From Methanosarcina vacuolata Z-761 (GTDB lineage Archaea; Halobacteriota; Methanosarcinia; Methanosarcinales; Methanosarcinaceae), in assembly GCF_000969905.1 (NCBI RefSeq), contig NZ_CP009520.1, forward strand, positions 4,092,001 to 4,156,000: a stretch of 64,000 nt of DNA, read 5' to 3'. The notes under the pieces were generated by a model. It saw nothing but the letters and a program-made list of their open reading frames with translations, had not been told where the DNA came from and searched no databases. This document shows, one piece after another, positions 1-64,000 of the stretch (positions are counted from its first letter, which is position 1; every line of letters begins with the position of its first letter). Position numbers and translations under genes: made by a program.

Positions 1-665
1 ACATAAAAGAGACGAAAATATCGTTGTCAAATCAATAATTTGTTGAACTTTTAGATGATATAGTGTAAGGGGTCGTCTCAAAACTTCATCTAACTAATTA
101 TTGATGCCAACATTAAAGCTCCAGGGTATGATCTTTCTTTGATCCTATTACATGAAATTTCCTTTTACCCATGCAATTTGAAGAGAATACAAAGAATCCA
201 TTTATCGATAAGACTATTTCGAACAATGGAAAATAATGGAATACTACCGGAAGAAATGCATCACTAAATCCAATTCCGTTCCAAACTGACACCCGGAAGG
301 GTAGTAGTGGCTCGAGCCGGATGAATTGAAAAATTCTAGGCCGGTTCCTGGAAGACGGGGTAGGGAGCAATTCCACCCTGTTATTCAAATCTCACCTTGC
401 AATTGCTCTTGGGATTGAAGCAGTAAAGCAGGTATTTCGGTTTATTTTAACAATACAGGAAACCTTATTTAAAGATTGAAAACAGCAAATCGAGAAGGAA
501 TGCTTGAAAAGAAACTCAGGGATTTGGTGAAGTATAAATTGCGGATTCCTGGTGCTCTGAAACTTTACTTATAGTAAAAACCTACAAAAATGATTGATTA
601 AGTCCGTTCGATTACCGATTAACCTGATTAAAGAAAATTTTATTCCTTTTCTGGAAGTGAGAATT
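1..665. other. Left-edge region without a convincing gene
   Basis: I see no supportable gene here. The stretch near 70-90 (GGGTCGTCTCAAAACT) resembles the CCCAAAAC-type ends of small inverted-repeat relics seen elsewhere in the window, so a decayed insertion sequence is possible. A 91-codon minus-strand reading frame at 113-388 has no recognisable motif. The 3' part (about 420-660) is the AT-rich promoter and leader region of the scpB-like gene. Confidence 0.4.
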
Positions 666-1781
666 ATGAGTGAGCTTGAGATTATCGAAGCTGCGCTTTT
701 TGCTGCTGGCAGGGCAGTAAGCCTCGAAAAACTTATGAAAATTACAGGAAAACCCAAAAAAGCCGTCCTTTCGGCAGTACAGAAATTGACAGAGGCTTAT
801 TCTTCCCGAGGGTCCGGAATTGAGATTCTTGATCTTGGGGAGCGGTATGTTATGCAGGTCAAGCCCGAATACTCCGAGCTTATGCGGGAAGTCGCCCCAA
901 AAGAGCTTTCAGCCCCAAAACTTCGTACCCTTTCCATGATTGCCTATCATCAGCCCCTGCTCCAGTCAGACCTCATTGATATGAGAGGAAGCGGAGCCTA
1001 TGATCATATAAAGGACCTTATAGAGCGAGGTTTTGTAGAGTCCGTGCCCTGCGGGAGAAGCAGGCAGCTTTCAACAACCCCTCTTTTTGCAGATTACTTC
1101 GGGCTTAAAAGAAATGACCCTAAAGCCATAAAAGAGAAAATCCTTGACCTTTTGAGGTCTCAGGCAGGGCAGAGTGAGATCAACCTCTGGATAGGAAAGA
1201 AGACCATTGCCGTAACCCCCATGTATGAATCTCTTATGAGCATGTGCGGGATCAGGGAATACTTCGTAGCCAATGCCTACTCGCCTTCAAAAGAGGAAAT
1301 CTCTCGCCTGCTTGAAGCCGATGTTGTCGTGGTCTCGGCCGGTTACGCTGATACTGTACGGCAGTACTGCGACGGAGAGGTCCTTGAAATGCATTCAACA
1401 ACTTTTGAAGACCTTATAGAATCAATTGCCTTACTTGCTGAAGAACTCCCCGATGATGTAGACTCCAAAACCATGGAAAAAAGCATTAAGAAAATTCGAG
1501 AAACCAGAGAAAGATATGTTTCTGCTGCCGTTCTTATCGAGAAGAAGGTCAAGCCGGCAACTGAAATGGTCTCAAGAATCGTAAACGACCTTTCCCTTGG
1601 AATTTCTGCAGATGGAGTTCTTATCGCACCTGACTATGGAACTTCGAAAAGCGGAGTTAAAATTGAAAAAGGGGCTCAGATCCTCATACCCACACACCGC
1701 AGTGTTAAAGGCGACCTTCTCCAGAGGGTCTGTGCAAAGTATGATTCTATTCTTGAAGGCCTTGAGAAGTTAAAAGACTGA
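666..1781 (+). CDS. scpB: ScpB-like segregation and condensation protein with a long C-terminal extension
   Basis: ScpB-family protein, 371 aa. ScpB partners the ScpA kleisin and SMC in chromosome condensation and segregation. The first ~170 residues read as the tandem winged-helix ScpB domain: the ELEIIEAALFAAGRAV start, the LRTLSMIAYHQPLLQSDL segment and the RGFVES(V)PCGRSRQL wing are typical. Bacterial ScpB is about 190-210 aa, so the ~200-residue C-terminal extension, charged and partly helical (KKIRETRERY...), is extra and unassigned. I chose the ATG at 666 over an upstream in-frame start at 594 because GGAAGTGAG lies just ahead of it and homology begins there. No scpA or smc is visible nearby. 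The family is fairly sure; the role of the extension is unknown. Confidence 0.8.
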   Translation: MSELEIIEAALFAAGRAVSLEKLMKITGKPKKAVLSAVQKLTEAYSSRGSGIEILDLGERYVMQVKPEYSELMREVAPKELSAPKLRTLSMIAYHQPLLQSDLIDMRGSGAYDHIKDLIERGFVESVPCGRSRQLSTTPLFADYFGLKRNDPKAIKEKILDLLRSQAGQSEINLWIGKKTIAVTPMYESLMSMCGIREYFVANAYSPSKEEISRLLEADVVVVSAGYADTVRQYCDGEVLEMHSTTFEDLIESIALLAEELPDDVDSKTMEKSIKKIRETRERYVSAAVLIEKKVKPATEMVSRIVNDLSLGISADGVLIAPDYGTSKSGVKIEKGAQILIPTHRSVKGDLLQRVCAKYDSILEGLEKLKD

Positions 1782-1918
1782 TGTACCTTATTGGTGCACA
1801 ACCTTCCTCATCTCTGATTATTTTTTTTGAATTACGGGCGCCCTTAATTTAAGTTTTTCTGTGGCATTTATATTCTATATATAAAGTATTTATATAGTAA
1901 CCTGGCTATTTAGCTATA

Positions 1919-1963
1919 GCTTTATATACTGGGTAGAGGATATTACCTTTGCTTTATATACTG
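1919..1963 (+). promoter_or_regulatory. Duplicated TATA element ahead of tbp
   Basis: The 13-bp sequence GCTTTATATACTG occurs at 1919-1931 and again at 1951-1963. Both copies contain a TTTATATA box A core. The downstream copy lies only ~12 bp before the TBP start codon, too close to serve as its own promoter for a leadered mRNA. The upstream copy has promoter-like spacing. Since the product is TBP itself, the second copy could be an autoregulatory binding site (inference). Confidence 0.5.
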
Positions 1964-1974
1964 AGGGTTGACTA

Positions 1975-2526
1975 ATGAGCGAATCTAGCATCAAGATCGA
2001 AAATGTGGTTGCATCCACTAAACTCGCTGAAGAATTCGACTTAACCGTTATCGAATCAAGGTTCGAAGGAGCCGAATACAACAAGCAGAAGTTTCCCGGA
2101 CTCGTTTACAGAGTTTCAGATCCTAAAGCTGCATTCCTGGTCTTTACTTCCGGTAAGGTTGTCTGTACAGGGGCAAAAAACGTTGCTGATGTGCATACAG
2201 TTATAGGCAATATGGCGAAAAAGCTGAACAGTATAGGGATTCCGACTATAGAGAACCCTCAGATTACTGTCCAGAACATTGTTGCTTCTGCAGACCTGCA
2301 TACTATTTTGAACCTGAACGCAATTGCAATAGGGCTTGGACTTGAAAATATTGAATACGAGCCTGAGCAGTTCCCTGGCCTTGTGTACAGGATCGATGAC
2401 CCCAAAGTAGTTGTGCTCATCTTCAGCTCCGGAAAACTGGTAGTTACCGGTGGCAAGACCCCTGAGGATTGTGAGAGGGGTGTTGAAGTCGTCCGCCAGC
2501 AGCTCGACAACATGGGGCTTTTATAA
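1975..2526 (+). CDS. tbp: TATA-box-binding protein (TBP)
   Basis: Archaeal general transcription factor that binds box A promoters and recruits TFB and RNA polymerase. The 183-aa protein is the usual archaeal length and is built from two pseudo-symmetric repeats of about 90 residues. Each repeat carries the signature pattern F-P-G-L-V-Y-R followed by the F-x-S-G-K-(V/L)-V-x-T-G-(A/G)-K loop (around residues 41-65 and 132-157). The acidic N-terminus [14 protein letters not shown] is typical of euryarchaeal TBPs. The start at 1975 is supported by GAGGGT eight bases upstream. It is monocistronic, with its own TATA-rich promoter containing a duplicated element. Methanosarcina genomes often carry several TBPs; which paralogue this is cannot be told from the window. 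Confidence 0.97.
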
Positions 2527-2642
2527 GAACCCTCAATATATTAATATACCACTATTCTGGAAGTAAAAGTAACTGATAAATTATACAATAAAACGGATTC
2601 TGCGATGCACGTAGAGGTTCCGGTAAAGGATATGTGTGAGAC

Positions 2643-3560
2643 GTGAACAGCGCAGATGTTTGCATTCTTATTCCCACTCTGAACGAAGCTGCAACAATAG
2701 GGCAGCTTATTAAGGACTTCAAGCAGGAAGGCTTTTCCAATATTCTGGTAATTGATGGGAACAGCAAGGACGGCACAGGGCAAATTGCAGAAGCTGAAGG
2801 CGCAAAAGTAGTCATGCAGACCGGGAAAGGTAAAGGGCAGGCAATGATTCAGGCCTTCGGGCTTATAGGGAGCCCTTACGTGATAATGGTTGATGGCGAC
2901 GGAACATATCTTGCCCGAGAGGCTCATTCCCTTCTCGAGCCTGTGCTGGAAGGTCGTGCCGACCACGTTATAGGTAACCGGCTGGAGAATTACGCCCAGG
3001 GAGCTTTTACGAGGCTCAACCTTGTGGGCAACCATTTGATAAATATGTTTTTTGACGTTGCATATAGCGTGAAATTAAAAGATATCCTCTCAGGCTACCG
3101 TGCGTTTACGCTTGAAAGTGTAAAAGAACTTGAACTTAATAAGACAGGTTTCGAAATAGAGACCGAAATTTCTGTGGAATGTATTCTTAAAAAACAGAGG
3201 GTTGAAGAAGTCTCTATCACTTACTTGCCGAGAAGTGAAAAAGGCGCAACCAAGCTAAATCCGGTAAAAGACGGATTCAGGATTGGATCTACAATCTACA
3301 GGCTTGCAAAAGTGCACAATCCCATGTTTTACTTTGGAATTATAGGTTTCGTCTTAATCATGGCAGGCCTGTTCACAGGAACCTTTATTGTAATCGAATG
3401 GTTCCGGGGAGTCGATCATATCCCGCTTACTATTCTTACAACCCTACTGATCATATTCGGCCTTCAGATGTTTATCTTCGGAACCTTGAGTGATTTCATA
3501 TTAACCCTCCATAGGCAAACAGTCCAGTTAATCATGGAGCAGAACAAACAGAGAAAGTAA
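2643..3560 (+). CDS. GT2 family glycosyltransferase, dolichyl-phosphate sugar synthase type, with C-terminal TM helices
   Basis: Transfers a sugar from a nucleotide donor, most likely to dolichyl phosphate, at the cytoplasmic membrane face for surface glycan or N-glycan assembly (family knowledge). The 305-aa protein has a GT-A fold: ILIPTLNEAATIG at residues 7-19, the donor segment DGNSKDGT, and the DXD metal site in MVDGDGTY. The SGYRAFT segment and the ILKKQRVEEVSITY block are typical of dolichyl-phosphate mannose synthase relatives such as AglJ/AglD. Two hydrophobic helices occupy roughly residues 235-295. The start is a GTG at 2643, with only a weak ribosome binding site. T-rich sequence follows the stop and probably terminates transcription. 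The exact sugar is unknown. Confidence 0.85.
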   Translation: MNSADVCILIPTLNEAATIGQLIKDFKQEGFSNILVIDGNSKDGTGQIAEAEGAKVVMQTGKGKGQAMIQAFGLIGSPYVIMVDGDGTYLAREAHSLLEPVLEGRADHVIGNRLENYAQGAFTRLNLVGNHLINMFFDVAYSVKLKDILSGYRAFTLESVKELELNKTGFEIETEISVECILKKQRVEEVSITYLPRSEKGATKLNPVKDGFRIGSTIYRLAKVHNPMFYFGIIGFVLIMAGLFTGTFIVIEWFRGVDHIPLTILTTLLIIFGLQMFIFGTLSDFILTLHRQTVQLIMEQNKQRK

Positions 3561-3659
3561 AAAACTCTCTTAATGGCGATTTTTTATTTTTATTACTCAT
3601 TTTTACAGTGCCTGATTGTTTGGTTTTCATCCTGTTACAGTAATTTAGGCATATGGCAT

Positions 3660-3799
3660 CTTGTATCTGTGATCTTGTATCTAGCTTCTCGTATCTAGCT
3701 TCTCGTATCTGGTATCTCGTATTTGGCATCTCGTATCTGACATCTTGTATCTGGTTTCACGTATCTGAGCTCTCGTATATGGTATCTTGAATCTCTTGT
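3660..3799. repeat. 14-bp tandem repeat, about 10 units
   Basis: Imperfect tandem array with the unit (CTTGTATCTRGCTT), e.g. CTCGTATCTAGCTT and CTCGTATCTGGTAT, repeated about ten times with 2-4 changes per unit. It lies in the 530-bp gap between the glycosyltransferase gene and thiC. No reading frame with protein character runs through it. Confidence 0.85.
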
Positions 3800-3985
3800 T
3801 ATTTTGATATTTTCTTCAGATTTTTCAACCCCCCCTGAAAACAAGTTTACTTGTTTTTTATTCAACGAAAGTTTAATATAAATTTATAAAATATTTATTT
3901 TAATTCCACACTTCATATTTTTCAATAACTATAGACACATAAGTAAAGTAAACTTGATTACGGTTAAAGTTAATTTTTTAAAAAG

Positions 3986-4093
3986 TGTTATATATAATTA
4001 CGCGCATTTTATGATCTAATTCACCCTTGCTTTAATTACAGATTTATCTTACAGACAAATTTTACAGATGATCAAAATCTTGAGGTTAATAAT
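3986..4093 (+). promoter_or_regulatory. thiC promoter and leader
   Basis: A box A-like TTATATATAAT sits at about 3988-3998, giving a predicted start near 4020 and a leader of about 70 nt ending in GAGGTTAATAAT before the ATG. I looked for the conserved TPP riboswitch segments (CUGAGA and the ACCUGAUC-type helix) and do not find them. The tract 3800-3985 upstream is AT-rich and holds nothing else I can name. Confidence 0.4.
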
Positions 4094-5380
4094 ATGACGA
4101 TCGTGGAAGATGCACAAAAAGGGATTATTACTGAAGAAATGAAGATTGTTGCAAAAGACGAAGGTCTTGAACCTGAATTCATCCGCCGTGGGGTTGCAGC
4201 CGGCAGAATTGTTATTCCAACATCTCCATACAGGAAGGTAAAGATTTGCGGTATAGGAGAAGGGCTCAGGACCAAAGTCAATGCATCTATCGGTGTGTCC
4301 TCGGATATTGTTGATGCAGATATGGAAGTTAAAAAAGCACAGGCTGCCGAAGCTGCAGGTGCAGACACCCTTATGGAGCTCGGAACTGGTGGAGACTTCC
4401 TTGCAATCAGGAAAAAGGTCATTGACAGTATTTCCCTTTCAGTCGGTTCAGTGCCTCTTTACCAGGCTTTCATTGAAGCTGCAAGGAAATACGGCTCAAT
4501 CGTGGATATGACCGAAGACGAACTTTTCAAGGCAACCGAAGACCAGGCAAAGCTCGGAACCAACTTCATGGCAATCCACACAGGAATCAACAATATCACA
4601 ATGGACCGGCTTAAAGCCCACGGCAGGTACGGTGGTCTCTGTTCCCGTGGTGGTGCCTTCATGACTTCCTGGATGCTCCACAACGAAAAAGAAAATCCTC
4701 TTTACGCAAACTTTGATTATCTCATTGAAATCCTCAAGGAGCACGAAGTAGTCCTCTCTACCGGAAATGGAATGCGTGCAGGTGCAGTCCACGACGCAAC
4801 CGACCGTGCCCAGATCCAGGAACTCATCATCAATGCCGAACTGGCCGATAAAGCCCACAAACAGGGTCTGCAGGTTATTGTTGAAGGTCCGGGTCATGTC
4901 CCTCTCGACCAGATTGGAACCAACGTAAAACTCATGAAGGAAATGAGCGGCCACAAGCCCTTCTACATGCTCGGTCCACTTGTAACTGACATCGCTCCCG
5001 GTTATGACCACATCGTAACTGCAATCGGAGCATCTGTATCTGCATCATACGGATGTGATTTCCTCTGCTACGTTACTCCTGCAGAACACCTAGCCCTTCC
5101 AAACCTCGAAGATGTCATCACAGGAGTCAAAACCTCCAGGATTGCAGCTCACGTAGGCGATATGGTAAAATATCCAGACAGGGCAAGAGAACAGGACCTT
5201 GCGATGGGCAGGGCCAGAAGAGAACTCGATTGGCAAAAGATGTACTCTCTTGCAATCGACCCCGAACACGCAAAAGAAGTTAGGAACAGCAGGGCCCCCG
5301 AAGATTCTGACGCCTGCACAATGTGCGGTAACTTCTGCGCCCTTAAGATCGTCAACCAGAACTACAACCTTGCAAAATAA
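4094..5380 (+). CDS. thiC: Phosphomethylpyrimidine synthase ThiC
   Basis: Radical SAM enzyme that converts aminoimidazole ribotide to hydroxymethylpyrimidine phosphate for thiamine biosynthesis. The 428-aa length fits the short archaeal/anaerobe ThiC form. Recognisable features are NASIGVSSDIVD near residue 56, LMELGTGGDF, the SRGGAFM segment, VEGPGHVPLDQI and LGPLVTDIAPGYDHI. The C-terminal cluster motif CTMCGNFC (C-x2-C-x4-C, about residues 410-417) binds the 4Fe-4S cluster; this C-terminal position is characteristic of ThiC. The ATG at 4094 has GAGGT ahead of it. It stands alone, with no other thi gene adjacent. A strong hairpin terminator follows. Confidence 0.96.
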   Translation: MTIVEDAQKGIITEEMKIVAKDEGLEPEFIRRGVAAGRIVIPTSPYRKVKICGIGEGLRTKVNASIGVSSDIVDADMEVKKAQAAEAAGADTLMELGTGGDFLAIRKKVIDSISLSVGSVPLYQAFIEAARKYGSIVDMTEDELFKATEDQAKLGTNFMAIHTGINNITMDRLKAHGRYGGLCSRGGAFMTSWMLHNEKENPLYANFDYLIEILKEHEVVLSTGNGMRAGAVHDATDRAQIQELIINAELADKAHKQGLQVIVEGPGHVPLDQIGTNVKLMKEMSGHKPFYMLGPLVTDIAPGYDHIVTAIGASVSASYGCDFLCYVTPAEHLALPNLEDVITGVKTSRIAAHVGDMVKYPDRAREQDLAMGRARRELDWQKMYSLAIDPEHAKEVRNSRAPEDSDACTMCGNFCALKIVNQNYNLAK

Positions 5381-5402
5381 GCAGGTACAGTAAATTATCA
5401 AA

Positions 5403-5440
5403 GTGAAGCCTTCGGGCTTTACTTACTCATCTTTTTAAAC
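5403..5440 (+). terminator. thiC terminator
   Basis: Eight-base-pair stem GTGAAGCC / GGCTTTAC closed by a TTCG tetraloop (5403-5422), followed by T-rich sequence. It lies 22 bp past the thiC stop. Confidence 0.75.
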
Positions 5441-5475
5441 GGTTTTTCATGTTTTTTTCACTCATTTGGCATGAA

Positions 5476-5591
5476 AGTTCTTTTTCAGTAAACTTCTTTT
5501 TCAGCAAACTTTTTGTTCAGTAAAATTCTTTTTCAGTAAAATTTTTTTTCAGTAAAATTCTTTTTCAGCAAACTTCTTTTTCAGTAAACTT
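5476..5591. repeat. 16-bp tandem repeat, about 7 units
   Basis: Unit AGTAAACTTCTTTTTC and variants (AGTAAAATTCTTTTTC, AGCAAACTTCTTTTTC) repeated head to tail in the 410-bp gap between thiC and the M3 peptidase gene. No coding capacity is seen. The rest of the gap (5592-5790) is AT-rich and probably carries the peptidase promoter. Confidence 0.85.
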
Positions 5592-5790
5592 ACATGCTTC
5601 ACTCAATTCATACACTTATATATTATTTTGAAACCCATGTTTTTGCCATTCTGGCAGTTCAAAATCGACAACTTTTTACATAATTATTATAGAAATATCA
5701 ATAGTTATTCTTATTATTTTATTGAGATACTGGAAAGATTTCTTCTAAACCTGAGTTGAAATTTTTTATTTTATTAAGGACGGTGCTTTT

Positions 5791-7866
5791 ATGAGATATA
5801 AATCGGTTAAAGGGCTTGTTGTTCTCGGAATAGTTAAAGGACTCATCACTCTAGGGTTATTACTGTTTTTTTCAACGTTTTCTGAATGTGGCGCTTCTGC
5901 AGAGGTTACGAATTATTCTGAAACACTAAACCAGGAACAACCGTTTGAAAAACTTAATCCCAATGAGGTTACGACTCAATGGAACGATACATATCTTTTC
6001 AGCAGCAGGGAAGATGCATTAAAAGAACTTGAAACCTTAAAAAAGAAGCCAGAAGAAATAAACGCAACTTTCCGTCCTGAATTCGAAAACTTATCTGGAC
6101 CTGTTTTACTCGATTACCTGAACGCTGAAAAGGAATTCTCAAAATCTACTGAAGTTTTGTACGTTTATGCGTATACTCAGCTCAGTAAAAATGTGAGTGA
6201 CCCGTTCTTTGCTTCTCTTCTTACGGACTCTCAGAACTTGCTTACCGAATATGGGAAAGCAACCTCATTTACAACCGTTAAGTTGACCTCGCTCAATAAG
6301 GAAGAGTGGGACAGACTCTTTTCCGAAGAGCCAAAACTTGAGGAGTACAGGCTTTATCTTGAAACTAAGTATATGAGGTTTTCAGACCACAAGGCAATGA
6401 ATGAATCTCAGGCTATATACATTACAGAACTCGAAAACCAGCGCATGAAACTGGAAACTGAGGCGTTTTCGGAAATTACGAATAACGTCACAATGGCAGG
6501 AAATATAACGCTTGAGAATGGAGAGGAATATTCAGTCAATTCTCAGTCTTACAATACTTTACTTTCGACCGATCAAAACCGGGAAAACAGAAAGAAATGT
6601 TATGAGAAGAGATTTTACCACCTGAAAAACGAATCAGATTCCATGGCATCCCTCTATTCAGAAAAAGCCCGGATTGACGATATTGAGGCAAGAGAACTGA
6701 ACTATACAGATTACTATGACTACACTCTCTATAGTGCCTATCTTAACCATACTCAAATTGATGAGATGAATACGGTTTTCAAAGAAAGAAAAAGTGTGTT
6801 TGAAGACTATAATGAATTCAGGAAAAAGAAACTTGGAGTTGAAACGCTCAGGCCATACGACCTTATGCTGCAGTTGACGGACCAGCCTGGCAAAAATTAT
6901 ACGTATGTAGAAGCTTTGCAGGAAATTCAGAATTCGTATTCCAGAATGGACCCCCGTTTCAATGAAATCTTTTTAAAAATGGTAACTGGGAATTTCGTAG
7001 ATGTATATCCTGATCCTGAACACGGGAAACAGCCAGGAGGTTACACTTACAGTTTATGTTCTTTAAAGTCTCCAGCCCTTGTATTTCTCAACTACAATGG
7101 CCTTATCAGCGACCAGAAAGCCATTACTCATGAACTTGGACATGGGATTAATTTCTACCTTATTGGTAACTCCGTCGATTATCTCTACTGCTCAGGTCCG
7201 ATTTATGAAATGGAGGTTCCTTCCACTTTCAACGAAGAACTTTTTGTTGATTACGTGGTTCAAAATTCCGATAAAGAAACTGCAGTTAATGTTCTCTCCC
7301 AGCATATAGGGGAATACCAGAACTACTTTACTCGCCAGCCTATGATTACGGAATTTGAATATAAAGCACACCAGCTATGTGCTGAAAACGGGACAGCCAG
7401 CGGAGCCGACCTAAATGCTATCTGGACAAATCTCTCTAAAGAGTATGGGAGCGACTCGGTGGAATATTATGATGAGGATTCTGCAGAATGGGCCTATATT
7501 AACCATATTTACTTAACAACCAATTACTATACCTTCAACTACGCAGTTTCAAAGGCAATAACTCTCTCCCTTTTCAAACAGTATAAGGAAGACCCGGAAA
7601 CTTTCAACAAAAACTACATTGCGTACCTTTCGGCAGGCTCGACAATGCCTCCTGAAGAAAAACTTAAAAAGTATTTCGGGATTGAAATAAATAGACAACT
7701 TTTTGAAGATGCAATGGATGTTGTTGAATTGAGGATTCAGGAGCTCAACGAACTGGAGAAAGAAAAGAGTGCAAATAAGTCTGATTCTGGCGCAAAAAAC
7801 CTGAATACATCTGGATTTTTCTGGGCAAATAATATAAAAACAAATGAACTGGAACACCTCAGGTAA
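5791..7866 (+). CDS. Exported or membrane-anchored M3 family (PepF-like) oligoendopeptidase
   Basis: Zinc metallopeptidase of family M3, expected to cleave oligopeptides. The catalytic motif HELGH is at residues 447-451 (zinc ligands H447 and H451, base E448), and a further conserved Glu in STFNEEL about 30 residues on is the likely third ligand. The 691-aa length is longer than typical cytosolic PepF (about 600). The excess includes an N-terminal hydrophobic segment (residues ~8-32, GLVVLGIVKGLITLGLLLFF) followed by a Cys/Ala-rich stretch, so the enzyme is probably outside the cell or membrane-tethered. Many N-x-S/T sites in the body agree with an exported protein. Start ATG 5791 follows GGACGGTG. 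It is monocistronic, with a terminator palindrome ~65 bp downstream. Confidence 0.88.
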   Translation: MRYKSVKGLVVLGIVKGLITLGLLLFFSTFSECGASAEVTNYSETLNQEQPFEKLNPNEVTTQWNDTYLFSSREDALKELETLKKKPEEINATFRPEFENLSGPVLLDYLNAEKEFSKSTEVLYVYAYTQLSKNVSDPFFASLLTDSQNLLTEYGKATSFTTVKLTSLNKEEWDRLFSEEPKLEEYRLYLETKYMRFSDHKAMNESQAIYITELENQRMKLETEAFSEITNNVTMAGNITLENGEEYSVNSQSYNTLLSTDQNRENRKKCYEKRFYHLKNESDSMASLYSEKARIDDIEARELNYTDYYDYTLYSAYLNHTQIDEMNTVFKERKSVFEDYNEFRKKKLGVETLRPYDLMLQLTDQPGKNYTYVEALQEIQNSYSRMDPRFNEIFLKMVTGNFVDVYPDPEHGKQPGGYTYSLCSLKSPALVFLNYNGLISDQKAITHELGHGINFYLIGNSVDYLYCSGPIYEMEVPSTFNEELFVDYVVQNSDKETAVNVLSQHIGEYQNYFTRQPMITEFEYKAHQLCAENGTASGADLNAIWTNLSKEYGSDSVEYYDEDSAEWAYINHIYLTTNYYTFNYAVSKAITLSLFKQYKEDPETFNKNYIAYLSAGSTMPPEEKLKKYFGIEINRQLFEDAMDVVELRIQELNELEKEKSANKSDSGAKNLNTSGFFWANNIKTNELEHLR

Positions 7867-7929
7867 AACGCGTTTAAACACTTAAGGTAAAACTGTAGTG
7901 CTTTAGATAAAATGCTTGATGGTGTTTGC

Positions 7930-7966
7930 GGGCACTTAAGTGCCCTTAACCTTTAATTTCTTTTTT
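7930..7966 (+). terminator. Terminator of the M3 peptidase gene
   Basis: Perfect 16-nt palindrome GGGCACTTAAGTGCCC (7930-7945) followed by T-rich sequence. Confidence 0.6.
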
Positions 7967-8117
7967 GTGGAGGGCACTTTTTCCAGTTATTTTCTATTTA
8001 TAAAAATCTACCCTGTTCAGCAAACTCTTCTATTTCGGCCGTTGAATAAAGATTTTTACCAGAACCAACACAATTATCTGCAGCCGATTTGCAACCACAT
8101 TTCTGGAGGCGAACAAA

Positions 8118-8594
8118 ATGTATTACGATATAATCGAATCTCCAATCGGTCCTATTCTTCTGGCAGGAGATGAAAAAGGGCTGAAACATCTTAATTTCTT
8201 GAAAGGTAAGAAGAGAATAGAAATTCCTTCAGACTGGATAGAAGATAAAGAGTTTTTCAGTGAAGCTGCCAGGCAGCTTGAAGCTTATTTTTCAGGGGGA
8301 CTCGAATCCTTTGACCTCAAACTGTCTCCAGAGGGAACAGATTTTCAAAAGTCCGTCTGGAAAGCTTTATGCGAAATCCCTTATGGGGAGACCCGGACTT
8401 ATAAAGAAATAGCCGTATCAATCGGGAAACAAAAAGCTTATAGAGCTGTGGGGCTTGCAAATAATCGGAATCCGATTGCGATAATTATCCCCTGCCACAG
8501 GGTCATAGGCTCAAACGGAAAACTTACAGGTTATGCGAGTGGACTGGATATAAAGGAATTTTTATTGAAACTTGAAGAAAACAATTTGAAATAA
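8118..8594 (+). CDS. ogt: Methylated-DNA--protein-cysteine methyltransferase
   Basis: Suicidal repair protein that takes the methyl group from O6-methylguanine (and O4-methylthymine) onto its own cysteine. The active site IIPCHRVIGSNGKLTGYASGL is complete, with the acceptor cysteine at residue 126. The upstream segment FQKSVWKALCEIPYGETRTYKEIA is the helix-turn-helix DNA-binding part, and the Arg finger region AYRAVGLANNRNP is intact. At 158 aa it is the usual size, with a short N-terminal domain. The start has GGAGGCGAACAAA ahead of the ATG. It is followed 53 bp later by a Fe-S protein gene on the same strand, possibly co-transcribed. Confidence 0.96.
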   Translation: MYYDIIESPIGPILLAGDEKGLKHLNFLKGKKRIEIPSDWIEDKEFFSEAARQLEAYFSGGLESFDLKLSPEGTDFQKSVWKALCEIPYGETRTYKEIAVSIGKQKAYRAVGLANNRNPIAIIIPCHRVIGSNGKLTGYASGLDIKEFLLKLEENNLK

Positions 8595-8647
8595 GAATAA
8601 CACAAAAATTCAATCCAAATTCTCTGTAATTAGCAGGAGAAATCATC

Positions 8648-9391
8648 ATGGAGCTTAAAAAAAAGATTGAAAGCATTATCAAAGGAGCCGTAGCAAGTCC
8701 AGGCACTGAGACTAGATATCGTGAACCTCTCGTAGGCTATGCTTCAGCAAGTGACCCAATTTTTGATGACATGAAGAAAATCATTGGTCCTCACCACCTG
8801 CTCCCTAAAGAGATTTTCCCCGAAGCAAAAACTGTTGTTTCCTTCTTCCTGCCGTTTGAAAAAGAACTTGTGAAACTTAACTGGCAGTCCCCTGATCCTG
8901 TAAAAGAATGGATTCAATCCAAAAGTGAAACCGACTGTCTTATAGAGAAAATCAACGAAAAACTAAAAGCTGAGCTGGCAGAAGAGAATATACAGTCAGT
9001 TGTGCCCGGAACTGTTTTCGATTATAAGAGTAAAGGCTTCGACGTTGCCTGGTCTCATAAAAGTGCTGCTTATGCTGCGGGCCTGGGCACTTTTGGAGTC
9101 AACCAGATGCTGATTACGAAAGCTGGGTGTGCAGGTCGTTTTGGAACTTTGCTGATTTCTGTCGAAATTCCTCCAACTCTGCGCCCGAACGAGGAGTTCT
9201 GCCGCTACAAAAAAGGAGAGAAATGTCTTGTCTGTGTGGACAGGTGCCCGGCTGGAGCCCTCAGTGTAAGAGGGCTTGATAAAGAAAAATGTTACAGGCA
9301 GCTTCAGGAAAACGCCAGGGCTTTTCCCGAACTTAATCAGTTTGCGTGTGGAAAATGTGCAACCGGACCCTGTGCTCTCAGATCTCGTTGA
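8648..9391 (+). CDS. 4Fe-4S protein related to epoxyqueuosine reductase (QueG-like), function unassigned
   Basis: A 247-aa protein whose layout (a cofactor-binding-like N-terminal region, an AAYAAGLGTFGVNQMLITKAGCAGRFGTLLI segment, then a ferredoxin-like C-terminus) matches the archaeal QueG-like/4Fe-4S family. Cysteines are in CLVCVDRCPAGAL (about residues 196-208) and a final CGKCATGPC group. The segment 'GTFG.N.MLIT..G...R.GT' is the part most like epoxyqueuosine reductase, but archaea make archaeosine rather than queuosine, so the substrate here is probably different. Start ATG has GCAGGAG upstream. A 9-bp-stem hairpin at 9394-9413 directly follows the stop codon. The family is recognised; the role is not known. 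Confidence 0.75.
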   Translation: MELKKKIESIIKGAVASPGTETRYREPLVGYASASDPIFDDMKKIIGPHHLLPKEIFPEAKTVVSFFLPFEKELVKLNWQSPDPVKEWIQSKSETDCLIEKINEKLKAELAEENIQSVVPGTVFDYKSKGFDVAWSHKSAAYAAGLGTFGVNQMLITKAGCAGRFGTLLISVEIPPTLRPNEEFCRYKKGEKCLVCVDRCPAGALSVRGLDKEKCYRQLQENARAFPELNQFACGKCATGPCALRSR

Positions 9392-9393
9392 AC

Positions 9394-9418
9394 CGTATAA
9401 AATTTTTTATACGTTTTA
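9394..9418 (+). terminator. Terminator hairpin after the Fe-S protein gene
   Basis: Near-perfect 20-nt palindrome (arms CGTATAAAA / TTTTATACG, 2-nt loop) at 9394-9413, followed by TTTT, two bases past the stop codon. Confidence 0.6.
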
Positions 9419-9490
9419 CAGGATTGCACGATTTTATTATTTAAGTTTCTGAGATGTACAGGGTTCAGTGCCGAATAGCGGCTCAGTTGC

Positions 9491-11026
9491 TTATACCGCC
9501 GTTATCGGAGTTGAAGTATTCTTCGAAAGATTCTGCGTCGTTACATTTATCCATAGATGAAGATCTCTATAAGGCACACTGATATTCTCTAACATTTCCT
9601 TTTTATCGTTATTATAGAGCAAAAACTGAAGGTTCATGTTTGTTCCCTCGAAGGGGGGAGTTATGGTTACTGCTTTTTCCCAGGTCTCATTGTTCCGAAT
9701 GTAGATATTTTTCTGGTCATCCGGCAAAGGTAGAGACGTGTTCTCAAGCCTGACTTCCATTGTATAGTTTACGGGCTTCTGCTCATGGTTTATAACCGCA
9801 ACTATTATTGTCCCATTATCCCCAAGTACATAGTCGGTAGGATAATTCTCAGCTGTTCCATCAGGCCCCAGAATGTAAAATTCGGTAAAAGGCTCCATTA
9901 AAGATTCCTCATCCAGAACATCAACTTCGGCAGAAGGCTCTTTAAAAGACTCCGCGATTTTCAGCATCTCTGCTTTTTCAAGAGACCCGATCAAATTTAT
10001 TTCAACTCCTCCAAGTTCCCACTGCAACATCTTCGTGTTTCCAAATTCATTGAGGTATTTTCCTTCCGTTCCATTGATGCTGATTTTTTCAGCGCCCTCC
10101 ATGAAAGTGTTTTCTTCAGATTTATTTTCATAGACAGCTTCTATTACATTAAAATTTTCAGATCCTTTCTGATAGCTAAGAATCACAGTTTCGGAACTTT
10201 GACCCTCAGCACCTGTTTCATCTTTCTCAGATATCATTGTCGAGTTAAGCATGTATCCATCCGGTATATATTCCGGGACAAGAATCTTAAAGCTCGCCTG
10301 TTCTCTGGCTTCTTCAAGGCTCAGGTTGTCTGGGGTTTTGAGTTCTTCATCCAGATCCAGGGTTTCTACTTTTGCCCCTTCGGGAATCTCAAATTTGAAT
10401 TCTGAATCCGGAATTCCGGTGTTTATTTTCAAGTCACGCATTTCCACTTCTATTATCAGGTTTCCTTCATTGTTGTAAATGCTGGACTTAAGTACCATCC
10501 ATGTCTCTTTGTCAACCCAAATTTTCGTTCGAGAAATTAGTTCGGACTCGTTTTCTTCGGTTTTTGGCCTGGCTTCAAGGACATAAGCGCTTCTTCCGTC
10601 CACCGCTTCAACTCCAAGCATGGAAACCTCACTTTCGTTCACTAAATTACCTATGATATTGACAAAATCTTTTTCCGTTAAAAGAGGTTCTTCGGGCAAT
10701 TTTATCTTCGTAACCGTATTTGTTTTGGCATCATAACTCCATGCGAACTCTCCATCCGAGACAGATTCGACTTCTTGTCCGTCCTCCACACCAAGCGTCT
10801 TCATCAGGTTAGGTTTCTTATATATTATCCGGGTTTCCTCTTCCAGATTTTTTTCCCCATTAAGGTATACTGTTGTGTGCATTGTGCCAGAGTAATCTTC
10901 AAGGTTTGCTTCTTTTTCTTGCACTTGTTCTACAATCTCTTCTGCACTCAGTTTGTCCTCGCACCCAGATAAAAGAATAGCCAGGCTTATGAAAATTATT
11001 ATAAATTTTATTTTTATATGTTTCAT
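9491..11026 (-). CDS. Exported lipoprotein with LolA-like, DUF4367-like and DUF1616-like modules
   Basis: A 511-aa predicted lipoprotein: an N-terminal hydrophobic stretch ends in ILLSGC with the lipid-accepting Cys at residue 22. Residues ~25-235 look like the LolA/LppX-type beta domain of outer-membrane-lipoprotein-sorting protein relatives (VEQVQEKEANLEDYSGTM opening, then repeated strands). Residues ~245-370 resemble DUF4367 (FKILVPEYIPDGYML and the WELGGVEINLIG segment). Residues ~385-500 resemble the DUF1616 extracellular domain (EFYILGPDGTAENYP, VAVINHEQKPVNYTMEV). Methanogens have no outer membrane, so a LolA sorting role is unlikely; lipid, pseudo-periplasmic or cell-surface binding is more plausible. 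I chose the ATG at 11026 (TAGGGAG upstream) over the one at 11089. Confidence 0.7.
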   Translation of the reverse strand: MKHIKIKFIIIFISLAILLSGCEDKLSAEEIVEQVQEKEANLEDYSGTMHTTVYLNGEKNLEEETRIIYKKPNLMKTLGVEDGQEVESVSDGEFAWSYDAKTNTVTKIKLPEEPLLTEKDFVNIIGNLVNESEVSMLGVEAVDGRSAYVLEARPKTEENESELISRTKIWVDKETWMVLKSSIYNNEGNLIIEVEMRDLKINTGIPDSEFKFEIPEGAKVETLDLDEELKTPDNLSLEEAREQASFKILVPEYIPDGYMLNSTMISEKDETGAEGQSSETVILSYQKGSENFNVIEAVYENKSEENTFMEGAEKISINGTEGKYLNEFGNTKMLQWELGGVEINLIGSLEKAEMLKIAESFKEPSAEVDVLDEESLMEPFTEFYILGPDGTAENYPTDYVLGDNGTIIVAVINHEQKPVNYTMEVRLENTSLPLPDDQKNIYIRNNETWEKAVTITPPFEGTNMNLQFLLYNNDKKEMLENISVPYRDLHLWINVTTQNLSKNTSTPITAV

Positions 11027-11146
11027 TTTTCTCCCTACATTCCAAATATTAAAAATAATTTTAATATTAGTCTTTACTTTCTCACACATTTATATATTTT
11101 ATCAGACTTGCATATTATAAAATAGAAAAAAAGCCGAGTGATATTT

Positions 11147-11935
11147 ATGCCTTTAATTTCCCTGACTACCGATTTCGGAGACCTCTATCCCGCAGCCATG
11201 AAAGCCGTGATTTTGAGAATAAACCCGGCAGTACAGATTATCGATATAACCCATTCCATACAGCAGGCTGGAATCCGGGAAGGAGCTTTTGCGCTCTATT
11301 CCCTTGTTCGATATTTCCCGCAGGGAACGGTACATATCGGTGTTGTCGATCCCGGAGTTGGGACTTCCCGCCGTGCGCTTGCCATAAAAGCCGGTCCTGA
11401 AGGAGAAGAACAGTTTTTTGTCGGCCCTGATAACGGGCTACTGATACCTGCAGCTCGCTGCCTTGGTGAAATTAAAGTATACGAGATCACAAATCCTGAA
11501 ATTATGCTTAAATCAGGAATTTCTGCAACTTTCCACGGCAGGGATATTTTTGCGCCTGCAGGAGCCTACCTTTCAAAAGGCACACCTATCGAGGCTGTCG
11601 GCTCTGAAATTTTGGATTTTGTTAGCCTTGATTTCGAAAATTTCGGAATTGACGGGTCCTTCCTTGTAGGCGAGGTTATTTTTGCAGACAACTTTGGAAA
11701 TGTTATCACCAATATTCCTGAAGAAGTAGTTTTAAAATTCTCTAACTTTGGCTCACAGATAGAAATAAACAGCAGAAAGGTCTCCTTTGTTCAGACCTAT
11801 GGTTTTGTAGGGCCGAAAAAGCCCCTTGCCCTTATAGGCAGTCATGGATTCCTGGAAATTGCCGTAAACAAAGGAAATGCTGCGCTTCAGTTCGGACTTA
11901 AAAGTGGAGATCAGGTCGCAATAAAGATCGTATAA
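11147..11935 (+). CDS. S-adenosylmethionine hydroxide adenosyltransferase (SAM hydrolase, DUF62)
   Basis: Member of the DUF62/duf-SAM hydrolase family, which splits SAM with water to adenosine and methionine. Motifs are clear: LTTDFGDLYPAAMKAV at the N-terminus, the DITHSI segment, VHIGVVDPGVGTSRRALAIK, the FVGPDNGLL loop, FHGRDIFAPAGAYLSKG, and DNFGNVITNI followed by the C-terminal barrel with GSHGFLEIAVNKGNA. The length of 262 aa is normal. ATG 11147 is preferred over an in-frame GTG at 11138, because GAGTGAT is correctly spaced before the ATG. The stop codon TAA at 11933 lies inside the first unit of a 30-bp tandem repeat. The gene is divergent from the lipoprotein gene, sharing a ~120-bp promoter region. 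Confidence 0.93.
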   Translation: MPLISLTTDFGDLYPAAMKAVILRINPAVQIIDITHSIQQAGIREGAFALYSLVRYFPQGTVHIGVVDPGVGTSRRALAIKAGPEGEEQFFVGPDNGLLIPAARCLGEIKVYEITNPEIMLKSGISATFHGRDIFAPAGAYLSKGTPIEAVGSEILDFVSLDFENFGIDGSFLVGEVIFADNFGNVITNIPEEVVLKFSNFGSQIEINSRKVSFVQTYGFVGPKKPLALIGSHGFLEIAVNKGNAALQFGLKSGDQVAIKIV

Positions 11936-12075
11936 AGAGTGGCTACATAGAGAATGACTGTATAAAGAGTGGCTACATAGAGAATGACTGTATAAAGAGT
12001 GGCTACATAGAGAATGGTTGCATAGAGAACGACTGGATAAAGAGTAGCTGCATAAAGAATGGATGCATAAAGCAG
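11931..12075. repeat. 30-bp tandem repeat at the 3' end of the SAM hydrolase gene
   Basis: Three nearly perfect 30-bp units start at 11931, 11961 and 11991 (each begins TATAAAGAGTGGCTACATAG), followed by 1-2 decayed units to about 12075. The first unit contains the stop codon of the upstream gene. Each unit has an internal pseudo-repeat (ATAAAGAGTGG / ATAGAGAATGA). Confidence 0.9.
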
Positions 12076-12103
12076 GCTGTAGTTCCAGATCATTTTAGAT
12101 AAA

Positions 12104-12232
12104 AGTTCATCCCAAAACCAATTTTATTCACATATCATTAAGAGTTTCAGAATTAGTTTTCAGGACCAGAAACTCTATTGATAATCCAGAATATGATATC
12201 CAGATAAGCAATTTTGAATTTTGGGGTCAGCT
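12104..12232. mobile_element. Small inverted-repeat relic (MITE-like), CCCAAAAC-type ends
   Basis: The left end AGTTCATCCCAAAACC (12104-12119) and right end TTTTGGGGTCAGCT (12219-12232) are imperfect inverted repeats, 11 of 14 positions. The ~129-bp interior has no coding capacity. Similar ends occur near 41.1 kb and 54 kb, suggesting one family of small non-autonomous elements. Confidence 0.4.
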
Positions 12233-12293
12233 CTAATAAAGCTTAACTGCTTTTCTTTCTCAAAAGTCAACCAGACACTCGATTCAGCGGAAT

Positions 12294-12330
12294 TTTTATA
12301 TAACTATCCGGCACAGGCAGTCTGTTTAGA
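12294..12330 (+). promoter_or_regulatory. Promoter for the HEAT-repeat gene, probable leaderless mRNA
   Basis: A box A, TTTTTATATAACT (about 12294-12306), lies 25-30 bp ahead of the ATG at 12331, and no Shine-Dalgarno is present before that ATG. This spacing predicts transcription starting at or very near the start codon. Confidence 0.5.
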
Positions 12331-13836
12331 ATGAAACTGACTACTTTGAAAACTTACAAGCTTGAAGTTTTCTTTTTATTTGCTCTGGTTATTTTGAGCT
12401 TTTTTACCCTCTCAGGAAATGGAAATGCGGATAATTCCGCGGCAAGCTCTGGGGGAACTTTCTGGCTCCCCTCAACAGTAATGCAATCAGTAGCAGCATT
12501 GTATGCCGTGTTTATTGCTATTTTCATACTCTCCCTGCAAAGCAACCAAGATAGTACTAACTCGATTGCCAACCGGATAAAACCACCTATGAAGATGGTA
12601 TCCTATACGACAGCAGGGACAATTTATTTTAACGGACTGATACTGATTGTTTTTAGCTTTGGCTCTTTTTCCGAAGCCAAAATGAAAGTTTTGTTGGTCT
12701 CCTCCCTTATTTCAATGGTTCTATCCCTTATAGCCGTCGTTTACACTTCCATAAACTTGCTAAGCAACGTTTCTGGCTTAAAAACCTCATCTGAAAAACT
12801 AGCATATATCTCGGATCTTCTTAGAGGACAGGAAGGAAACCCCGTTAACCCACTAAAACAAAACGAAAAAGATACACAGTTCTGCATCAAAGCCCTGGAC
12901 GACGAAAATCCAGAGGTCCGGGCAATCGCAGCCGAAGCCCTGGGACAGGCAAGAGGCCCTGAAGTAGAGGAGGCACTTCTTGAGCTCCTTGAAGACAAGA
13001 ATTCCCGAGTAAGAATAACTGCAGCCAGAAACCTCGGCCGGATAGGAACCGAAAATGCAGCAGAACCGCTAATTAAACGGCTGGCTGTAGACAAAGCCCC
13101 TGTATTCCGAGTATGTGCTATAGAATCCCTTGGAAACCTTAAAGACAAACGGGCAATTGAACCTTTAATTAAAAACCTGGACGACAAAGTTCCCGAAGTC
13201 AGGCTAGTTGCAGCCCGTTCCCTGGGGATTCTCGGTGGTGACAAGGCTGAAGAAGCCCTTATCGCAAAACTGAATAAGAGCTCTCCGGAATTACAGAAAC
13301 AGATAATACTGTCTCTGGGAAACTCTGGCAGCAAAAAAACTGCGGGACTTGACAGTAAAAAAGCCGCAGGAGCTCTTATCCACAAACTAAGAGATAAGGA
13401 CCCCGAACTTCGAAAGTATGCAGCCGAATCCCTTGGTAAACTGGAAGATCCAGAGTCAGTAGACCCACTTCTTGAATGCCTTGGTGATACGAATCCTGAA
13501 GTAAGAAATGCTGCTGCATATTCTCTGGGAACTCTCAGAGCTGAAAAAGCAACAGATACTCTTCTTGGAATGCTGACCGAAGAAGATTCCGAACTCAGAA
13601 TAACTGCAGTCTATGCCCTTGGAAACATAGGCAGCCGAAGAGCAGTTGATGCGCTTCTAAAAACTCTAGACGACAGCAACCCCTGGGTCAGGCGGTACGC
13701 CGCAGATGCCCTCGCAAAAATCGGAGATCAAAAAGCAACAACCCCTCTTGTCAAAAACTTAAACGACCCTGACCCTGAAGTCAGGTGGGCTACGGCTGAA
13801 GCTTTAAGGTTGCTGGATAAGCAGAATTCAAGGTAA
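12331..13836 (+). CDS. Membrane protein with a cytoplasmic array of HEAT-like (PBS-lyase type) repeats
   Basis: The 501-aa protein begins with four hydrophobic helices (about residues 10-28, 50-72, 96-114 and 117-146). It continues with ~10 HEAT-like repeats of ~31 residues from about 185 to the end, each with the D.(N/D)PEVR..AA.(A/S)LG...(D)..A..PL...L pattern. Such arrays are protein-binding scaffolds. The N-terminal membrane part has no further signature. A linker insertion (SGSKKTAGLDSKKAAG) interrupts one repeat near residue 335. The gene stands alone and is followed after 26 bp by a convergent YHS gene. Partner and process are unknown. Confidence 0.75.
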   Translation: MKLTTLKTYKLEVFFLFALVILSFFTLSGNGNADNSAASSGGTFWLPSTVMQSVAALYAVFIAIFILSLQSNQDSTNSIANRIKPPMKMVSYTTAGTIYFNGLILIVFSFGSFSEAKMKVLLVSSLISMVLSLIAVVYTSINLLSNVSGLKTSSEKLAYISDLLRGQEGNPVNPLKQNEKDTQFCIKALDDENPEVRAIAAEALGQARGPEVEEALLELLEDKNSRVRITAARNLGRIGTENAAEPLIKRLAVDKAPVFRVCAIESLGNLKDKRAIEPLIKNLDDKVPEVRLVAARSLGILGGDKAEEALIAKLNKSSPELQKQIILSLGNSGSKKTAGLDSKKAAGALIHKLRDKDPELRKYAAESLGKLEDPESVDPLLECLGDTNPEVRNAAAYSLGTLRAEKATDTLLGMLTEEDSELRITAVYALGNIGSRRAVDALLKTLDDSNPWVRRYAADALAKIGDQKATTPLVKNLNDPDPEVRWATAEALRLLDKQNSR

Positions 13837-13862
13837 AAAGAAAATCCATTAAAGAAAATCCA

Positions 13863-14051
13863 TTATACCTTAGCTTCCCTGCCATGGATGCTGATGTACT
13901 TTTCCGGGTTATCCTGGAATCTCTTCATGCATTCAAACGAACAAAAATAATAAGTTCTTCCCTTGTAGTCACTTTTGTATGTAACATCCCTCTCCGTAAC
14001 ATTCATATCGCACACAGGATCAAACCGTGTTCCACTCCCTTTCATTTTCAT
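13863..14051 (-). CDS. YHS domain protein, small metal-binding protein
   Basis: A 62-aa protein that is essentially one YHS domain: DPVCDMNV near residues 11-18, a tyrosine-rich YKGRTYYFCS(F)ECMKRF segment, and a PEKYI tail. The paired cysteines (C14 and the C-x3-C in FCSFEC) fit a metal-binding treble-clef/TRASH-like unit, often linked to copper or heavy-metal handling. GGAGG lies 8 bp before the ATG at 14051. It is convergent with the HEAT gene. No metal transporter is adjacent, so the metal is unknown. Confidence 0.85.
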   Translation of the reverse strand: MKMKGSGTRFDPVCDMNVTERDVTYKSDYKGRTYYFCSFECMKRFQDNPEKYISIHGREAKV

Positions 14052-14418
14052 AATTTTTCCTCCACTGGTCCGGTTATATCATTTTATTATTTCAAAGCCG
14101 AGTACCGGCAGCTTTTCATCTTTCCCCACTGCGTTTCACAAGCTGCTGAAAATAAACCCAAGTTACTGATTATTACTATAATATTTAGCAATTTTTATAT
14201 AATTGTTTTTGGTAGCGTTCCTTAAAACTCTTCCCACTTTCAGAGACGTCTCATACTTTTCCTTTAGATTTTTTGGAAATTTCAACAAATATTTATATTT
14301 CTTTCCAATAAACAATTAAAAAACTCTGTTATTTTTCATAATGTGGTATTTGAAAGCTCATCTTCCACGAGATTTGTTTCATATTATGAAATTAAACTAA
14401 GTATGGAGCTAAATCCTT
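14052..14418. other. Intergenic region between the YHS and KAP genes
   Basis: AT-rich with no gene seen. A TATTTATATTTC box at about 14288-14300 could be a promoter for the KAP gene, with a ~90-nt leader. A short reading frame starting at the ATG 14403 stops after nine codons and overlaps the KAP start. Confidence 0.35.
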
Positions 14419-17124
14419 TTGTCAGGCGATAAACCAGAATCTTCGTTCGAATGCTTAAATGATGTTTCGACGAAGGAAGATGTACTTGGATTCCGTCCTT
14501 ACGTCGAAGCTATCGCAGAATTTCTTACTGCCGAAGGCACAAAGCCCCCTATTACTCTTTCTATTGAGGGGCAGTGGGGATGTGGCAAATCTTCTTTCAT
14601 GCTGCAATTGAAAGAGGAAATTGAAAAAGGAAATATATGCGATATATCTATAAGAGAATTTTGGAAGTATCTATTTTTAAATAAGAAAAAAGCAGGTCTT
14701 TCTGAATTAAAACCGCTTATTTCTAAATTAGAAACCCTTTTTTCTTCCATTGAGGAAAAATTCTCACAAAATAATGGAAATGAGCTAAATAACCAAGATG
14801 AAAATTTTGATCCATATTCCTTCGGAAATAAAATAAAAGCAATTCTGACATACACTTCTTCAAAAATTAAAAAAAGAAATTATTTTACAGTCTGGTTTAA
14901 CTGCTGGAGATATGAGAAGGAAGATGAGTTATGGGCTGCTTTTGCCCTTAATTTTATAGAAGAGTTATCAAAAAAACTTCCTTGGCACTACAAAATAGTT
15001 TCACAACTTAGGTTAATTTGGCGAAGATATTGTATTAAATTTAATTACACGCCCATTATTCTTATTTATCTTTTATTGAGGACAATTTCTTTCATAATTA
15101 TTTTCTTATTCTTATTCTTAGTAATTAGCTATATATTGAAATTGTTGGGAATAAGTCCATCAAATGGTTTAAGCATACCTCTAGTGAGTCCAAAAAATAT
15201 CGAAGGTTTTTCGGGCATTATTACATTTTTAACTTCTTTTATAATTGTAATAAACCACTTTTTCAGTAAAGAGCCATTCACAGATATTCTTACAGATCCT
15301 TTTGGCCTGAAAAAACTTAACTCAAATACAAATTATAAGGAACGCCTTTCTTTCAGAGAGTATTTCTATTCTGACTTTAATGAAATAATTAGATCATATG
15401 TTGGAACTTCGAAAGTTTATGTATTTATTGATGATCTTGACCGTTCAGAAGTCCCAAAAGCAGCTGAACTCATGCAGGCAATTAACCTGATGATCTCTGA
15501 TAACTCAAAAGTTTATTTTTCCTTAGCCATGGACAGAAAAGTTATCTCTGCAGGACTAGCGGCTAAAAATAAACAACTTCTCAAGTACTTGGACAAAGAT
15601 GGTCCTGAGCATGGATACGGGATTGAATATGGTTATGATTTTATTGAAAAGTTCATTCAACTTCCGTTTAAAGTACCAAGTCCAAAAAGTGCTGATTTTT
15701 TAAAATTTTTAATCTCAACTGATGAACCTGAAACTGAAGCTCCTTTAAATTCATTTGAACCTGTGAATAAACCAAGTACATCTGAAGGCTTTATCCCTTA
15801 TAAACCTCCTGAAAGAGACCTTATATCCTTGCAGAATAAGCCAAAAGAGCAAGAAGCAGAATCTGACAAATCTAATAATGCTAATACCGAGTTAAATATG
15901 CAGGAAATCCAGAACAATAAGGATTGTGTGGAAGATCTTGAAATCTCAAAACTGATTCTGGAAATGGTTTCTCCTGCTCTGGGTAATAATCCCCGTCGAA
16001 TAAAGCAGTTCATTAATCAGTTTCGTTTCCAGAGAACTATAGGAAAAAGAACTAGTCTTTTTTCCTACAAAGAGGGAACAGTTCCTGAAAATATGTGGAA
16101 CTGCAAAAAACTTGCAAAATTCGTAGCAATAAGCATAGAGTGGAATTCGCTAATTTATGCTCTGAATTCAAATAGAACACTTCTTGCCCGCTTGCAGGAA
16201 TATGCATTAAAGCCGGAAAATGAAGATAAAAATCTGGAGAAATGGAGCCGGGACGAAAGGCTGATCGAATTGTTGAGATACGGCTGCGTAGAAGAAAGTA
16301 ATCTCTCGCAAAATGCAGCCGAATATACTCTTTCAGGTCTTGATTTTAGCAAATTGTTGCAGATATCACCTGTTGTTCCATCCTCTGAAGAAGGTACTGA
16401 GTTTTCCTCTATTATTTTTGATGGAATAGAATTTGTTCGGATCCCTGCAGGAGATTTCATAATGGGATCAAGTGAGTATGACGATGAAAAACCAGTTCAT
16501 GAGATAAAAATCAAAAAACCTTTTTACCTTGGTAAATTCCCGGTTACTCAGAAACAGTGGGAAGAAGTTATGGGTAGCAATCCTTCCCGCTTCAAAGGCA
16601 ATGATCTGCCTGTAGAGAATGTTTCCTGGACTGATGTTCAGGAGTTTATCAAAAAGATCAATAAAGGCGCTGATAATTACCGTTTACCCTCTGAAGCTGA
16701 ATGGGAATATGCCTGCCGTGCCAGAACAAATACAAAATATTCTTTCGGTGATGACGAGTCGCAACTCAGGGACTATGCTTGGTACAATGGTTATGCTGCT
16801 CTTGAAGACTGGAGGAAGAATATGGAGAAAATTCGAAATGAGGGCAGCACTCATCCGGTTGGTCAGAAGAAGCCAAATCCTTGGGGGCTTTATGATATGC
16901 ATGGTAATGTCTGGGAATGGGTACAGGATAATTGGCACGATAATTATAACGGTGCCCCTTCGGATGGGAGCGCGTGGGAAGATGAAACAGACGGCTTTGA
17001 CCCTTCTTTTCGAGGTGGCAGCTGGTACTTTGGCGCTAAGGATTGCCGTTCAGCGGCTCGAGGCTGGAGCGTCTTTATTGGCTTCTACGACGATGTTGGC
17101 TTCCGTCTTCTGAGGAAACTGTAA
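14419..17124 (+). CDS. KAP-family P-loop NTPase fused to an FGE/SUMF1-like C-terminal domain
   Basis: A 901-aa fusion. Residues ~20-450 are a KAP NTPase: Walker A GQWGCGKSS at 51-59, the VWFNCWRYEKEDELWAAF signature near 155-172, two or three membrane segments inserted at ~210-285 (typical of KAP proteins), and Walker B VFIDDLDRSE at ~335-344. A Ser/Glu-rich linker and a helical part with NPRRIKQFINQFRF follow. Residues ~668-901 are a formylglycine-generating-enzyme-like fold: FVRIPAGDFIMGS, V(E)NVSWTDVQEFI, YRLPSEAEWEYACRA, WGLYDMHGNVWEWVQD, FRGGSWYF...GFRLLRK. Relative to real FGE, the first active-site Cys position after GGSW is Phe; only the second (DCRSAAR) is kept, so it is probably a binding rather than an oxidising domain. 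Start TTG 14419, with GGAG ten bases upstream. Confidence 0.85.
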   Translation: MSGDKPESSFECLNDVSTKEDVLGFRPYVEAIAEFLTAEGTKPPITLSIEGQWGCGKSSFMLQLKEEIEKGNICDISIREFWKYLFLNKKKAGLSELKPLISKLETLFSSIEEKFSQNNGNELNNQDENFDPYSFGNKIKAILTYTSSKIKKRNYFTVWFNCWRYEKEDELWAAFALNFIEELSKKLPWHYKIVSQLRLIWRRYCIKFNYTPIILIYLLLRTISFIIIFLFLFLVISYILKLLGISPSNGLSIPLVSPKNIEGFSGIITFLTSFIIVINHFFSKEPFTDILTDPFGLKKLNSNTNYKERLSFREYFYSDFNEIIRSYVGTSKVYVFIDDLDRSEVPKAAELMQAINLMISDNSKVYFSLAMDRKVISAGLAAKNKQLLKYLDKDGPEHGYGIEYGYDFIEKFIQLPFKVPSPKSADFLKFLISTDEPETEAPLNSFEPVNKPSTSEGFIPYKPPERDLISLQNKPKEQEAESDKSNNANTELNMQEIQNNKDCVEDLEISKLILEMVSPALGNNPRRIKQFINQFRFQRTIGKRTSLFSYKEGTVPENMWNCKKLAKFVAISIEWNSLIYALNSNRTLLARLQEYALKPENEDKNLEKWSRDERLIELLRYGCVEESNLSQNAAEYTLSGLDFSKLLQISPVVPSSEEGTEFSSIIFDGIEFVRIPAGDFIMGSSEYDDEKPVHEIKIKKPFYLGKFPVTQKQWEEVMGSNPSRFKGNDLPVENVSWTDVQEFIKKINKGADNYRLPSEAEWEYACRARTNTKYSFGDDESQLRDYAWYNGYAALEDWRKNMEKIRNEGSTHPVGQKKPNPWGLYDMHGNVWEWVQDNWHDNYNGAPSDGSAWEDETDGFDPSFRGGSWYFGAKDCRSAARGWSVFIGFYDDVGFRLLRKL

Positions 17125-17605
17125 TTACTTTCTACTTTACCACTTAATTTACATTTCGATCCCCCTCTCAAAAATAAGGTGATTTTTGTAACAACTGGCC
17201 AAACTTATTGAACCAGATGTGAGCACATGCTCAACAAAATCAATGATTTTAACTTGAATTCCACAATGTTCAAAAAAACAGTTTAAATTTGGAAAACAAA
17301 TTAAAAATTTAGTCATATATAAAGAGAAATAGAGAAGTATATGTAATTAATATGGAAGCAAGAGCAAAATTAGTAGTAAACTGTGTGAATAAAAAAATTA
17401 AGTTGTGTTTTTTTTGAGGGGGTCGAAATGTAAAACTTAAGTTACTATTTGAAGCACATTGAATTCCATTGGGTGAAGCCCGAAGGCTCGAAGCGTGCGA
17501 AGCCGCCGAGCCTGAGGTGCTGAGCCTCAATATTTAAAAAAATAGTTTCTCTTACCCCTAGTTCAGCCCTCTTGAGCGAACGAAGTGAGCGAAAAGGGCA
17601 CCGTC
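17125..17605. other. Intergenic region with a GC-rich palindromic patch
   Basis: AT-rich from 17125 to 17455, then abruptly GC-rich at 17460-17530 (CGAAGGCTCGAAGCGTGCGAAGC and a GAGCCTGAGGTGCTGAGCCTC imperfect palindrome) and again at 17570-17600 (GAGCGAACGAAGTGAGCG). No open reading frame with protein character is seen. The base composition differs from both flanks. A structured RNA or a repeat remnant is possible; I cannot name one. Confidence 0.35.
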
Positions 17606-17628
17606 CTCCCGAGACGGCGACTCGGGAG
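17606..17628 (-). terminator. Terminator of the radical SAM gene
   Basis: Perfect 8-bp stem CTCCCGAG / CTCGGGAG with a 7-nt loop, adjacent to the stop codon at 17629. The minus-strand sequence beyond it has a short T run. Confidence 0.6.
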
Positions 17629-18630
17629 TTACATCCACTCGTAATGCATCAGAACTTCAGGATTAAAACTCTGCATCAAACTGTTTTCCGTATATCCAAA
17701 AAAGAGGCAGCCACTGCAGTTTTCAACAATTTCCTTTCTGTGTTCTTCCGAGTTTTTCCAGACACTTTCAAAACCGTCCCAGATCACGTTTCCAAGAGGT
17801 TCGTTGTGCACGCGGCAGGTTTCCAGAGTGCCGTCATGTGTCACATTTATAATAACCCCGCTGGCCCTGCATTTGTAGTCCATTCTCCCATCCCTGACCA
17901 TTTTAAGGTAGGTTTTGGAATTGATTATCGGGTAGCCCTGCTTCTTAAGCTCTATTATGTGGTCAACTGTACAGTGGAATTTTTCCCTATCACGAATTCC
18001 GATATCGTTCCAGATTTCTTCACTGATTCCGGGAAATTCGTGGACAGGCTCGAAGGAAACTTTCACTCCCAGCTTTTTTGCAAGCAAAATGAGAGTCTCG
18101 ATATCATCCAGGTTTTTTCCTGTAAGCACGCAGTTCATCAGGATGGGATTCTTCTTTTTCTGAAGTTTTCTAACCTCAATAGCTTTTTTTAAGCCCTTCA
18201 GCAGAGTTTCGAAATCCATCCTGCGGATTTCTTTATAACTATCTACCCCATCCACTGAAACCGAAAGGTAATCTACATCTACCAGCTCTTCCGCCCTTTC
18301 ATAGAGCAATTTTCCATTTGTAACCGTGGAAGTGATCATCCCGATTTCTTTGGCGTATGCCATAATCTGGGGCAGATCTTTTCTGAGGAGAGGTTCTACG
18401 GTCCAGGCGTTGTAGACACCGATCCCGAATTCTTTAGCATCGTCCAACAATTTAAAAATCTCTTCTCTAGGCGGCTCTTCTCCAGTTTTCTTCCAGTACT
18501 CACAGAACTTGCAGCGCATATTGCAGCAGGCATTTACACCGTGGGAGAGGACAAAAGGACGTTTTCTTACTCGGATCTGCCAGAGCGCTCTCGAAGCCAG
18601 AATAGGGTCAAATCGGGACATAGGTATCAT
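17629..18630 (-). CDS. Radical SAM protein with a C-terminal cysteine (SPASM/twitch-like) region
   Basis: A 333-aa radical SAM enzyme. The cluster motif is C-x3-C-x2-C at Cys36, Cys40 and Cys43 (ACCNMRCKFCEYW). It is followed by the GxVNxW-type strand region and VDYLSVSVDGVDSYKEIR, typical of the SAM-binding barrel. Near the C-terminus, YKCRASG, ETCRVHNEPLGN and ENCSGCLFFGY form a second group of cysteines, as in SPASM/twitch proteins that hold an auxiliary cluster. Such enzymes modify peptides, lipids or tRNA; the substrate cannot be read from the sequence. The gene stands alone between terminators. The start at 18630 is favoured weakly (AGGCAA upstream); the Met at 18621 is an alternative. 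Confidence 0.8.
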   Translation of the reverse strand: MIPMSRFDPILASRALWQIRVRKRPFVLSHGVNACCNMRCKFCEYWKKTGEEPPREEIFKLLDDAKEFGIGVYNAWTVEPLLRKDLPQIMAYAKEIGMITSTVTNGKLLYERAEELVDVDYLSVSVDGVDSYKEIRRMDFETLLKGLKKAIEVRKLQKKKNPILMNCVLTGKNLDDIETLILLAKKLGVKVSFEPVHEFPGISEEIWNDIGIRDREKFHCTVDHIIELKKQGYPIINSKTYLKMVRDGRMDYKCRASGVIINVTHDGTLETCRVHNEPLGNVIWDGFESVWKNSEEHRKEIVENCSGCLFFGYTENSLMQSFNPEVLMHYEWM

Positions 18631-18947
18631 TTGCCTAATAAAACAGAAGGATCATTATCTGTATTAGTAAAGAACATTTGCAATATAAATAGATTTATCC
18701 GGCTGCCTGTATTTTGTTTTTAATTACAATGTCCCTTTCCTTAAAAGTTGAGCGATGTAATTTAATTTACTTTAAAGGTTTAGAAACTTATTCTAAAGAT
18801 TTAGAAACTAATTTTTACTCTAAAAAGGTTTAGAAACTAATTTACTGAAAAGAATTTTAAAAGAGTATTTAAAGAAGTCGTGCAGTAAAAACAAATGCAC
18901 AATGTAACCGCTTTTAAACTAACAAGTAAACTAAAAGTAAAAAAAGT
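18631..18947. repeat. Intergenic region with GGTTTAGAAACT direct repeats
   Basis: Between the radical SAM gene start and the ribosomal operon terminator. The motif (A)GGTTTAGAAACTWA or GATTTAGAAACTAA occurs three times (around 18774-18845), spaced ~25-35 bp. No gene is seen. Confidence 0.45.
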
Positions 18948-18965
18948 GCTCGCCGAAGGGCGAGC
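18940..18965 (-). terminator. Terminator of the ribosomal P-stalk operon
   Basis: Stem GCTCGCC / GGCGAGC at 18948-18965. On the minus strand it is followed by ACTTTTTTTA, the expected poly-T exit. It lies 27 bp past the L12 stop. Confidence 0.85.
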
Positions 18966-18991
18966 TGTAGGTATTGAAGTTTTAGTTGCGT

Positions 18992-19312
18992 TTATCCGAA
19001 GAGGGCACCGAGGCCGGCCATTCCGTCTTCTTCAGAGTGGTCTTCTTCCTCTTCTTCCTCTTCCTCAGCAGGAGCTGCTTCTGCGGCAGGGGCTGCTGCG
19101 CCAGCAGGGGCTGCTGCGCCAGCTGCTGGAGCTGCGAATGCTGCCTTTGCAATTGCTTCTTCGATGTCCACGCCTTCAAGGGCTGCAACAAGGGCCTTTA
19201 CCCTGGATTCATTAACTTCGATACCTGCTGCCTGGAGAACGGCAGTGATTGCGTCTTCGGTAATTGCTTTACCAGCGTTGTGCAATAAGAGAGCTGCATA
19301 TATATATTCCAT
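18992..19312 (-). CDS. rpl12: 50S ribosomal protein L12 (archaeal P1)
   Basis: Acidic P1-type stalk protein, 106 aa, present in multiple copies on L10 to recruit translation factors. The N-terminal dimerisation half begins [21 protein letters not shown]. An Ala/Pro-rich hinge (residues ~60-83) follows, then a run of acidic residues and the conserved C-terminal tail [16 protein letters not shown], which contacts elongation and initiation factors. It is the last gene of the L1-L10-L12 operon, 36 bp behind L10, with a terminator directly downstream. Confidence 0.97.
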
Positions 19313-19348
19313 CGTTAATCACCTAAGTTTTAATTATCGTAAATAAAT

Positions 19349-20389
19349 TTATCCGAAAAGGGAACCGAGACCAGCCATTCCATCTTCTTCGGAGTGGTCT
19401 TCTTCTTCCTCTTCTTCCTCTTCTTCCTTTACTTCTTCGATCTTCTCGGGTTCCCTGACTGCTGCGGCTGCTACGCTTGCGGCCGCTCCGAGAACTTCCC
19501 TCAGTTGGTCATCCACAGCATTTGCATCTTTGTCTGCGGCTTCAGATGCAACAGATGTCATCTGGACATGAGCTTTTGCCAGTAAGGCGTCCATGACTCC
19601 GGAATCAAACACGACAGCATTGACACCAAGGTTCTTTGACTCTGCAAAGGCTTTTGCCAGCAGGGTGCCGATTGTTGCGCTTGTCGGGTATGCAGTGTTG
19701 ACAGCGAGGTTGAAAGCGCTCTGAGCTGCTCTGGTAATATCAGAGAAGTACTGGCTTTCATCAATTGCAAGGAGTTCCGGCTCGTAAATTGTCCCATCAT
19801 CATAGGCGGCTCTTAAGTCCAGCCCTACAATGAGAGGGTATATCTCCAGCTTTGCAAGCATGGTTGCGAGCTTCTGTGGGACTGCCTCACCTGCTTTACA
19901 GACAACCTTAGTTTCCTTTACTGCAACTTTTCCTGCATCTATTGAAGCTGGAATTCCTGCACTCTGGAGTTCTCCCAGAATCGGGCCAGGTGGGAAACTG
20001 GTAGGCCCCTTCTGAACAATAATATCCGCAGGAGCTATTGCGCCTCCTTTAATCGGAGAAGGAGTTTTTGTCTGTTCTAGAACTTTGTAAAGCTTGAAGG
20101 GACTTTCGTTAGTAAATACCAGAGCAGTCTGCTTGTCAAGGTATTTATTCATCTCGGGAATGCTTTCCCCGAGCTGGTTTAAAGCCCGCTCAGTAAGGGT
20201 GTTCCTTGAGACCTTGAGCACTGCAACGTCTTTAAGGTCCCGGCGAATTTTCTGGATCTTGGTTGCAAGAATGCCTTCGATCCCAACCATCCCGAAGACC
20301 TTATGGGACTGAATGAGCTCTACTATATTCTCGATCTCATTCTTTTTCCACTCTGGGACGTGCTCCGTGTGATGCTTCTCCTCTGCCAT
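19349..20389 (-). CDS. rplP0: 50S ribosomal protein L10 (archaeal P0, stalk base)
   Basis: A 346-aa P0-type protein, forming the base of the stalk on 23S rRNA helices 42-44. It carries the archaeal/eukaryal extension: an rRNA-binding N-domain (WKKNEIENIVELIQSHKVFGMV), a middle insertion (AIAPADIIVQKGPTSFPPGP), L12-binding helices near residues 245-320, and a C-terminal acidic tail ending in [16 protein letters not shown], nearly the same as the L12 tail. Its ATG is contiguous with the L1 stop codon at 20390, so L1 and L10 are translationally coupled. Confidence 0.97.
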   Translation of the reverse strand: MAEEKHHTEHVPEWKKNEIENIVELIQSHKVFGMVGIEGILATKIQKIRRDLKDVAVLKVSRNTLTERALNQLGESIPEMNKYLDKQTALVFTNESPFKLYKVLEQTKTPSPIKGGAIAPADIIVQKGPTSFPPGPILGELQSAGIPASIDAGKVAVKETKVVCKAGEAVPQKLATMLAKLEIYPLIVGLDLRAAYDDGTIYEPELLAIDESQYFSDITRAAQSAFNLAVNTAYPTSATIGTLLAKAFAESKNLGVNAVVFDSGVMDALLAKAHVQMTSVASEAADKDANAVDDQLREVLGAAASVAAAAVREPEKIEEVKEEEEEEEEEDHSEEDGMAGLGSLFG

Positions 20390-21031
20390 TTACACCACCC
20401 TTTCGGATTTTCCCATAGTTGTCGTGACATAGACCGTTCTCAGGTTGTGCCTGCCTTTATCCAGGACACGCTCCAGCCTGGATACTATAGTCTCAATGTT
20501 TTCGGCAAGATCATCGGGACTCATGTTCCTTCGGCCGACAGGCACATGGAATGTGAGCTTGTCTTTTGACCTTAATCTGATTGCATTTTGCTTGCTCTGG
20601 ATCAGTTCGCCTATATCTTTGTTAGGTAAAAGCGGAATAGGCATTTTCCCTCTGGGTCCAAGAACAATACCCAGGTTCTTACCAATTGTTGGCATAAACT
20701 GGGTTTCTGCGATAAAAAGGTCACATTCGTTCGCAAGAGTCCTGGCTTGGTTTTTATCAGCCGCCAGTTCATCGAGCTCAACATCAGAAATAACATACGC
20801 AGCACCGGCAGCCTTTGCTCTGAGGCCCACATCACCTTTTGCAAAAACGCCGATCTTCAGTTCTTTTCCGAGCCCGTGAGGAAGAATTACTTCTTCATCG
20901 ACTCTGTTCTTCGGTTGGTTCATGTCAAGATTCTTTAAGTTAATCGCCAGGTCTACGCTTTCAGAGAAATTGCGTTTTGGCGATTCTTCAAGTACTTTCT
21001 TGACAGCTTCCAGTATATTTTTTTCTGCCAT
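20390..21031 (-). CDS. rpl1: 50S ribosomal protein L1
   Basis: A 213-aa L1, binding 23S rRNA helices 76-78 and, in many archaea and bacteria, its own mRNA. The diagnostic segment PTIGKNLGIVLGPRGKMPIP is present, as is the SVDLAINLKNLD N-terminus. SD GGGGAGG sits eight bases before the ATG. The preceding ~240-bp gap separates L1 from L11, holds a TATA element and a hairpin leader, and probably makes L1-L10-L12 a separate transcription unit. Confidence 0.97.
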   Translation of the reverse strand: MAEKNILEAVKKVLEESPKRNFSESVDLAINLKNLDMNQPKNRVDEEVILPHGLGKELKIGVFAKGDVGLRAKAAGAAYVISDVELDELAADKNQARTLANECDLFIAETQFMPTIGKNLGIVLGPRGKMPIPLLPNKDIGELIQSKQNAIRLRSKDKLTFHVPVGRRNMSPDDLAENIETIVSRLERVLDKGRHNLRTVYVTTTMGKSERVV

Positions 21032-21042
21032 CTTGTTCCTCC

Positions 21043-21092
21043 CCGTAGTGTTTGAACTTACATGTCCAAGCAGCCTTTTCGGCTTACTACGG
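21043..21092 (-). promoter_or_regulatory. Structured leader of the L1-L10-L12 mRNA
   Basis: On the minus strand CCGTAGT (21092-21086) can pair with ACTACGG (21049-21043), enclosing the smaller hairpin AGCC-GAAA-AGGCT. The closing stem ends directly against the GGGGAGG ribosome binding site of L1, so folding could affect L1 translation. L1 autoregulation through its mRNA is known in archaea and bacteria; whether this structure is the L1 site is inference. Confidence 0.5.
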
Positions 21093-21159
21093 TTGGTCTT
21101 AGGGCTTTTCCATTAATCCGGATATTCGGTTATTCTTAACAATAAACCACTAATAACTA

Positions 21160-21180
21160 TCTTTTTTATATATTGCAATG
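21160..21180 (-). promoter_or_regulatory. TATA box for the L1 operon
   Basis: Minus-strand sequence ATATATAAAAAA around 21175-21163 lies ~140 bp upstream of the L1 start, a good archaeal box A. Confidence 0.5.
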
Positions 21181-21272
21181 ATATGCAGGATTCTTGAGCT
21201 ATTAGTGCTATCCAATTTAAAACTATTGGTGATGACGAAATTCCGGATTAAATAAGAAGGAATAGGAAGGTT

Positions 21273-21758
21273 TTACCACTCTTCACCGGCAAGCAAATCA
21301 TCGAACTTGCCCTGATCGAGTGCCTTCTGGCTGTCTTTAGCCTTAACTCCCTCTACATTCACGCCCATAGGGACACAGGTACCCATTACCTCTTTCATTG
21401 TTGACTTGAGATCATAGGAAAGTACGTCTTCCTTCTTCATCCGGGCAATCTTTGCAACCTGCGAAATGCTGATGTCTCCAACAACTTCGCTTCCTGCATT
21501 TCCTGACCCTTTTTGAATCCCTAACTCTTTCATAATCAGGGATGCAGTGGGTGGAGTGCCTACTTCGATCTCGACATTTTTCTTGTCGTCAACAATTACT
21601 TTTACAGGAACCTGCATACCATTGTAGTCCCTGGTTTTTTCGTTGATCTTTTCGACCACTTCTTTTATGTTGACCCCGAGCGGACCAAGCGCCGGACCTA
21701 AAGGTGGTCCAGGATTTGCTTTTCCTCCGGGGACAAGTGCTTCAACAATACTTGTCAT
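21273..21758 (-). CDS. rpl11: 50S ribosomal protein L11
   Basis: A 161-aa L11 that binds the GTPase-associated centre of 23S rRNA. It has the N-terminal domain with VEALVPGGKANPGPPLGPALGPLGVNI and a C-terminal RNA-binding domain with the KEVMGTCVPMGV motif. The start at 21758 (MTSIVEAL) is chosen over an in-frame ATG at 21812 because GGTGAG precedes it and homology begins there. It lies ~120 bp behind spt5 on the same strand. Confidence 0.96.
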   Translation of the reverse strand: MTSIVEALVPGGKANPGPPLGPALGPLGVNIKEVVEKINEKTRDYNGMQVPVKVIVDDKKNVEIEVGTPPTASLIMKELGIQKGSGNAGSEVVGDISISQVAKIARMKKEDVLSYDLKSTMKEVMGTCVPMGVNVEGVKAKDSQKALDQGKFDDLLAGEEW

Positions 21759-21877
21759 CTGAGTCTCACCGGTTTTAATACGTATAATGTTTGTAGATCC
21801 ATTTAGATCCACTTTGAGTACTGGTGATTTAAATTAATAAGCTGGAATTTTAGGTATTTTTCCATCTTGCTGTGACT

Positions 21878-22336
21878 TCACTCATTCTCTTTTTTAAGTA
21901 TTCTTACAGTATCGCCACGAATAGTGATGGGAATCGGAACCACAGCATCAAACAGCTCCACAGTAATTTCCTCATGCCCTTCGTCAACTCTTTTAACCCG
22001 GGCTTTCTCGCCTTTAAAGGGTCCTGAAGTAACCTCAATTATAGCCCCTTCCTTGATCCCTATTATGGTTGGTTTGGGTTTAAGGAAATGCTCAATTTCA
22101 GCAATTGAAGAGCTCCCTTTCACAAGAGCCCTTGCATGGGGAATAGTCTGGATTGCCAGTTCTACAATTCCGGGTTTAGGAGCCTCGACCAGGACATATC
22201 CTTTTAGCTCATCAGGAGCCAGAATTGCCCTTATATCCAGCTTCTCCTTTTTCGAAATCCTGGCAAGGGCTGTTGCAACCGATCTTTCTTGGTTTGCCGT
22301 AGTTTTGATTACAAATATCTGGGACTCCTCACTCAT
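21878..22336 (-). CDS. spt5: Transcription elongation factor Spt5 (NusG homologue)
   Basis: Archaeal Spt5, a 152-aa protein with an NGN domain (residues ~5-90, beginning QIFVIKTTANQERSVATALARI) and a KOW domain (residues ~100-150: IKEGAIIEVTSGPFKGEKARVKRVD). It binds the RNA polymerase clamp with Spt4 and raises processivity. The preferred start ATG at 22336 overlaps the secE stop by 4 bp (ATGA); an in-frame ATG four codons upstream lies inside secE. Confidence 0.95.
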   Translation of the reverse strand: MSEESQIFVIKTTANQERSVATALARISKKEKLDIRAILAPDELKGYVLVEAPKPGIVELAIQTIPHARALVKGSSSIAEIEHFLKPKPTIIGIKEGAIIEVTSGPFKGEKARVKRVDEGHEEITVELFDAVVPIPITIRGDTVRILKKENE

Positions 22337-22548
22337 TTGGCCACCCACTGGGGCAACATTGTCAACAGTACGTATACTATAAATCCTATTGCTCCCACAG
22401 CCAGAATGCCAACACCTGCGACTTTGGCAATGGTCAAGAACTCTTCCCTGGACGGTTTTCTAGTAAGTTTCAGGACTCTCAGGTGTGCCCGGATTGCCTG
22501 ACCAACGCTTTCTGCAGTTATCTTCGGTTCAAACGTGGATTCTACCAT
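22333..22548 (-). CDS. secE: Protein translocase subunit SecE (Sec61 gamma)
   Basis: A 71-aa SecE of the archaeal Sec61-gamma type with one C-terminal membrane helix (about residues 43-65, VAGVGILAVGAIGFIVYVLLTML) and an amphipathic N-terminal part with LRVLKLTRKPSREEF, the conserved contact to SecY. The position directly ahead of spt5 with a 4-bp overlap is the standard archaeal order. ATG 22548 is preferred over a TTG directly before it. Confidence 0.95.
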   Translation of the reverse strand: MVESTFEPKITAESVGQAIRAHLRVLKLTRKPSREEFLTIAKVAGVGILAVGAIGFIVYVLLTMLPQWVAK

Positions 22549-22966
22549 CAATTCACATCCAGGTTTTCTTTATTCTAGTTCTCTTTCTTTAATTTTTTGC
22601 CTAGAGTTCTTCCTATGGGTTTTCCATTCCCGAAATTCGCATTTCCTAGATCTGGAATTTCCGGATTTATATTAAGGAAGGAACGGGCGGTTTATATTAT
22701 TAATTCCTATTATATGAAGATATCACTGGCACGACTTTTAAAACGTCAAAAGATTTCGATGCTGGATTTGTATTTATTTCAAAGTTTTAATCGCGTCAGT
22801 AGAAATATTTATTTTTTGATGCCGAATTGTATCGGCACCATACGGCATTTACCATAAAAATAGTTTTCGATTGGTTTTTATTCCTATTCCTTATTTATAT
22901 TTTAAAGAGAGGAAAACAGTATTTTTCTCCAACCGAAGATTTTAATCCCTTTTATCTCTGATCTGA
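22549..22966. other. Intergenic region between ftsZ and secE
   Basis: A 418-bp AT-rich gap without a convincing gene. A small hairpin, TGCCGA-ATTGTA-TCGGCA (22820-22837), lies toward the ftsZ end. TATA-like sequences on the minus strand near 22700 and 22670 could start the secE-spt5-L11 transcript. Confidence 0.4.
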
Positions 22967-24094
22967 TCACTCTACAAAATCAATTCCATATTTAAAGGTA
23001 ATATCCTTGTCGTTTCCATGACCATAAATCTGGGCGGATGTTACTCCTGTAACAACGATCATGGTACGTACGGTTTGTTCGAGGTCAGGGTCAACCTGTG
23101 CACCCCAGATCAGGCGGGCGTTTGCGTCTATCCGGCTATAAACTTCCTGAACCACAGATTCAGCTTCTGAAATTGTCATGTCAGGACCTCCAACCACATT
23201 AACGAGAGCAGAGGTTGCACCTGAGATGTCCACGTCAAGAAGCGGACTCCGCAAAGCTTTCTGTACGGATTCGACAGCTTTGTTTTCTCCGTCGGACTCT
23301 CCAAGCCCTATCATTGCAACACCCCCGTTCTGCATAACAGTTCGGATATCTGCAAAATCGAGGTTTACAAGCCCGGGTTTTGTGATCAGTTCGGTGATAC
23401 CCTTTACGGCTCTCATAAGAACTTCGTCTGATACTTTGAAGGCAGCCTGAAGCGGAAGCCTCGGAACTACTTCGATCAGCTTATCATTGGGAACCACTAT
23501 TACCGTGTCTGCGACATCTCTAAGGCGTTCAAGACCGGCTTCAGCATTGGTCCTGCGGACATGACCTTCCACACTGAAGGGCAGGGTGACGACTGCGATC
23601 GTAAGGGCTCCTGCATCTCTGGCAGCCTCAGCTACTATAGGTGCTGACCCTGTACCGGTTCCTCCTCCAAGCCCTGCGGTAATAAAGACCATGTCAGATC
23701 CTTCGACAACGCTGTTGATTTCGTCGATACTTTCGATTGCAGCATCTTCTCCGATCTGGGGGAGGCTCCCAGCCCCAAGTCCACGGGTTTTCTTTTTCCC
23801 GATCAGAATCTTTTTGCCGGAGCGTATATGAAGAAGGTGCTGAGCATCGGTGTTCAAGGCAACAAGGTCAGCTCCCTGTATCCCTTCACCCATCATGCGC
23901 TGGATGCTGTTCGAGCCGCCGCCTCCGCATCCTACCACTTTGATAGTTGTTTTAAGGCTTCGAAGGATCTCTTCGAGTTCAGCATCAACATCTGAGTCTA
24001 CTACGTTAGAGTAATCTAAATTTGAGTAATCTCTCTGCCCGGCACGTCCTTCCTGGGCAGATCGAGCAAGGGCTTCTTCCACAATGGATCTCAT
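22967..24094 (-). CDS. ftsZ: Cell division GTPase FtsZ
   Basis: Tubulin-like GTPase that forms the division ring. Tubulin signature [28 protein letters not shown] at the nucleotide site, NTDAQHLL, and the T7-loop region [13 protein letters not shown] are all intact. 375 aa from the preferred start. The reading frame also has an ATG six codons upstream (24112), but GGAGG (just inside that extension) is correctly spaced for the ATG at 24094, giving [12 protein letters not shown]. The C-terminus ends FKYGIDFVE, without the long linker of bacterial FtsZ. It heads the secE/spt5/ribosomal cluster with a ~420-bp gap. Confidence 0.96.
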
Positions 24095-24333
24095 ACTACT
24101 GTTTTCCTCCATCCTATGGGGTAGTTTTAATGAATGATGTTAAAGAATAAATGCATTTTTAGAGGGAACATGTGTATTTTAACCATCACATATACAGTTT
24201 CCAATTTAATAGTTTTCCTGTTCAAGTCTTTGAACTTATAATGTATTTGTTTAATTATTTAATTAAACTCTTCTACTCTCTTATTTAGCCTCAGGCTGTT
24301 CCCCACAGCTATTATGGTCCAGTTTTATTTGCT

Positions 24334-24393
24334 ATAATTCTGAACCTTCTTTAATAATTCTGAACTTTTTTTAATAATACTGAATCTTCGTTA
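24334..24393. repeat. 20-bp tandem repeat, 3 units
   Basis: Units ATAATTCTGAACCTTCTTTA, ATAATTCTGAACTTTTTTTA and ATAATACTGAATCTTCGTTA lie head to tail in the ~390-bp gap upstream of ftsZ. No gene is seen in this gap. Confidence 0.8.
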
Positions 24394-24481
24394 ATTTCTT
24401 TGACCAAAATGTTTATTTTTTATTATTTTATTTTTCTGCACACTTCCCTGTATTTTTACCTTTCTCTTTTATGAAAAATAA

Positions 24482-25066
24482 TTACGCTTTTCCTCTGGAT
24501 TCTCCCAGGATAATACCTGTCGCAATCAGGTGGGCAACCCTCAAAGGTTCAGGAATATTGCTTCTTATTGAGGTAAGCCGGATAATCTTTTTAACAGTCT
24601 CCATGCCTATGCCTGCCCTCTGAATATAAATAGAACTCTTTTCACCGGGAATTCTTTCTATTTTTCCGGCCCGCTTTATTATAGTCCACCGTTCCTCTCC
24701 ATCCTGGAAATATTTGAGAGCGGATTTTATTTTCTCGAAATCCGGATAGGACCGCATAACCACAACTACAGGAATTCCGGTTTCCCTGTAAAGCGTCTGT
24801 ATATCGACAACATTAAAGCCTCCATAAGTGATTCCATCGAGAATAACCGTTCTTATCTGGCCGTAATGTTTACTCTTCTTTATCATATTACAGATAACTT
24901 CAGTAGCATCAAGCCCATCCTTTGTGATTTCGGAGCGAAGAACCCCGTCAATCCAATCTCCTCCTCGAAAAACAGCCCCGACTATCATCACTTTTTCAGT
25001 GAGGAGTGCAGAATCGTCTATACCTAAAATTCGAATTTCGGGCTTGATATGAAAATCTGAATTCAC
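24482..25066 (-). CDS. DUF99 (UPF0215) family protein
   Basis: A 194-aa archaeal conserved protein. Characteristic segments are RILGIDDSALL near the N-terminus, VGAVFRGGDWIDGVL, TVILDGITYGGFNVVDI and GIPVVVVMR; the family has been proposed to have an RNase H/endonuclease V-like fold, with Asp residues in GIDD and LDGIT as the likely acidic centre. The start appears to be GTG at 25066 with only a weak ribosome binding site. It lies ~190 bp downstream of pan on the same strand. The biochemical role is unproven. Confidence 0.8.
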   Translation of the reverse strand: MNSDFHIKPEIRILGIDDSALLTEKVMIVGAVFRGGDWIDGVLRSEITKDGLDATEVICNMIKKSKHYGQIRTVILDGITYGGFNVVDIQTLYRETGIPVVVVMRSYPDFEKIKSALKYFQDGEERWTIIKRAGKIERIPGEKSSIYIQRAGIGMETVKKIIRLTSIRSNIPEPLRVAHLIATGIILGESRGKA

Positions 25067-25253
25067 AGGTACTTCTTATGTATGGATTACAAAAATAGTT
25101 TGTCGGTTTTCCTTCAGGTTTTCTAATCAAAGTCCTTTCCAGGAAAATTTTCAATTTTCCGGTAAAACCCCTATATCTCAAGCTAAAGTAAAAATAGCTA
25201 GTCATAGAAATGAGCCCGTGGGGGGATTTCTATTCGGTTTACCGGAAACTTTT

Positions 25254-26549
25254 TTACACGAACATGGTTTCGGGGAGACTGGCAGGCATCATTTTCTGCG
25301 TATCTGCAGCCATAGAGACTTTATCCACTGCTTCGAGGAAATCTGCCATCTCAATCAGTTCTTTGTCTTTCCTGACCGCAAACATACCTGCTTCAGTGGC
25401 GATTGCCTTCAGATCCGCTCCACTCATTCCTTCGGTAGCTTTTGCAAGCCTCTTAAAGTCAATATCTCCTGCAAGAGTCATTTTCTCACAGTGGATTTCA
25501 AGAATCTTTCCTCTGGCCTCTACTCCGGGCATTGGGACATGGACAAGCCTGTCAAATCGACCTGGCCTGAGAATTGCCGGGTCAAGGACATCAGGACGGT
25601 TTGTTGCTGCAACAATCCTGATATTTTTTCTTTTGTCAAAGCCATCCATCTCTGCCAGCAGTTGCATAAGCGTCCTCTGAACCTCACGGTCTGCTCCCGT
25701 CGTTTCATTCAAACGCCTTGCAGCAATTGAGTCAAGCTCATCAATGAAAATAATACTTGGAGCCTTTTTCCGGGCCATTTCAAAGATTTCTCTTACGAGT
25801 TTGGAACCGTCCCCAATGTATTTTTGCACGAGTTCAGAGCCTACAACTCTGATAAAGGTTGCATTGGTTCTGTGAGCCACAGCTTTCGCAAGCAGGGTTT
25901 TGCCTGTTCCCGGAAGTCCATAAAGAAGAACTCCCTTAGGAGGATCGATACCTATCCGAGCAAAGCGTTCCGGCTCAATGAGAGGAAGTTCGACAGCTTC
26001 CTGAAGTTCCTGTATTTGCTCATCAAGACCGCCTATCTGGTCATAGTCCACTTCTACGCTTTCGAGGACTTCCATTGCAGCAACAAAAGGTTCTTCTGTA
26101 GATGGAATAACCTCGGCAATGGCAAGCGTATGCTGGTTCAGGGCAACCTTTGCCCCAGGCAGCAGTTTTTTCTCATCGATATACTGTGAGACATTAACCA
26201 GAAACTGAGGTCCGTTGCTGCTTCGGACAATTATCCTATCGTTCTTAATTACATCAATAACCGTACCAATAATGAGCGGAGAGGTCTTCATCCGATCGAG
26301 TTCAGACTGCAGCTTTCGTATTTCTCGTTCGTATTTTATCTTTTGGTTTTCCAGATAACGTTTTTCAGATTCAATCTGGCTGCACTGCTCTTCTAGATAA
26401 CTATTTCGGCTTTCAAGTTGCCTCATTCGGTCCTGGACGCTTTCAGTTACTTCCCCCAGCTCCCCAGGCTCGATTCCGTCATACACAGGTCCGGGCTTAC
26501 CAAGGTGACTGCGCATGCTTTCATCCTTACTTTTAGTACTTTCCGTCAT
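25254..26549 (-). CDS. pan: Proteasome-activating nucleotidase (PAN), AAA+ unfoldase
   Basis: Hexameric regulatory ATPase that unfolds and feeds substrates to the 20S proteasome. The 431-aa protein has an N-terminal coiled coil (~40-88), Pro91 at the coiled-coil/OB junction, an OB domain (~91-150), Walker A GLPGTGKT at 211-218, Walker B IIFIDELD at 266-273, sensor-1 ATNRPD, and the SRH arginines in [14 protein letters not shown] 26549 is chosen (GGAGCTCC upstream) rather than a start 47 codons earlier inside the divergent MBF1 gene. The C-terminus is MFV: it fits hydrophobic-aromatic-X but has Phe where the gate-opening HbYX motif has Tyr. Confidence 0.95.
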
Positions 26550-26606
26550 GGAGCTCCGAATAATATTTAAGTTCATACCGTATATAGCGTTTTCGAAGTG
26601 ATCAAT
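26550..26606. promoter_or_regulatory. Short divergent promoter between pan and mbf1
   Basis: Only 57 bp separate the two start codons. It contains AATATTTAAG and GTATATAGC, candidate box A elements for the two directions. Divergent transcripts must start very close to, or inside, the opposing gene. Confidence 0.4.
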
Positions 26607-27092
26607 ATGCAGTGCGAAATATGTGGTGCAGAGATCCGCGGAAAGCCTATATGCATTACAATTGATAACAGCGAGCTCCAGGTCTGCCAAAAATGTGCTC
26701 CTTACGGTAAACCCGTTGATAAGCGAACTCCCGTGTCAAGAAAAGTCTCTCCGGTGGTTCGAACAGTAACACGAACTGTAAATAGGCCAAAAAAGGATTT
26801 TTTCGATATCTTGAAAGACGAACTCCTGGACAACTATGATCAGATTATCCGGGACGCCAGAGAAGCAAAAGGCTGGTCACAGGAAGACCTGGCTGAAAAT
26901 ATCAAAGAAAAAGTATCTTTAATCAAAAAGATAGAACGCAGCGAAATAGTGCCAGAGGACTCCGTCCGGAAGAAACTCGAACACGCTCTTGACATCAAAC
27001 TTACGGAACGTGTAGAGGGTTCAGGACAGGAAGTTTCTCACCTAAAGAAAGATATGACCCTCGGAGATATAGTGAAAATAAAAAGAAAGTAA
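26607..27092 (+). CDS. mbf1: Multiprotein bridging factor 1 (archaeal MBF1)
   Basis: A 161-aa archaeal MBF1: an N-terminal zinc ribbon ([10 protein letters not shown] ... VCQKCAPYG, two C-x2-C pairs), a basic linker (~40-75, many Arg/Lys/Thr), then a Cro/C1-type helix-turn-helix ([37 protein letters not shown]) and a short C-terminal tail. Eukaryotic MBF1 bridges TBP and activators; archaeal MBF1 has been linked to ribosomes. ATG 26607 is preferred over a GTG three codons earlier. It is divergent from pan. Confidence 0.93.
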
Positions 27093-27150
27093 ATCTCAAA
27101 GCAGAGAAAAAGAAGTAAATCTCAAAGCAGAGTAAGATAAAGTATTTTAA

Positions 27151-27171
27151 TTGCCGGTTCTATTCCGGCAA
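27151..27171 (+). terminator. Hairpin after mbf1
   Basis: Perfect 7-bp stem TTGCCGG / CCGGCAA with a 7-nt loop, 59 bp after the mbf1 stop. The exit is not T-rich, so it could be RNA structure rather than a terminator. Just before it, AAATCTCAAAGCAGAG is repeated twice. Confidence 0.45.
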
Positions 27172-27210
27172 CAACACCTGGTTTCTGGTAGTTTTCTCCT
27201 TCCGGGAACG

Positions 27211-27262
27211 ACAGAGGGTTAAAGTTGAAGGCATCTCTTAATCCCTTTCCCCTCTGTTTTTA
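27211..27262 (+). terminator. Second hairpin with T-run, likely terminator
   Basis: ACAGAGGG (27211-27218) pairs with CCCTCTGT (27250-27257), followed by TTTTT. It lies in the convergent gap between mbf1 and the TatD-like gene. Confidence 0.55.
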
Positions 27263-27405
27263 CGTGCTTTATTACGGTTTCAGGTCTTTTTTGTTTTAAG
27301 CTTATTCTTTACTTTAAATCTAGTTTTTTAGTTGTTATTCTCTGAACCCCATGCTTCTTTCTTTACCTGTCTCTTCTTATTTGATTTCTATTTTCCGAAA
27401 AACCT

Positions 27406-28248
27406 TTAAATCTCAATTTCGATCTCATATACCTTTTCAGGATTTTCTTTATGAATAACCCAGAAAGGTTCTTCCCCATACGTTTCCATCAGTTTAATGG
27501 TTCTTCTTGGAACTGTTTTCGGGCCTAGTACTGCGCCTGGTCTGTCAGGGTCGTCAATATAATCGGTTTCCATCATGAACCGTGTACCTTCTTCAATCGC
27601 GTGTTCGATTGCCCCTTTTACCGAAATCACTCCTGGAAAAAGCCCAAGTTCCTCACAGGTTTTTACCAGAGGTGGAGAATAGTGTTTGACAACTTTGTAC
27701 ATTTTAATTCCTGTTTTTCTCGCCCTCTCTGCTATATCCTGAAGTTCAGGTTCTCCCACGCTTTCGGTATGAAGCTGGACCGCACAATCCTGTTCTTTCC
27801 CCAGGGAAAAAGCATACTCCATAACCTCATTCGAAGCTGTCCATACTTCTGCAGGCACAGGGTAATGAGGGCGCCCTGACTTTATCCCTACGGCAAGCCC
27901 CTTTTCAACATATCCTGAGGCAAGTTCAAGTCCTTTCTTCATGATCTCTGTAGCTTCCTGCAGTTCCAGATACTCGGTAAGCCTTGAGATTTCTGCAGGA
28001 TGGACACCCAGTACAGGAAAAACTCCAACTCCCAGCTCCCTGATTTTTGACGCTATTTTTATAGTTTCGTCAAAAACCTGAATGTAGTCTTCAGGTTTGT
28101 TGACTGTTATTCCAAGCGACCAGCTAGGTTTGGTGACCAGAATTATATGAGTTCCTCCAGAGTTCTTGAAATCCTTTACTGCTTCGAGCCCCCTGGATCT
28201 GAAGTCGATATGCATGTGATTATCGGTAATAGGTATTTTTGCAGACAT
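27406..28248 (-). CDS. TatD-related metal-dependent hydrolase
   Basis: A 280-aa TIM-barrel hydrolase of the archaeal TatD/amidohydrolase type. The first metal motif, DNHMHID, is near residues 6-12. FPVLGVHPAEI, GLAVGIKSGRPHY, a central HTE (VQLHTESVGE), KHYSPP, and METDYIDDP with the closing Asp all fit the family. The substrate is unknown: bacterial TatD is a 3'-5' exonuclease, while archaeal relatives are unstudied. ATG 28248 has GAGGG seven bases upstream, better than an ATG two codons earlier. It stands alone, convergent with mbf1. Confidence 0.8.
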   Translation of the reverse strand: MSAKIPITDNHMHIDFRSRGLEAVKDFKNSGGTHIILVTKPSWSLGITVNKPEDYIQVFDETIKIASKIRELGVGVFPVLGVHPAEISRLTEYLELQEATEIMKKGLELASGYVEKGLAVGIKSGRPHYPVPAEVWTASNEVMEYAFSLGKEQDCAVQLHTESVGEPELQDIAERARKTGIKMYKVVKHYSPPLVKTCEELGLFPGVISVKGAIEHAIEEGTRFMMETDYIDDPDRPGAVLGPKTVPRRTIKLMETYGEEPFWVIHKENPEKVYEIEIEI

Positions 28249-28543
28249 TTTCATCCCTCAAAGGTATGAAGTTACGGATAAGTCCGGAATAGTATTTTCT
28301 GAAAATCTGGATTCGATTTTTAGAAATGTGCGCAAGTATCTATGTATAGTGTCCAACTTTGCGTTAGAGATTGCTCGACATGTTAGAGATTGCTCAGCAT
28401 ACTATTAATTACCCAAAACTTGAAATATATAGCCTTACGTTGAGTACGCTGAAAGATTCAATTATTCTTACCGAACTTTGAAAAGTTCCCCTTTTTTAGC
28501 TTTTCAGTCGCTACGGTTCTTTAAATACGAACCCTAAGATCTG
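28249..28543. other. Intergenic region between the TatD-like and icd/leuB-like genes
   Basis: A 295-bp divergent promoter region, AT-rich. A short direct repeat, GTTAGAGATTGCTC, occurs twice at about 28362-28395. No gene is seen. Confidence 0.35.
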
Positions 28544-29581
28544 GTGATAATTATGAGTAAAACCGCAGCAGTAATCAAAGGTGACGGGGTAGGCCCCGAG
28601 CTTGTAGATGCAATGCTTAAAGTAACAGAAGCCGCTGGCACAGACGTTGAATTTGTTATGTGCGAAGCAGGAGCCGGCTGGTGGGAAAAGCATGGAGGAA
28701 ACTCCCTTATTCCGGATGAGACATGGGACATCCTTGACAGTTCAGACGCCTGTTTTAAAGGGCCGACAACCACACCCGGAGGGATAGGCTCTCCAAGAAG
28801 TGTGGCTGTATCTATAAGAAGTAAGTATAATCTATATGCAAATGTCAGACCAATAAAGACTTTCCCCAATTCAAGTGCTCCTCTTGGAGATGTGGAAATG
28901 ATTTGTGTGCGCGAGGGCACAGAAGGCCTTTATATAGGAGAGGAAATCCAGCTTACAGATGATGTTGCAATTGCAATTCGTAAAATCACACGCACAGCAT
29001 CCAACAAGATTGCCAGCTATGCTTTCGAGGAAGCAAAGAGAAGAGGCTATGACGCTGTTGTGCCCATCCATAAGAGCAATATTCTGAAACTGACATGCGG
29101 CTCTTTCTTAGAAGAGGTAGAAAAAGTTGGGCAGAATTATCCAGGTATCGAGATCTGGCCTTATCACATAGACAACATTGCCCAGCAACTGATAAAGAAC
29201 CCGCAGATATTCAATAAAAAGGTTCTTCTTTCTACAAACCTCTTTATGGACGTAATAAGTGAGGAATGCTCAGCCCTGGTAGGCAGTATTGGGCTGATCT
29301 ACTCTGCCAATATCGGGGACTCTTTCGCAATGTTTGAACCTGCTCACGGGTCAGCTCCAAAGTATGCAGGCCAGGACAAGGTTAATCCTGTCGCAACCGT
29401 ACTTGCAGGCGCATGGATGCTTGATTACCTTGGCGAAAAGGAAAAATCCGAAGCGATATTTACAGCTACAAAACGCGTAATTTCCGAAGGTAAGTATGTA
29501 ACTTACGATCTCGGAGGCAATGCAAAACTCAGTCAGATGGCTAATGAGATTGCAAAGTATACGGCAGAAATTCTCAAATAA
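28544..29581 (+). CDS. Isocitrate/isopropylmalate dehydrogenase family protein, likely isocitrate dehydrogenase
   Basis: Beta-decarboxylating dehydrogenase, 345 aa. Motifs: IKGDGVGPELVDAML, KGPTTTPGGIGSPRSVAVSIRSKYNLYANVRPIKTFP (substrate arginines), REGTEGLYIGEE, VPIHKSNILKLTCG, and the metal/NAD(P) segment TNLFMDVISEECSALVGSIGL followed by FEPAHGSAPKYAGQDKVNP. The 'S..S' phosphorylation-loop region SPRSVAVSIR is compatible with isocitrate. Methanosarcina runs an oxidative partial TCA route from citrate to 2-oxoglutarate. This gene sits tail to tail with a synthase of the HMGL/DRE-TIM family, which supports that role. Isopropylmalate or homoisocitrate activity is not excluded. GGTGAT precedes the ATG. 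Confidence 0.82.
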   Translation: MIIMSKTAAVIKGDGVGPELVDAMLKVTEAAGTDVEFVMCEAGAGWWEKHGGNSLIPDETWDILDSSDACFKGPTTTPGGIGSPRSVAVSIRSKYNLYANVRPIKTFPNSSAPLGDVEMICVREGTEGLYIGEEIQLTDDVAIAIRKITRTASNKIASYAFEEAKRRGYDAVVPIHKSNILKLTCGSFLEEVEKVGQNYPGIEIWPYHIDNIAQQLIKNPQIFNKKVLLSTNLFMDVISEECSALVGSIGLIYSANIGDSFAMFEPAHGSAPKYAGQDKVNPVATVLAGAWMLDYLGEKEKSEAIFTATKRVISEGKYVTYDLGGNAKLSQMANEIAKYTAEILK

Positions 29582-29589
29582 GAAAATAA

Positions 29590-29624
29590 TGAAGGAAATA
29601 CCTTTTCATTCCTTCACTTTTTTT
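29590..29624. terminator. Shared bidirectional terminator
   Basis: Stem TGAAGGAA / TTCCTTCA (29590-29616) followed by eight T on the plus strand, lying between two convergent genes. It directly precedes (and slightly overlaps) the 3' end of the minus-strand gene. Confidence 0.55.
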
Positions 29625-30933
29625 TATCAGAATCGGTTATCTTTGCTTTATTTTTCAATTTTCCTCGACCTGTGCGTCCCGGATTGCAGATGGGCTGGTA
29701 AAGAAAATATTTTTCGACATAACCCAGAAGCTCTTCATCTGATATGCAGGAAACCCTCTCTTCATTATCATAGAGATTCTGGATTTCGTTCTGGATATTC
29801 AGAAGTCTGGGGTCGTCTTTTTCCACAATGGTTTCAATATCAAGAAGGTCATTTAAGGTCTCCTGAATTTTATAACGGATAACTTCCAGACCCGAAGAGT
29901 CACCTATAAGCAGGAGCCGCTTTCCTCCTACCAGTTCTGGAGGGTAAGGCTCATAGTTAAAGGGATTTTTAAGGACGCCTGCAGCATGTATTCCGGATTC
30001 GTGAGCGAAAATATTATTCCCGACCACGGCTTTGTTCCTGGGAACCCGCAGTCCCAATTCTTTTTCCATGAATCTTGCAAAGCGTGTAACTGGTTCAAGG
30101 TTATATTTTTCAAAACCTTCTACCCTATCTCTCAGGAAAAGCAGGATTTTTTCCATCTCGCTATTTCCTGCACGTTCTCCTATACCCAGGAAAGTTACGC
30201 TTGTCCAGTTAGCTCCGTGCCAGTAACCTGCAATGGAACTTGCTGACCCGAACCCGTAATCGTCATGAATATGGGTTTCTATATTTTTTACCCCGATTTC
30301 TTCTTTGAGGTGCTGCACAATTTTCGGGATTCCATAAGGCTCATCGACACTAACGAAGGGCATCCCGTATCCGACAGTATCACAGACCCGGATAATACAG
30401 TCAGGGTCGATTTCGATAATATTTTCAACTAGCGGGAAAACAAAGCCATAATTGTCTGCTCTTGTCATATCTTCGAGGTGAGCCCGTGTACGAAGTCCGT
30501 GGTCGACTGCATACTGAAGGGCATCCAGATATTTCTCTTCGGCTTCTTCCCTGCCTGAGAGTTTCATCTTGGAAAAAATATGCGTATCCGACACAGACAT
30601 CAGGATTCCTGTTTCTTTTAGCCCATCAACTTCGAGAATTTTGTCTATATCGGCTCTTGAAGCTCTTGCCCAGCCTGTGATTTCGGGAAACTCATACCCT
30701 ATATCAAGCATTAGATCTACAGCATCTCTATCCCTCTTATTGAATACGAAGGCCTCAAGTTTTTCGATTCCTATCTCGTGCAGATACTCATAGATTTGGA
30801 GCTTGTGTTCTCTGCTAAGGACGATTCCCGGCATCTGGGAACCATCACGGATAGTGCTGTCACTTATGTACACGTCATTTCCATAGGGCAGCTTTAGTTT
30901 GGGCAGATCTTCATATGATTCGTAAACTTTCAT
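29614..30933 (-). CDS. DRE-TIM acyltransferase (2-isopropylmalate/homocitrate/Re-citrate synthase family)
   Basis: A 439-aa enzyme of the HMGL-like (DRE-TIM) family, which condenses acetyl-CoA with an alpha-keto acid. The catalytic opening is DSTIRDGSQ at residues 25-33. The metal His pair is in ETHIHDDYGFGS, and the ERAGNSEMEK loop and GNNIFAHESGIHAAGVLKNP segment are complete. There is no LeuA-type C-terminal regulatory domain of usual length; the last ~90 residues are short and end in a Lys-rich tail. The substrate cannot be read off directly. The tail-to-tail neighbour is a probable isocitrate dehydrogenase, so a Re-citrate synthase is a reasonable hypothesis. ATG 30933, with GGAGG upstream, is preferred to one at 30990. 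Confidence 0.8.
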   Translation of the reverse strand: MKVYESYEDLPKLKLPYGNDVYISDSTIRDGSQMPGIVLSREHKLQIYEYLHEIGIEKLEAFVFNKRDRDAVDLMLDIGYEFPEITGWARASRADIDKILEVDGLKETGILMSVSDTHIFSKMKLSGREEAEEKYLDALQYAVDHGLRTRAHLEDMTRADNYGFVFPLVENIIEIDPDCIIRVCDTVGYGMPFVSVDEPYGIPKIVQHLKEEIGVKNIETHIHDDYGFGSASSIAGYWHGANWTSVTFLGIGERAGNSEMEKILLFLRDRVEGFEKYNLEPVTRFARFMEKELGLRVPRNKAVVGNNIFAHESGIHAAGVLKNPFNYEPYPPELVGGKRLLLIGDSSGLEVIRYKIQETLNDLLDIETIVEKDDPRLLNIQNEIQNLYDNEERVSCISDEELLGYVEKYFLYQPICNPGRTGRGKLKNKAKITDSDKKK

Positions 30934-31727
30934 CACTTTTCCTCCTTTATTCAGGTGGCAGGGCCCTGTATTGATAGAGCGGGATTTCACTGCAAAGATC
31001 TTCCTGTGAAAAAGATATATTTCAGGTATACAGGTCAGAAAATAAGTTGCATTTAACCTAAGAACCCTAATTCTTGTTTAAAAAACACTCTTTTGGGGGA
31101 GCACTTACTACTGTTCTTCAAAACAGCATCTTACATTCTATGTCAAGATTTATATTATGCCGAGTTTAGATTATGTGAGATTCAATACTTAAGTATATGT
31201 CGTTATAATTAAAATTTTTTTCTTTTAAAATATTCAATATGTTTTCATATTCATGTATTTATTTAATCTATAGTGCCTATACTATTTTAACTTACCAGGG
31301 GTGATAGGAGACACTGCTTCTTATTCCTTTTGAAAAATTCCCGGAGATTTCCCGAAAAAAAAGCTGATTAGCATTGATGTATAAGGTTCGTCTAAAGCTT
31401 TTCTTGCAGAAGTTTTATCTGTTTTTTTAGAGCCTCATGAAAGTTTACTTTCCTATCCTGCCCTTCTTACCGGTAATAAGGTATATCTACAACAAGTTAT
31501 ATTTATATTCGAGCTGATCTGAAAAATCTGACTTAATTATAAATCTGATTTAGCTATAAACTTGATTTAATTATGTTTGTGTATATATGTAATTGGCTTT
31601 GAACAATGCATATTTTCCAGTTTTCCAGCTCTGATTAATAAGTCGGTTAGTAAATAAAATTAAGAATTATATAAGTATATATTTAATTACGTTTTGTATA
31701 TTTGCTTTACTTTATCCCGAGGTAAAC
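30934..31727. other. 794-bp AT-rich region upstream of the cobalamin operon
   Basis: I see no gene. It contains many TTTAATTAT/ATTTAGCTAT short repeats around 31520-31575. A TTATATAAG box A near 31668 is ~58 bp ahead of cbiT and is its likely promoter. I looked for the cobalamin riboswitch core (the B12 box) and did not see one. Confidence 0.4.
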
Positions 31728-32282
31728 ATGTCCGAAATAATAAGCGTTAGCGGCGGTCCGACAAAACCTGAAATCATTGCTGTGTCCCTTTCCAAACTCG
31801 GGCTGCGGGACGGAGATCGGTTTGCAGATGTAGGCTGCGGTACGGGATCGATATCGATTGAAGCCACAAAACTTGCCCGGAACCTCACTATCTATGCGAT
31901 AGATGCCCGAAAAGAGGCTCTGAGAGCCACTGAAATGAATTTCAAAAATTTCAATATAAAAAATGCCCGGATTTTAGCTGGCGAGGCCTCGGATCTACTG
32001 AGTTCGGAAAGTTTTACTGATACTATTGACTGTGCTTTTGTCGGCGGGACAAAAAATATTGGTTCTGTGCTTGAGACCCTTGTTAAGAAAAAAGCTAGAA
32101 GTATTGTGGTAAACGCAGTCCGAATAGAAACAGTTGTCAGGACAATTGAGGCAATGAAAAAACTTGGAATTTTTGATGAAGTAGTCCATATTTCGGTTTC
32201 GAGAAGTGCACCAATTGCCGGCGAAACAATGTTTAAACCTGAAAACCCGGTATACATCATTGTTGGAAAAAAGCAAAACTGA
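31728..32282 (+). CDS. cbiT: Cobalt-precorrin-6B/7 C15-methyltransferase (decarboxylating) CbiT
   Basis: SAM-dependent methyltransferase of anaerobic B12 synthesis: methylates C15 and decarboxylates the C12 acetate of the corrin ring. 184 aa, class I Rossmann fold with FADVGCGTGSISIEA (SAM binding, residues ~35-50) and the family-specific N-terminus GGPTKPEI. It is the first gene of the cbiT-L-F-G-G-H-C operon. GAGGTAAAC precedes the ATG. The partner CbiE domain is not fused and is not in this window. Confidence 0.93.
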   Translation: MSEIISVSGGPTKPEIIAVSLSKLGLRDGDRFADVGCGTGSISIEATKLARNLTIYAIDARKEALRATEMNFKNFNIKNARILAGEASDLLSSESFTDTIDCAFVGGTKNIGSVLETLVKKKARSIVVNAVRIETVVRTIEAMKKLGIFDEVVHISVSRSAPIAGETMFKPENPVYIIVGKKQN

Positions 32283-32342
32283 AAATTGTCTTATAATTTA
32301 AGTCTTCTTTACATTTATTTTTATAATTTATGGAGCGAGAGC

Positions 32343-32951
32343 ATGTTAATCGGAGTAGGACTTGGTCCCGGAGACCCTGAACTTTTAACCCTCAAAGCAG
32401 TGAATGTTTTGAAAAACAGCGATAAGGTATATGTGCCAGGCCGCCTGGCAAAAGATCTTGTGGCTCCTTACGCAGATGCCGAAATCCTTGAGTTTCCCAT
32501 GATAAGGGATATTGAGGTCCTTAATTCTCTCTGGAAAGAAAATGCTGACAGGATAGCAGAAGAGGCAAGAGAAGGCAATGTAGCTTTCGGGCTTATAGGC
32601 GACCCAAACTTTTTCTCTACGTTTTCCCATCTCAAAAAAGTAATGCGCAAGCACTATCCAGATGTAGAACTTGCAACCATACCTGGCATAAGTTCGATCA
32701 CGTCCTTTGCCGCCAGGACCGATGTTGCGGTTGAGAGCTCTTTTGAGGTCAGCGACGGTTCTGAAATAGGATATATGATTCACCTGAAGGCTACGAAACC
32801 GAAATCCATAGTTAAACAGCTTGAAACTGAAGGATATACGGAGTTTATCTTTGCAGAAAAACTCTTTTCGGACAACGAGCTCATAATCCGGAAGAAAGAA
32901 GAAATTCCGGAGAAGGGAAACTACTTCAGCATCATTTACGGAAAGAAATGA
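32343..32951 (+). CDS. cbiL: Precorrin-2/cobalt-factor II C20-methyltransferase CbiL
   Basis: Class III (tetrapyrrole) methyltransferase, 202 aa. Motifs: IGVGLGPGDPELLTLKAV (residues 3-20), FGLIGDPNFFSTFSHL and IPGISSITSFAA. It adds the C20 methyl group to cobalt-factor II. The gene is shorter than many CbiL (about 230 aa). ATG 32343 (GGAGCGAGAG upstream) is chosen over an in-frame start at 32286. It lies 60 bp after cbiT. Confidence 0.92.
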   Translation: MLIGVGLGPGDPELLTLKAVNVLKNSDKVYVPGRLAKDLVAPYADAEILEFPMIRDIEVLNSLWKENADRIAEEAREGNVAFGLIGDPNFFSTFSHLKKVMRKHYPDVELATIPGISSITSFAARTDVAVESSFEVSDGSEIGYMIHLKATKPKSIVKQLETEGYTEFIFAEKLFSDNELIIRKKEEIPEKGNYFSIIYGKK

Positions 32952-32961
32952 AAGTGAATGA

Positions 32962-33028
32962 CGTAATATTCAAACTTACATGAATTCGTGCAACTTACAT
33001 AAATTCGCGTAACTTACATAATTTTGAA
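32962..33028. repeat. Short tandem repeat inside the cobalamin operon
   Basis: The unit AACTTACATRAATTCGYG repeats about three times between cbiL and cbiF. It separates two genes that are presumably co-transcribed. Confidence 0.6.
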
Positions 33029-33058
33029 ATGAAACACGAAAGCAAAGGGAATGGTCAG

Positions 33059-33787
33059 ATGGAAAGGAAAGTATATTTTGTGGGAGCAGGCCCGGGAAAC
33101 CCGAAACTCATTACCGTACTTGGGCGTGAAATGCTTGAAAAAGCCGACCTTGTGATGTATGCTGGCTCTCTGGTAAACCCTGAGGTTCTTAATTACACGC
33201 AGGGAGAAACAGTGGATAGTTATGGATTAACCCTCGAAGAAACCACTAAAATAATTGCGGACGCTGTAGATGCAGGGAAATTCGTTGTTCGCCTTCACAG
33301 CGGAGATCCATCTCTTTATGGTTCTGTCATAGAGCAGATGGAAGAGCTCAGGAAACACGATATAGAAGTCGAAAGAGTTGCAGGGGTTTCCTCGATTTTT
33401 GCAAGCTCTGCGGCTCTTGGCACACAGTTGACTCTTAACGGCGTTTCAGATACTCTAATTATTACCCGTCCTGCCGGAAAAACCCTGGAAAAAGACCTTA
33501 TCCCCGAGCTTTCTGCCTACAATACTACTATGGCAATCTTCCTTGGCACGCAAAAAATAAGGGAAATTATGGAAAAAGTCCGCTGCCCGAAGGATACGCC
33601 TGTTGCAGTAGTGTTTCACGCGTCCTGGGAGGACGAAGAAATCATCACCGGAACTGTGGAAGATATCGCAGACAAGGTGAAGGATGCAGGGATTAAACGT
33701 TCAGCAATGATAATTATCGGTGGGGTTGTTGACCCTAAAAATTACAGGAGGTCCTACCTATACGGAGTAGCCCAGGAACCGTTGTAA
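33059..33787 (+). CDS. cbiF: Cobalt-precorrin-4 C11-methyltransferase CbiF
   Basis: Class III methyltransferase, 242 aa. [19 protein letters not shown] at the N-terminus, [32 protein letters not shown] and [15 protein letters not shown] are CbiF-type. It methylates C11, preparing ring contraction chemistry. Start ATG 33059 is preferred on homology; an in-frame ATG at 33029 is possible. The last ~9 codons overlap the predicted start of cbiG in another frame. Confidence 0.94.
33746..33762 (+). promoter_or_regulatory. Shine-Dalgarno and non-canonical AUA start of cbiG
   Basis: AGGAGGT at 33746-33752 (a perfect anti-SD match), then seven bases, then ATA at 33760-33762 in the cbiG frame. No ATG, GTG or TTG exists in this frame between the preceding stop (33736-33738) and 33928. 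Confidence 0.55.
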
Positions 33788-34329
33788 TCACTTTTGAACG
33801 AAATAGAGAGATTGCAGCAAGGATAGCAGAACACCTGAACGCAGACCTGCTTCTTTACGAGAAGGGAATATTCGAAAAGGCTTTTAAAAGCTATGGGGCA
33901 ATAATTGCGGTTTTTGCCACAGGCATTGTGGTAAGAGACATTGCACCACTTCTCGATAATAAATGGTATGATCCTGCAGTGGTCGTAGTTGATTCAAACC
34001 TGAATTTCGCAATCCCACTGCTGGGGGGGCACCACGGCGCAAATGAAATTGCCCGCAAGATTTCTGAACTTGGAGCAGTTCCTGTGCTTACAACAGCGAC
34101 CGAGGTTCACGGCAAACCTTCAGTAGAGGGTATTGCTGATAGGTTAGGCTGCGAAATCTTCAACAAAGAATCTACTGTAGCTGTAAACTGTGCTCTTCTT
34201 GAGACTGAAATAGAGGTCCTTAATGTTAAAGGGCCCCGAATTGTCGTCGTAGATGAAGATGTATCCGTACTGATAAGAAAACAGCATAAGAATGTAGAAA
34301 TCAAAGACAACAATAAAGGTAAACAGTAA
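33760..34329 (+). CDS. cbiG: Cobalamin biosynthesis protein CbiG, N-terminal and middle part
   Basis: Cobalt-precorrin-5A hydrolase: opens the ring lactone and releases acetaldehyde. The reading frame from 33760 gives about 189 aa, with [19 protein letters not shown], the [14 protein letters not shown] core, and [18 protein letters not shown] / TTATEV blocks, i.e. CbiG N- and mid-domains. Normal starts would begin only at GTG 33928, deleting the conserved first ~55 residues, so translation most likely begins at the AUA at 33760, which has a perfect SD. It overlaps the 3' end of cbiF by 28 bp. The usual C-terminal domain is encoded separately by the next gene. Confidence 0.7.
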
Positions 34330-34404
34330 TTGAGCTGTAAATTAATCTGCACTTAAGTAAATTAACCTGCCCAGGAACTCTTTAAGAATCAGAGACGATA
34401 ATAA

Positions 34405-34758
34405 ATGATTGTAGGAATAGGAACTCGCAGGGGCATTACGAAAGAAGAGGTCATTGAAGCCGTAAAACAGGCTCTCGATGAGTGCGGCCTGAGCCTGGGA
34501 GAAATTACATCTTTTGCTTCTGCGAAACTTAAGGAAAACGAACAAGGGCTTCTGGAAGCGGGAGAGACGCTTGGCATTCCGGTGGACTTTTTGCCGGATG
34601 AAGTGCTGAACAGCTATAGTCCTCCTTCAGCTTCCCAGGCTTCCCGATTTGGATTAAAAGGAGTTGCAGAACCTGCAGCTCTGGCACTTTCTGAAGAAAA
34701 ACAATTGATTTGCAGGAAGAAAATCTATGGCAGAGTCACAATCGCAATCGCAAGATAA
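34405..34758 (+). CDS. CbiG C-terminal (CobE-like) domain protein
   Basis: A 117-aa protein matching the C-terminal domain of CbiG, equal to CobE: IVGIGTRRGITKEEVIEAV at the start, FASAKLKENEQGLLEAGETLGIPVDFL, and VLNSYSPPSASQASRFGLKGVAEPAAL near the end. It completes the CbiG function on a separate chain. It starts 75 bp after the CbiG N part and overlaps cbiH by 32 bp. Confidence 0.9.
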   Translation: MIVGIGTRRGITKEEVIEAVKQALDECGLSLGEITSFASAKLKENEQGLLEAGETLGIPVDFLPDEVLNSYSPPSASQASRFGLKGVAEPAALALSEEKQLICRKKIYGRVTIAIAR

Positions 34759-35527
34759 GGCAACGAAAGGAAAACTTTACATCGTAGGGATTGGCCCAGG
34801 ATCTGTAGAACAGATGACGATCAGAGCCAGAGATGTAATCCTTAATGCCGATTATGTACTCGGAAACGGTACTTACCTGGATCAGATAGCAAGCCTCCTC
34901 GGAACCCAGGAAGTAATCCGCAGCTATATGGGTAAAGAGGTGGACAGGGCAAGAAAAGCGGTGGAGCTTGCAAAAGTTGCAACTGTTGCCATGATCAGCG
35001 GCGGCGATACCAACGTATACGGTATGGCAGGCATTGTGCTTGAAGTTGCTGAACATCAAGGGCTTGAAGTTGATATAGAGATTCTTCCTGGAGTCACGGC
35101 AATTTTAGCTGGGGCAAGTATGCTAGGCGCACCTGTTGTGACAGACTTTGCAGTTATCAGCCTCAGTGACCTTCTGACTCCATGGGATGTAATTGAAAAA
35201 CGACTTAATCTTGCTGCAGAAGCCGATTTTGTAATGGCTCTCTACAACCCGAAAAGCCGTAAGAGACAATCCAACTTTTCAAGAGCTATAGAAATTATCC
35301 GTCAGTACAAGGCCGATTCCGTGCCTGTGGGACTTGTGAAGAACGCTCTGAGGGGAGATGGTGAAGACAGGATAGTAACCACTCTTGGAAAAGTTATGGA
35401 ATACGAAGATTGGGTAGATATGAGCACCACGATCCTTATTGGAAACGGAGATTCCAGAATATGGAATTCTCAAAAGAAAGATTTCATAATTACTCCCAGG
35501 GGGTATCAGAAAAAGTATGACTACTGA
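34727..35527 (+). CDS. cbiH: Cobalt-factor III / precorrin-3B C17-methyltransferase CbiH
   Basis: Class III methyltransferase, 266 aa, which methylates C17 with ring contraction. A Ser/Gln-rich lead (MAESQSQSQDK) is followed by KLYIVGIGPGSVEQMTIRA, VLGNGTYLDQI, VAMISGGDTNVYGMAGIVLEV and LPGVTAILAGASMLGAP. The LYNPKSRKRQ segment is typical of CobJ/CbiH. It overlaps cbiC by 11 bp and belongs to the same operon. Confidence 0.94.
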   Translation: MAESQSQSQDKATKGKLYIVGIGPGSVEQMTIRARDVILNADYVLGNGTYLDQIASLLGTQEVIRSYMGKEVDRARKAVELAKVATVAMISGGDTNVYGMAGIVLEVAEHQGLEVDIEILPGVTAILAGASMLGAPVVTDFAVISLSDLLTPWDVIEKRLNLAAEADFVMALYNPKSRKRQSNFSRAIEIIRQYKADSVPVGLVKNALRGDGEDRIVTTLGKVMEYEDWVDMSTTILIGNGDSRIWNSQKKDFIITPRGYQKKYDY

Positions 35528-36260
35528 AGAGAATGCTAATGAAAAGGTAGGGAACCTCGACAATCTTGAAGAACTTACCGAGCTTACGGTTGATGTGAAC
35601 CCCGAACTTGTAAGCATTTGTAAGGACTCCGGGGCAAGAACCGAAGAAGCAAAAGCCATCTATATGAAAAGCCGGACAATGATCCAGGAACTCATCGGCA
35701 ACAAAACTCCTGAAGACCGCTTCCGCCAGCGCTGCGTTATTGCTACCGGAGACCTTTCTGTGGCAGATATCATGCGTTTCATGCATGACCCCATACCTGC
35801 AGGAGTAGAAGCTATCAAAAAGGGTGCCCCGATTTTCGTGGATATCAATATGGTAAAAGCCGGAATTACAAAGACAGGACACAAATCTGAAATTATTTGC
35901 GTGCTTGATGAAGACCCTAATGCTGAAATTGCTAAAAGGTACGGAATTACGCGCACATCAGCCGGCTTCCTTGCTGCCAGGGAGCGGCTAGATGGGAGTA
36001 TTATTGCAATCGGAAATGCACCTTCTGCCCTTATTATGGTCTGCAAACTTATCGAAAAGGGTGTGAGACCAGCCCTTATTATCGGGCTTCCGGTAGGTTT
36101 TGTAAATGCAGCTGAATCTAAGGAAATAGTCAGAAACCTGAAAGTTCCTGTACCCTCTATTAGTTGTGTCGGGACAAGAGGCGGAACCCCAATGGCAGTT
36201 GCATGCGTAAATGAGCTTGTTGCAATCGCAAGAGAAAGTGAAGACGCGAGAGAAAGTTAA
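35517..36260 (+). CDS. cbiC: Cobalt-precorrin-8 methylmutase CbiC
   Basis: Moves a methyl group from C11 to C12 to form cobyrinate. The 247-aa protein has a ~30-residue acidic N-terminal lead, then the methylmutase domain with VIATGDLSVADIMRFMHDP, VDINMVKAGITK, RTSAGFLAA(R), AIGNAPSALIMVCKLIE and GLPVGFVNAAESKEIV. The catalytic-type His is in FMHDP. It is the last gene of the operon. No strong terminator hairpin is evident; T-rich sequence follows. Confidence 0.94.
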   Translation: MTTEENANEKVGNLDNLEELTELTVDVNPELVSICKDSGARTEEAKAIYMKSRTMIQELIGNKTPEDRFRQRCVIATGDLSVADIMRFMHDPIPAGVEAIKKGAPIFVDINMVKAGITKTGHKSEIICVLDEDPNAEIAKRYGITRTSAGFLAARERLDGSIIAIGNAPSALIMVCKLIEKGVRPALIIGLPVGFVNAAESKEIVRNLKVPVPSISCVGTRGGTPMAVACVNELVAIARESEDARES

Positions 36261-36363
36261 AAACAACACTTTCTTTAGTTTTTTAATTTTTAATCCAATT
36301 TTTTGTTTTCAGTGTTTTTTCAGTTAATCGCCTGCTTTCCAATACCTTTTTTATATAAGTTAG

Positions 36364-36485
36364 GAATTACGCACTTGAAGCACAAAACAATAACATTAAA
36401 CGCGTAACTTTCTAAAAGAGCGATTTTAGCTATTTGGCCTACTATGCTTGATTTTACAGCATACGTGCGTAATTCTTATAAGTTT
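36364..36485. mobile_element. Inverted-repeat element (MITE-like), 122 bp
   Basis: GAATTACGCAC (36364-36374) and its exact reverse complement GTGCGTAATTC (36475-36485) bound 100 bp of non-coding DNA, with weaker symmetry outside (TATAAGTT / TTATAAG). It lies in the 400-bp gap after cbiC, at the edge of the accessory island. The rest of the gap carries a TATA box, GTTATATAAAC (36587-36597), for the next gene. Confidence 0.4.
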
Positions 36486-36661
36486 CTCATTTTACCAATT
36501 CATATTTCAAATTCTAAAAATAATTTCGTATGTGTTTATGAACTTTTGCATTATTGTTATTATGACTGTGAAAAGTCAAGTTTTATGTTATATAAACTGG
36601 TATGAAATTTAAATTGGATTTATGTGTAAATTAAAACAAATAAACACATGGTCGGATAAAA

Positions 36662-37234
36662 ATGAGGAAATTATGCACAGCATTACTTACTCTTGTAGTA
36701 TTGATCTCAACGACTACGAGTGTAGAAGCTCTGGAATCTAAGACGATAGAAAGGCATAATGGCGCATCTGCATACGCAGAATGGTATGAGATAAACAACA
36801 ATGCAACTACCTATACGTACTTATCTGTAACTGAAACCAATGATGGTACTGATATCTATGTATCAACCTATAAATATGGGCCAGATTATTGGTTCGAAAA
36901 GTCGGGATACATGTTTACAGAGAATGATGTCTTCAGTATAGATAAAAAACTCAACTCTGCAAGCCTGTCTGAGATTAATATTGATGTCAATAACTGGTAT
37001 ACGGGTGAAACCGAAACTATGGCTGTAAAAGCTACCTGGACTGGTATGGGAGATATATCAAAAGGATCTTCTTCATATAGTTCACAGAATGGAGATTATG
37101 TGTGGAAGAGTAGTGACAGTTCAACCTATAGAGGGGCTTCAGTCACAGGCAGTATAAATGGCATGGATCTTGGAGCAAGTTCCTATGCAAGTTTGTCTAA
37201 CTTCAAGTCTACATATATGAGCATGGAAAAGTAA
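36662..37234 (+). CDS. Exported protein of unknown function, paralogue A
   Basis: A 190-aa protein with a signal peptide (MRKLCTALLTLVVLISTTTSVEA, cleavage around residue 23-24). The mature part starts LESKTIERHNGASAYAEWYEI and has alternating Thr/Ser/Tyr strand-like patterns with GPDYWFEKSGYMFTE, DVFSIDKKLNSASLSEI and a C-terminal GASVTGSINGMDLG. It looks beta-rich and secreted. A second copy of exactly the same length lies at 41157-41729; they share about two thirds of residues, and the DYWFEKSGYMFTE to KKLNSASLS block is nearly unchanged. I do not recognise the family. The only cysteine lies in the signal peptide. Confidence 0.75.
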   Translation: MRKLCTALLTLVVLISTTTSVEALESKTIERHNGASAYAEWYEINNNATTYTYLSVTETNDGTDIYVSTYKYGPDYWFEKSGYMFTENDVFSIDKKLNSASLSEINIDVNNWYTGETETMAVKATWTGMGDISKGSSSYSSQNGDYVWKSSDSSTYRGASVTGSINGMDLGASSYASLSNFKSTYMSMEK

Positions 37235-37727
37235 ACGCATAACGAATATTCTTAAATGGTTAAATTATTTGGCTTTATAGAAGTTCTCAAATTCCTCATA
37301 AACACCTGCTGGAACTACTACTGGGTTTTATAATTCCATGTTAACTTTGATAATTCATTTAAAGAGAATTTCTATAAAACTATTTTTCAGTCTTATTTTT
37401 GCTGTCAACTATTTCATTATTTTATTTTTTCATACAAGAGGCTTTGCACAAAATGTCCGTATTTTCCCCGACTTTCTGTGCAGATGGGGGACTTTTTGTG
37501 CAAGATGCGAATCAAGGAAAAAATCAAGTTTAAAACATTTTAGAAATACTAAAATCAAGAGATATAAATAATACTGAAGATGTTTTTAAAAATATTTACA
37601 TTATGTAAGTCCTCAGTTAGAAAATAGAAAGATTGGACGCAAAAACATATTATGAAATAAGAAGAGAAGAGTCTAAATCTTAGAAAAGGTAGTAATTAAT
37701 ATAATTTAAATGTGTTCTAATTTTCTC
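37235..37727. other. Region after paralogue A, with a 58-bp hairpin
   Basis: No gene is seen. TGCACAAAATGTCC (37445-37458) is repeated inverted as GGACTTTTTGTGCA (37489-37502), 13 of 14 paired, forming a long hairpin around TTTTCCCCGACTTTCTG. The rest is AT-rich. Confidence 0.45.
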
Positions 37728-37892
37728 TTATATGGGGAGGATAGGGGGTACCCCTATCTCCTGTAGTCTTGCATTTTTTATTTCGGCCATTGCATTAGCT
37801 AGGTGTTTAGCTGCTTTACTGAGTTTTTTGCTAGATTCCTCAATGCACCAGAGTATTATTATGAGGAATCCTACTACTGTAAATACATCCAT
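37728..37892 (-). CDS. Possible small membrane protein, 54 aa
   Basis: Reading frame of 54 codons: MDVFTVVGFLIIILWCIEES gives a single N-terminal membrane helix, then an amphipathic Lys/Ala/Glu helix (KKLSKAAKHLANAMAEIKNARL) and a VPPILPI tail. The sequence looks protein-like and not random. The SD (TAGGTT) is weak. A plus-strand frame of similar length in the same DNA looks less like a protein. No family recognised. Confidence 0.4.
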   Translation of the reverse strand: MDVFTVVGFLIIILWCIEESSKKLSKAAKHLANAMAEIKNARLQEIGVPPILPI

Positions 37893-38366
37893 TTATTTAA
37901 CCTATTCAATACTTTTCGATTTTAATGGCAGTGGGCACTGCCAAAAAAGTAAGATGTAAACTTATATAAAAAATATGCTAAATGTTTAGCCTCGTTTAAT
38001 TATAATAAATGAAAAAATAATTATTAAAACAATTATTTTGAGTGAATATTTTAGAAAGGATTGATTTTTTAGTTATGTTTATATGGAAGTTTAATATTCT
38101 ATTATATGCACCAAAAAGTGAAAAAAACTACTGGTTTCAGAGATATATTTTTCACCAAACCTTCAAATTATTAACATCGGCTATGAGCTGAGGCAGTACT
38201 TTTCGATTATGGGCAAATTTTCGGAGGTATAAGTGATGGAGATTTGTTGTAGTCTGAAACCAGTAGACAATTTTCTTTCATTTCTAAAAACAACAAGTAA
38301 AGTCTATTTTATATTTTACATACAAATATATTAAAAAATAATAATTGTGTATACAAAAAATTAACT
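37893..38366. other. Intergenic region with a 139-bp inverted-repeat element
   Basis: AT-rich and non-coding apart from the element at 38128-38266, described separately. Confidence 0.4.
38128..38266. mobile_element. MITE-like element with 14-bp perfect terminal inverted repeats
   Basis: CTACTGGTTTCAGA (38128-38141) and TCTGAAACCAGTAG (38253-38266) are exact reverse complements bounding 111 bp. The interior has no gene. No target-site duplication is obvious at the ends. Confidence 0.5.
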
Positions 38367-38702
38367 TTAATCTTCCTTATAAAATTTTTCCACTCCTCCG
38401 TTCCCATTTTCTACAGGAACCTTTAACAGTAATGTACCTTTATCGTTCTGTTTTTGTCTAAATACTAGACTAGATCCATCATCAAGAAATAGAGTAATCT
38501 CATTTTCTCCATACTGGCCTTCAACTTCTTTCCACGTTCCCTTATAGTTTTCCAATCCTCCAGTGTGGTAAAAAGCGGTTCCATCAGATGCTAATGTTAC
38601 GTATTCTTGATCTTCCCCACTACGAACGTATTTTGTTTCTTTTGATGCACAACCAGAGGTAAATATTATAAGAAATAGCAAAATAATTAACAGTTTTCTC
38701 AT
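38367..38702 (-). CDS. Small lipoprotein of unknown function
   Basis: A 111-aa predicted lipoprotein: MRKLLIILLFLIIFTSGC is a classic lipobox (Cys18). The mature part, with TYYHTGGL-like strands (YVTLASDGTAFYHTGG, YKGTWKEVEG, ITLFLDDGSSLVFRQKQ), looks like a small beta-barrel or lipocalin-type fold. The start at 38702 is chosen because the signal peptide begins there; a longer frame extends 34 codons upstream without SD support. No close family recognised. Confidence 0.6.
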   Translation of the reverse strand: MRKLLIILLFLIIFTSGCASKETKYVRSGEDQEYVTLASDGTAFYHTGGLENYKGTWKEVEGQYGENEITLFLDDGSSLVFRQKQNDKGTLLLKVPVENGNGGVEKFYKED

Positions 38703-38915
38703 TGGGACACCAAGAAAGAGTACGAGGGGTTGAGATTTATTTATTGTGTTTGTAGATACTGTCATATATACGAGTGGCAGTTTAAAAAACTTAATAACTG
38801 ACATAAAAACACATGCAACTAATTAAAAATAATACACAAGAGTATCTATATTGAAATAAACCGAAACACTATTAAATTGTAAACAATAATAACTGAAAAT
38901 ATAGGAGTTTTTACA

Positions 38916-39671
38916 TTGAGTTCATCAAATAATTGCCTTGAAAACGTAATTTTAAGGTTTGATTTTAATGATAATATAATAATTCCAGAAGATGTCGTGT
39001 CTACTGTTGGAAAAGAGTTATCCAATGATTTTAGTAAATATGAACAATCGGAAAGGAATGATTGGAAAGTGGACATCCAATCAGGGCAATTGGTTACTGA
39101 ACACAGAAAAATCAAAATATACACTTTTAAAAATGGTTTAGGGGACTCAATATTATTAGATACTAATGCTCTGACTTTTAATATTCTGAATTATAGCAGC
39201 TATAGTGAATTTATTTCACATGTAAAACGAACTATTTCTTTGTTACAAGTAGGCAATGAAGAACTAAAGAGATTAGGACTCAGATACATAAATCATATCA
39301 AATTAAAAGAGGGTAGCCCTTTTGAATGGGAGGGGTATATTGCACCACCCTTAATTCAGAATATTGATTTCTTAGATGATACAGATCGTAATAGTTTATC
39401 TCGAAATATGGGACAAATGCTCTTTAATAAATATGATCCAGATCGTTACTTGAATTTTATATATGGGATGCCTAATAGCGAATTCCCAAACAAAATTGCA
39501 AAACGCGAGTTCGTTTTAGATTATGATTGTTATACTGAAAGTAATATCAATATAAATGAAGCATATGCATATATTACAAGTTTCCACGATGAAATAAAAA
39601 GAATGTTTGTCAAAAGTATAGGTGACAAACTAAGAACGAAAATAGGTGAAGATAAATTATGTATGATATAA
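38916..39671 (+). CDS. TIGR04255-like family protein, first gene of a three-gene cassette
   Basis: A 251-aa protein that resembles the sporadically distributed TIGR04255 family: short beta strands at the N-terminus (LENVILRFDF), a KIYTFKNGLG segment, and the hallmark helix-strand LKRLGLRYINHIKL (residues ~118-131). The C-terminal half holds a YDPDRYLNFIYG segment and ends in a Lys-rich helix. Family function is unknown; it is patchily distributed with accessory neighbours. Start is TTG 38916 with ATAGGAG upstream. AT content is clearly higher than in the neighbouring core genes. It overlaps the next gene by 13 bp, so the genes are translationally coupled. Confidence 0.7.
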   Translation: MSSSNNCLENVILRFDFNDNIIIPEDVVSTVGKELSNDFSKYEQSERNDWKVDIQSGQLVTEHRKIKIYTFKNGLGDSILLDTNALTFNILNYSSYSEFISHVKRTISLLQVGNEELKRLGLRYINHIKLKEGSPFEWEGYIAPPLIQNIDFLDDTDRNSLSRNMGQMLFNKYDPDRYLNFIYGMPNSEFPNKIAKREFVLDYDCYTESNININEAYAYITSFHDEIKRMFVKSIGDKLRTKIGEDKLCMI

Positions 39672-39877
39672 ACGATCCTTTTTCAATACGTGGAGTTTCC
39701 AAGACAGAGAGTAAACTATCGAATTCTTCTGTAATTGATTTAGAGAAAGAGTCCACCAAAAGTAAAAATGATTATAGGGCATTTTTCGAGAAAGAAACAT
39801 TCGAAAAGTATATAGAAACTTATCCTAAGGCAGAAGTAAGAAAGAGGGTATTATGCCGTGTACAAATCCCAGATTAA
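39659..39877 (+). CDS. Small protein of unknown function, second gene of the cassette
   Basis: A 72-aa charged protein (MYDINDPFSIRGVSK..., then ...EKESTKSKNDYRAFFEKETFEKYIETYPKAEVRKR). It looks mostly helical after residue 30, with no cysteine cluster or membrane segment. AGGTGA lies seven bases before its ATG. The start overlaps the TIGR04255-like gene by 13 bp, and its 3' end overlaps the next gene by 20 bp. I do not recognise a family; antitoxin-like size and charge are noted but unproven. Confidence 0.55.
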   Translation: MYDINDPFSIRGVSKTESKLSNSSVIDLEKESTKSKNDYRAFFEKETFEKYIETYPKAEVRKRVLCRVQIPD

Positions 39878-40466
39878 TACAATGTATAGAAGGCACAATC
39901 CCTTAGATAGAGTGTATCAAGGAGATATATTACAAAATCTATCTATGAAATCACTTGAGTATATCGATGGAGAATACGATATAATAAGTATAGATCTTCC
40001 TTATGCTGTTGTAATGACGCAGGATTGTGATTTAGAGTGGGATTATAATACTAGAACAAGTGTGAAAACCCATGACAAATATTTGCCTACAATTTTAATA
40101 TGTCCAGCATATTTAGCCCAGTTGTTAAAAGACGGCACACATTTAAAAAATATAGGGCAAATAATGAATAAATGGAATTCTGATCAATTCAAAGGCATCA
40201 AAAAACAAAATAATGACAGGTTCCATTATTTAGAAGAACATACTAATTTGCAAGTTGCAGAGCTTGTAATTGATTTTAAACATTATTATACAATTCCCCG
40301 AAATGCGTTATATCAAGTATATACTGAAAAATATCTAGCTAGTTTAAATCAATTATATAGAGAGTATTTATCCCAGAGATTCTTTAATTATCTTAGTAGA
40401 ATCGGGCTCCCAGATATATCAAATTGCGAATCAGATGAAGTAGCTGAATTAACGGGATCAAAATAA
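39858..40466 (+). CDS. Unknown protein with a TQDCDL motif, third gene of the cassette
   Basis: A 202-aa protein. The block LPYAVVMTQDCDLEWDY (about residues 47-63) puts a Cys-Asp-Leu motif after a hydrophobic strand; this resembles a small family of hypothetical proteins with QDCD/QTCD cores that I cannot name confidently. Further on are YLPTILICPAYLAQLL, LEEHTNLQVAELVIDFKHYYTIPR and a YREYLSQRFFNYLSRIGL helix. Start GTG 39858; an in-frame ATG at 39882 is an alternative. The cassette ends with no terminator hairpin. AT-rich like its partners. Confidence 0.55.
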   Translation: MYKSQINTMYRRHNPLDRVYQGDILQNLSMKSLEYIDGEYDIISIDLPYAVVMTQDCDLEWDYNTRTSVKTHDKYLPTILICPAYLAQLLKDGTHLKNIGQIMNKWNSDQFKGIKKQNNDRFHYLEEHTNLQVAELVIDFKHYYTIPRNALYQVYTEKYLASLNQLYREYLSQRFFNYLSRIGLPDISNCESDEVAELTGSK

Positions 40467-40674
40467 AACTAAGTAGTTTTTACCTTCAAACTTGCATTTT
40501 AAATCAATGTGATTCATTTATTTTTCCTCTTTTAGCTCAATCTAACAAGCTTCAGCATGGTTCTATTGTTGATATCAAAGTTTATACAGAAATTACTGTT
40601 TTCTCTGATTTTCCATGAAGAAACTCAGGCTCAATCCCATTCTCATACATCTCATGAATAACAACAGTCAAATT

Positions 40675-40864
40675 CATTGGTCATCGGTTAAGGAATTTTC
40701 TTGCCTGAAAGCTATCGATTTTGCATTAGAAGCCGGACTTAAATTTTGGCCTATTTACATGAAATCGATACACTGCTCCAGTTCATAATTTATTAAAATA
40801 TTCTACTGGTGTTGAGGAAATTGACGCAATTTATCACGATTCTTCACTTAACCGAAGGCGCATG
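40675..40864. mobile_element. Copy 1 of a 186-190 bp two-copy element with 18-bp TIRs
   Basis: Starts CATTGGTCATCGGTTAAG and ends in CTTAACCGAAGGCGCATG; reverse-complementing the end gives 14 of 18 identities to the start. The interior is similar to copy 2 at 52978-53163 along its full length, with substitutions and short indels. In copy 1 one indel breaks the open frame present in copy 2. Confidence 0.75.
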
Positions 40865-40880
40865 AATTTCTTTTGTTTAT

Positions 40881-41130
40881 GAGCTTGTCCTGAAACCTGG
40901 CTGCCAAATATTGGCACGCCATTTAATTTCAGCCACTGATTTTTAGAAAATTGATTAAAGCGCCAATTGTTAGATACCTTGGTCATAAAATTCATATGGA
41001 TTTTCAAAGTTGTGATGTTTGGAGTTCAATTGGGTGTGAAATTATTGGTTAGAATCCAAAACCTCGAAGCTCAATTAGTCACTTACAGAATGAAATATCA
41101 AGAACTAATTTTGAGTTTTGGGATCAGCCC
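40881..41130. mobile_element. Possible MITE-like relic, CCCAAAAC-type ends
   Basis: GAGCTTGTCCTGAAACC (40881-40897) is an imperfect inverted match to AGTTTTGGGATCAGCCC (41114-41130). It ends 26 bp before the start of paralogue B and shares end sequence with elements near 12.1 and 54 kb. Confidence 0.35.
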
Positions 41131-41156
41131 GAATTATTGCTTCAAGGAGGTATGTA

Positions 41157-41729
41157 ATGAGAAAACTGTACATAATGTGTTTTACACTCATAGTCTTGCT
41201 TTCAACATCTATGAGCGTACAGGCAATGGAATCTAAAACAATAGAAAGGCAAAGCGGCTCATCCGCATATGCAAACTGGTATGAGACAAACGGCGACGTA
41301 ACTACCTGTACATATCTGTCCTTAACTGAAACCAAAGATGGTACTGATATATACTTATCAACTTACACATATGGGCCAGATTATTGGTTCGAAAAGTCGG
41401 GATACATGTTTACAGAGGATGATGTCTTCAGTATAGATAAAAAACTCAACTCTGCAAGCCTATCTGATATTGAGCTTGAAGTCACTGACTGGAATACAGG
41501 TGAAACAGATACTGTAACCGTCGGAGCCGACTGGACTGGTACAGGAGAAATTTCAACCGGGACCTCGACCTCAAAATCAACAACTGGCGACTACGTGTGG
41601 AGAAGCAGCGAAAATTCAAAATACAGGGGAGCTTCGGCCACAGGCAGTATAAACGGCCTGGATCTTGGGATAAGTACTGACGCAAGTATGTCTAACTTCA
41701 AGTCTGCCTATATGAGTATGGAGAAATAA
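41157..41729 (+). CDS. Exported protein of unknown function, paralogue B
   Basis: A 190-aa protein homologous to 36662-37234 and identical in length. Signal peptide MRKLYIMCFTLIVLLSTSMSVQA, then MESKTIERQSGSSAYANWYETN, GPDYWFEKSGYMFTEDD, DKKLNSASLSDIELEV and a C-terminal GASATGSINGLDLG. SD AAGGAGGTATGTA precedes the ATG at 41157. The gene carries several Cys/Thr changes against paralogue A (e.g. TTCTYLSL). Upstream sequences of the two paralogues differ; here the upstream DNA ends in a relic of a mobile element. Confidence 0.75.
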   Translation: MRKLYIMCFTLIVLLSTSMSVQAMESKTIERQSGSSAYANWYETNGDVTTCTYLSLTETKDGTDIYLSTYTYGPDYWFEKSGYMFTEDDVFSIDKKLNSASLSDIELEVTDWNTGETDTVTVGADWTGTGEISTGTSTSKSTTGDYVWRSSENSKYRGASATGSINGLDLGISTDASMSNFKSAYMSMEK

Positions 41730-41747
41730 GCGTATTATAACAATTTT

Positions 41748-41842
41748 TGAAGGATTTCAAAAGCCCCAGAGGTAAAGAAGTAGCCTGATGCACAGGTATT
41801 TCGATTCAATAGATTAAACCTCAGGGCCTGACAAATCCTTCA
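41748..41842. mobile_element. Short inverted-repeat element after paralogue B
   Basis: TGAAGGATTT (41748-41757) and AAATCCTTCA (41833-41842), exact inverted repeats around 75 bp without coding capacity. It may be a terminator-type structure or a small element. Confidence 0.35.
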
Positions 41843-41985
41843 TATTTCCCCTTTTAAGGAAATATTAATTTGGCTTATTAATTTAAGTTAAGTTTACGAC
41901 TCTCCTAATCCAGTTTAAATTCTGCGTCTTCAGGACATATGCCATCATATTCTTGCGCCTATGACCTAATTCTCCGAATCTGGAT

Positions 41986-42636
41986 TCAAACAAACCATTG
42001 AAAATGGTTCTGATAGATCATATAAAGCCCGAAGAGTACCAGTACTGTTCCAGCTCCCTTTTTGAAGACCGCATCCCACTTAGAAATAAGCCGGATTTTT
42101 GAAGAGGAAAAGTGGGCTGAGTACGCGAGCAAGAGCATTGGTATAGCAAATCCAAGAGAATAAACTGAAAGGGTAAGGGCTCCTGTAATAGTATTTCCGT
42201 TTAAAGCTACCATGGTCAGGATCGAGCCTAGAATTGGTCCGACGCAAGGGATCCAGAGAACACCGAGGGAAAGGCCAAGCAAGAAGCCAGAAACAGGTCC
42301 TTCATCACCCATTTTCCCCAGAAGGGGAAACTTTGAAAATGCATTGAATAGGCTTATGTCAAAGAGTAGTGCAAAGCCCAATAAGAGAATAAGGACCTCT
42401 GCGAGAATTTTCAGTTGATCGGTATACGCGCTGAATACTGCCCCAAAGGCAGATGTTGCCACTCCCATTATGGTGAAGGATATTGAGACTCCAAGCACTA
42501 TTGCAAGAGGCCTCAATTTGTTTTTTCCTGCGGATGTTGCCAGGACAGCAGGCAGAAGGGGAAGGATGCAAGGAGACAGGACACTGATAATTCCTGCTCC
42601 AAATGCAGCCACGGGGGAAATAACTTCATAATACAT
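41986..42636 (-). CDS. ccdA: CcdA-type thiol-disulfide transporter
   Basis: Six-helix membrane protein of the CcdA/DsbD-beta family, 216 aa, moving reducing equivalents from cytoplasmic thioredoxin to extracytoplasmic thiol proteins. The conserved Cys pair is present: Cys23 in LSPCILPLLPA and Cys132 in WIPCVGPILGS, each beside Pro. It lies 128 bp downstream of a thioredoxin-like lipoprotein gene on the same strand, its probable redox partner. The protein has no DsbD alpha or gamma domain. Confidence 0.92.
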   Translation of the reverse strand: MYYEVISPVAAFGAGIISVLSPCILPLLPAVLATSAGKNKLRPLAIVLGVSISFTIMGVATSAFGAVFSAYTDQLKILAEVLILLLGFALLFDISLFNAFSKFPLLGKMGDEGPVSGFLLGLSLGVLWIPCVGPILGSILTMVALNGNTITGALTLSVYSLGFAIPMLLLAYSAHFSSSKIRLISKWDAVFKKGAGTVLVLFGLYMIYQNHFQWFV

Positions 42637-42764
42637 GGTTACAATTTCTTTTTTTAGTTTATTTACGATAGTGTTTATCCGGAACTATGGATTTTACCAT
42701 AAGTTTGAACTTCTAACTTAATGAGTTTAGAAATTAGTTCTATATATTAAGTTTATTTTTATTA

Positions 42765-43391
42765 TTATTTGCTTTTCCCCTCTTTGAGAAGAGCAAGGTT
42801 TATACGATTTTCATACACCTCTTTTTCCATTTGCCCTTGAATTCTAGCCTGGAATCTATCCTTAGTGACTGTCCCATTCTCTTGCATATAAACATAGTCC
42901 CCGTCTTCAATACCCACGACCAAAGATGTGTCAGGGACGTATCCGATTTCAAAATAAGAGTTAAGATCAGGGCTCTCGGTTATATCTATAGATGCAATAG
43001 TGGCTTTCCCACTGTATTCTGTTGCCAGTTCCTTCAGCATGGGTTTCATGGCCTGGCATGGTCCGCAGTGTTTAGATCCTATTTTTACAAGAACAGGCCC
43101 CTGCTCAAGGGATGCATTTATCTGTTCAAGGGAGGTCACTTCAAGAACACTAGTTCCTTCCTGGGCTTCCTGAGAAGTTGTGTTCTGTCCAGACTCGTTT
43201 GTTTTGACAACGCCATTTTCTCCCTGGATTTCCTGAGAAGTTGCATTCTGTTCAGATTCGTTTGCTCCGACAATGCTATTATTCTCCTCAATTGCCTGGG
43301 TATCTGTGGAATTTTCCTTGCTGTCATCAGTACAACCCGCAGTAAAGATTACAGCTGCAAGCATGATCAATAAGACAAATAATTTCTTCAT
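42765..43391 (-). CDS. Thioredoxin-like lipoprotein
   Basis: 208 aa. A lipobox TAGC with Cys20 anchors it outside the membrane. A repetitive linker (~35-82) has two similar segments, GANESEQNATSQEIQ and KTNESGQNTTSQEAQ, with N-glycosylation-type sites. The thioredoxin domain (~85-208) has the active site KHCGPCQ (Cys109, Cys112) and cis-Pro region YVPDTSLVV. It would act as an extracytoplasmic disulfide oxidoreductase reduced through CcdA, encoded downstream. The expanding linker looks like a recent duplication. Confidence 0.9.
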   Translation of the reverse strand: MKKLFVLLIMLAAVIFTAGCTDDSKENSTDTQAIEENNSIVGANESEQNATSQEIQGENGVVKTNESGQNTTSQEAQEGTSVLEVTSLEQINASLEQGPVLVKIGSKHCGPCQAMKPMLKELATEYSGKATIASIDITESPDLNSYFEIGYVPDTSLVVGIEDGDYVYMQENGTVTKDRFQARIQGQMEKEVYENRINLALLKEGKSK

Positions 43392-43924
43392 GTTCTCAAC
43401 GTTAATTTTTTATTTTATATTATTTTACATATTATTTAGCAATTATGTTGTATGGTAATAATTTCCTCTTTTCAAAAATAACCTTCATTTTAATATAGCC
43501 TACATTTTCTACTGGTTGTGAAATTCGAATTATGAAGTAGAATTATCAATAAACCTCAAATAATTAACTCTAAGGGAAGAAGATATATACCTAGTTTAAG
43601 AGACTTTTGGTCTGTTGAAAATATATAAATCCCCTTATTAGACGACTTTAAAAATAAATATAGCGAGTGGGGTGTAGAGTGAGTAGGATATAGAGTGAGT
43701 AAGATAAGAAGTACAGGAAAAAGAAGAGATCTTAAAAAACTAATTAGAATTGCCGGGCCAGCCGATTGAAGAAAAGTTAGCCGATTGAAAAGAAGAGGGG
43801 TCCTCAAAAGAACGCCAGGTTGCTGTTTAGCTTATTAAAGAGAGGTTAGCCGATTGAGAAGCTAACCAATCGAGAAAAGTTGTATAATCACGTAAACGTG
43901 TAACCTTTCCTCTTTTATTTCGCT
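43392..43924. other. Intergenic region with short degenerate repeats
   Basis: No gene is seen. Repeated motifs include GAGTGGGGTGTAGAGTGAGTAGGATATAGAGTGAG around 43670-43705 and GTTAGCCGATTGA-type units at 43759-43790 and 43846-43875, the latter as inverted pairs (GGTTAGCCGATTGAG and CTAACCAATCGAG). It also holds the promoter of the thioredoxin-CcdA pair. Confidence 0.4.
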
Positions 43925-44767
43925 TTACTCCTCTCCCAGAGTTTTTTCTACTGCGGTTATAACAGCCTCGAAGTTCTTCTGCCATTCCGTACTGTGGTCA
44001 AGCAGGCCCTGGATAACAGTGCCTTTATCTTCCATTTCTGCGACCTTTGGCTCAATAGGGAGTCTGGCAAGAATCGGAATATTGAAGTCTTTTGAGGCTT
44101 TTTCCACACCACCAGTTCCGAATACTTCTATTGGCTTGCCACAGTGGGGGCAAATAAGCCCATGCATATTGTCAACAAGCCCTATGATAGGCACGTCAAG
44201 TTTTTCAGAGAATTTTATTGACTTTCGAACGCTGATAAGGGCTACATCCTGGGGAGTTGTAACAAGCACCGAGCCGTCGCAATTGGGAATGAGCTGAGCC
44301 ACACTCAGGGGTTCGTCTCCTGTGCCGGGTGGCAAGTCTATAATCAGGAAATCGAGTATTCCCCAGCTAACGTCTTCCAGAAACTGTTTGATTGCCCCCA
44401 TTTTGGCAGGCCCTCTCCAGATTACAGGAGAATCTTTGTCTCCGAGCAGAAAACCGACAGACATCATAGAAAGATTTGGAAGTACCGAGACTGGAAGAAT
44501 GCCTTCTTCATTAACCTCGAGCCTTTGAGACTCTAACCCGAAAATAGTAGGAATGGTCGGTCCGTGAATATCGCAGTCCAGAAGCCCAACTTTATATCCT
44601 CGCAGGGCCAGCCCAGCGGCCAGATTTGCTGCAACTGTACTTTTCCCTACTCCTCCTTTTCCGCTCATTACCATGATCTTGCGTTTGATACGCCTGAGAT
44701 TGACTACTATTTTTGGCTCTTCTGGCTTTTTCGATAAGCTCTCAAGTGGTTGAACCTTATCTGTCAT
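43925..44767 (-). CDS. Mrp/NBP35-family Fe-S carrier ATPase (ApbC-like)
   Basis: ParA-type ATPase that assembles or transfers Fe-S clusters. 280 aa: deviant Walker A SGKGGVGKST at 35-44, DCDIHGPTIP, GFLLGDKDSPVIWRGPAKMGAIKQFL (dimer contact region), DLPPGTGDEPLS, and a cluster-binding CPHCG (C-x2-C) near residue 214. The N-terminal MIP18/DUF59 domain of some Mrp proteins is absent. The next gene on the same strand (upstream) is a DUF134 HTH protein. Confidence 0.92.
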   Translation of the reverse strand: MTDKVQPLESLSKKPEEPKIVVNLRRIKRKIMVMSGKGGVGKSTVAANLAAGLALRGYKVGLLDCDIHGPTIPTIFGLESQRLEVNEEGILPVSVLPNLSMMSVGFLLGDKDSPVIWRGPAKMGAIKQFLEDVSWGILDFLIIDLPPGTGDEPLSVAQLIPNCDGSVLVTTPQDVALISVRKSIKFSEKLDVPIIGLVDNMHGLICPHCGKPIEVFGTGGVEKASKDFNIPILARLPIEPKVAEMEDKGTVIQGLLDHSTEWQKNFEAVITAVEKTLGEE

Positions 44768-44820
44768 TTTTATCGCCTGTGTAAAATTTCCGTATTTTTC
44801 CCGGTTTTCAGATTTCTCTT

Positions 44821-45159
44821 TTACGAGTTAGCATCTTCACTAATGTCAGCGTTCTCAGCGCTGATATAGTTACCGCCCTTTATCTCTATTGCTTTTCCTG
44901 TGCTAAGGGCGAGAGCGATTTTCATTCTAGCAGCTTTTAGATCTTCCCAGAAAGCTCTCCTTGAGATTCCTACTCTGATAGCCGCATCTTCCTGCTTCAG
45001 ACCTTCGACGTCTACAAGTCTCAATGCCTCAAGCTCTTCTACTGTGATGGATACAACCTCAAGATCCGCAAGCGGGACTCCTCTAGGCTTGAAATATGTG
45101 ATGTCGGGCGTTTGCTCAACACGCCTCGGACACTTTGGTCTTCCTCTGCATTTTTTCAT
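44821..45159 (-). CDS. DUF134 family HTH protein
   Basis: A 112-aa archaeal/bacterial DUF134 (UPF0251) protein: [25 protein letters not shown] at the N-terminus, then an HTH reading L(V)[29 protein letters not shown]. Cys4 and Cys10 could bind metal. Its place just upstream of Mrp, on the same strand with a 53-bp gap, hints at a link with Fe-S homeostasis (inference). Confidence 0.88.
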
Positions 45160-45641
45160 AGGTTACTTATGCACATTGCGGAATAAATATATAATAATTT
45201 CTCTTGCCTAACAGAAAGATATATATATTTATGAACAAATGAGTGAAAGTGAGGTTGCCTGCCACAAAGTTAGAGGAAGTTTTTATAAAAGTATGAGTAC
45301 CTGAAAAGGAAACGGTAAAGCGCTTCACGCATTTAAGTCCTGGGGAGTCAGGGTTTTGTAGACGCAAAGGCACAGTAAGGTAAACTTATCGCCCTTTGGC
45401 GATGACTTCCTCAAAGAGGCAACAACAGAAAATGTCTGTGAAGATTAAATGAGAGTCAGAACTTCATCATTAAACAGAGTGTCTTATTTTATAATTTTAC
45501 TATAATTTTTCCTTAATTTCCTCTTTTCACCTGGAACTCTATCTTGTATTTCGATATCCCTCGTAGAAATATTTATACCTTCACAGCTTATCTGTGACTA
45601 TAATTCCCTATCCATGTTAAAAATTCCCGGGAGAAAAAAAT
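45160..45641. other. Intergenic region with a structured RNA candidate
   Basis: 480 bp between the divergent DUF134 and DUF1847 genes. The middle part (45310-45475) is more GC-rich than the flanks and full of hairpins, described separately. The last ~100 bp are AT-rich, with ATTTATACC as a possible box A. Confidence 0.4.
45310..45475. ncRNA. Candidate structured non-coding RNA
   Basis: Serial hairpins: CCTG/CAGG around 45341-45355, ATCGCC-CTTT-GGCGAT at 45388-45403, and CCTC-AAA-GAGG at 45409-45419. No reading frame fits. It is not tRNA, 5S, SRP or RNase P RNA as far as I can tell. The strand is unclear. Confidence 0.3.
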
Positions 45642-46175
45642 GTGCAGTGCGCGTTATGCCGGATTAAGGAATGCGTAAAAGGCAAAAATTGTTCAGTCAT
45701 TAAATCTGGGCTTGAGTATACAGGCAACGATCTTAAAGCAATTCAGATTTCTGCCTGGCTCGAATCCGATGGCATGAAAAGGACAAAACTTGAAGAGATC
45801 GCTATTTATGCAAAAAGTCTTGGGTACACAAAAATAGGAATTGCTTTCTGTGTTGAATATGAGCGAGAAGCCAGACTGGTGTATGACATTCTTTCAAGAT
45901 ATTTTGAAGTGTTTTCAGTTTGCTGTAAAGTATGTAGCTTCGAAAAAGCCAGCCTGGAAATTAAAAAATTCAAGGATATTGAGTATGAAGCAGTCTGTAA
46001 TCCTATAGGTCAGGCAATGCTCCTGAACGATGACCTTACGAATCTCAATATCATGCTGGGGCTTAAAACAGGCTATGATATCCTCTTTGCAAAATACTCT
46101 GAGGCTCCTGCGATAACGCTTCCTGTTGAGGAATTACCTCAGTTGGCGGATTCAGAAATTGATATTATAGAATGA
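45642..46175 (+). CDS. DUF1847 metal-binding protein
   Basis: A 177-aa cysteine-rich protein: CALCRIKECVKGKNC at the N-terminus (C-x2-C-x4-C-x5-C), GYTKIGIAFCVEYEREARLV, and a VCCKVCSFEKAS group. These match DUF1847, often found near Fe-S or molybdenum functions. GTG at 45642 (GGGAG upstream) is the start. The following gene (DUF1284) is on the same strand 63 bp later; both are Cys-rich. The function is unknown. Confidence 0.82.
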   Translation: MQCALCRIKECVKGKNCSVIKSGLEYTGNDLKAIQISAWLESDGMKRTKLEEIAIYAKSLGYTKIGIAFCVEYEREARLVYDILSRYFEVFSVCCKVCSFEKASLEIKKFKDIEYEAVCNPIGQAMLLNDDLTNLNIMLGLKTGYDILFAKYSEAPAITLPVEELPQLADSEIDIIE

Positions 46176-46238
46176 ATTTTCAAAGTTAATTTTTAGAAGT
46201 AGTTCTTGGTTTTGTGAGTTAATGCCCTGGAGAAAAAT

Positions 46239-46688
46239 ATGCTCAAAAAATCGAAAACATCTGGACAGGGTTTTAAAACCGGGTCTAAATGCCTGAAGAT
46301 CAGAGCTCATCACCTTTGCTGCATCCAGGGTTTTCAGGGCTATGGGTACAGCCCAATTTTTGTGGCAAATTTAAAGGCCGTAATTTCAGATATTAAGGCT
46401 TTTCCTTCAAGACCTCTGGAACTGGTATCTGAATGTGATGTAATCTGTGCGTCCTGTCCAGGCAAAAAGGAATGCACTGCGCAAGAATCAACTATCTCTG
46501 GCAGGATAAAGAGTATGGATCTTGCTGTTATGGAGAAATTAAAGATAAAAGAAGGAACAATTATGGAGGCAGATAAAGCCTTCAGTTTAATCAATTCACA
46601 GTTGACTAATGCATCAGAAATTAATGAAGTCTGTGGCCCCTGCAAATGGAGACAGAAATGTCTCTGGTACATGCAGGAAGAAAGGTGA
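46239..46688 (+). CDS. DUF1284 Cys-rich protein
   Basis: A 149-aa protein with CLKIRAHHLCCIQGFQGYGYS at residues ~18-38, CDVICASCPGKKEC and a final CGPCKWRQKCLWY. This is the DUF1284 family (predicted to bind iron or another metal). A Lys-rich N-terminal lead of ~18 residues precedes the domain. It probably forms an operon with the DUF1847 gene. A T-free patch with the GAGTCTCGCTCCTTCGCTCG motif lies ~90 bp downstream. Confidence 0.8.
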   Translation: MLKKSKTSGQGFKTGSKCLKIRAHHLCCIQGFQGYGYSPIFVANLKAVISDIKAFPSRPLELVSECDVICASCPGKKECTAQESTISGRIKSMDLAVMEKLKIKEGTIMEADKAFSLINSQLTNASEINEVCGPCKWRQKCLWYMQEER

Positions 46689-46978
46689 ACTGCCACCAGG
46701 CTAAAGACTTAGCGGCTTCCTTAATTCAGAGATGATCACCGGCATCTCCAAAGGCTTTAATCCGGCTGGTCCGTCCGTACTGAGTCTCGCTCCTTCGCTC
46801 GTTTCAGCTTTACGTAGTTACAAGCTAGAATAGAAGGTTTTTCTATGAACCGCGGCCTAAAAAATGAAAATGTTCTGTTTTATAATTATATTTTATATTT
46901 CTGTTTTATATTCCTATTTTATATTTTATTCTTTTAATGTTTAATTGAAACTTGTTTCTTGAATATTTTTCCGGACTG
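46689..46978. other. Convergent intergenic region with a GC-rich motif
   Basis: No gene is seen. The patch 46760-46815 contains GAGTCTCGCTCCTTCGCTCG, related to the GAGCGAACGAAGTGAGCG patch near 17.58 kb. The rest is T-rich (TTTTATATTTCTG repeated) and could stop both converging transcripts. Confidence 0.35.
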
Positions 46979-47881
46979 TTATTTTAAACCTGCACTGATC
47001 TCATAGATTTTTGCAAGAAACTCGACATTCTGAACCGCATTCTGTTCTATTCCCAAATCAGATGGAGAAAAACCAAGAGCAATACCCAGTAGCTGAGAGT
47101 AGTGAAGGACAGGGATCGAGTAATCCGTTCCGAATTTTTCATTGACTGCGAGCTGTCCCCTATCAAATTGCAGGTGGCAAAAAGGACATGCATTAACGAT
47201 ACAGTCAACTCCTGCTTGCCGAATACAGGCGAGCTTGTGCTCAAGCATCTCAAGGGATTCGGTATTATGTCCTGAGCGGACTCCCCCTCCGGCTCCGCAG
47301 CACATCATCTTGTCGGTATAGTCTACACTTTTTGCACCCGTGGCTTCAACGAGTTCGTCAAAGAAAACCGGAGCCTCCGTTTCTCCGAGATTTCTATCCC
47401 TTGAAGGCTTGATAAGGTGGCATCCGTAGTGTAGTGCCACTTTAATGTCAAGCTGGGTTGTGACATACTCCTTGAGTTTCTCAGGCCCAAATTCCTTATA
47501 TAGATATTCGATTATATGCCTGACCTCGGCAGTGCCTCTGAATTCCATACCGATTTCTTTAAGGCAATTATTCGTGCACGCCTTTAATTCCGGATCTTTT
47601 TTCAGTTCTAGATTAGCATCTGCCAGGGAGCCGTAGCAACCATTGCAGACCGTAAGTACATCTCGACCCATCTTTTCAGAAAGAACTATATTCCGGCTGG
47701 CAAGGGCAAGCCAGGTTGCTTTATCAAAGGACTTGAAGACTCCTGGAGCAGGACAGCAGGAGGCTCCTGGCAGATCGGATACGTCTATATCAAGCTTTTG
47801 CAGGCAGAGCTTAGTTGCTTTTTCAATCCCGGGATAACGGTTGGGTACGATGCATCCAAGAAATAGCGATAGTTTTTCCAT
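46979..47881 (-). CDS. hdrB: Heterodisulfide reductase subunit B, HdrB (HdrB2 type likely)
   Basis: Catalytic subunit of soluble heterodisulfide reductase, reducing CoM-S-S-CoB with non-cubane Fe-S clusters. 300 aa with two CCG domains: C10-x31-C42C43-x35-C79-x2-C82, and a second set in HYGCHLI, MMCCGAGGG and ACPFCH. It starts with GGAGG eight bases upstream and lies 11 bp after hdrC. No hdrA is adjacent. Methanosarcina encodes HdrDE for respiration and separate soluble HdrABC enzymes; an hdrC-hdrB pair apart from its hdrA suits the HdrA2B2C2 type, but I cannot prove that here. Confidence 0.92.
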   Translation of the reverse strand: MEKLSLFLGCIVPNRYPGIEKATKLCLQKLDIDVSDLPGASCCPAPGVFKSFDKATWLALASRNIVLSEKMGRDVLTVCNGCYGSLADANLELKKDPELKACTNNCLKEIGMEFRGTAEVRHIIEYLYKEFGPEKLKEYVTTQLDIKVALHYGCHLIKPSRDRNLGETEAPVFFDELVEATGAKSVDYTDKMMCCGAGGGVRSGHNTESLEMLEHKLACIRQAGVDCIVNACPFCHLQFDRGQLAVNEKFGTDYSIPVLHYSQLLGIALGFSPSDLGIEQNAVQNVEFLAKIYEISAGLK

Positions 47882-47892
47882 ATTCTGCCTCC

Positions 47893-48378
47893 TTATTTTT
47901 CAGCCGTTAGCTCGTCAAATTTGCATGCTTTGAGAAGATTCCTTACCTCTTGAAGGGCTTCAGGATACTTCTGGACGGTCTCAGGTATTGGATCAAGACC
48001 CAGTTCTTCCCTCTTTTGCTTTGTTTCTTCATCCAGAGGGACTGAATGCCCGAATTCCATGACCATTTCCGAGACCTTCCTGTGCTCTGGAAGCATGAAA
48101 CCTTCCTTTACTGCAAGTCTCCGGAGCTCAAGGAGAGCATCAGTAATTGGTATCTCGCGCGGGCAGCGCTCCTGGCAGGTATAACAGGTAGTACAGAGCC
48201 AGAGGGCGTCATCGGAGAGGACTGATATTCTATTCTTGCGTGCGTCCCGAAGAATTCTTCGTGTATTAAGCCCGGTATGCCGTCCAGAAGGACAACTCCC
48301 TGTGCATATGCCACACTGCATGCAGGAAAGTAAGTCAAGACCTGCATCCTTTAACACTTTTGGCAATTCTTCACTCAT
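47893..48378 (-). CDS. hdrC: Heterodisulfide reductase subunit C, HdrC
   Basis: Iron-sulfur subunit passing electrons from HdrA to HdrB. 161 aa with two complete 4Fe-4S motifs: C19-x2-C22-x2-C25-x3-C29 and C62-x2-C65-x2-C68-x3-C72, each followed by Pro. The C-terminal ~85 residues (LRRLAVKEGFMLPEHRKVSEMV) form the helical HdrC tail. It is the first gene of the hdrCB pair. A long leader region with 27-bp repeats precedes it. Confidence 0.93.
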   Translation of the reverse strand: MSEELPKVLKDAGLDLLSCMQCGICTGSCPSGRHTGLNTRRILRDARKNRISVLSDDALWLCTTCYTCQERCPREIPITDALLELRRLAVKEGFMLPEHRKVSEMVMEFGHSVPLDEETKQKREELGLDPIPETVQKYPEALQEVRNLLKACKFDELTAEK

Positions 48379-49002
48379 ACAGGTTCACTGTCTGATTTAG
48401 TCGGTTCGTCTTTTTAAGAAAAGAAAAGTAAGCAAAATAATTAGATAAAGAGAAAATTCCGCAACTGAAATTGAGTTATAGAGCTTTACGATAAACAGGT
48501 TTTTCCTGACAAGCTCTTTGTAATAAGTCCTTTTCCAGATTTTTCACTGATAAGTCCTTTTCCAGATTTTTCACTGATAAGTCCTTTTCCAGATTCTTCA
48601 CTGATAAGTCCATTTCTTACAGATTTTTCTCATGTTAATTATTAATCTCATAATATTTAACATAAACTAAATTTGTTCGGGTTCAATAACAGGAGTGAAG
48701 AATTTGGCTCAAGGCTGACAATTACGAATTTTCGAATCTCTTTTTATTGATTATCCATTAATGAGTTAGTTTTTGCTGACCATTCATTAATGAGTTGTTT
48801 ACCAATTGTCTGTTACTGATCTTGTTTTAATACCTTCAGGCAGAGGTTCTTGTTTTAGATATTCCTTAAAACCTGTGCCTTTAGATATATTATATTTAGT
48901 ATTATATAAAAATAAGTTTCCGAAAAAATATTCGTTTTTCCAGACTCAAAATATCTCCGTTTCCAGTCTTTTCCTGCAGATCTTTAGTGCTTTTAGGTTT
49001 CA
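48379..49002. other. 624-bp intergenic region upstream of hdrCB
   Basis: AT-rich. It holds a 27-bp tandem repeat (separate entry) and ATGAGTT-containing repeats around 48755-48800 (GATTATCCATTAATGAGTT / GACCATTCATTAATGAGTT). A minus-strand TATA region near 48650-48670 could be the hdrCB promoter. No gene is supported; a plus-strand frame at 48806-49291 overlaps fno and looks like chance. Confidence 0.4.
48524..48618. repeat. 27-bp tandem repeat, about 3.5 units
   Basis: Units begin at 48524, 48551 and 48578 (TAAGTCCTTTTCCAGATTTTTCACTGA, two exact copies and one with one change), followed by a partial unit to ~48618. Confidence 0.9.
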
Positions 49003-49710
49003 TCATGAAAAGTTTATCCCAAGATCTCTAAGTCCGTTGAGTTTTGCAAGATTGATCAGCAGTGGTGTAAGCGATTCCATGATACTTGCCTGTTTGAGAG
49101 GACCTCCATCCAGGGGTTTCATGCATCCCATATGCTCTGTAAGATTAATGACCATCTTCTTTGCTTCGACATCATCGCTACACACCAGTGCATGGTGTAC
49201 AGCTTTGCACTTAACAATATCTCTCAATTTTCCTGCCGGAATGTTGTGGAAAGCTGCAACAACTTTTGTAGAAGCCGGGACATTTTTCTGAATTGCAAGA
49301 GCGGCTGAACCTTCCTCTGGAGGCTTATATACAAAAAGATCTCCTTCCTTTACCATCGGGACTACAGGAGTAATAAGAATCTTGTCTTCAAGCGCCTCAC
49401 GAATCTCATGCAGCAAAGGCAAAACGTGGCCAAACCGAATAGTAAGAATTATTACTTCGGCTGCCTGCGCAGCTTCATGGTTACTGTTTCCTGTAATAGT
49501 TATCTTAGACGTATCAAACCCGCAGTTTTCAAGTTCGGAAATGGCTTCTTTTGCGGCTTCATTGGCAGTTTCCTTGGATCTGGACCCTATAATTACTTCA
49601 TTCTTTACGCCTTCAGCCATAAGGTTTTGAAGGGCCAGTCTGAGCACCATACCTTCTCCTATATTGCCAGTTCCTCCTAATACAGCTATTTTTAACTTTT
49701 CAGAACTCAA
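49003..49710 (-). CDS. fno: F420H2:NADP oxidoreductase (Fno)
   Basis: Transfers hydride between reduced F420 and NADP. 235 aa: the NADP site IAVLGGTGNIGEG (residues 8-20), IIGSRSKETANEAA with the Arg that reads the 2'-phosphate, VILTIRFGHVLPLL, and an AFHNIPAGKLRDI / DDVEAKKMVINLTEHMGCMKPLDGGPL C-terminal part, all of the archaeal Fno type. Start codon is TTG 49710, with GGAGG ten bases upstream. It supplies NADPH for biosynthesis. It stands alone. Confidence 0.93.
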   Translation of the reverse strand: MSSEKLKIAVLGGTGNIGEGMVLRLALQNLMAEGVKNEVIIGSRSKETANEAAKEAISELENCGFDTSKITITGNSNHEAAQAAEVIILTIRFGHVLPLLHEIREALEDKILITPVVPMVKEGDLFVYKPPEEGSAALAIQKNVPASTKVVAAFHNIPAGKLRDIVKCKAVHHALVCSDDVEAKKMVINLTEHMGCMKPLDGGPLKQASIMESLTPLLINLAKLNGLRDLGINFS

Positions 49711-50008
49711 TTTGAAAAAACCTCCAGTTTGCTATATTTTCCATAAAATATATCGGAAAGTAATGTACCTTTTGTCTTTGTTTATGAAATTAAGATCGCT
49801 AATTAAATATATTATGGATAGCGACTCCAAATTTCTATAATTACTTTCATTAATCTGAATATTTATCTAAGACTATAAAACTAAACTCTTTTATTAATTT
49901 CGCTTTTCTCATTTAGTATTTCTTTTAATAATTCAACACCCTAAACACACTCTGGAAAGACATTGCAAAGATTTAGAGATATACATCGCTTATATTTTGC
50001 TTGAATTT
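49711..50008. other. Intergenic region upstream of fno
   Basis: 298 bp, AT-rich with TTATTAATT and TTAAATATATTA boxes; the fno promoter should lie here. Nothing else is seen. Confidence 0.35.
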
Positions 50009-50548
50009 TTATTCAAGCAGTAAAACTCCAACACATATAGTTTTCTCAGGTTTGCAGAACTCAAGTACAAGTCCTGCTTTTTCCATTGCCTTCTGGAGGT
50101 TTATTCCTACAGCTTCAGGTGCAAACCGCCTCAACTCTGGCTTTATACATTCCTTAAGATTACAGATATCACATTCGTTGCAGGAACCGGGCCTCAGAAG
50201 ATGCGCAAAAGTAAAGCCTTCCCTGAAAGCTTCATGTTCAAGCTCTAACATTTTATGGAAGGAGTCCTTACGAATTTCTCCCCAGGCCTCAAGGATATCC
50301 GACACCTGTGAAGTATCGCGTTCATCGATAAGTAGAAGCGCACTATTGTATTCTCCTATGATTTTTCTAAACTCTTCAACCGATATAACATTAGGTGGAC
50401 AGCTCAGTCTCTTTCCATAACCTCTGCAACCGTAAGCGCATTTTAGAGCAATCCTGTTTTCAACCGGAATGTCTTCTGAATCCACAAGGTAAGCCTTGAG
50501 CCCCAACCCTGAAGCCTTTTCAACAAGATCGTCGAATTTTCCTAACAT
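50009..50548 (-). CDS. DUF2284 metal-binding protein
   Basis: A 179-aa predicted metal-binding protein: ALKCAYGCRGYGKRLSCPPNVISVEEF (three Cys) and a CNECDICNLKECIKP cluster (four Cys) are DUF2284 hallmarks, expected to hold Fe-S or another metal. It ends in ETKTICVGVLLLE-like sequence (EKTICVGVLLLE). GGAGGTTGTC precedes the ATG. It stands alone; neighbours offer no clear pathway. Confidence 0.85.
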   Translation of the reverse strand: MLGKFDDLVEKASGLGLKAYLVDSEDIPVENRIALKCAYGCRGYGKRLSCPPNVISVEEFRKIIGEYNSALLLIDERDTSQVSDILEAWGEIRKDSFHKMLELEHEAFREGFTFAHLLRPGSCNECDICNLKECIKPELRRFAPEAVGINLQKAMEKAGLVLEFCKPEKTICVGVLLLE

Positions 50549-50932
50549 GACAACCTCCTTTCAAAAAAAACCTATTGTTTTTAATTCTTGTTTCTTCTTA
50601 ATTTGTTTTCTTTCCAATTATTTTTTTATTTTTGGGAAAAACGAATTAAGCTCTTACTAGCCCTAAACTAGCCCTAAACTAGCTCTAAAGTTAACTAACC
50701 CTAAAGTTAACTAGCTTTGAAGTTAACTAGCCCTAAAGTTACTTTTTATCTTTTAAGAAATCACTGCAAGAGAGATATTTTTTAAAAAACTACTGAAAGA
50801 AATATAGTTTTGTTATGAAAAACAAAAATTATTACATATATTTACTATCTATATCTGCTCATAAATTCTTACCATATTCACTACTAAGTGACATCTCTTA
50901 ATTGATAACAGATAATTAGTAAAGGAATCTAC
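50549..50932. repeat. Intergenic region with CTAGCCCTAAA tandem repeats
   Basis: A cluster at 50655-50745: CTAGCCCTAAACTAGCCC, then units AGTTAACTAACCCTAA / AGTTAACTAGCTTTGA of ~18 bp. The rest is AT-rich and includes the promoter of the M24 gene. No gene is seen. Confidence 0.6.
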
Positions 50933-52126
50933 ATGATTAAAAAAGTACCTTTAACCGAATTGAAAAACCGGATGAGAAATTTTAGAAAACGGATGGATAT
51001 CTCAAATCCTCAATGGGAGATAGCTGTTATCTTCAGCAAGATAAATCTATATTATTTTACAGGTACGATGCAAGATGGAATGCTGATTATCCCTAAGCAC
51101 GGAGAAGCAACTTTCTGGGTACGCCGCAGCTATGAAAGAGCCCTAGATGAATCTTTATTTCCAAATATAGAACCTATGAACAGTTTTCGTGATGCTACAA
51201 AAAGTATAAGTGGACTTCCGAACACGGTATACCTTGAAACCGAAGTTGTTCCTCTAGCTTTGTACCAGAGATTTCAAAAATACTTCCCTTTTAAGAATGT
51301 CAAATCTGCTGACTCTCAAATTTGCGCTGTCAGAGCAGTAAAAAGCGAATATGAACTCTCGCTAACAAGAGAAGCTGGCAAGATTCATCAGCATGTGCTG
51401 GAAGATCTTGTGCCCGAAATGCTGCATGAAGGAATGAGTGAAGTAGACCTGTCAACCGAACTATTTTCAGTTATGGTCGAAGAAGGCCATCATGGATTAT
51501 GCCGCTTTGGGATGTTTGATACCGAGATGTTCCTGGGAAATGTGTGTTTTGGTGAGAGCTCGATTTATCCTTCTTACTTTAACGGGCCTGGCGGAAATTA
51601 CGGGATGAGCCCTGCGGTTCCCCTGATAGGAAGCCGTGATAGAAAACTGAAAAAAGGAGATCTGGTATTCATTGATATCGGATGTGGAATTGAAGGTTAT
51701 AACACGGATAAAACAACAACATACATGTTTGGTTCTTCGCTTCCACAATATGCAATCGATGCCCATAATAAATGCGTGGCAATACAGAACGAGGCTGCTT
51801 CAATGTTAAAACCAGGAGCCATACCTTCAGAAATATACAATACCATAATGAGCAATCTAGATTCGGAATTTCTACAGAATTTTATGGGCTTTGGTAACCG
51901 TAAAGTAAGATTTCTCGGGCACGGCGTCGGACTGCTAATCGATGAACTGCCTGTAATTGCAGAAGGCTTTGACGAGCCCCTTCAGGAAGGAATGGTATTT
52001 GCCCTCGAACCTAAAAAAGGAATCGAAAACATTGGAATGGTCGGAATTGAAAACACCTTTATAGTGACTGCCAAAGGTGGAGAATGCATTACCGGTGACA
52101 ACCCGGGATTGATTCCTGTATATTGA
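50933..52126 (+). CDS. M24 family metallopeptidase (Xaa-Pro aminopeptidase/prolidase type)
   Basis: A 397-aa peptidase of the pita-bread fold. N-terminal creatinase-like domain (residues ~1-150), catalytic domain ~160-397. Metal ligands: Asp in [18 protein letters not shown] (two Asp, near 243 and 254), His in [13 protein letters not shown], Glu in FALEPKKGI and Glu in VGIENTFIV. It would remove N-terminal residues ahead of proline. ATG 50933 has GGAATCTAC upstream, a weak SD. The gene is convergent with a membrane wHTH regulator. Confidence 0.9.
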
Positions 52127-52201
52127 TCACTAAAATACTGTATAAACCCAAAGTCTAATCGATTCATAGAAAACTGACATTAAGATGAAGCTGTTCGAAG
52201 A

Positions 52202-52942
52202 TTATATTTTGAGCCATTTCAACAACTCCGACTCCACATCCGGGTTTACAATATATTTTGTAAACTTGCCTTCTACTTCGGAGGAAATGATCTCATCTTC
52301 CCTTAATTTTTTTATATGCCAGTGAGTAGTGCTTTTGTCTAAATTCAGCTTTTCTGAAATTTCCTGATTTGTAATCTCAGGATTTTCCAGAATATTAAGG
52401 AGTATTTGTTTTCTTGTACTGCCTTTAAGATGTGAGATTATTGTTTTATCGTTGCTTGTGAAAACATTGGAATTTTGAAAGACTCTTGTGAACTTTCCTT
52501 CCTTCTTAAAAGTCAGCTCCTCTTCGGATTTGAGTGTTCTGATCTGATACCTTATAGATCCCAGACTAATTTTCAGGTTTCTTGAAATTTCAGACGGCGT
52601 ACACCCTGGCTTCATCAGCACATAATTAATAATTCTCTTTTGAATAACATTTTTACTCAGGCTCCTTACCTGACCAATAATTATAGGAACCAGTTTAAAA
52701 AGAGAAACAAAAGCAGCCAAATATCCGATTATGTAAGCGATTTTAAATGACAAAGGAAATTCCCAGAATGAGTACGTCACATCAGCACCGCTCATATCAA
52801 CAGCAGTACCCAATTTGTCGAGCTCTTCTTCGGGTGGGCAGGGACCAACTGTATATCCTCCGGTATCTGCACTGGTTATACCCAGGATACTCAGGAAAAA
52901 GATACTCAGGAAAAGAATAAAAAATAAGCTCTTCTTCCACAT
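52202..52942 (-). CDS. Membrane-associated protein with two winged-helix domains
   Basis: A 246-aa protein: an N-terminal hydrophobic segment or signal (KSLFFILFLSIFFLSILGI), a short outside part, a membrane helix (~68-95, FKIAYIIGYLAAFVSLFKLVPIII), then two ArsR-like winged helices: CTPSEISRNLKISLGSIRYQIRTL and ITNQEISEKLNLDKSTTHWHIKKLRED. This suggests a membrane-bound sensor-regulator, a common methanogen arrangement. It lies upstream of an exported-peptidase region but points away from it. Its 5' side is followed by copy 2 of the 186-bp mobile element. Confidence 0.8.
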   Translation of the reverse strand: MWKKSLFFILFLSIFFLSILGITSADTGGYTVGPCPPEEELDKLGTAVDMSGADVTYSFWEFPLSFKIAYIIGYLAAFVSLFKLVPIIIGQVRSLSKNVIQKRIINYVLMKPGCTPSEISRNLKISLGSIRYQIRTLKSEEELTFKKEGKFTRVFQNSNVFTSNDKTIISHLKGSTRKQILLNILENPEITNQEISEKLNLDKSTTHWHIKKLREDEIISSEVEGKFTKYIVNPDVESELLKWLKI

Positions 52943-52967
52943 AATTGGTCCATAATTTGATTAATTT

Positions 52968-53173
52968 GTTTGTAATCCATTGGTCATCGGTTAAGGAATT
53001 TTCTTGCCAAAAAGCTATCGATTTTGCACTAAATGGCCTTAAATTTTGGCCTGTTTACATGAAATCGACACCTGTTCCATCTCATAAGTTATTAAAAAAT
53101 TTGAGAAATGTTGAAGACATTGGCGCAATTTGTTACGATTCATCACCTAACCGAAGACGCATGGTTTGTAATC
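52968..53173. mobile_element. Copy 2 of the two-copy element, flanked by a 10-bp target duplication
   Basis: The element 52978-53163 (186 bp) starts CATTGGTCATCGGTTAAG and ends CCTAACCGAAGACGCATG (14/18 inverted identity). It is flanked on both sides by GTTTGTAATC (52968-52977 and 53164-53173), an exact 10-bp direct repeat, as left by IS4-type transposition. Its plus strand is an uninterrupted ~60-codon frame (SSVKEFSCQKAIDFALNGLK...). It lies within a 21-bp tandem sequence (GTTTGTAATCAAATTGTGTAA) at the 3' end of the next gene. Confidence 0.8.
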
Positions 53174-53192
53174 AAATTGTGTAAGTTTGTAA

Positions 53193-53654
53193 TCAGATTG
53201 TGTAACCTTCTGTTCCGGTTACCCTGTATCCATATACTTCATACTTCCAGGTCCCTGATTCAATTCCGTTTGAGTTTTGAATATTCAGGCGAATTCTCCC
53301 GTTAACTGCGCCATCAGCGCTGTCATAGTAGGGACCTAGCACTGAGCCGCTAGGAGTGTATATCTTAAGCCGAAGAGAATCCGTCGAATCGCCCCAATTA
53401 AGATCAACAACAAGAAGAGTAAGACCAGTACCTACATATTTCCCATGTAGATTTGTCTCTCCCTGGCGGATGGTATCATAAACTGTCAAAATACCTGCAT
53501 CTGTGTCAATGAGTCCAACTTCAGTATTACTTGAAGGTACTACGATATAGCTGCTTGAAGTTTCCGCGTTTTCCACATTTTCAGATGCCGTCGCTGTAGT
53601 AACAGATAAAAAAAGTAGGGTTATCAATGTAATAAATAATATCTTTCTTGACAT
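53193..53654 (-). CDS. Small exported protein sharing its leader with the M28 peptidase
   Basis: A 153-aa secreted protein: signal peptide MSRKILFITLITLLFLSVTTATA. Mature part with TVYDTIRQGETNLHGKYV, LLVVDLNWGDSTDSLRLKIYTPSGSVLGPYYD, IRLNIQNSNGIESGTWKYEVYGY: this looks like a pre-peptidase C-terminal (PPC)-like beta-sandwich domain standing alone. The first ~50 residues resemble those of the M28 peptidase encoded at 54162-55928. SD AGGAGGT precedes the ATG at 53654. The upstream DNA (module copy A) is repeated ahead of the M28 gene and its pseudogene. Confidence 0.7.
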   Translation of the reverse strand: MSRKILFITLITLLFLSVTTATASENVENAETSSSYIVVPSSNTEVGLIDTDAGILTVYDTIRQGETNLHGKYVGTGLTLLVVDLNWGDSTDSLRLKIYTPSGSVLGPYYDSADGAVNGRIRLNIQNSNGIESGTWKYEVYGYRVTGTEGYTI

Positions 53655-53968
53655 GTTCAACCTCCTGATAACACGTATCAAAAGAGTTTACTTAAATTTT
53701 ATGGATAGATAATCCAACGATCTAGCCAATAACTTTATAAATCTATAAAAAACTTAAATTTAGATATGAATATTCGTTCAGTTGGATGATTTGGTCACAA
53801 ATTAGTTATAAAAGTAAGTTTCTAGAAAAGAATGAACATTAAAAAGATGTTTAGTAGAGTTCAAATTCTCTCTGGAAAGTCTATTTGAACCCCACCTTTG
53901 CCCGGAGGCAAGGATAGGATAGTTTTACGAATATTTAAGGCTTTTTTGATCCTGCCTCCTGGAAAATG
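53655..53968 (-). promoter_or_regulatory. Repeated upstream module, copy A
   Basis: On the minus strand: far upstream a GGAGGCA / TGCCTCC inverted pair (about 53885-53966), a conserved TTCAAAT/CTCTCTGG patch, then an AT-rich promoter region, and finally a GATACGTGTTATCAGGAGGTTGA block just before the start codon. Copies B (55929-56240) and C (59283-59580) share the same order and much sequence. Confidence 0.7.
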
Positions 53969-54161
53969 AACAGGAGTGAAATAAATGATGAGCCTATCCC
54001 AAAACCTACTTAATTCTAAATAACCATGAGTTTTCAGGATCATTTTAGTGATTAGGTCTTCAACTGACTGTACCAGATACGAAATTCAAAAATCAAAAAT
54101 TCAAAAATCAAATTTTGAATTTCAGGATAGGCTCCGTTTTAACCTGATCTCGCCTTTATTT
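53969..54161. mobile_element. Inverted-repeat relic downstream of the M28 gene
   Basis: GAGCCTATCC (53990-53999) and GGATAGGCTC (54125-54134) are perfect inverted repeats. The left side reads on as CCCAAAACC, like the 12.1-kb element. Inside lies an AAAAATCAAAAATTC-type simple repeat. No gene is seen. Confidence 0.4.
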
Positions 54162-55928
54162 TTATTCATCTTTAGAATCTTTTAGATTCAATAATTTTCT
54201 TTTTATCCGCTTCCCATAAAACGCAATAACAGTCAAACTTACAAATATACCTGAGATGAAGATAAGAGGATTTTTACGATCAGCAACCGAGTTCTCTATG
54301 TCAATGTTTTCTATAGAATACTTGGTAAATTCAAAAGTTTCATTCTTCATATCTAGGACTTTACTTTCATTTTCTGACCATATTTTTAGGTTATGACTTC
54401 CTGGAGTAAGAATCAAAAGATTCCCTGGATACAGAGGCCCAAAATCATCCAGATAAAAATAAAGAGTCCTGTTTGAGTCCACAAAATTTTTTGAGTACCC
54501 AATTATATAATTACCACAGTATTTTTCTTCCTGACCTGGAGTCTCAAAACTTCTGTTTTGCTTTTCCTCATTTACAGTGTTTATGCTATCAGAGCCTCTG
54601 TTTCCATAAAAGTCGGTTGCAAGAACTTTGATAGTATGTTTTCCTTCAGGAAGTGAAAAATTCCTGCCTGATTGGAGATTTCCCATGCTCTGGTTGTCAA
54701 AGAATATGTCAATAGTAGCCTCTGGGTCAGATACATTATAGAAGAGTTCAAATGAGGCTCCAGAGGCCTCAGAATTGGAAATATTAACAAATGGAGCCTG
54801 ATTCTCGTCAGGACTAGCCAGATAGATGAGACTTTTGGCAATCAGAAAACTTGCATTCCTGACAACCGAAAAATCGATATTGTCAACTGTATCACTTAAC
54901 TTGTGGAAGTTTCGGTCGTTGTGATGGCAAATGGCTACTGCAGGGATATCGCTTTCCCAGAAGATTTCATGATCTCCTCCGATTAAAGGATGAATAAAGT
55001 TTGAATAATCCGGAACTAAGGACTGAATTCTGATTCCTGAGTTTTTTGCTTCGTTTTCAAAAATAGTTTTAAGCCAGGTATGCTGGGGAAGGTAGTCTAC
55101 GTAGAGAGGCTCATTTCCTATAGAATCCACATTAATAACTGCAACGATATCATTTTTCAACTCAGGATGGGCTTCAACCCATGCCTGGCTGCCAAGAAGA
55201 TTGTATTCTTCCCCGGAAAAGGCAATGAAATATATTGTTCTGTCAAATGACTCATTCTGTAAGACCCTTGCAAGTTCAAGCATGCAGGCCACCCCTCCTG
55301 CATTATCATCCGCTCCGGTTCCGTTGGCCGATTCACAAACATAGGTGTCGGACCAGACTGGCCAGAGATAGGGCTTTCTGATCTCAGAATAAAAAATATC
55401 CTTCAAACCTGATTCTGGAGGTACAATTATTCTTGAATCATAATGCGCGGTTATGAGAATAATCTCGTCTTTAAGAGCTTTTCCCTCTTTAATCCCCACT
55501 ACGTTTGTGCCGCTTACATTCCAGTAATTAAAGTCCCGTGTACGTACTCTCGCGGAAAAATTGTCCAGAGAAACCTGCAGGCCTGCTTTTTCCATTTCAT
55601 CTTTTATAAATAGGGAAGCTTCAGCAGCGTTTTTACTTCCAATTTTTCGTTCTCCAAAAGAAGATATAATTCGAGTTGACTTTTCAAGTTTGGTTTGAGA
55701 AACATCAAAAGGTATAGATGTGTTGTTATATTGTATATTGGAATCAAAACTGTAGGCTGCCAGAGCGTCTACATTCTTTTTAGATAGTCCACTTTCAATA
55801 TCAAACGATGGTGTTGCGATATAGTTACTTGATATTTCTCTTTTGTCTATATTCTCAGTTGTTGCTGCTGTGGTGGAAGATAGAAAAAGCAAAGTTGTCA
55901 ATATAATAATAAGCATCCTGCTTGACAT
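54162..55928 (-). CDS. Exported M28 family metallopeptidase with C-terminal membrane anchor
   Basis: A 588-aa extracellular aminopeptidase-type enzyme. Signal peptide MSSRMLIIILTTLLFLSSTTAA, a pro-region with VSQTKLEKSTRIISSFGERKIGS, then the M28 zinc site: ITAHYDSRI (His, near residue 163), GADDNAGGVACMLELARVL (Asp), FSGEEYNLLGSQAWVE (two Glu), VDSIGN (Asp) and ICHHNDRNFH (His). After residue ~370 come two beta modules with EGKHTIKVLATDFYGNRGS and SHNLKIWSENES segments, and a C-terminal helix (NPLIFISGIFVSLTVIAF) followed by Lys/Arg, a membrane anchor. ATG 55928 has CAGGAGAG upstream. It is divergent from the C39-like peptidase. Confidence 0.9.
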   Translation of the reverse strand: MSSRMLIIILTTLLFLSSTTAATTENIDKREISSNYIATPSFDIESGLSKKNVDALAAYSFDSNIQYNNTSIPFDVSQTKLEKSTRIISSFGERKIGSKNAAEASLFIKDEMEKAGLQVSLDNFSARVRTRDFNYWNVSGTNVVGIKEGKALKDEIILITAHYDSRIIVPPESGLKDIFYSEIRKPYLWPVWSDTYVCESANGTGADDNAGGVACMLELARVLQNESFDRTIYFIAFSGEEYNLLGSQAWVEAHPELKNDIVAVINVDSIGNEPLYVDYLPQHTWLKTIFENEAKNSGIRIQSLVPDYSNFIHPLIGGDHEIFWESDIPAVAICHHNDRNFHKLSDTVDNIDFSVVRNASFLIAKSLIYLASPDENQAPFVNISNSEASGASFELFYNVSDPEATIDIFFDNQSMGNLQSGRNFSLPEGKHTIKVLATDFYGNRGSDSINTVNEEKQNRSFETPGQEEKYCGNYIIGYSKNFVDSNRTLYFYLDDFGPLYPGNLLILTPGSHNLKIWSENESKVLDMKNETFEFTKYSIENIDIENSVADRKNPLIFISGIFVSLTVIAFYGKRIKRKLLNLKDSKDE

Positions 55929-56240
55929 TTCAACTCTCCTGTTAACACGTATCAAAAGAGTTTACTTAACTTTTATGGCTAAACCGTCCAACTATCGAAT
56001 TAATAGCTTTGTAAATCGTAAAACAATCTAAGTTTAGATTTAATTATATCTTCAATTGGACGATTTGGTCACAAATTAATTATAAAAGTAAATTCTTAGA
56101 AAAATATGAACATTAAAATTAATGTTTGGTGGAGCTCAAATTATCTCTGGAAGGTTTATTCGAACTCCACATTGCCCGGAGGCAGGAATAATATTAGTTT
56201 TAAGGGTATTTAATACTTGTTTGATTCTGCCTTCTAGGAA
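55929..56240. promoter_or_regulatory. Repeated upstream module, copy B, shared by two divergent peptidase genes
   Basis: Same order as copies A and C: GTATC/GTGTTAACAGGAG block next to the M28 start, AT-rich TATA region, a patch reading ATTATCTCTGGAAGG, then TGCCCGGAGGCAGG and TTCTGCCTTCTAGG inverted elements at ~56173-56236. Being between divergent genes, it could serve both. Confidence 0.7.
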
Positions 56241-56260
56241 AACAACTAGAGGTTAGACAA

Positions 56261-57520
56261 ATGATTATGAAAAAAATTTTAGTAGGTGTAATATTTTTAG
56301 CAACGTTGATCGCTGGTTTAGCTTTTTTGCCTGCTGTGAATGCACAGGAAGAATCATCAAATGGAACTGACACATCAAATGTAGTCAGTGCGGAACAAGC
56401 TGAGAAAGTTGCGTCTTATTCTATAAAAGAGATTTCCGAATCTATCGTAAATTTCTCGGAATGGAAAAATGCAACTGTGAAACTATCCACGGTTTATTAC
56501 GATCTTGAGGGCAAAAAGTCTGCTTATTCGTTTAACGTCATCGAAAATGAGAAACAAATAGGATCTATTTTCATTTCAGCGACGAAAGATAACTGTCCAG
56601 TTCTGGAATTTTCAAAAGGCAAGATCCCTAATGAAATACCAGAATTTACAACTCGCTCAAAACTACTGGTAGAAGAACGTGCTAACAAGATAAAGTCAGA
56701 AAGTAATAATAAAGAAGAATTGACTATTGGAAAAATGAAACCTCTTTATTTAGGCCCAACATTTTACTACGCTGAGTATACCTTAACCGATAAAAAAGGT
56801 AAAGCCAAAGAAAAAGTAATAGTGGACTTGCCATTTTCAACTATAGTAGACTTTAATGAGCCAAATGTAAATGTTCCAGATGAGAAAAAACACTATTTTA
56901 ACAGTACATATTTACAACATCAACATGAAATAAGAAAGCAAGACTCAAACACACAATGGATTACCCTCGAAAAAGAAATGATTGATCCCTCAAGTTATTC
57001 TACGTCTTCCAGTTCAAAATCGATCAGAGGTGTGCCTAAGTATAAGTGGTACTACGGTTGTTCTCCAACTGCGTCTGGGATGGTATTAGGGTATTGGGCC
57101 AGCCATGGATATTCTTACTTGGTAACGGGATATGACCTAGTAAGGGAATTAGCATCTGCGATGGGTACAGATTGGCCAGGAAGTGGAGCAACTTGGCCGT
57201 ATAAAATTGATGACGGCATAGAGAAGGTTTGCAATAACCATGGATATAATAACTTTGATGCGTCCAATGATATCTATGTTTCATGGAATGAGGTAAAAGC
57301 CGAAGTAAATGCGAATAAACCTTTCGTGCTCAGCATGCTAAATGGTGGGACAGGTAATGGTTACACTCAGCCATATGGCGAGCATAGTGTAACCTGCATA
57401 GGATATTATGATGGAAATCAAGATTACGTATACTTACATGATACATGGGATACAAGTAATGTACACTACTTAGCGTTTGGGAGCTGGACAGGAGCTATGG
57501 CAACATGGGTGAGACCTTAA
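56261..57520 (+). CDS. Exported papain-like (C39-type) peptidase
   Basis: A 419-aa protein: signal peptide MKKILVGVIFLATLIAGLAFLPAVNA, a ~200-residue pro-region (AEKVASYSIKEISESI..., IFISATKDNCPVLEFSKG), and a C-terminal cysteine-protease domain with the catalytic Cys in WYYGCSPTASGMVLGYW (near 265), catalytic His in YGEHSVTCIGYYDG and the Asp partner in LHDTWD. It resembles Peptidase_C39_2. Numerous N-x-S/T sites fit an extracellular location. SD AGAGGTTAG before ATG 56261; a second ATG follows two codons later. The next gene overlaps it by none but starts 36 bp later on the same strand. Confidence 0.85.
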   Translation: MIMKKILVGVIFLATLIAGLAFLPAVNAQEESSNGTDTSNVVSAEQAEKVASYSIKEISESIVNFSEWKNATVKLSTVYYDLEGKKSAYSFNVIENEKQIGSIFISATKDNCPVLEFSKGKIPNEIPEFTTRSKLLVEERANKIKSESNNKEELTIGKMKPLYLGPTFYYAEYTLTDKKGKAKEKVIVDLPFSTIVDFNEPNVNVPDEKKHYFNSTYLQHQHEIRKQDSNTQWITLEKEMIDPSSYSTSSSSKSIRGVPKYKWYYGCSPTASGMVLGYWASHGYSYLVTGYDLVRELASAMGTDWPGSGATWPYKIDDGIEKVCNNHGYNNFDASNDIYVSWNEVKAEVNANKPFVLSMLNGGTGNGYTQPYGEHSVTCIGYYDGNQDYVYLHDTWDTSNVHYLAFGSWTGAMATWVRP

Positions 57521-57555
57521 TCACCCATTATATTTTCTTTAATTGGGGCAGGCGA

Positions 57556-58233
57556 ATGTTTTACAAGAAACTGAATATAAAGATAGCCCTTTTAGTGTTT
57601 TTGATAATTGCTCTCCTTGGAGTATGGCTTATTTTCGACGTTATTCCAATTGGCCCAGGACTGCCTCCCTCAGAGGGTATGCCAGGATGGTATATTCCAG
57701 GAGCCTGGCAAGGGAATGAACAGGGCTGCACATCACTTTTTCCAAAGATTTCCCCTTACTGTAATGCAGGAAACTACTCTCAAGAAGAATTAATAAATGT
57801 TTGGTACTTTAACGATGAATCTGAATTCTTAAAAGGAGAAGATACACTTTATCGTTATCTGGAAGAAAACGGTAATGTGTTCTATCAGGAACTGAATGTT
57901 AGTGAAGAACTTCAAGAAGTAATTGAAAGGCGTGAAACTGAAAACGTCTGGGGCCCCATTTATAGTCCTCACTCTTTTAATGCAACAGGGTATAAGAGTC
58001 CAGAAACTTCAGGATACTTTCTAGTGTACGAGAAACCTTTCCTTAAAGGGAGAGATGATTATTTCATAGTTTATTATGGAGTCAGGAACACAACGAATCT
58101 AACTAAAGAAGCACCAAAACTAAAGAAATTAATTGCTGAGTCTTATTATATGGCTAATGGAGAAGGGAAAGTTGATAGCTTAAAGCCAGGGAATAAAAAA
58201 GAAAAGGACAATATTTTATTTTCATGGTTTTAA
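57556..58233 (+). CDS. Membrane-anchored extracellular protein of unknown function
   Basis: A 225-aa protein with one N-terminal membrane helix (KIALLVFLIIALLGVWLIFDVIPI) and an outside domain with three cysteines (QGCTSLFPKISPYCNAGN pair), many aromatics and N-glycosylation-type sites (NYS, NVS, NAT, NTTN). No family recognised. It lies 36 bp downstream of the C39-like peptidase gene and is probably co-transcribed. ATG 57556, SD GGGGCAGG. The C-terminus is Lys-rich. Confidence 0.65.
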   Translation: MFYKKLNIKIALLVFLIIALLGVWLIFDVIPIGPGLPPSEGMPGWYIPGAWQGNEQGCTSLFPKISPYCNAGNYSQEELINVWYFNDESEFLKGEDTLYRYLEENGNVFYQELNVSEELQEVIERRETENVWGPIYSPHSFNATGYKSPETSGYFLVYEKPFLKGRDDYFIVYYGVRNTTNLTKEAPKLKKLIAESYYMANGEGKVDSLKPGNKKEKDNILFSWF

Positions 58234-58616
58234 CAAAGGATGAATTTCGAAAAATAGACTCGATGAACCGTTGCCTTATGGTGACGCTAGCGGTATATTC
58301 TTGGAATGTGATATCGTGAAGACCGGAAATTAATAGATTAATTGCCAAAAGTGGAGGCCAGGGTTTTAAACTTATAAAAATTTTCTTTTATTAAAAGACG
58401 CATTTTTTAATTATTGGAATAAGCTTTTAACTTTTGGGCAGGAAGTCCTCATTTTTCATCTCCAAAGGAATTTAGGTTCCAACCTGGGTTCTAGTTCATG
58501 GATATGATTAAAAGACATGACCGTAAAAGTTAGATAAATAAAGTTTTTGTTTTTTAAACGATATACAGACCTCATTTTTCTCGGATTTAAAGCCCTTCGA
58601 ATTTAGAGACCTCTTT
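58234..58616. other. Intergenic region without a supported gene
   Basis: A short plus-strand stretch reads IDEPLPYGDASGIFLECDIVKTGN (58256-58330) and looks protein-like, but has no start, so it may be a gene remnant. The rest is T-rich. The minus-strand pseudogene 3' end follows. Confidence 0.35.
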
Positions 58617-59282
58617 TTATCCTCTTTCCACAAAATGCAAAAAAACCAAACTTACAAATACACCTGAGATGAAGATAAGAGAATTTTTATGATCAGCAAT
58701 CGGGTTATCTACCTGAATTTGTTCCATGGAATATTTTATAAAATCAGAAATTTCATTCTCCATAAACACAGTTCCGTTTTCATTTTCTGACCATATTTTT
58801 AGGTTATGACTTCCTGGAGTAAGAATCAAAAGATTCCCTGGATACAGAGGCCCAAAATTATCCAGATAAAAATAAAGAGTTCTATTTGAGTCCACAAAAT
58901 TTTTTGGGTACCCAATTATATAATTACCGCAGTATTTTTCTTCCTGACTTGGAGGCTCAAAACTTCTATTTTGATTTTTCTCATTTACAATATTTATACT
59001 ATCAGAGTCTCTGTTTCCATTATTGTTCGGTTGAGTTTTCAAGCCTGGTTTGAGAAACATCAAAAGGTATAGATGTGTTGTTATGTTGTATGTTGGAATC
59101 AAAACTGTAGGCCGTCAGGGTGTCTACATTTTTTTATCTAGTTCAATTTCAGTATCAAATGACGGTGTTATGGTATAGTTGCTTGATGCTTGTCTTTTAC
59201 TTATATTTTTAACTGTTGCTGTTGTAAAGGAAGATAGAAAAAGTAAAGTTGCCAATAGAATGAAAAGTATCCTACTTGACAT
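58617..59282 (-). pseudogene. Decayed paralogue of the M28 peptidase
   Basis: The 5' part (59282 down to ~59124) encodes MSSRILFILLATLLFLSSFTTATV..., a leader homologous to that of the 54162-55928 gene, then a shifted frame in an A-run (KK M stop). In the next frame the sequence YSFDSNIQHNNTSIPFDVSQTRLENST follows. It then joins, across a deletion of about 360 codons covering the whole zinc catalytic domain, to NGNRDSDSINIVNEKNQNRSFEPP and the C-terminal beta module and anchor (58617-59030). The C-terminal part is still ~80-90% like the parent by eye. Two lesions make it non-functional as a peptidase. Confidence 0.85.
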
Positions 59283-59580
59283 TTCAACTCTCCTGTTAAC
59301 ACGTATCAAAAGAGTTTACTTAAATATTATGGCTAAACCGTCTAACTATCAAATTAATAGCTTTATAAATATCCAAAGGCTCAAATTTAGATTTTGGTAT
59401 GCTTTCAGTTGTGCGAATTAGTCATAAACTAGTTATAAGAGTAGATTTATGAAAAAGTGAACATTAAAAATAGTATTTGGTGAAGCTCAATTTTTCTCTA
59501 ACTCCACATTGCCCGGAGGCAGAAAACTTTGTTTTAGTATGCTTAAAACGTTCTTGGTTCTGCCTTTGGAAAAATAGAAA
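59283..59580 (-). promoter_or_regulatory. Repeated upstream module, copy C
   Basis: Upstream of the M28 pseudogene. GTATC/GTGTTAACAGGAG block, TATA region, TTTTTCTCTAACTCCACATTGCCCGGAGGCAG and the far TTCTGCCTTTGG arm are all preserved, like copies A and B. Confidence 0.7.
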
Positions 59581-59713
59581 GTACTCACCGCGAAATAACC
59601 TAAGCCAATTTTTACACTGTACTTTTCCATTTTCATAAGCAGTACCATCGGTTTTGCTTCCAAGTAATAATGTGTTACTTAGGTTAATTCGTTACGAGTC
59701 CAAAGAGAAAAGA

Positions 59714-59732
59714 GATGGAGTCAAACTCCATC
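59714..59732 (-). terminator. Terminator of the glutamate synthase operon
   Basis: Perfect 8-bp stem GATGGAGT / ACTCCATC with a 3-nt loop, followed on the minus strand by TCTTTTCTCTTT. It is 31 bp past the stop of the last gene. Confidence 0.75.
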
Positions 59733-59762
59733 CAAATCTGTTTTGAAGTAATTATTTCGATT

Positions 59763-60797
59763 TTATTCCGGTTTTCTTGCAAGCTTCTTCTTTGCAAGCT
59801 TTTCAATGATCCCTAAGTTTACTTCCCCGCCAACACTCAATTTCTTGTTAGCAACTGCGCTTTCAAGAATGTGCTGTCCTACAAGAGTACGGACAATAAG
59901 AGTGGTGTAGCCGTCAGGGCTTCCAACTGAGCCGGCTGAAATATCAGCCTTGAGAGCAGTAAAGTCCGTACAGATACTGCAGCCTGGGCGAGTAGTATCC
60001 TCAAGTTCGGTAAGTGGGATTACATACTGTGTACCGTCATCGAGAGTGATTTCGAGCTTGCCCTTAACATCAATGCGGCAAACCTTCATGGGTTCGAGGG
60101 CGTACTCGCTTTTCAACTTGCCTGCAATAAGTTTTTCGTAGTCGAAACTTTCCGTGCAGAAAAGGCCTAATACGAAACGAATGGACTTTTTGTATGGGCC
60201 CACAAGCTGGTGGTCGGTTTCAAGCATTTTACGAACTGCTTGAACTACGCAGGGAACTCCAACGACTGCAATGTTCCTGTACTTCCTGTTTACAACCGCT
60301 TCCTTAAGGGAATAAACAAGAGGAACCCACCAGTTGTAACGGCTTCCTGCCTGACCGACAAGAGCTTCACTCTTAGTTATTACCATTGAGTGAGGCTTGA
60401 GGGTCCAGGGATCTTCCGTAACCGTAACTACAGCATCTACAAGGCCTGTATCCAGGGCGTTTGCAAGAATTGCTGTTACTGCTCCTCCACTCTGCTTTTT
60501 TGGAACATCAAACTCGGCTTTTCCAGCAGTAATTTCAAGATAGTCTCCGAGCAGGCTTGAGGGCTGTTCTTCGAGTCTTGGACAAACCTCGTAACAGGCT
60601 CCGCAGGGAACATCGTCAACAGCAGCTTTACAGTAGTTATTGCTCTTCGGATGTGTGGAATCCCCACCTATTTCGAAGTATAGAGCATCAGCAGGGCAGA
60701 CTGCAATGCAGGCCCCGCAGCCTGAGCAAAGGCCTTCGTCCCAGACTTTTGACTTGAGGTCAAGGTAACTTTTGCTGATTGGTTTCTGTTCTGCCAT
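59763..60797 (-). CDS. F420-binding FrhB/FpoF-like subunit linked to glutamate synthase
   Basis: A 344-aa protein of the FrhB/FdhB/FpoF family that binds F420, FAD and Fe-S clusters. N-terminal ferredoxin part: C24-x2-C27-x2-C30-x3-C34 and C56...C65-x2-C68-x3-C72. The FrhB core has QSGGAVTAILANAL, VGVPCVVQAVRKML, LGLFCTESFDYEKL, TRPGCSICTDFTALKADISAGSVG. As last gene of the glutamate synthase operon (6-bp gap) it most likely feeds electrons from reduced F420 to the enzyme, replacing NADPH. GGGAGTGATCAG precedes the ATG. Confidence 0.88.
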   Translation of the reverse strand: MAEQKPISKSYLDLKSKVWDEGLCSGCGACIAVCPADALYFEIGGDSTHPKSNNYCKAAVDDVPCGACYEVCPRLEEQPSSLLGDYLEITAGKAEFDVPKKQSGGAVTAILANALDTGLVDAVVTVTEDPWTLKPHSMVITKSEALVGQAGSRYNWWVPLVYSLKEAVVNRKYRNIAVVGVPCVVQAVRKMLETDHQLVGPYKKSIRFVLGLFCTESFDYEKLIAGKLKSEYALEPMKVCRIDVKGKLEITLDDGTQYVIPLTELEDTTRPGCSICTDFTALKADISAGSVGSPDGYTTLIVRTLVGQHILESAVANKKLSVGGEVNLGIIEKLAKKKLARKPE

Positions 60798-60803
60798 TTC
60801 TGA

Positions 60804-61547
60804 TCACTCCCATACATATTTGCTTGCGAAAGGACGGCTGCTTACAGGTCCGATCTTTGTGTAGTTGGTGTCCAGGAACTCTGCGGCGTCATACCCAAAC
60901 TGCTCGCAGAAGCTCTTTATAATTGGGGTAATGCGTTCAAGATCACTTTCGGTAAACTTGAATTTCTTGGCTCCTGTTCCAAGAAGGTAATCATCTACGT
61001 CCCCACGGATAATAATTTCTCCACCGTGGATTCCGCTTCCAATACCCCTATCTGTCATGGCTTTATCCTTGCCAATACCAAGCACGAGTACCATTCCACC
61101 TGCCATATATTCACCGAGGAAGGAATGGGCTGTGCCGCCTACAACAAGTATAGGTCTGGCGTCCACTTCATATTGTTTCATGTGGATGCCGCCCCTATAA
61201 CCAATATTATTCTTTATGAAGACTTTTCCTCCCCGCATACTGTGGGCAACCGCATCTCCTGCACTTCCGTGAATCACAAGCATTCCTTTATCCATTGTGT
61301 TTCCAGGAGCATGTTCGGCATTTCCATGTACAATACAGGTCGGCCCGCTCATGAATATCCCCAGATCTCCTCCGGGAACTCCATTGACTATGATGCGGAC
61401 ATTGCCTCTAAGCCCGTCACCTATAAAGCGCTGCCCGAGCACGTTGTCGAGTATGATTTCCTCTGCTCCATCAGCAATCGCAGCCCTGATTTTCTGGTTT
61501 AAGGGGGTGTAATGCATACCTTTGGCATCAATTTTTACCGTCTTCAT
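60804..61547 (-). CDS. gltB3: Archaeal glutamate synthase GXGXG-domain subunit
   Basis: A 247-aa protein with the repeated G-x-x-G-x-G-x-x-G right-handed beta-helix that forms the C-terminal part of bacterial GltB: AEEIILDNVLGQRFIGDGLRG, VPGGDLGIFMSGPTCIVHGNAEHAPGNTMDKG, GRMVIHGSAGDAVAHSMRGGKVFIK-like turns and GGIHMKQYEVDARPILVVGGTAHSFLGEYMAGG. It is structural, linking amidotransferase and synthase domains. It sits 5 bp behind the FMN subunit gene. Confidence 0.93.
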   Translation of the reverse strand: MKTVKIDAKGMHYTPLNQKIRAAIADGAEEIILDNVLGQRFIGDGLRGNVRIIVNGVPGGDLGIFMSGPTCIVHGNAEHAPGNTMDKGMLVIHGSAGDAVAHSMRGGKVFIKNNIGYRGGIHMKQYEVDARPILVVGGTAHSFLGEYMAGGMVLVLGIGKDKAMTDRGIGSGIHGGEIIIRGDVDDYLLGTGAKKFKFTESDLERITPIIKSFCEQFGYDAAEFLDTNYTKIGPVSSRPFASKYVWE

Positions 61548-61552
61548 TTCAA

Positions 61553-63064
61553 TCAGGCCCCCGCTGGCAGTACATCAAGGATTTCAAGCATTTTTTCGTC
61601 CAGCATATACCCACGCAGGCGGTCTCTATTGCCACGCAAGCTTTCTATACTGTTGATTCCCGCCGCACCCATAAGTTCACTGAGTTCGTCAGTCCAACCC
61701 TTAATAAGATTTGATACCTGAACTGCTCCGACCTCAGGATCAAGCCTGCTCACAAGATCTGGACGCTGGGTAGCAATACCCCAGGGGCAAAGGTTTCTAT
61801 AACAATTGCCGCAGACCCTACAGCCCAGAGCAACAAGAGCAGCAGTCCCGATATTAACAGCATCTGCTCCGAGAGCAATTGATTTGGCAAGGTCTGCACT
61901 GGTCCTTATCCCACCACTTGCAATAATTGAGATCTCGTTTCTGACGCCCTGTTCTCTGAGTTTCTGATCAACGCTTGCAATTGCAACTTCAATCGGAATC
62001 CCCACATTGTCCCTGAAGACCTTGGGAGCTGCACCAGTCCCACCACGGAATCCGTCAATCACTACCGCATCTGCAGAAGAGCGAGCAATACCAGCAGCAA
62101 TTGGAGCCACGTTATGCACAGCTGCAATCTTAACGAAGACAGGTTTCTTCCATTCAGTCGCTTCTTTCAGACTTCTAATGAGCTGAACAAGGTCTTCAAT
62201 ACTGTAAATATCATGATGAGGTGCTGGACTAATCGCATCGCTGCCAACAGGGATCATGCGAGCCTTTGAGACTTCTTCGCTTACTTTTTCTCCAGGCAGA
62301 TGTCCACCTATACCCGGTTTTGCTCCCTGACCGATCTTGATCTCAATGGCAGCGCCTCTTTCAAGGTAATCAATGTTTACACCAAAACGGCCTGATGCAA
62401 CCTGGACAACCATGTGGTCCTGGTAAGGATATAGAGCTTCATGGAGTCCACCCTCTCCTGTTCCCATATAAGTTCCAAGTTCTGTCACTGCCTTTGCCAT
62501 ACTAAGTTGAGAGTTGAGACTGATAGCTCCGAAACTCATGTGGCCGATCATAATAGGGGTGTTAAGCTTAAGATTTGGAGCAAGCTTTGTTTCGAGCTCT
62601 ACGTCACCACTTTCAGTCTTTCTAAACTTGAGTTTGGATGGTTTCTTTCCAATGTAAGTCCTGAGTTCCATTGGTTCTCTCAAGGGGTCAATGCTCGGGT
62701 TTGTAACCTGGCAGGCATCAAGGAGAAGACGGTCATAGACAACTGGCAAATCCCTGGCGTTTCCCATTCCTGAAAGGATAATCTTTCCACTGCGAGCCTG
62801 CTTAATAATATCCTCTCTGACCTCTCTGGTCCAGAGGGGATGGCTGCGGTAATCGATAGGTTTCTCTGTGAGCGTGATTGCATCCCTTGGGCACATGGCA
62901 ACACAGCGAAGGCAGCCTGTACATTTCCTGGATTCTATCAGGATTTTGTCGCCTTCTCTCCTGTACACGCCATAGGAACAGTTTTCGATACAGCGCCCAC
63001 AGTCCATGCATTGGTCACGGTCAATACTGACCTTGAATTTTGGGGGCACACTTCCGAGAGTCAT
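61553..63064 (-). CDS. gltB2: Archaeal glutamate synthase, ferredoxin-FMN subunit
   Basis: A 503-aa catalytic subunit that reduces 2-iminoglutarate to glutamate at FMN. Two 4Fe-4S motifs (C19-x2-C22-x2-C25-x3-C29 and C48-x2-C51-x2-C54-x3-C58) precede the GltS FMN-binding barrel: [89 protein letters not shown] and the Cys group [18 protein letters not shown] that holds the 3Fe-4S site. Its ATG overlaps the upstream amidotransferase stop by 4 bp. Confidence 0.95.
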
Positions 63065-64000
63065 TCAATAAACCTCCCTATTATTGGTTCTCCTGCCCTG
63101 GGGGTGTATACATTTTTAACTTCGGGGTCAAGTGCTCTTATTGCTGATTCTTCGCTGGAGATGTAAAGCCGGTTTCCATTCTCACCAACTACGAGAGGTC
63201 GCAGTTTAATCCTGTCAGTAAACCCAACAATACCATTCTCTGTTCCAACTACAATTGCAAAGGGTCCATTCATGAGGGCAGACCCGTATGTAAGGCGAAC
63301 TGCTTTGTTCAACTCTGCTTCTTTCTCAGGCATCCGGTCAATATCGTCCCAGAAAGGAGGGGCAAGAGCCTTGACAACCATCTCATACGACAGCCCATGC
63401 TGCCTTCCAAGCAGGTCAAACAGATAGGCTACAACCTCGGTATCAGTAAATAGGGAACACTTGTATCCGTATCCTTCAACATAGCGCTGGTTTGTGCCAT
63501 ATGAGGTAATTTCTCCATTATGTACTACTGACCAGTTAAGCAGGTTGAAAGGATGAGCGCCTCCCCACCAGCCTGGAGAGTTTGTGGGATAACGGTTGTG
63601 GCCAAGCCAAATATATCCCTTGTAATCTTCAATTCTGTAAAAGTTTGCCACATCTTCGGGCCAGCCGGAAGCTTTGAAGACTCCCATATTTTTCCCGGAG
63701 GAAAATATTGTAGCTCCTTTTACATTGGCATTTACTTCCATGACTATGTAAGTGACAACATCATTTTCAGAAGCCATTTTCCCTGCCATTAAGTCTTCTG
63801 AGGGCTTAAAGAAATATCTCCATGGGGTGTGTACTTTCTTTATGCCCGGCTGCGGGGTGGTAGGGATTTCTTCCTGGTGAACAATTATTCCCCATTGTTC
63901 GAGGAGCTCATCTACCTTCTTTTTTGATTCACCTAGATTGTCAAAGAAAACATGAAGAGCATAGTAGTCTGCATACTCCGGATAAATTCCATATGCAGCA
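63061..64000 (-). CDS. gltB1: Glutamate synthase class II glutamine amidotransferase subunit, partial (runs off the window)
   Basis: The reading frame has no stop up to position 64000, so the N-terminus lies beyond the window. The visible part, ~312 residues, has [88 protein letters not shown] and [28 protein letters not shown], a class II (Ntn) amidotransferase that hydrolyses glutamine to supply ammonia. The catalytic N-terminal Cys must be encoded past the window end. First gene of the glt operon; ATGA overlap with gltB2. Confidence 0.9.

Follow-up and report, generated by a model that had tools for sequence, protein, structure and literature searches.

Positions 38916-40466 of the window (the whole 64,000-nucleotide stretch of Methanosarcina vacuolata DNA analysed here) carry a cassette of three genes on the forward strand. 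Gene 1 (38916..39671, with a TTG start preceded by AGGAG) is an open reading frame of 251 amino acids that matches the NCBIfam TIGR04255 profile; gene 2 (39659..39877, ATG start) encodes a 72-residue linker protein, which we propose to be an antitoxin or adaptor; and gene 3 (39858..40466, GTG start) encodes a 202-residue protein, here called the QDCD protein, which we propose to be a toxin. Genes 1 and 2 overlap by 13 bp and genes 2 and 3 by 20 bp, and all three frames are intact, in agreement with the coordinates, strand and overlaps given by the first-pass annotation. The same annotation had likened gene 1 to TIGR04255, and this likeness is now established: the match has an E-value of 4.9e-27 and 95.3 bits, against a curated NCBIfam membership cutoff of 30 bits, and spans positions 3-252 of the 252 in the profile. 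By this cutoff, gene 1 is a member of the family, whose alignment has the invariant residues G121, L122, R123, Y124, N126, D202 and D204. The other two genes had been called unnamed, and indeed neither matches any Pfam, NCBIfam, PADLOC or PHROGs family above threshold. The core residues of gene 3 are Q21, G22 and D23, Q55, D56, C57 and D58, R121, D139 and R181. Gene 2 of M. vacuolata is too short and diverged for a sequence match to other types of gene 2, and its support consists only of its intactness, its position and the resemblance of its basic tail, YIETYPKAEVRKRVLCRVQIPD, to the tails of its relatives.

The cassette sits in an accessory island of about 5 kb (36641..41682) that is missing at the same site in the closest relatives. 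Namely, in a close sister genome (G151, whose CbiC is 96% identical) about 14 bp separate the counterparts of positions 36640 and 41682 (L191, 1009 and 1023). The island had been described as AT-rich, and GC content, which is about 0.43-0.46 a few kb further left, indeed drops to approximately 0.30 at the cassette. The two flanking genes for exported proteins (36662..37234 and 41118..41729, both on the plus strand) are paralogues, as had been claimed, with 81% identical DNA between 36661-36960 and 41156-41455. Other sisters have one copy of the exported-protein gene at this site and no cassette, and the island may thus have come with, or between, the duplication. The inverted-repeat relics reported earlier are real but modest, amounting to one MITE-like element of about 195 bp with inverted ends (40672..40866) and about 40 copies in the genome; these copies are roughly 79-90% identical, contain no long open frame and occur in other genomes of the genus as well. 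A putative lipoprotein gene (38367..38804, minus strand), divergent from the cassette, lies inside the island and outside the conserved unit.

The family was also said to be patchily distributed, and of 31 genomes in the genus only three (M. vacuolata, G167 and G175) have TIGR04255, the site being empty in close sisters. On the TIGR04255 tree, gene 1 does not cluster with its genus-mate but falls among sequences from Methanoperedens and others related to ANME, a placement which suggests horizontal transfer.

Conservation of the order and the QDCD family

When gene 3 was used as the query, 23 of the 186 genomes in the order had a match, and further matches came from 16 loci on GTDB contigs, with Chloroflexi and a WOR-3 bin among their sources, and from a Methylocystis plasmid. 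All of these loci but one (L023) have a co-oriented TIGR04255 gene directly upstream, with an open reading frame of 50-130 amino acids between the two genes; this statement covers gene-3-driven searches and is confined to loci where gene 3 is intact and sufficient upstream sequence is available. In the Methylocystis record, an independent annotation gives TIGR04255, a protein of 70 and one of 192 amino acids, with 8-bp overlaps. The order TIGR04255 - linker - QDCD is thus found in methanogens and ANME archaea, in Chloroflexi and on bacterial plasmids, and its recurrence in dozens of genomes argues that the arrangement is not due to chance. Both junctions have a median gap of -4 bp over 86 well-called loci, in 85 of which the gaps are within 20 and 30 bp. 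Automatic gene calling failed for a number of loci that are GC-rich or fragmentary (L008, L013, L033, L034, L083, L096, L098, L099, L122 and L125), most of which were classed by hand. The WOR-3 cassette (L034) is nearly identical to the copy in an archaeon (G006), reflecting either recent cross-domain transfer or contamination of the bin or MAG.

Intact relatives have a small open reading frame in the position of gene 2, with pN/pS between 0.24 and 0.5 in most usable pairs and values of 0.77 and 0.95, based on few changes, in two. As pN is mostly below pS, we take the second frame to be a gene; these values come from the relatives and not from the M. vacuolata copy. The first-pass annotation had staked its three-gene system on the co-occurrence of genes 2 and 3 with TIGR04255 in the same order elsewhere and on the conservation of the second frame, and on neither count is it refuted. 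In other words, its core reading, that of a defined, patchy and co-expressed accessory system with features of a toxin module, is supported.

A second branch of the QDCD family has a much larger linker. It consists of TIGR04255, a linker of approximately 200-285 amino acids and a protein with the motif [ST]Q.CD[ILV], and is found on plasmids of Klebsiella, Pseudomonas, Vibrio, Kocuria and Chroococcidiopsis and in Chloroflexi genomes. By hhalign, the QDCD families with small and with large linkers are homologous (probability 96.4, E 1.3e-9), and several of the bacterial large-linker relatives have a helix-turn-helix in gene 2, a feature common to many antitoxins. In yet another context, an archaeal genome encodes a GHKL (HATPase_c) ATPase protein to which a QDCD-like domain is fused C-terminally (L021:1-1926). 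For the QDCD protein itself, we detected no homology to a known toxin and found no homologue of known function. By eye, it could plausibly be a diverged MazF/PemK protein, given its QGDI motif, a hydrophobic strand and a second strand, but hhalign gives this relationship a probability of only 0.7%, and we rejected it. Its structural model has low confidence (pLDDT 64.3), and the absence of any significant fold match to it is uninformative. No QDCD protein was found in the IMG/VR and INPHARED viral collections, in which TIGR04255 is rare. One related cassette does occur in a phage record, that of a Methanobacteriales virus from the human gut (L069; vir080, 51298-52942), where TIGR04255 is followed by a 160-residue protein and a HEPN-like protein.

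Exchange of the third gene and of the gene-2 tail

Among the 105 TIGR04255 loci placed on the tree, the third gene is of the QDCD class in 53, HEPN in 23, PIN in 5, LRRI in 5, RFIFS in 3, PemK/MazF in 1, HicA-like in 1 and of other kinds in 3, with no partner in the remaining 11. The classification relied on motifs and, at some loci, on manual assignment. Pfam supports one locus each for PIN (L049, PF01850, 6.7e-10) and PemK (L112, PF02452, 1.5e-9), both above the gathering cutoff, and for HEPN (L107, PF05168, 24.3 bits as against a cutoff of 22), while the remaining PIN, HicA-like and HEPN assignments rest on motif or alignment only. The tree requires at least 16 changes of third-gene class (17 if orphans are included, as compared with 59.5 for shuffled labels), well above one origin per class. 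Within one clade of closely related TIGR04255 proteins, QDCD, PemK and PIN proteins interchange at the same position. The toxin-type features that had been ascribed to the cassette are strengthened by this replacement of gene 3 with known toxin families in related loci. The loci without toxin or linker partners (L100-L106, L108, L109, L115 and L116) are concentrated in one archaeal clade, 9 of the 11 belonging to the genus g33, so that TIGR04255 either has another use there or is decaying; judging from this gene content, it may represent a form that is domesticated or orphaned. A search of plasmids for relatives of the PIN-type gene 2 found none.

The most informative comparison concerns the PemK locus, L112. 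Its TIGR04255 protein is 68-74% identical to those of five QDCD loci (L110, L114, L119, L022 and L027), while its third gene is unrelated to theirs, with no match better than E 2.6. The gene-2 proteins of the two kinds of loci are homologous over their first 100 or so residues (E to 1e-19) and differ in their tails. Moreover, the L112 tail, SETSLKKDWLKPEEDEAWKDL, is the one found in ordinary antitoxins of 61-82 amino acids, whose genes immediately precede PemK in other genomes of archaea and which have two different N-terminal types before the same tail. These two-gene pairs have no TIGR04255 within the available locus sequence. The converse situation is seen in L023, where a QDCD gene occurs without TIGR04255 and with a different upstream gene, and where the tail of gene 2, FDIFIKIPPVKERTARINIKSIEKAKMHVVEPE, is nonetheless of the QDCD type, indicating that tail and QDCD behave as a unit. 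The gene found there in place of TIGR04255 encodes a 222-residue protein with no Pfam match (L023:2401-3069), possibly an alternative controller. Taken together, the two comparisons indicate that the tail travels with the toxin and the N-terminal portion of gene 2 with TIGR04255. Such a pattern would be expected if gene 2 were an antitoxin with a toxin-specific tail and a TIGR04255-linked domain, and it is from the exchange of gene 3 together with its matching tail that we read gene 3 as the toxin.

A probable tripartite toxin-antitoxin-type module and its alternatives

We consider it likely that the cassette is a tripartite toxin-antitoxin-type module with TIGR04255 as its constant third component. 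Judging by position, toxin replacement and tail exchange, the most likely assignment is that of gene 3 as toxin, gene 2 as antitoxin and gene 1 as constant controller. The support is computational only, and consists of the gene order, its conservation, the replacement of gene 3 by members of known toxin families, the matching exchange of gene-2 tails and the location in an accessory island; toxicity, neutralization, complex formation, sensing, an RNA target and defence are all inferred. In terms of type II-like toxin-antitoxin systems, the cassette consists of adjacent, small, overlapping genes able to be co-transcribed, as it should; membership of gene 3 in a known toxin family is not met for QDCD and is met in related loci by PIN, PemK and HEPN proteins. 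In the mechanism that we propose, the C-terminal tail of gene 2 would neutralize the QDCD toxin, its N-terminal part would connect the antitoxin to TIGR04255, and gene 1 would hold and stabilize the antitoxin-toxin complex. Gene 1 would probably also sense a trigger, such as a phage protein or stress: once it is titrated away, the antitoxin would fail and the toxin would arrest the cell. The target of QDCD would most likely be RNA or translation, as with the toxins that replace it.

Could genes 2 and 3 be an ordinary two-gene toxin-antitoxin pair that is merely transcribed behind an unrelated TIGR04255 gene, for example that of a small-molecule enzyme, or behind an extra regulator at most? The two-gene PemK pairs, the QDCD pair of L023 and the TIGR04255 proteins that stand alone in one genus would all fit such a view, as would the resemblance of the TIGR04255 AlphaFold model (good confidence, pLDDT 83.8) to AdoMetDC/prozyme, its best fold match in the PDB, which we treat as weak since, despite a good E-value (6.7e-5), the TM-score is only 0.27. 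What makes us regard it as unlikely is that TIGR04255 stays first in the operon through all of the toxin-class changes and across domains of life, and that the toxin classes found with TIGR04255 have a common N-terminal domain in gene 2, while other N-termini are seen without it, although only one comparable case is available. One can also argue that there is no toxin module at all, with QDCD being an enzyme of some unknown accessory pathway and the PIN, PemK and HEPN cases being separate captures of TIGR04255. The lack of a QDCD homologue of known function leaves room for this, but the exchange of QDCD, PemK and PIN within a single close clade and the common gene-2 domain of the PemK and QDCD versions speak against it, and we find it quite improbable.

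A dedicated abortive-infection system, in which TIGR04255 would recognize a phage product and release the toxin, is a special case of the tripartite toxin-antitoxin reading with the trigger specified, so that our confidence in the two overlaps; we hold it as a tentative possibility only. The mobility and patchiness of the cassette, a copy beside an AbiJ-type gene on the Methylocystis plasmid, the GHKL fusion in L021 and the precedent of CmdTAC, where titration of the chaperone by a phage capsid protein releases the toxin (PMC11618068), all point in this direction. Conversely, a related cassette is itself located in phage record vir080, and none of the three cassette proteins matches PADLOC, so that they do not qualify as a known anti-phage system. 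The link to defence that was initially suggested finds no support in the neighbouring genes. Namely, 88 proteins flanking the cassettes matched 24 PADLOC families, each in one protein, as against 20 families, some in two or three proteins, for 88 proteins from control regions, albeit with a small control drawn from three genomes and unmatched locus by locus. Since the flanks contain no more PADLOC matches than the controls, we rejected the defence-island argument as evidence, and a role in defence, which is untested, rests on analogy only.

The tripartite toxin-antitoxin reading finds its closest parallel in the toxin-antitoxin-chaperone (TAC) modules, in which a SecB-like chaperone stabilizes the antitoxin through a transferable extension (PMC5105189). 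Both TAC modules (Mtb-TAC, CmdTAC; PMC5105189, PMC11618068) and the present cassettes have three genes and combine a constant component with several unrelated toxin families, and the extension that links the TAC antitoxin to the third component may have its counterpart in a part of gene 2, namely the N-terminal domain common to the toxin classes, for which there are no data on dependence. However, the TAC extension (ChAD) is C-terminal, the toxins here include QDCD, HEPN, PIN and PemK, and the third component is TIGR04255 instead of a SecB-like protein. The idea that TIGR04255 is SecB-like was rejected, as SecB was absent both from the 50 PDB fold matches listed and from the results of a PDB sequence-profile search, and we therefore do not class these modules as TAC members. 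TIGR04255 would be analogous to the SecB-like chaperone and not homologous with it, and a TAC-like mode of working is inferred. The Panacea antitoxin network (PMC8832971) similarly pairs one conserved domain with many toxin families, but Panacea is a domain of the antitoxin itself, while TIGR04255 is a separate third gene. As for two-gene PemK/MazF systems, L112 combines a PemK toxin with the tail that is usual for PemK antitoxins, the N-terminal domain of the antitoxin being replaced and TIGR04255 added; the M. vacuolata QDCD protein is not detectably PemK-like.

NCBIfam lists the family ('sporadTIGR04255') with no stated function. Our literature search found no mention of TIGR04255 (or of its InterPro number), of the operon structure or of the toxin exchange; most subscription papers and preprints were outside its scope, and an earlier description is not excluded. 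With this reservation, the three-gene TIGR04255 cassette is apparently a widespread and undescribed one. More broadly, TIGR04255 may be a non-SecB class of controllers in archaea and bacteria that licenses unrelated toxins via a gene-2 adaptor and senses the trigger of a combinatorial conflict system with QDCD as a new toxin family, a proposition that we see as evenly poised. A named family without known function would thereby gain a testable role, leading operons with exchangeable toxins, QDCD is predicted, by inference from its genomic partners, to be a new toxin family, and many pairs of 'hypothetical proteins' beside TIGR04255 become interpretable. The findings also suggest that the toxin-antitoxin-chaperone principle has been realized a second time, with a different structure, in both archaea and bacteria. 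Further candidates for new toxins are the uncharacterized LRRI (L085, L086, L089, L096 and L151) and RFIFS (L091, L139 and L144) families behind TIGR04255, whose loci have gene-2 proteins that are homologous to each other.
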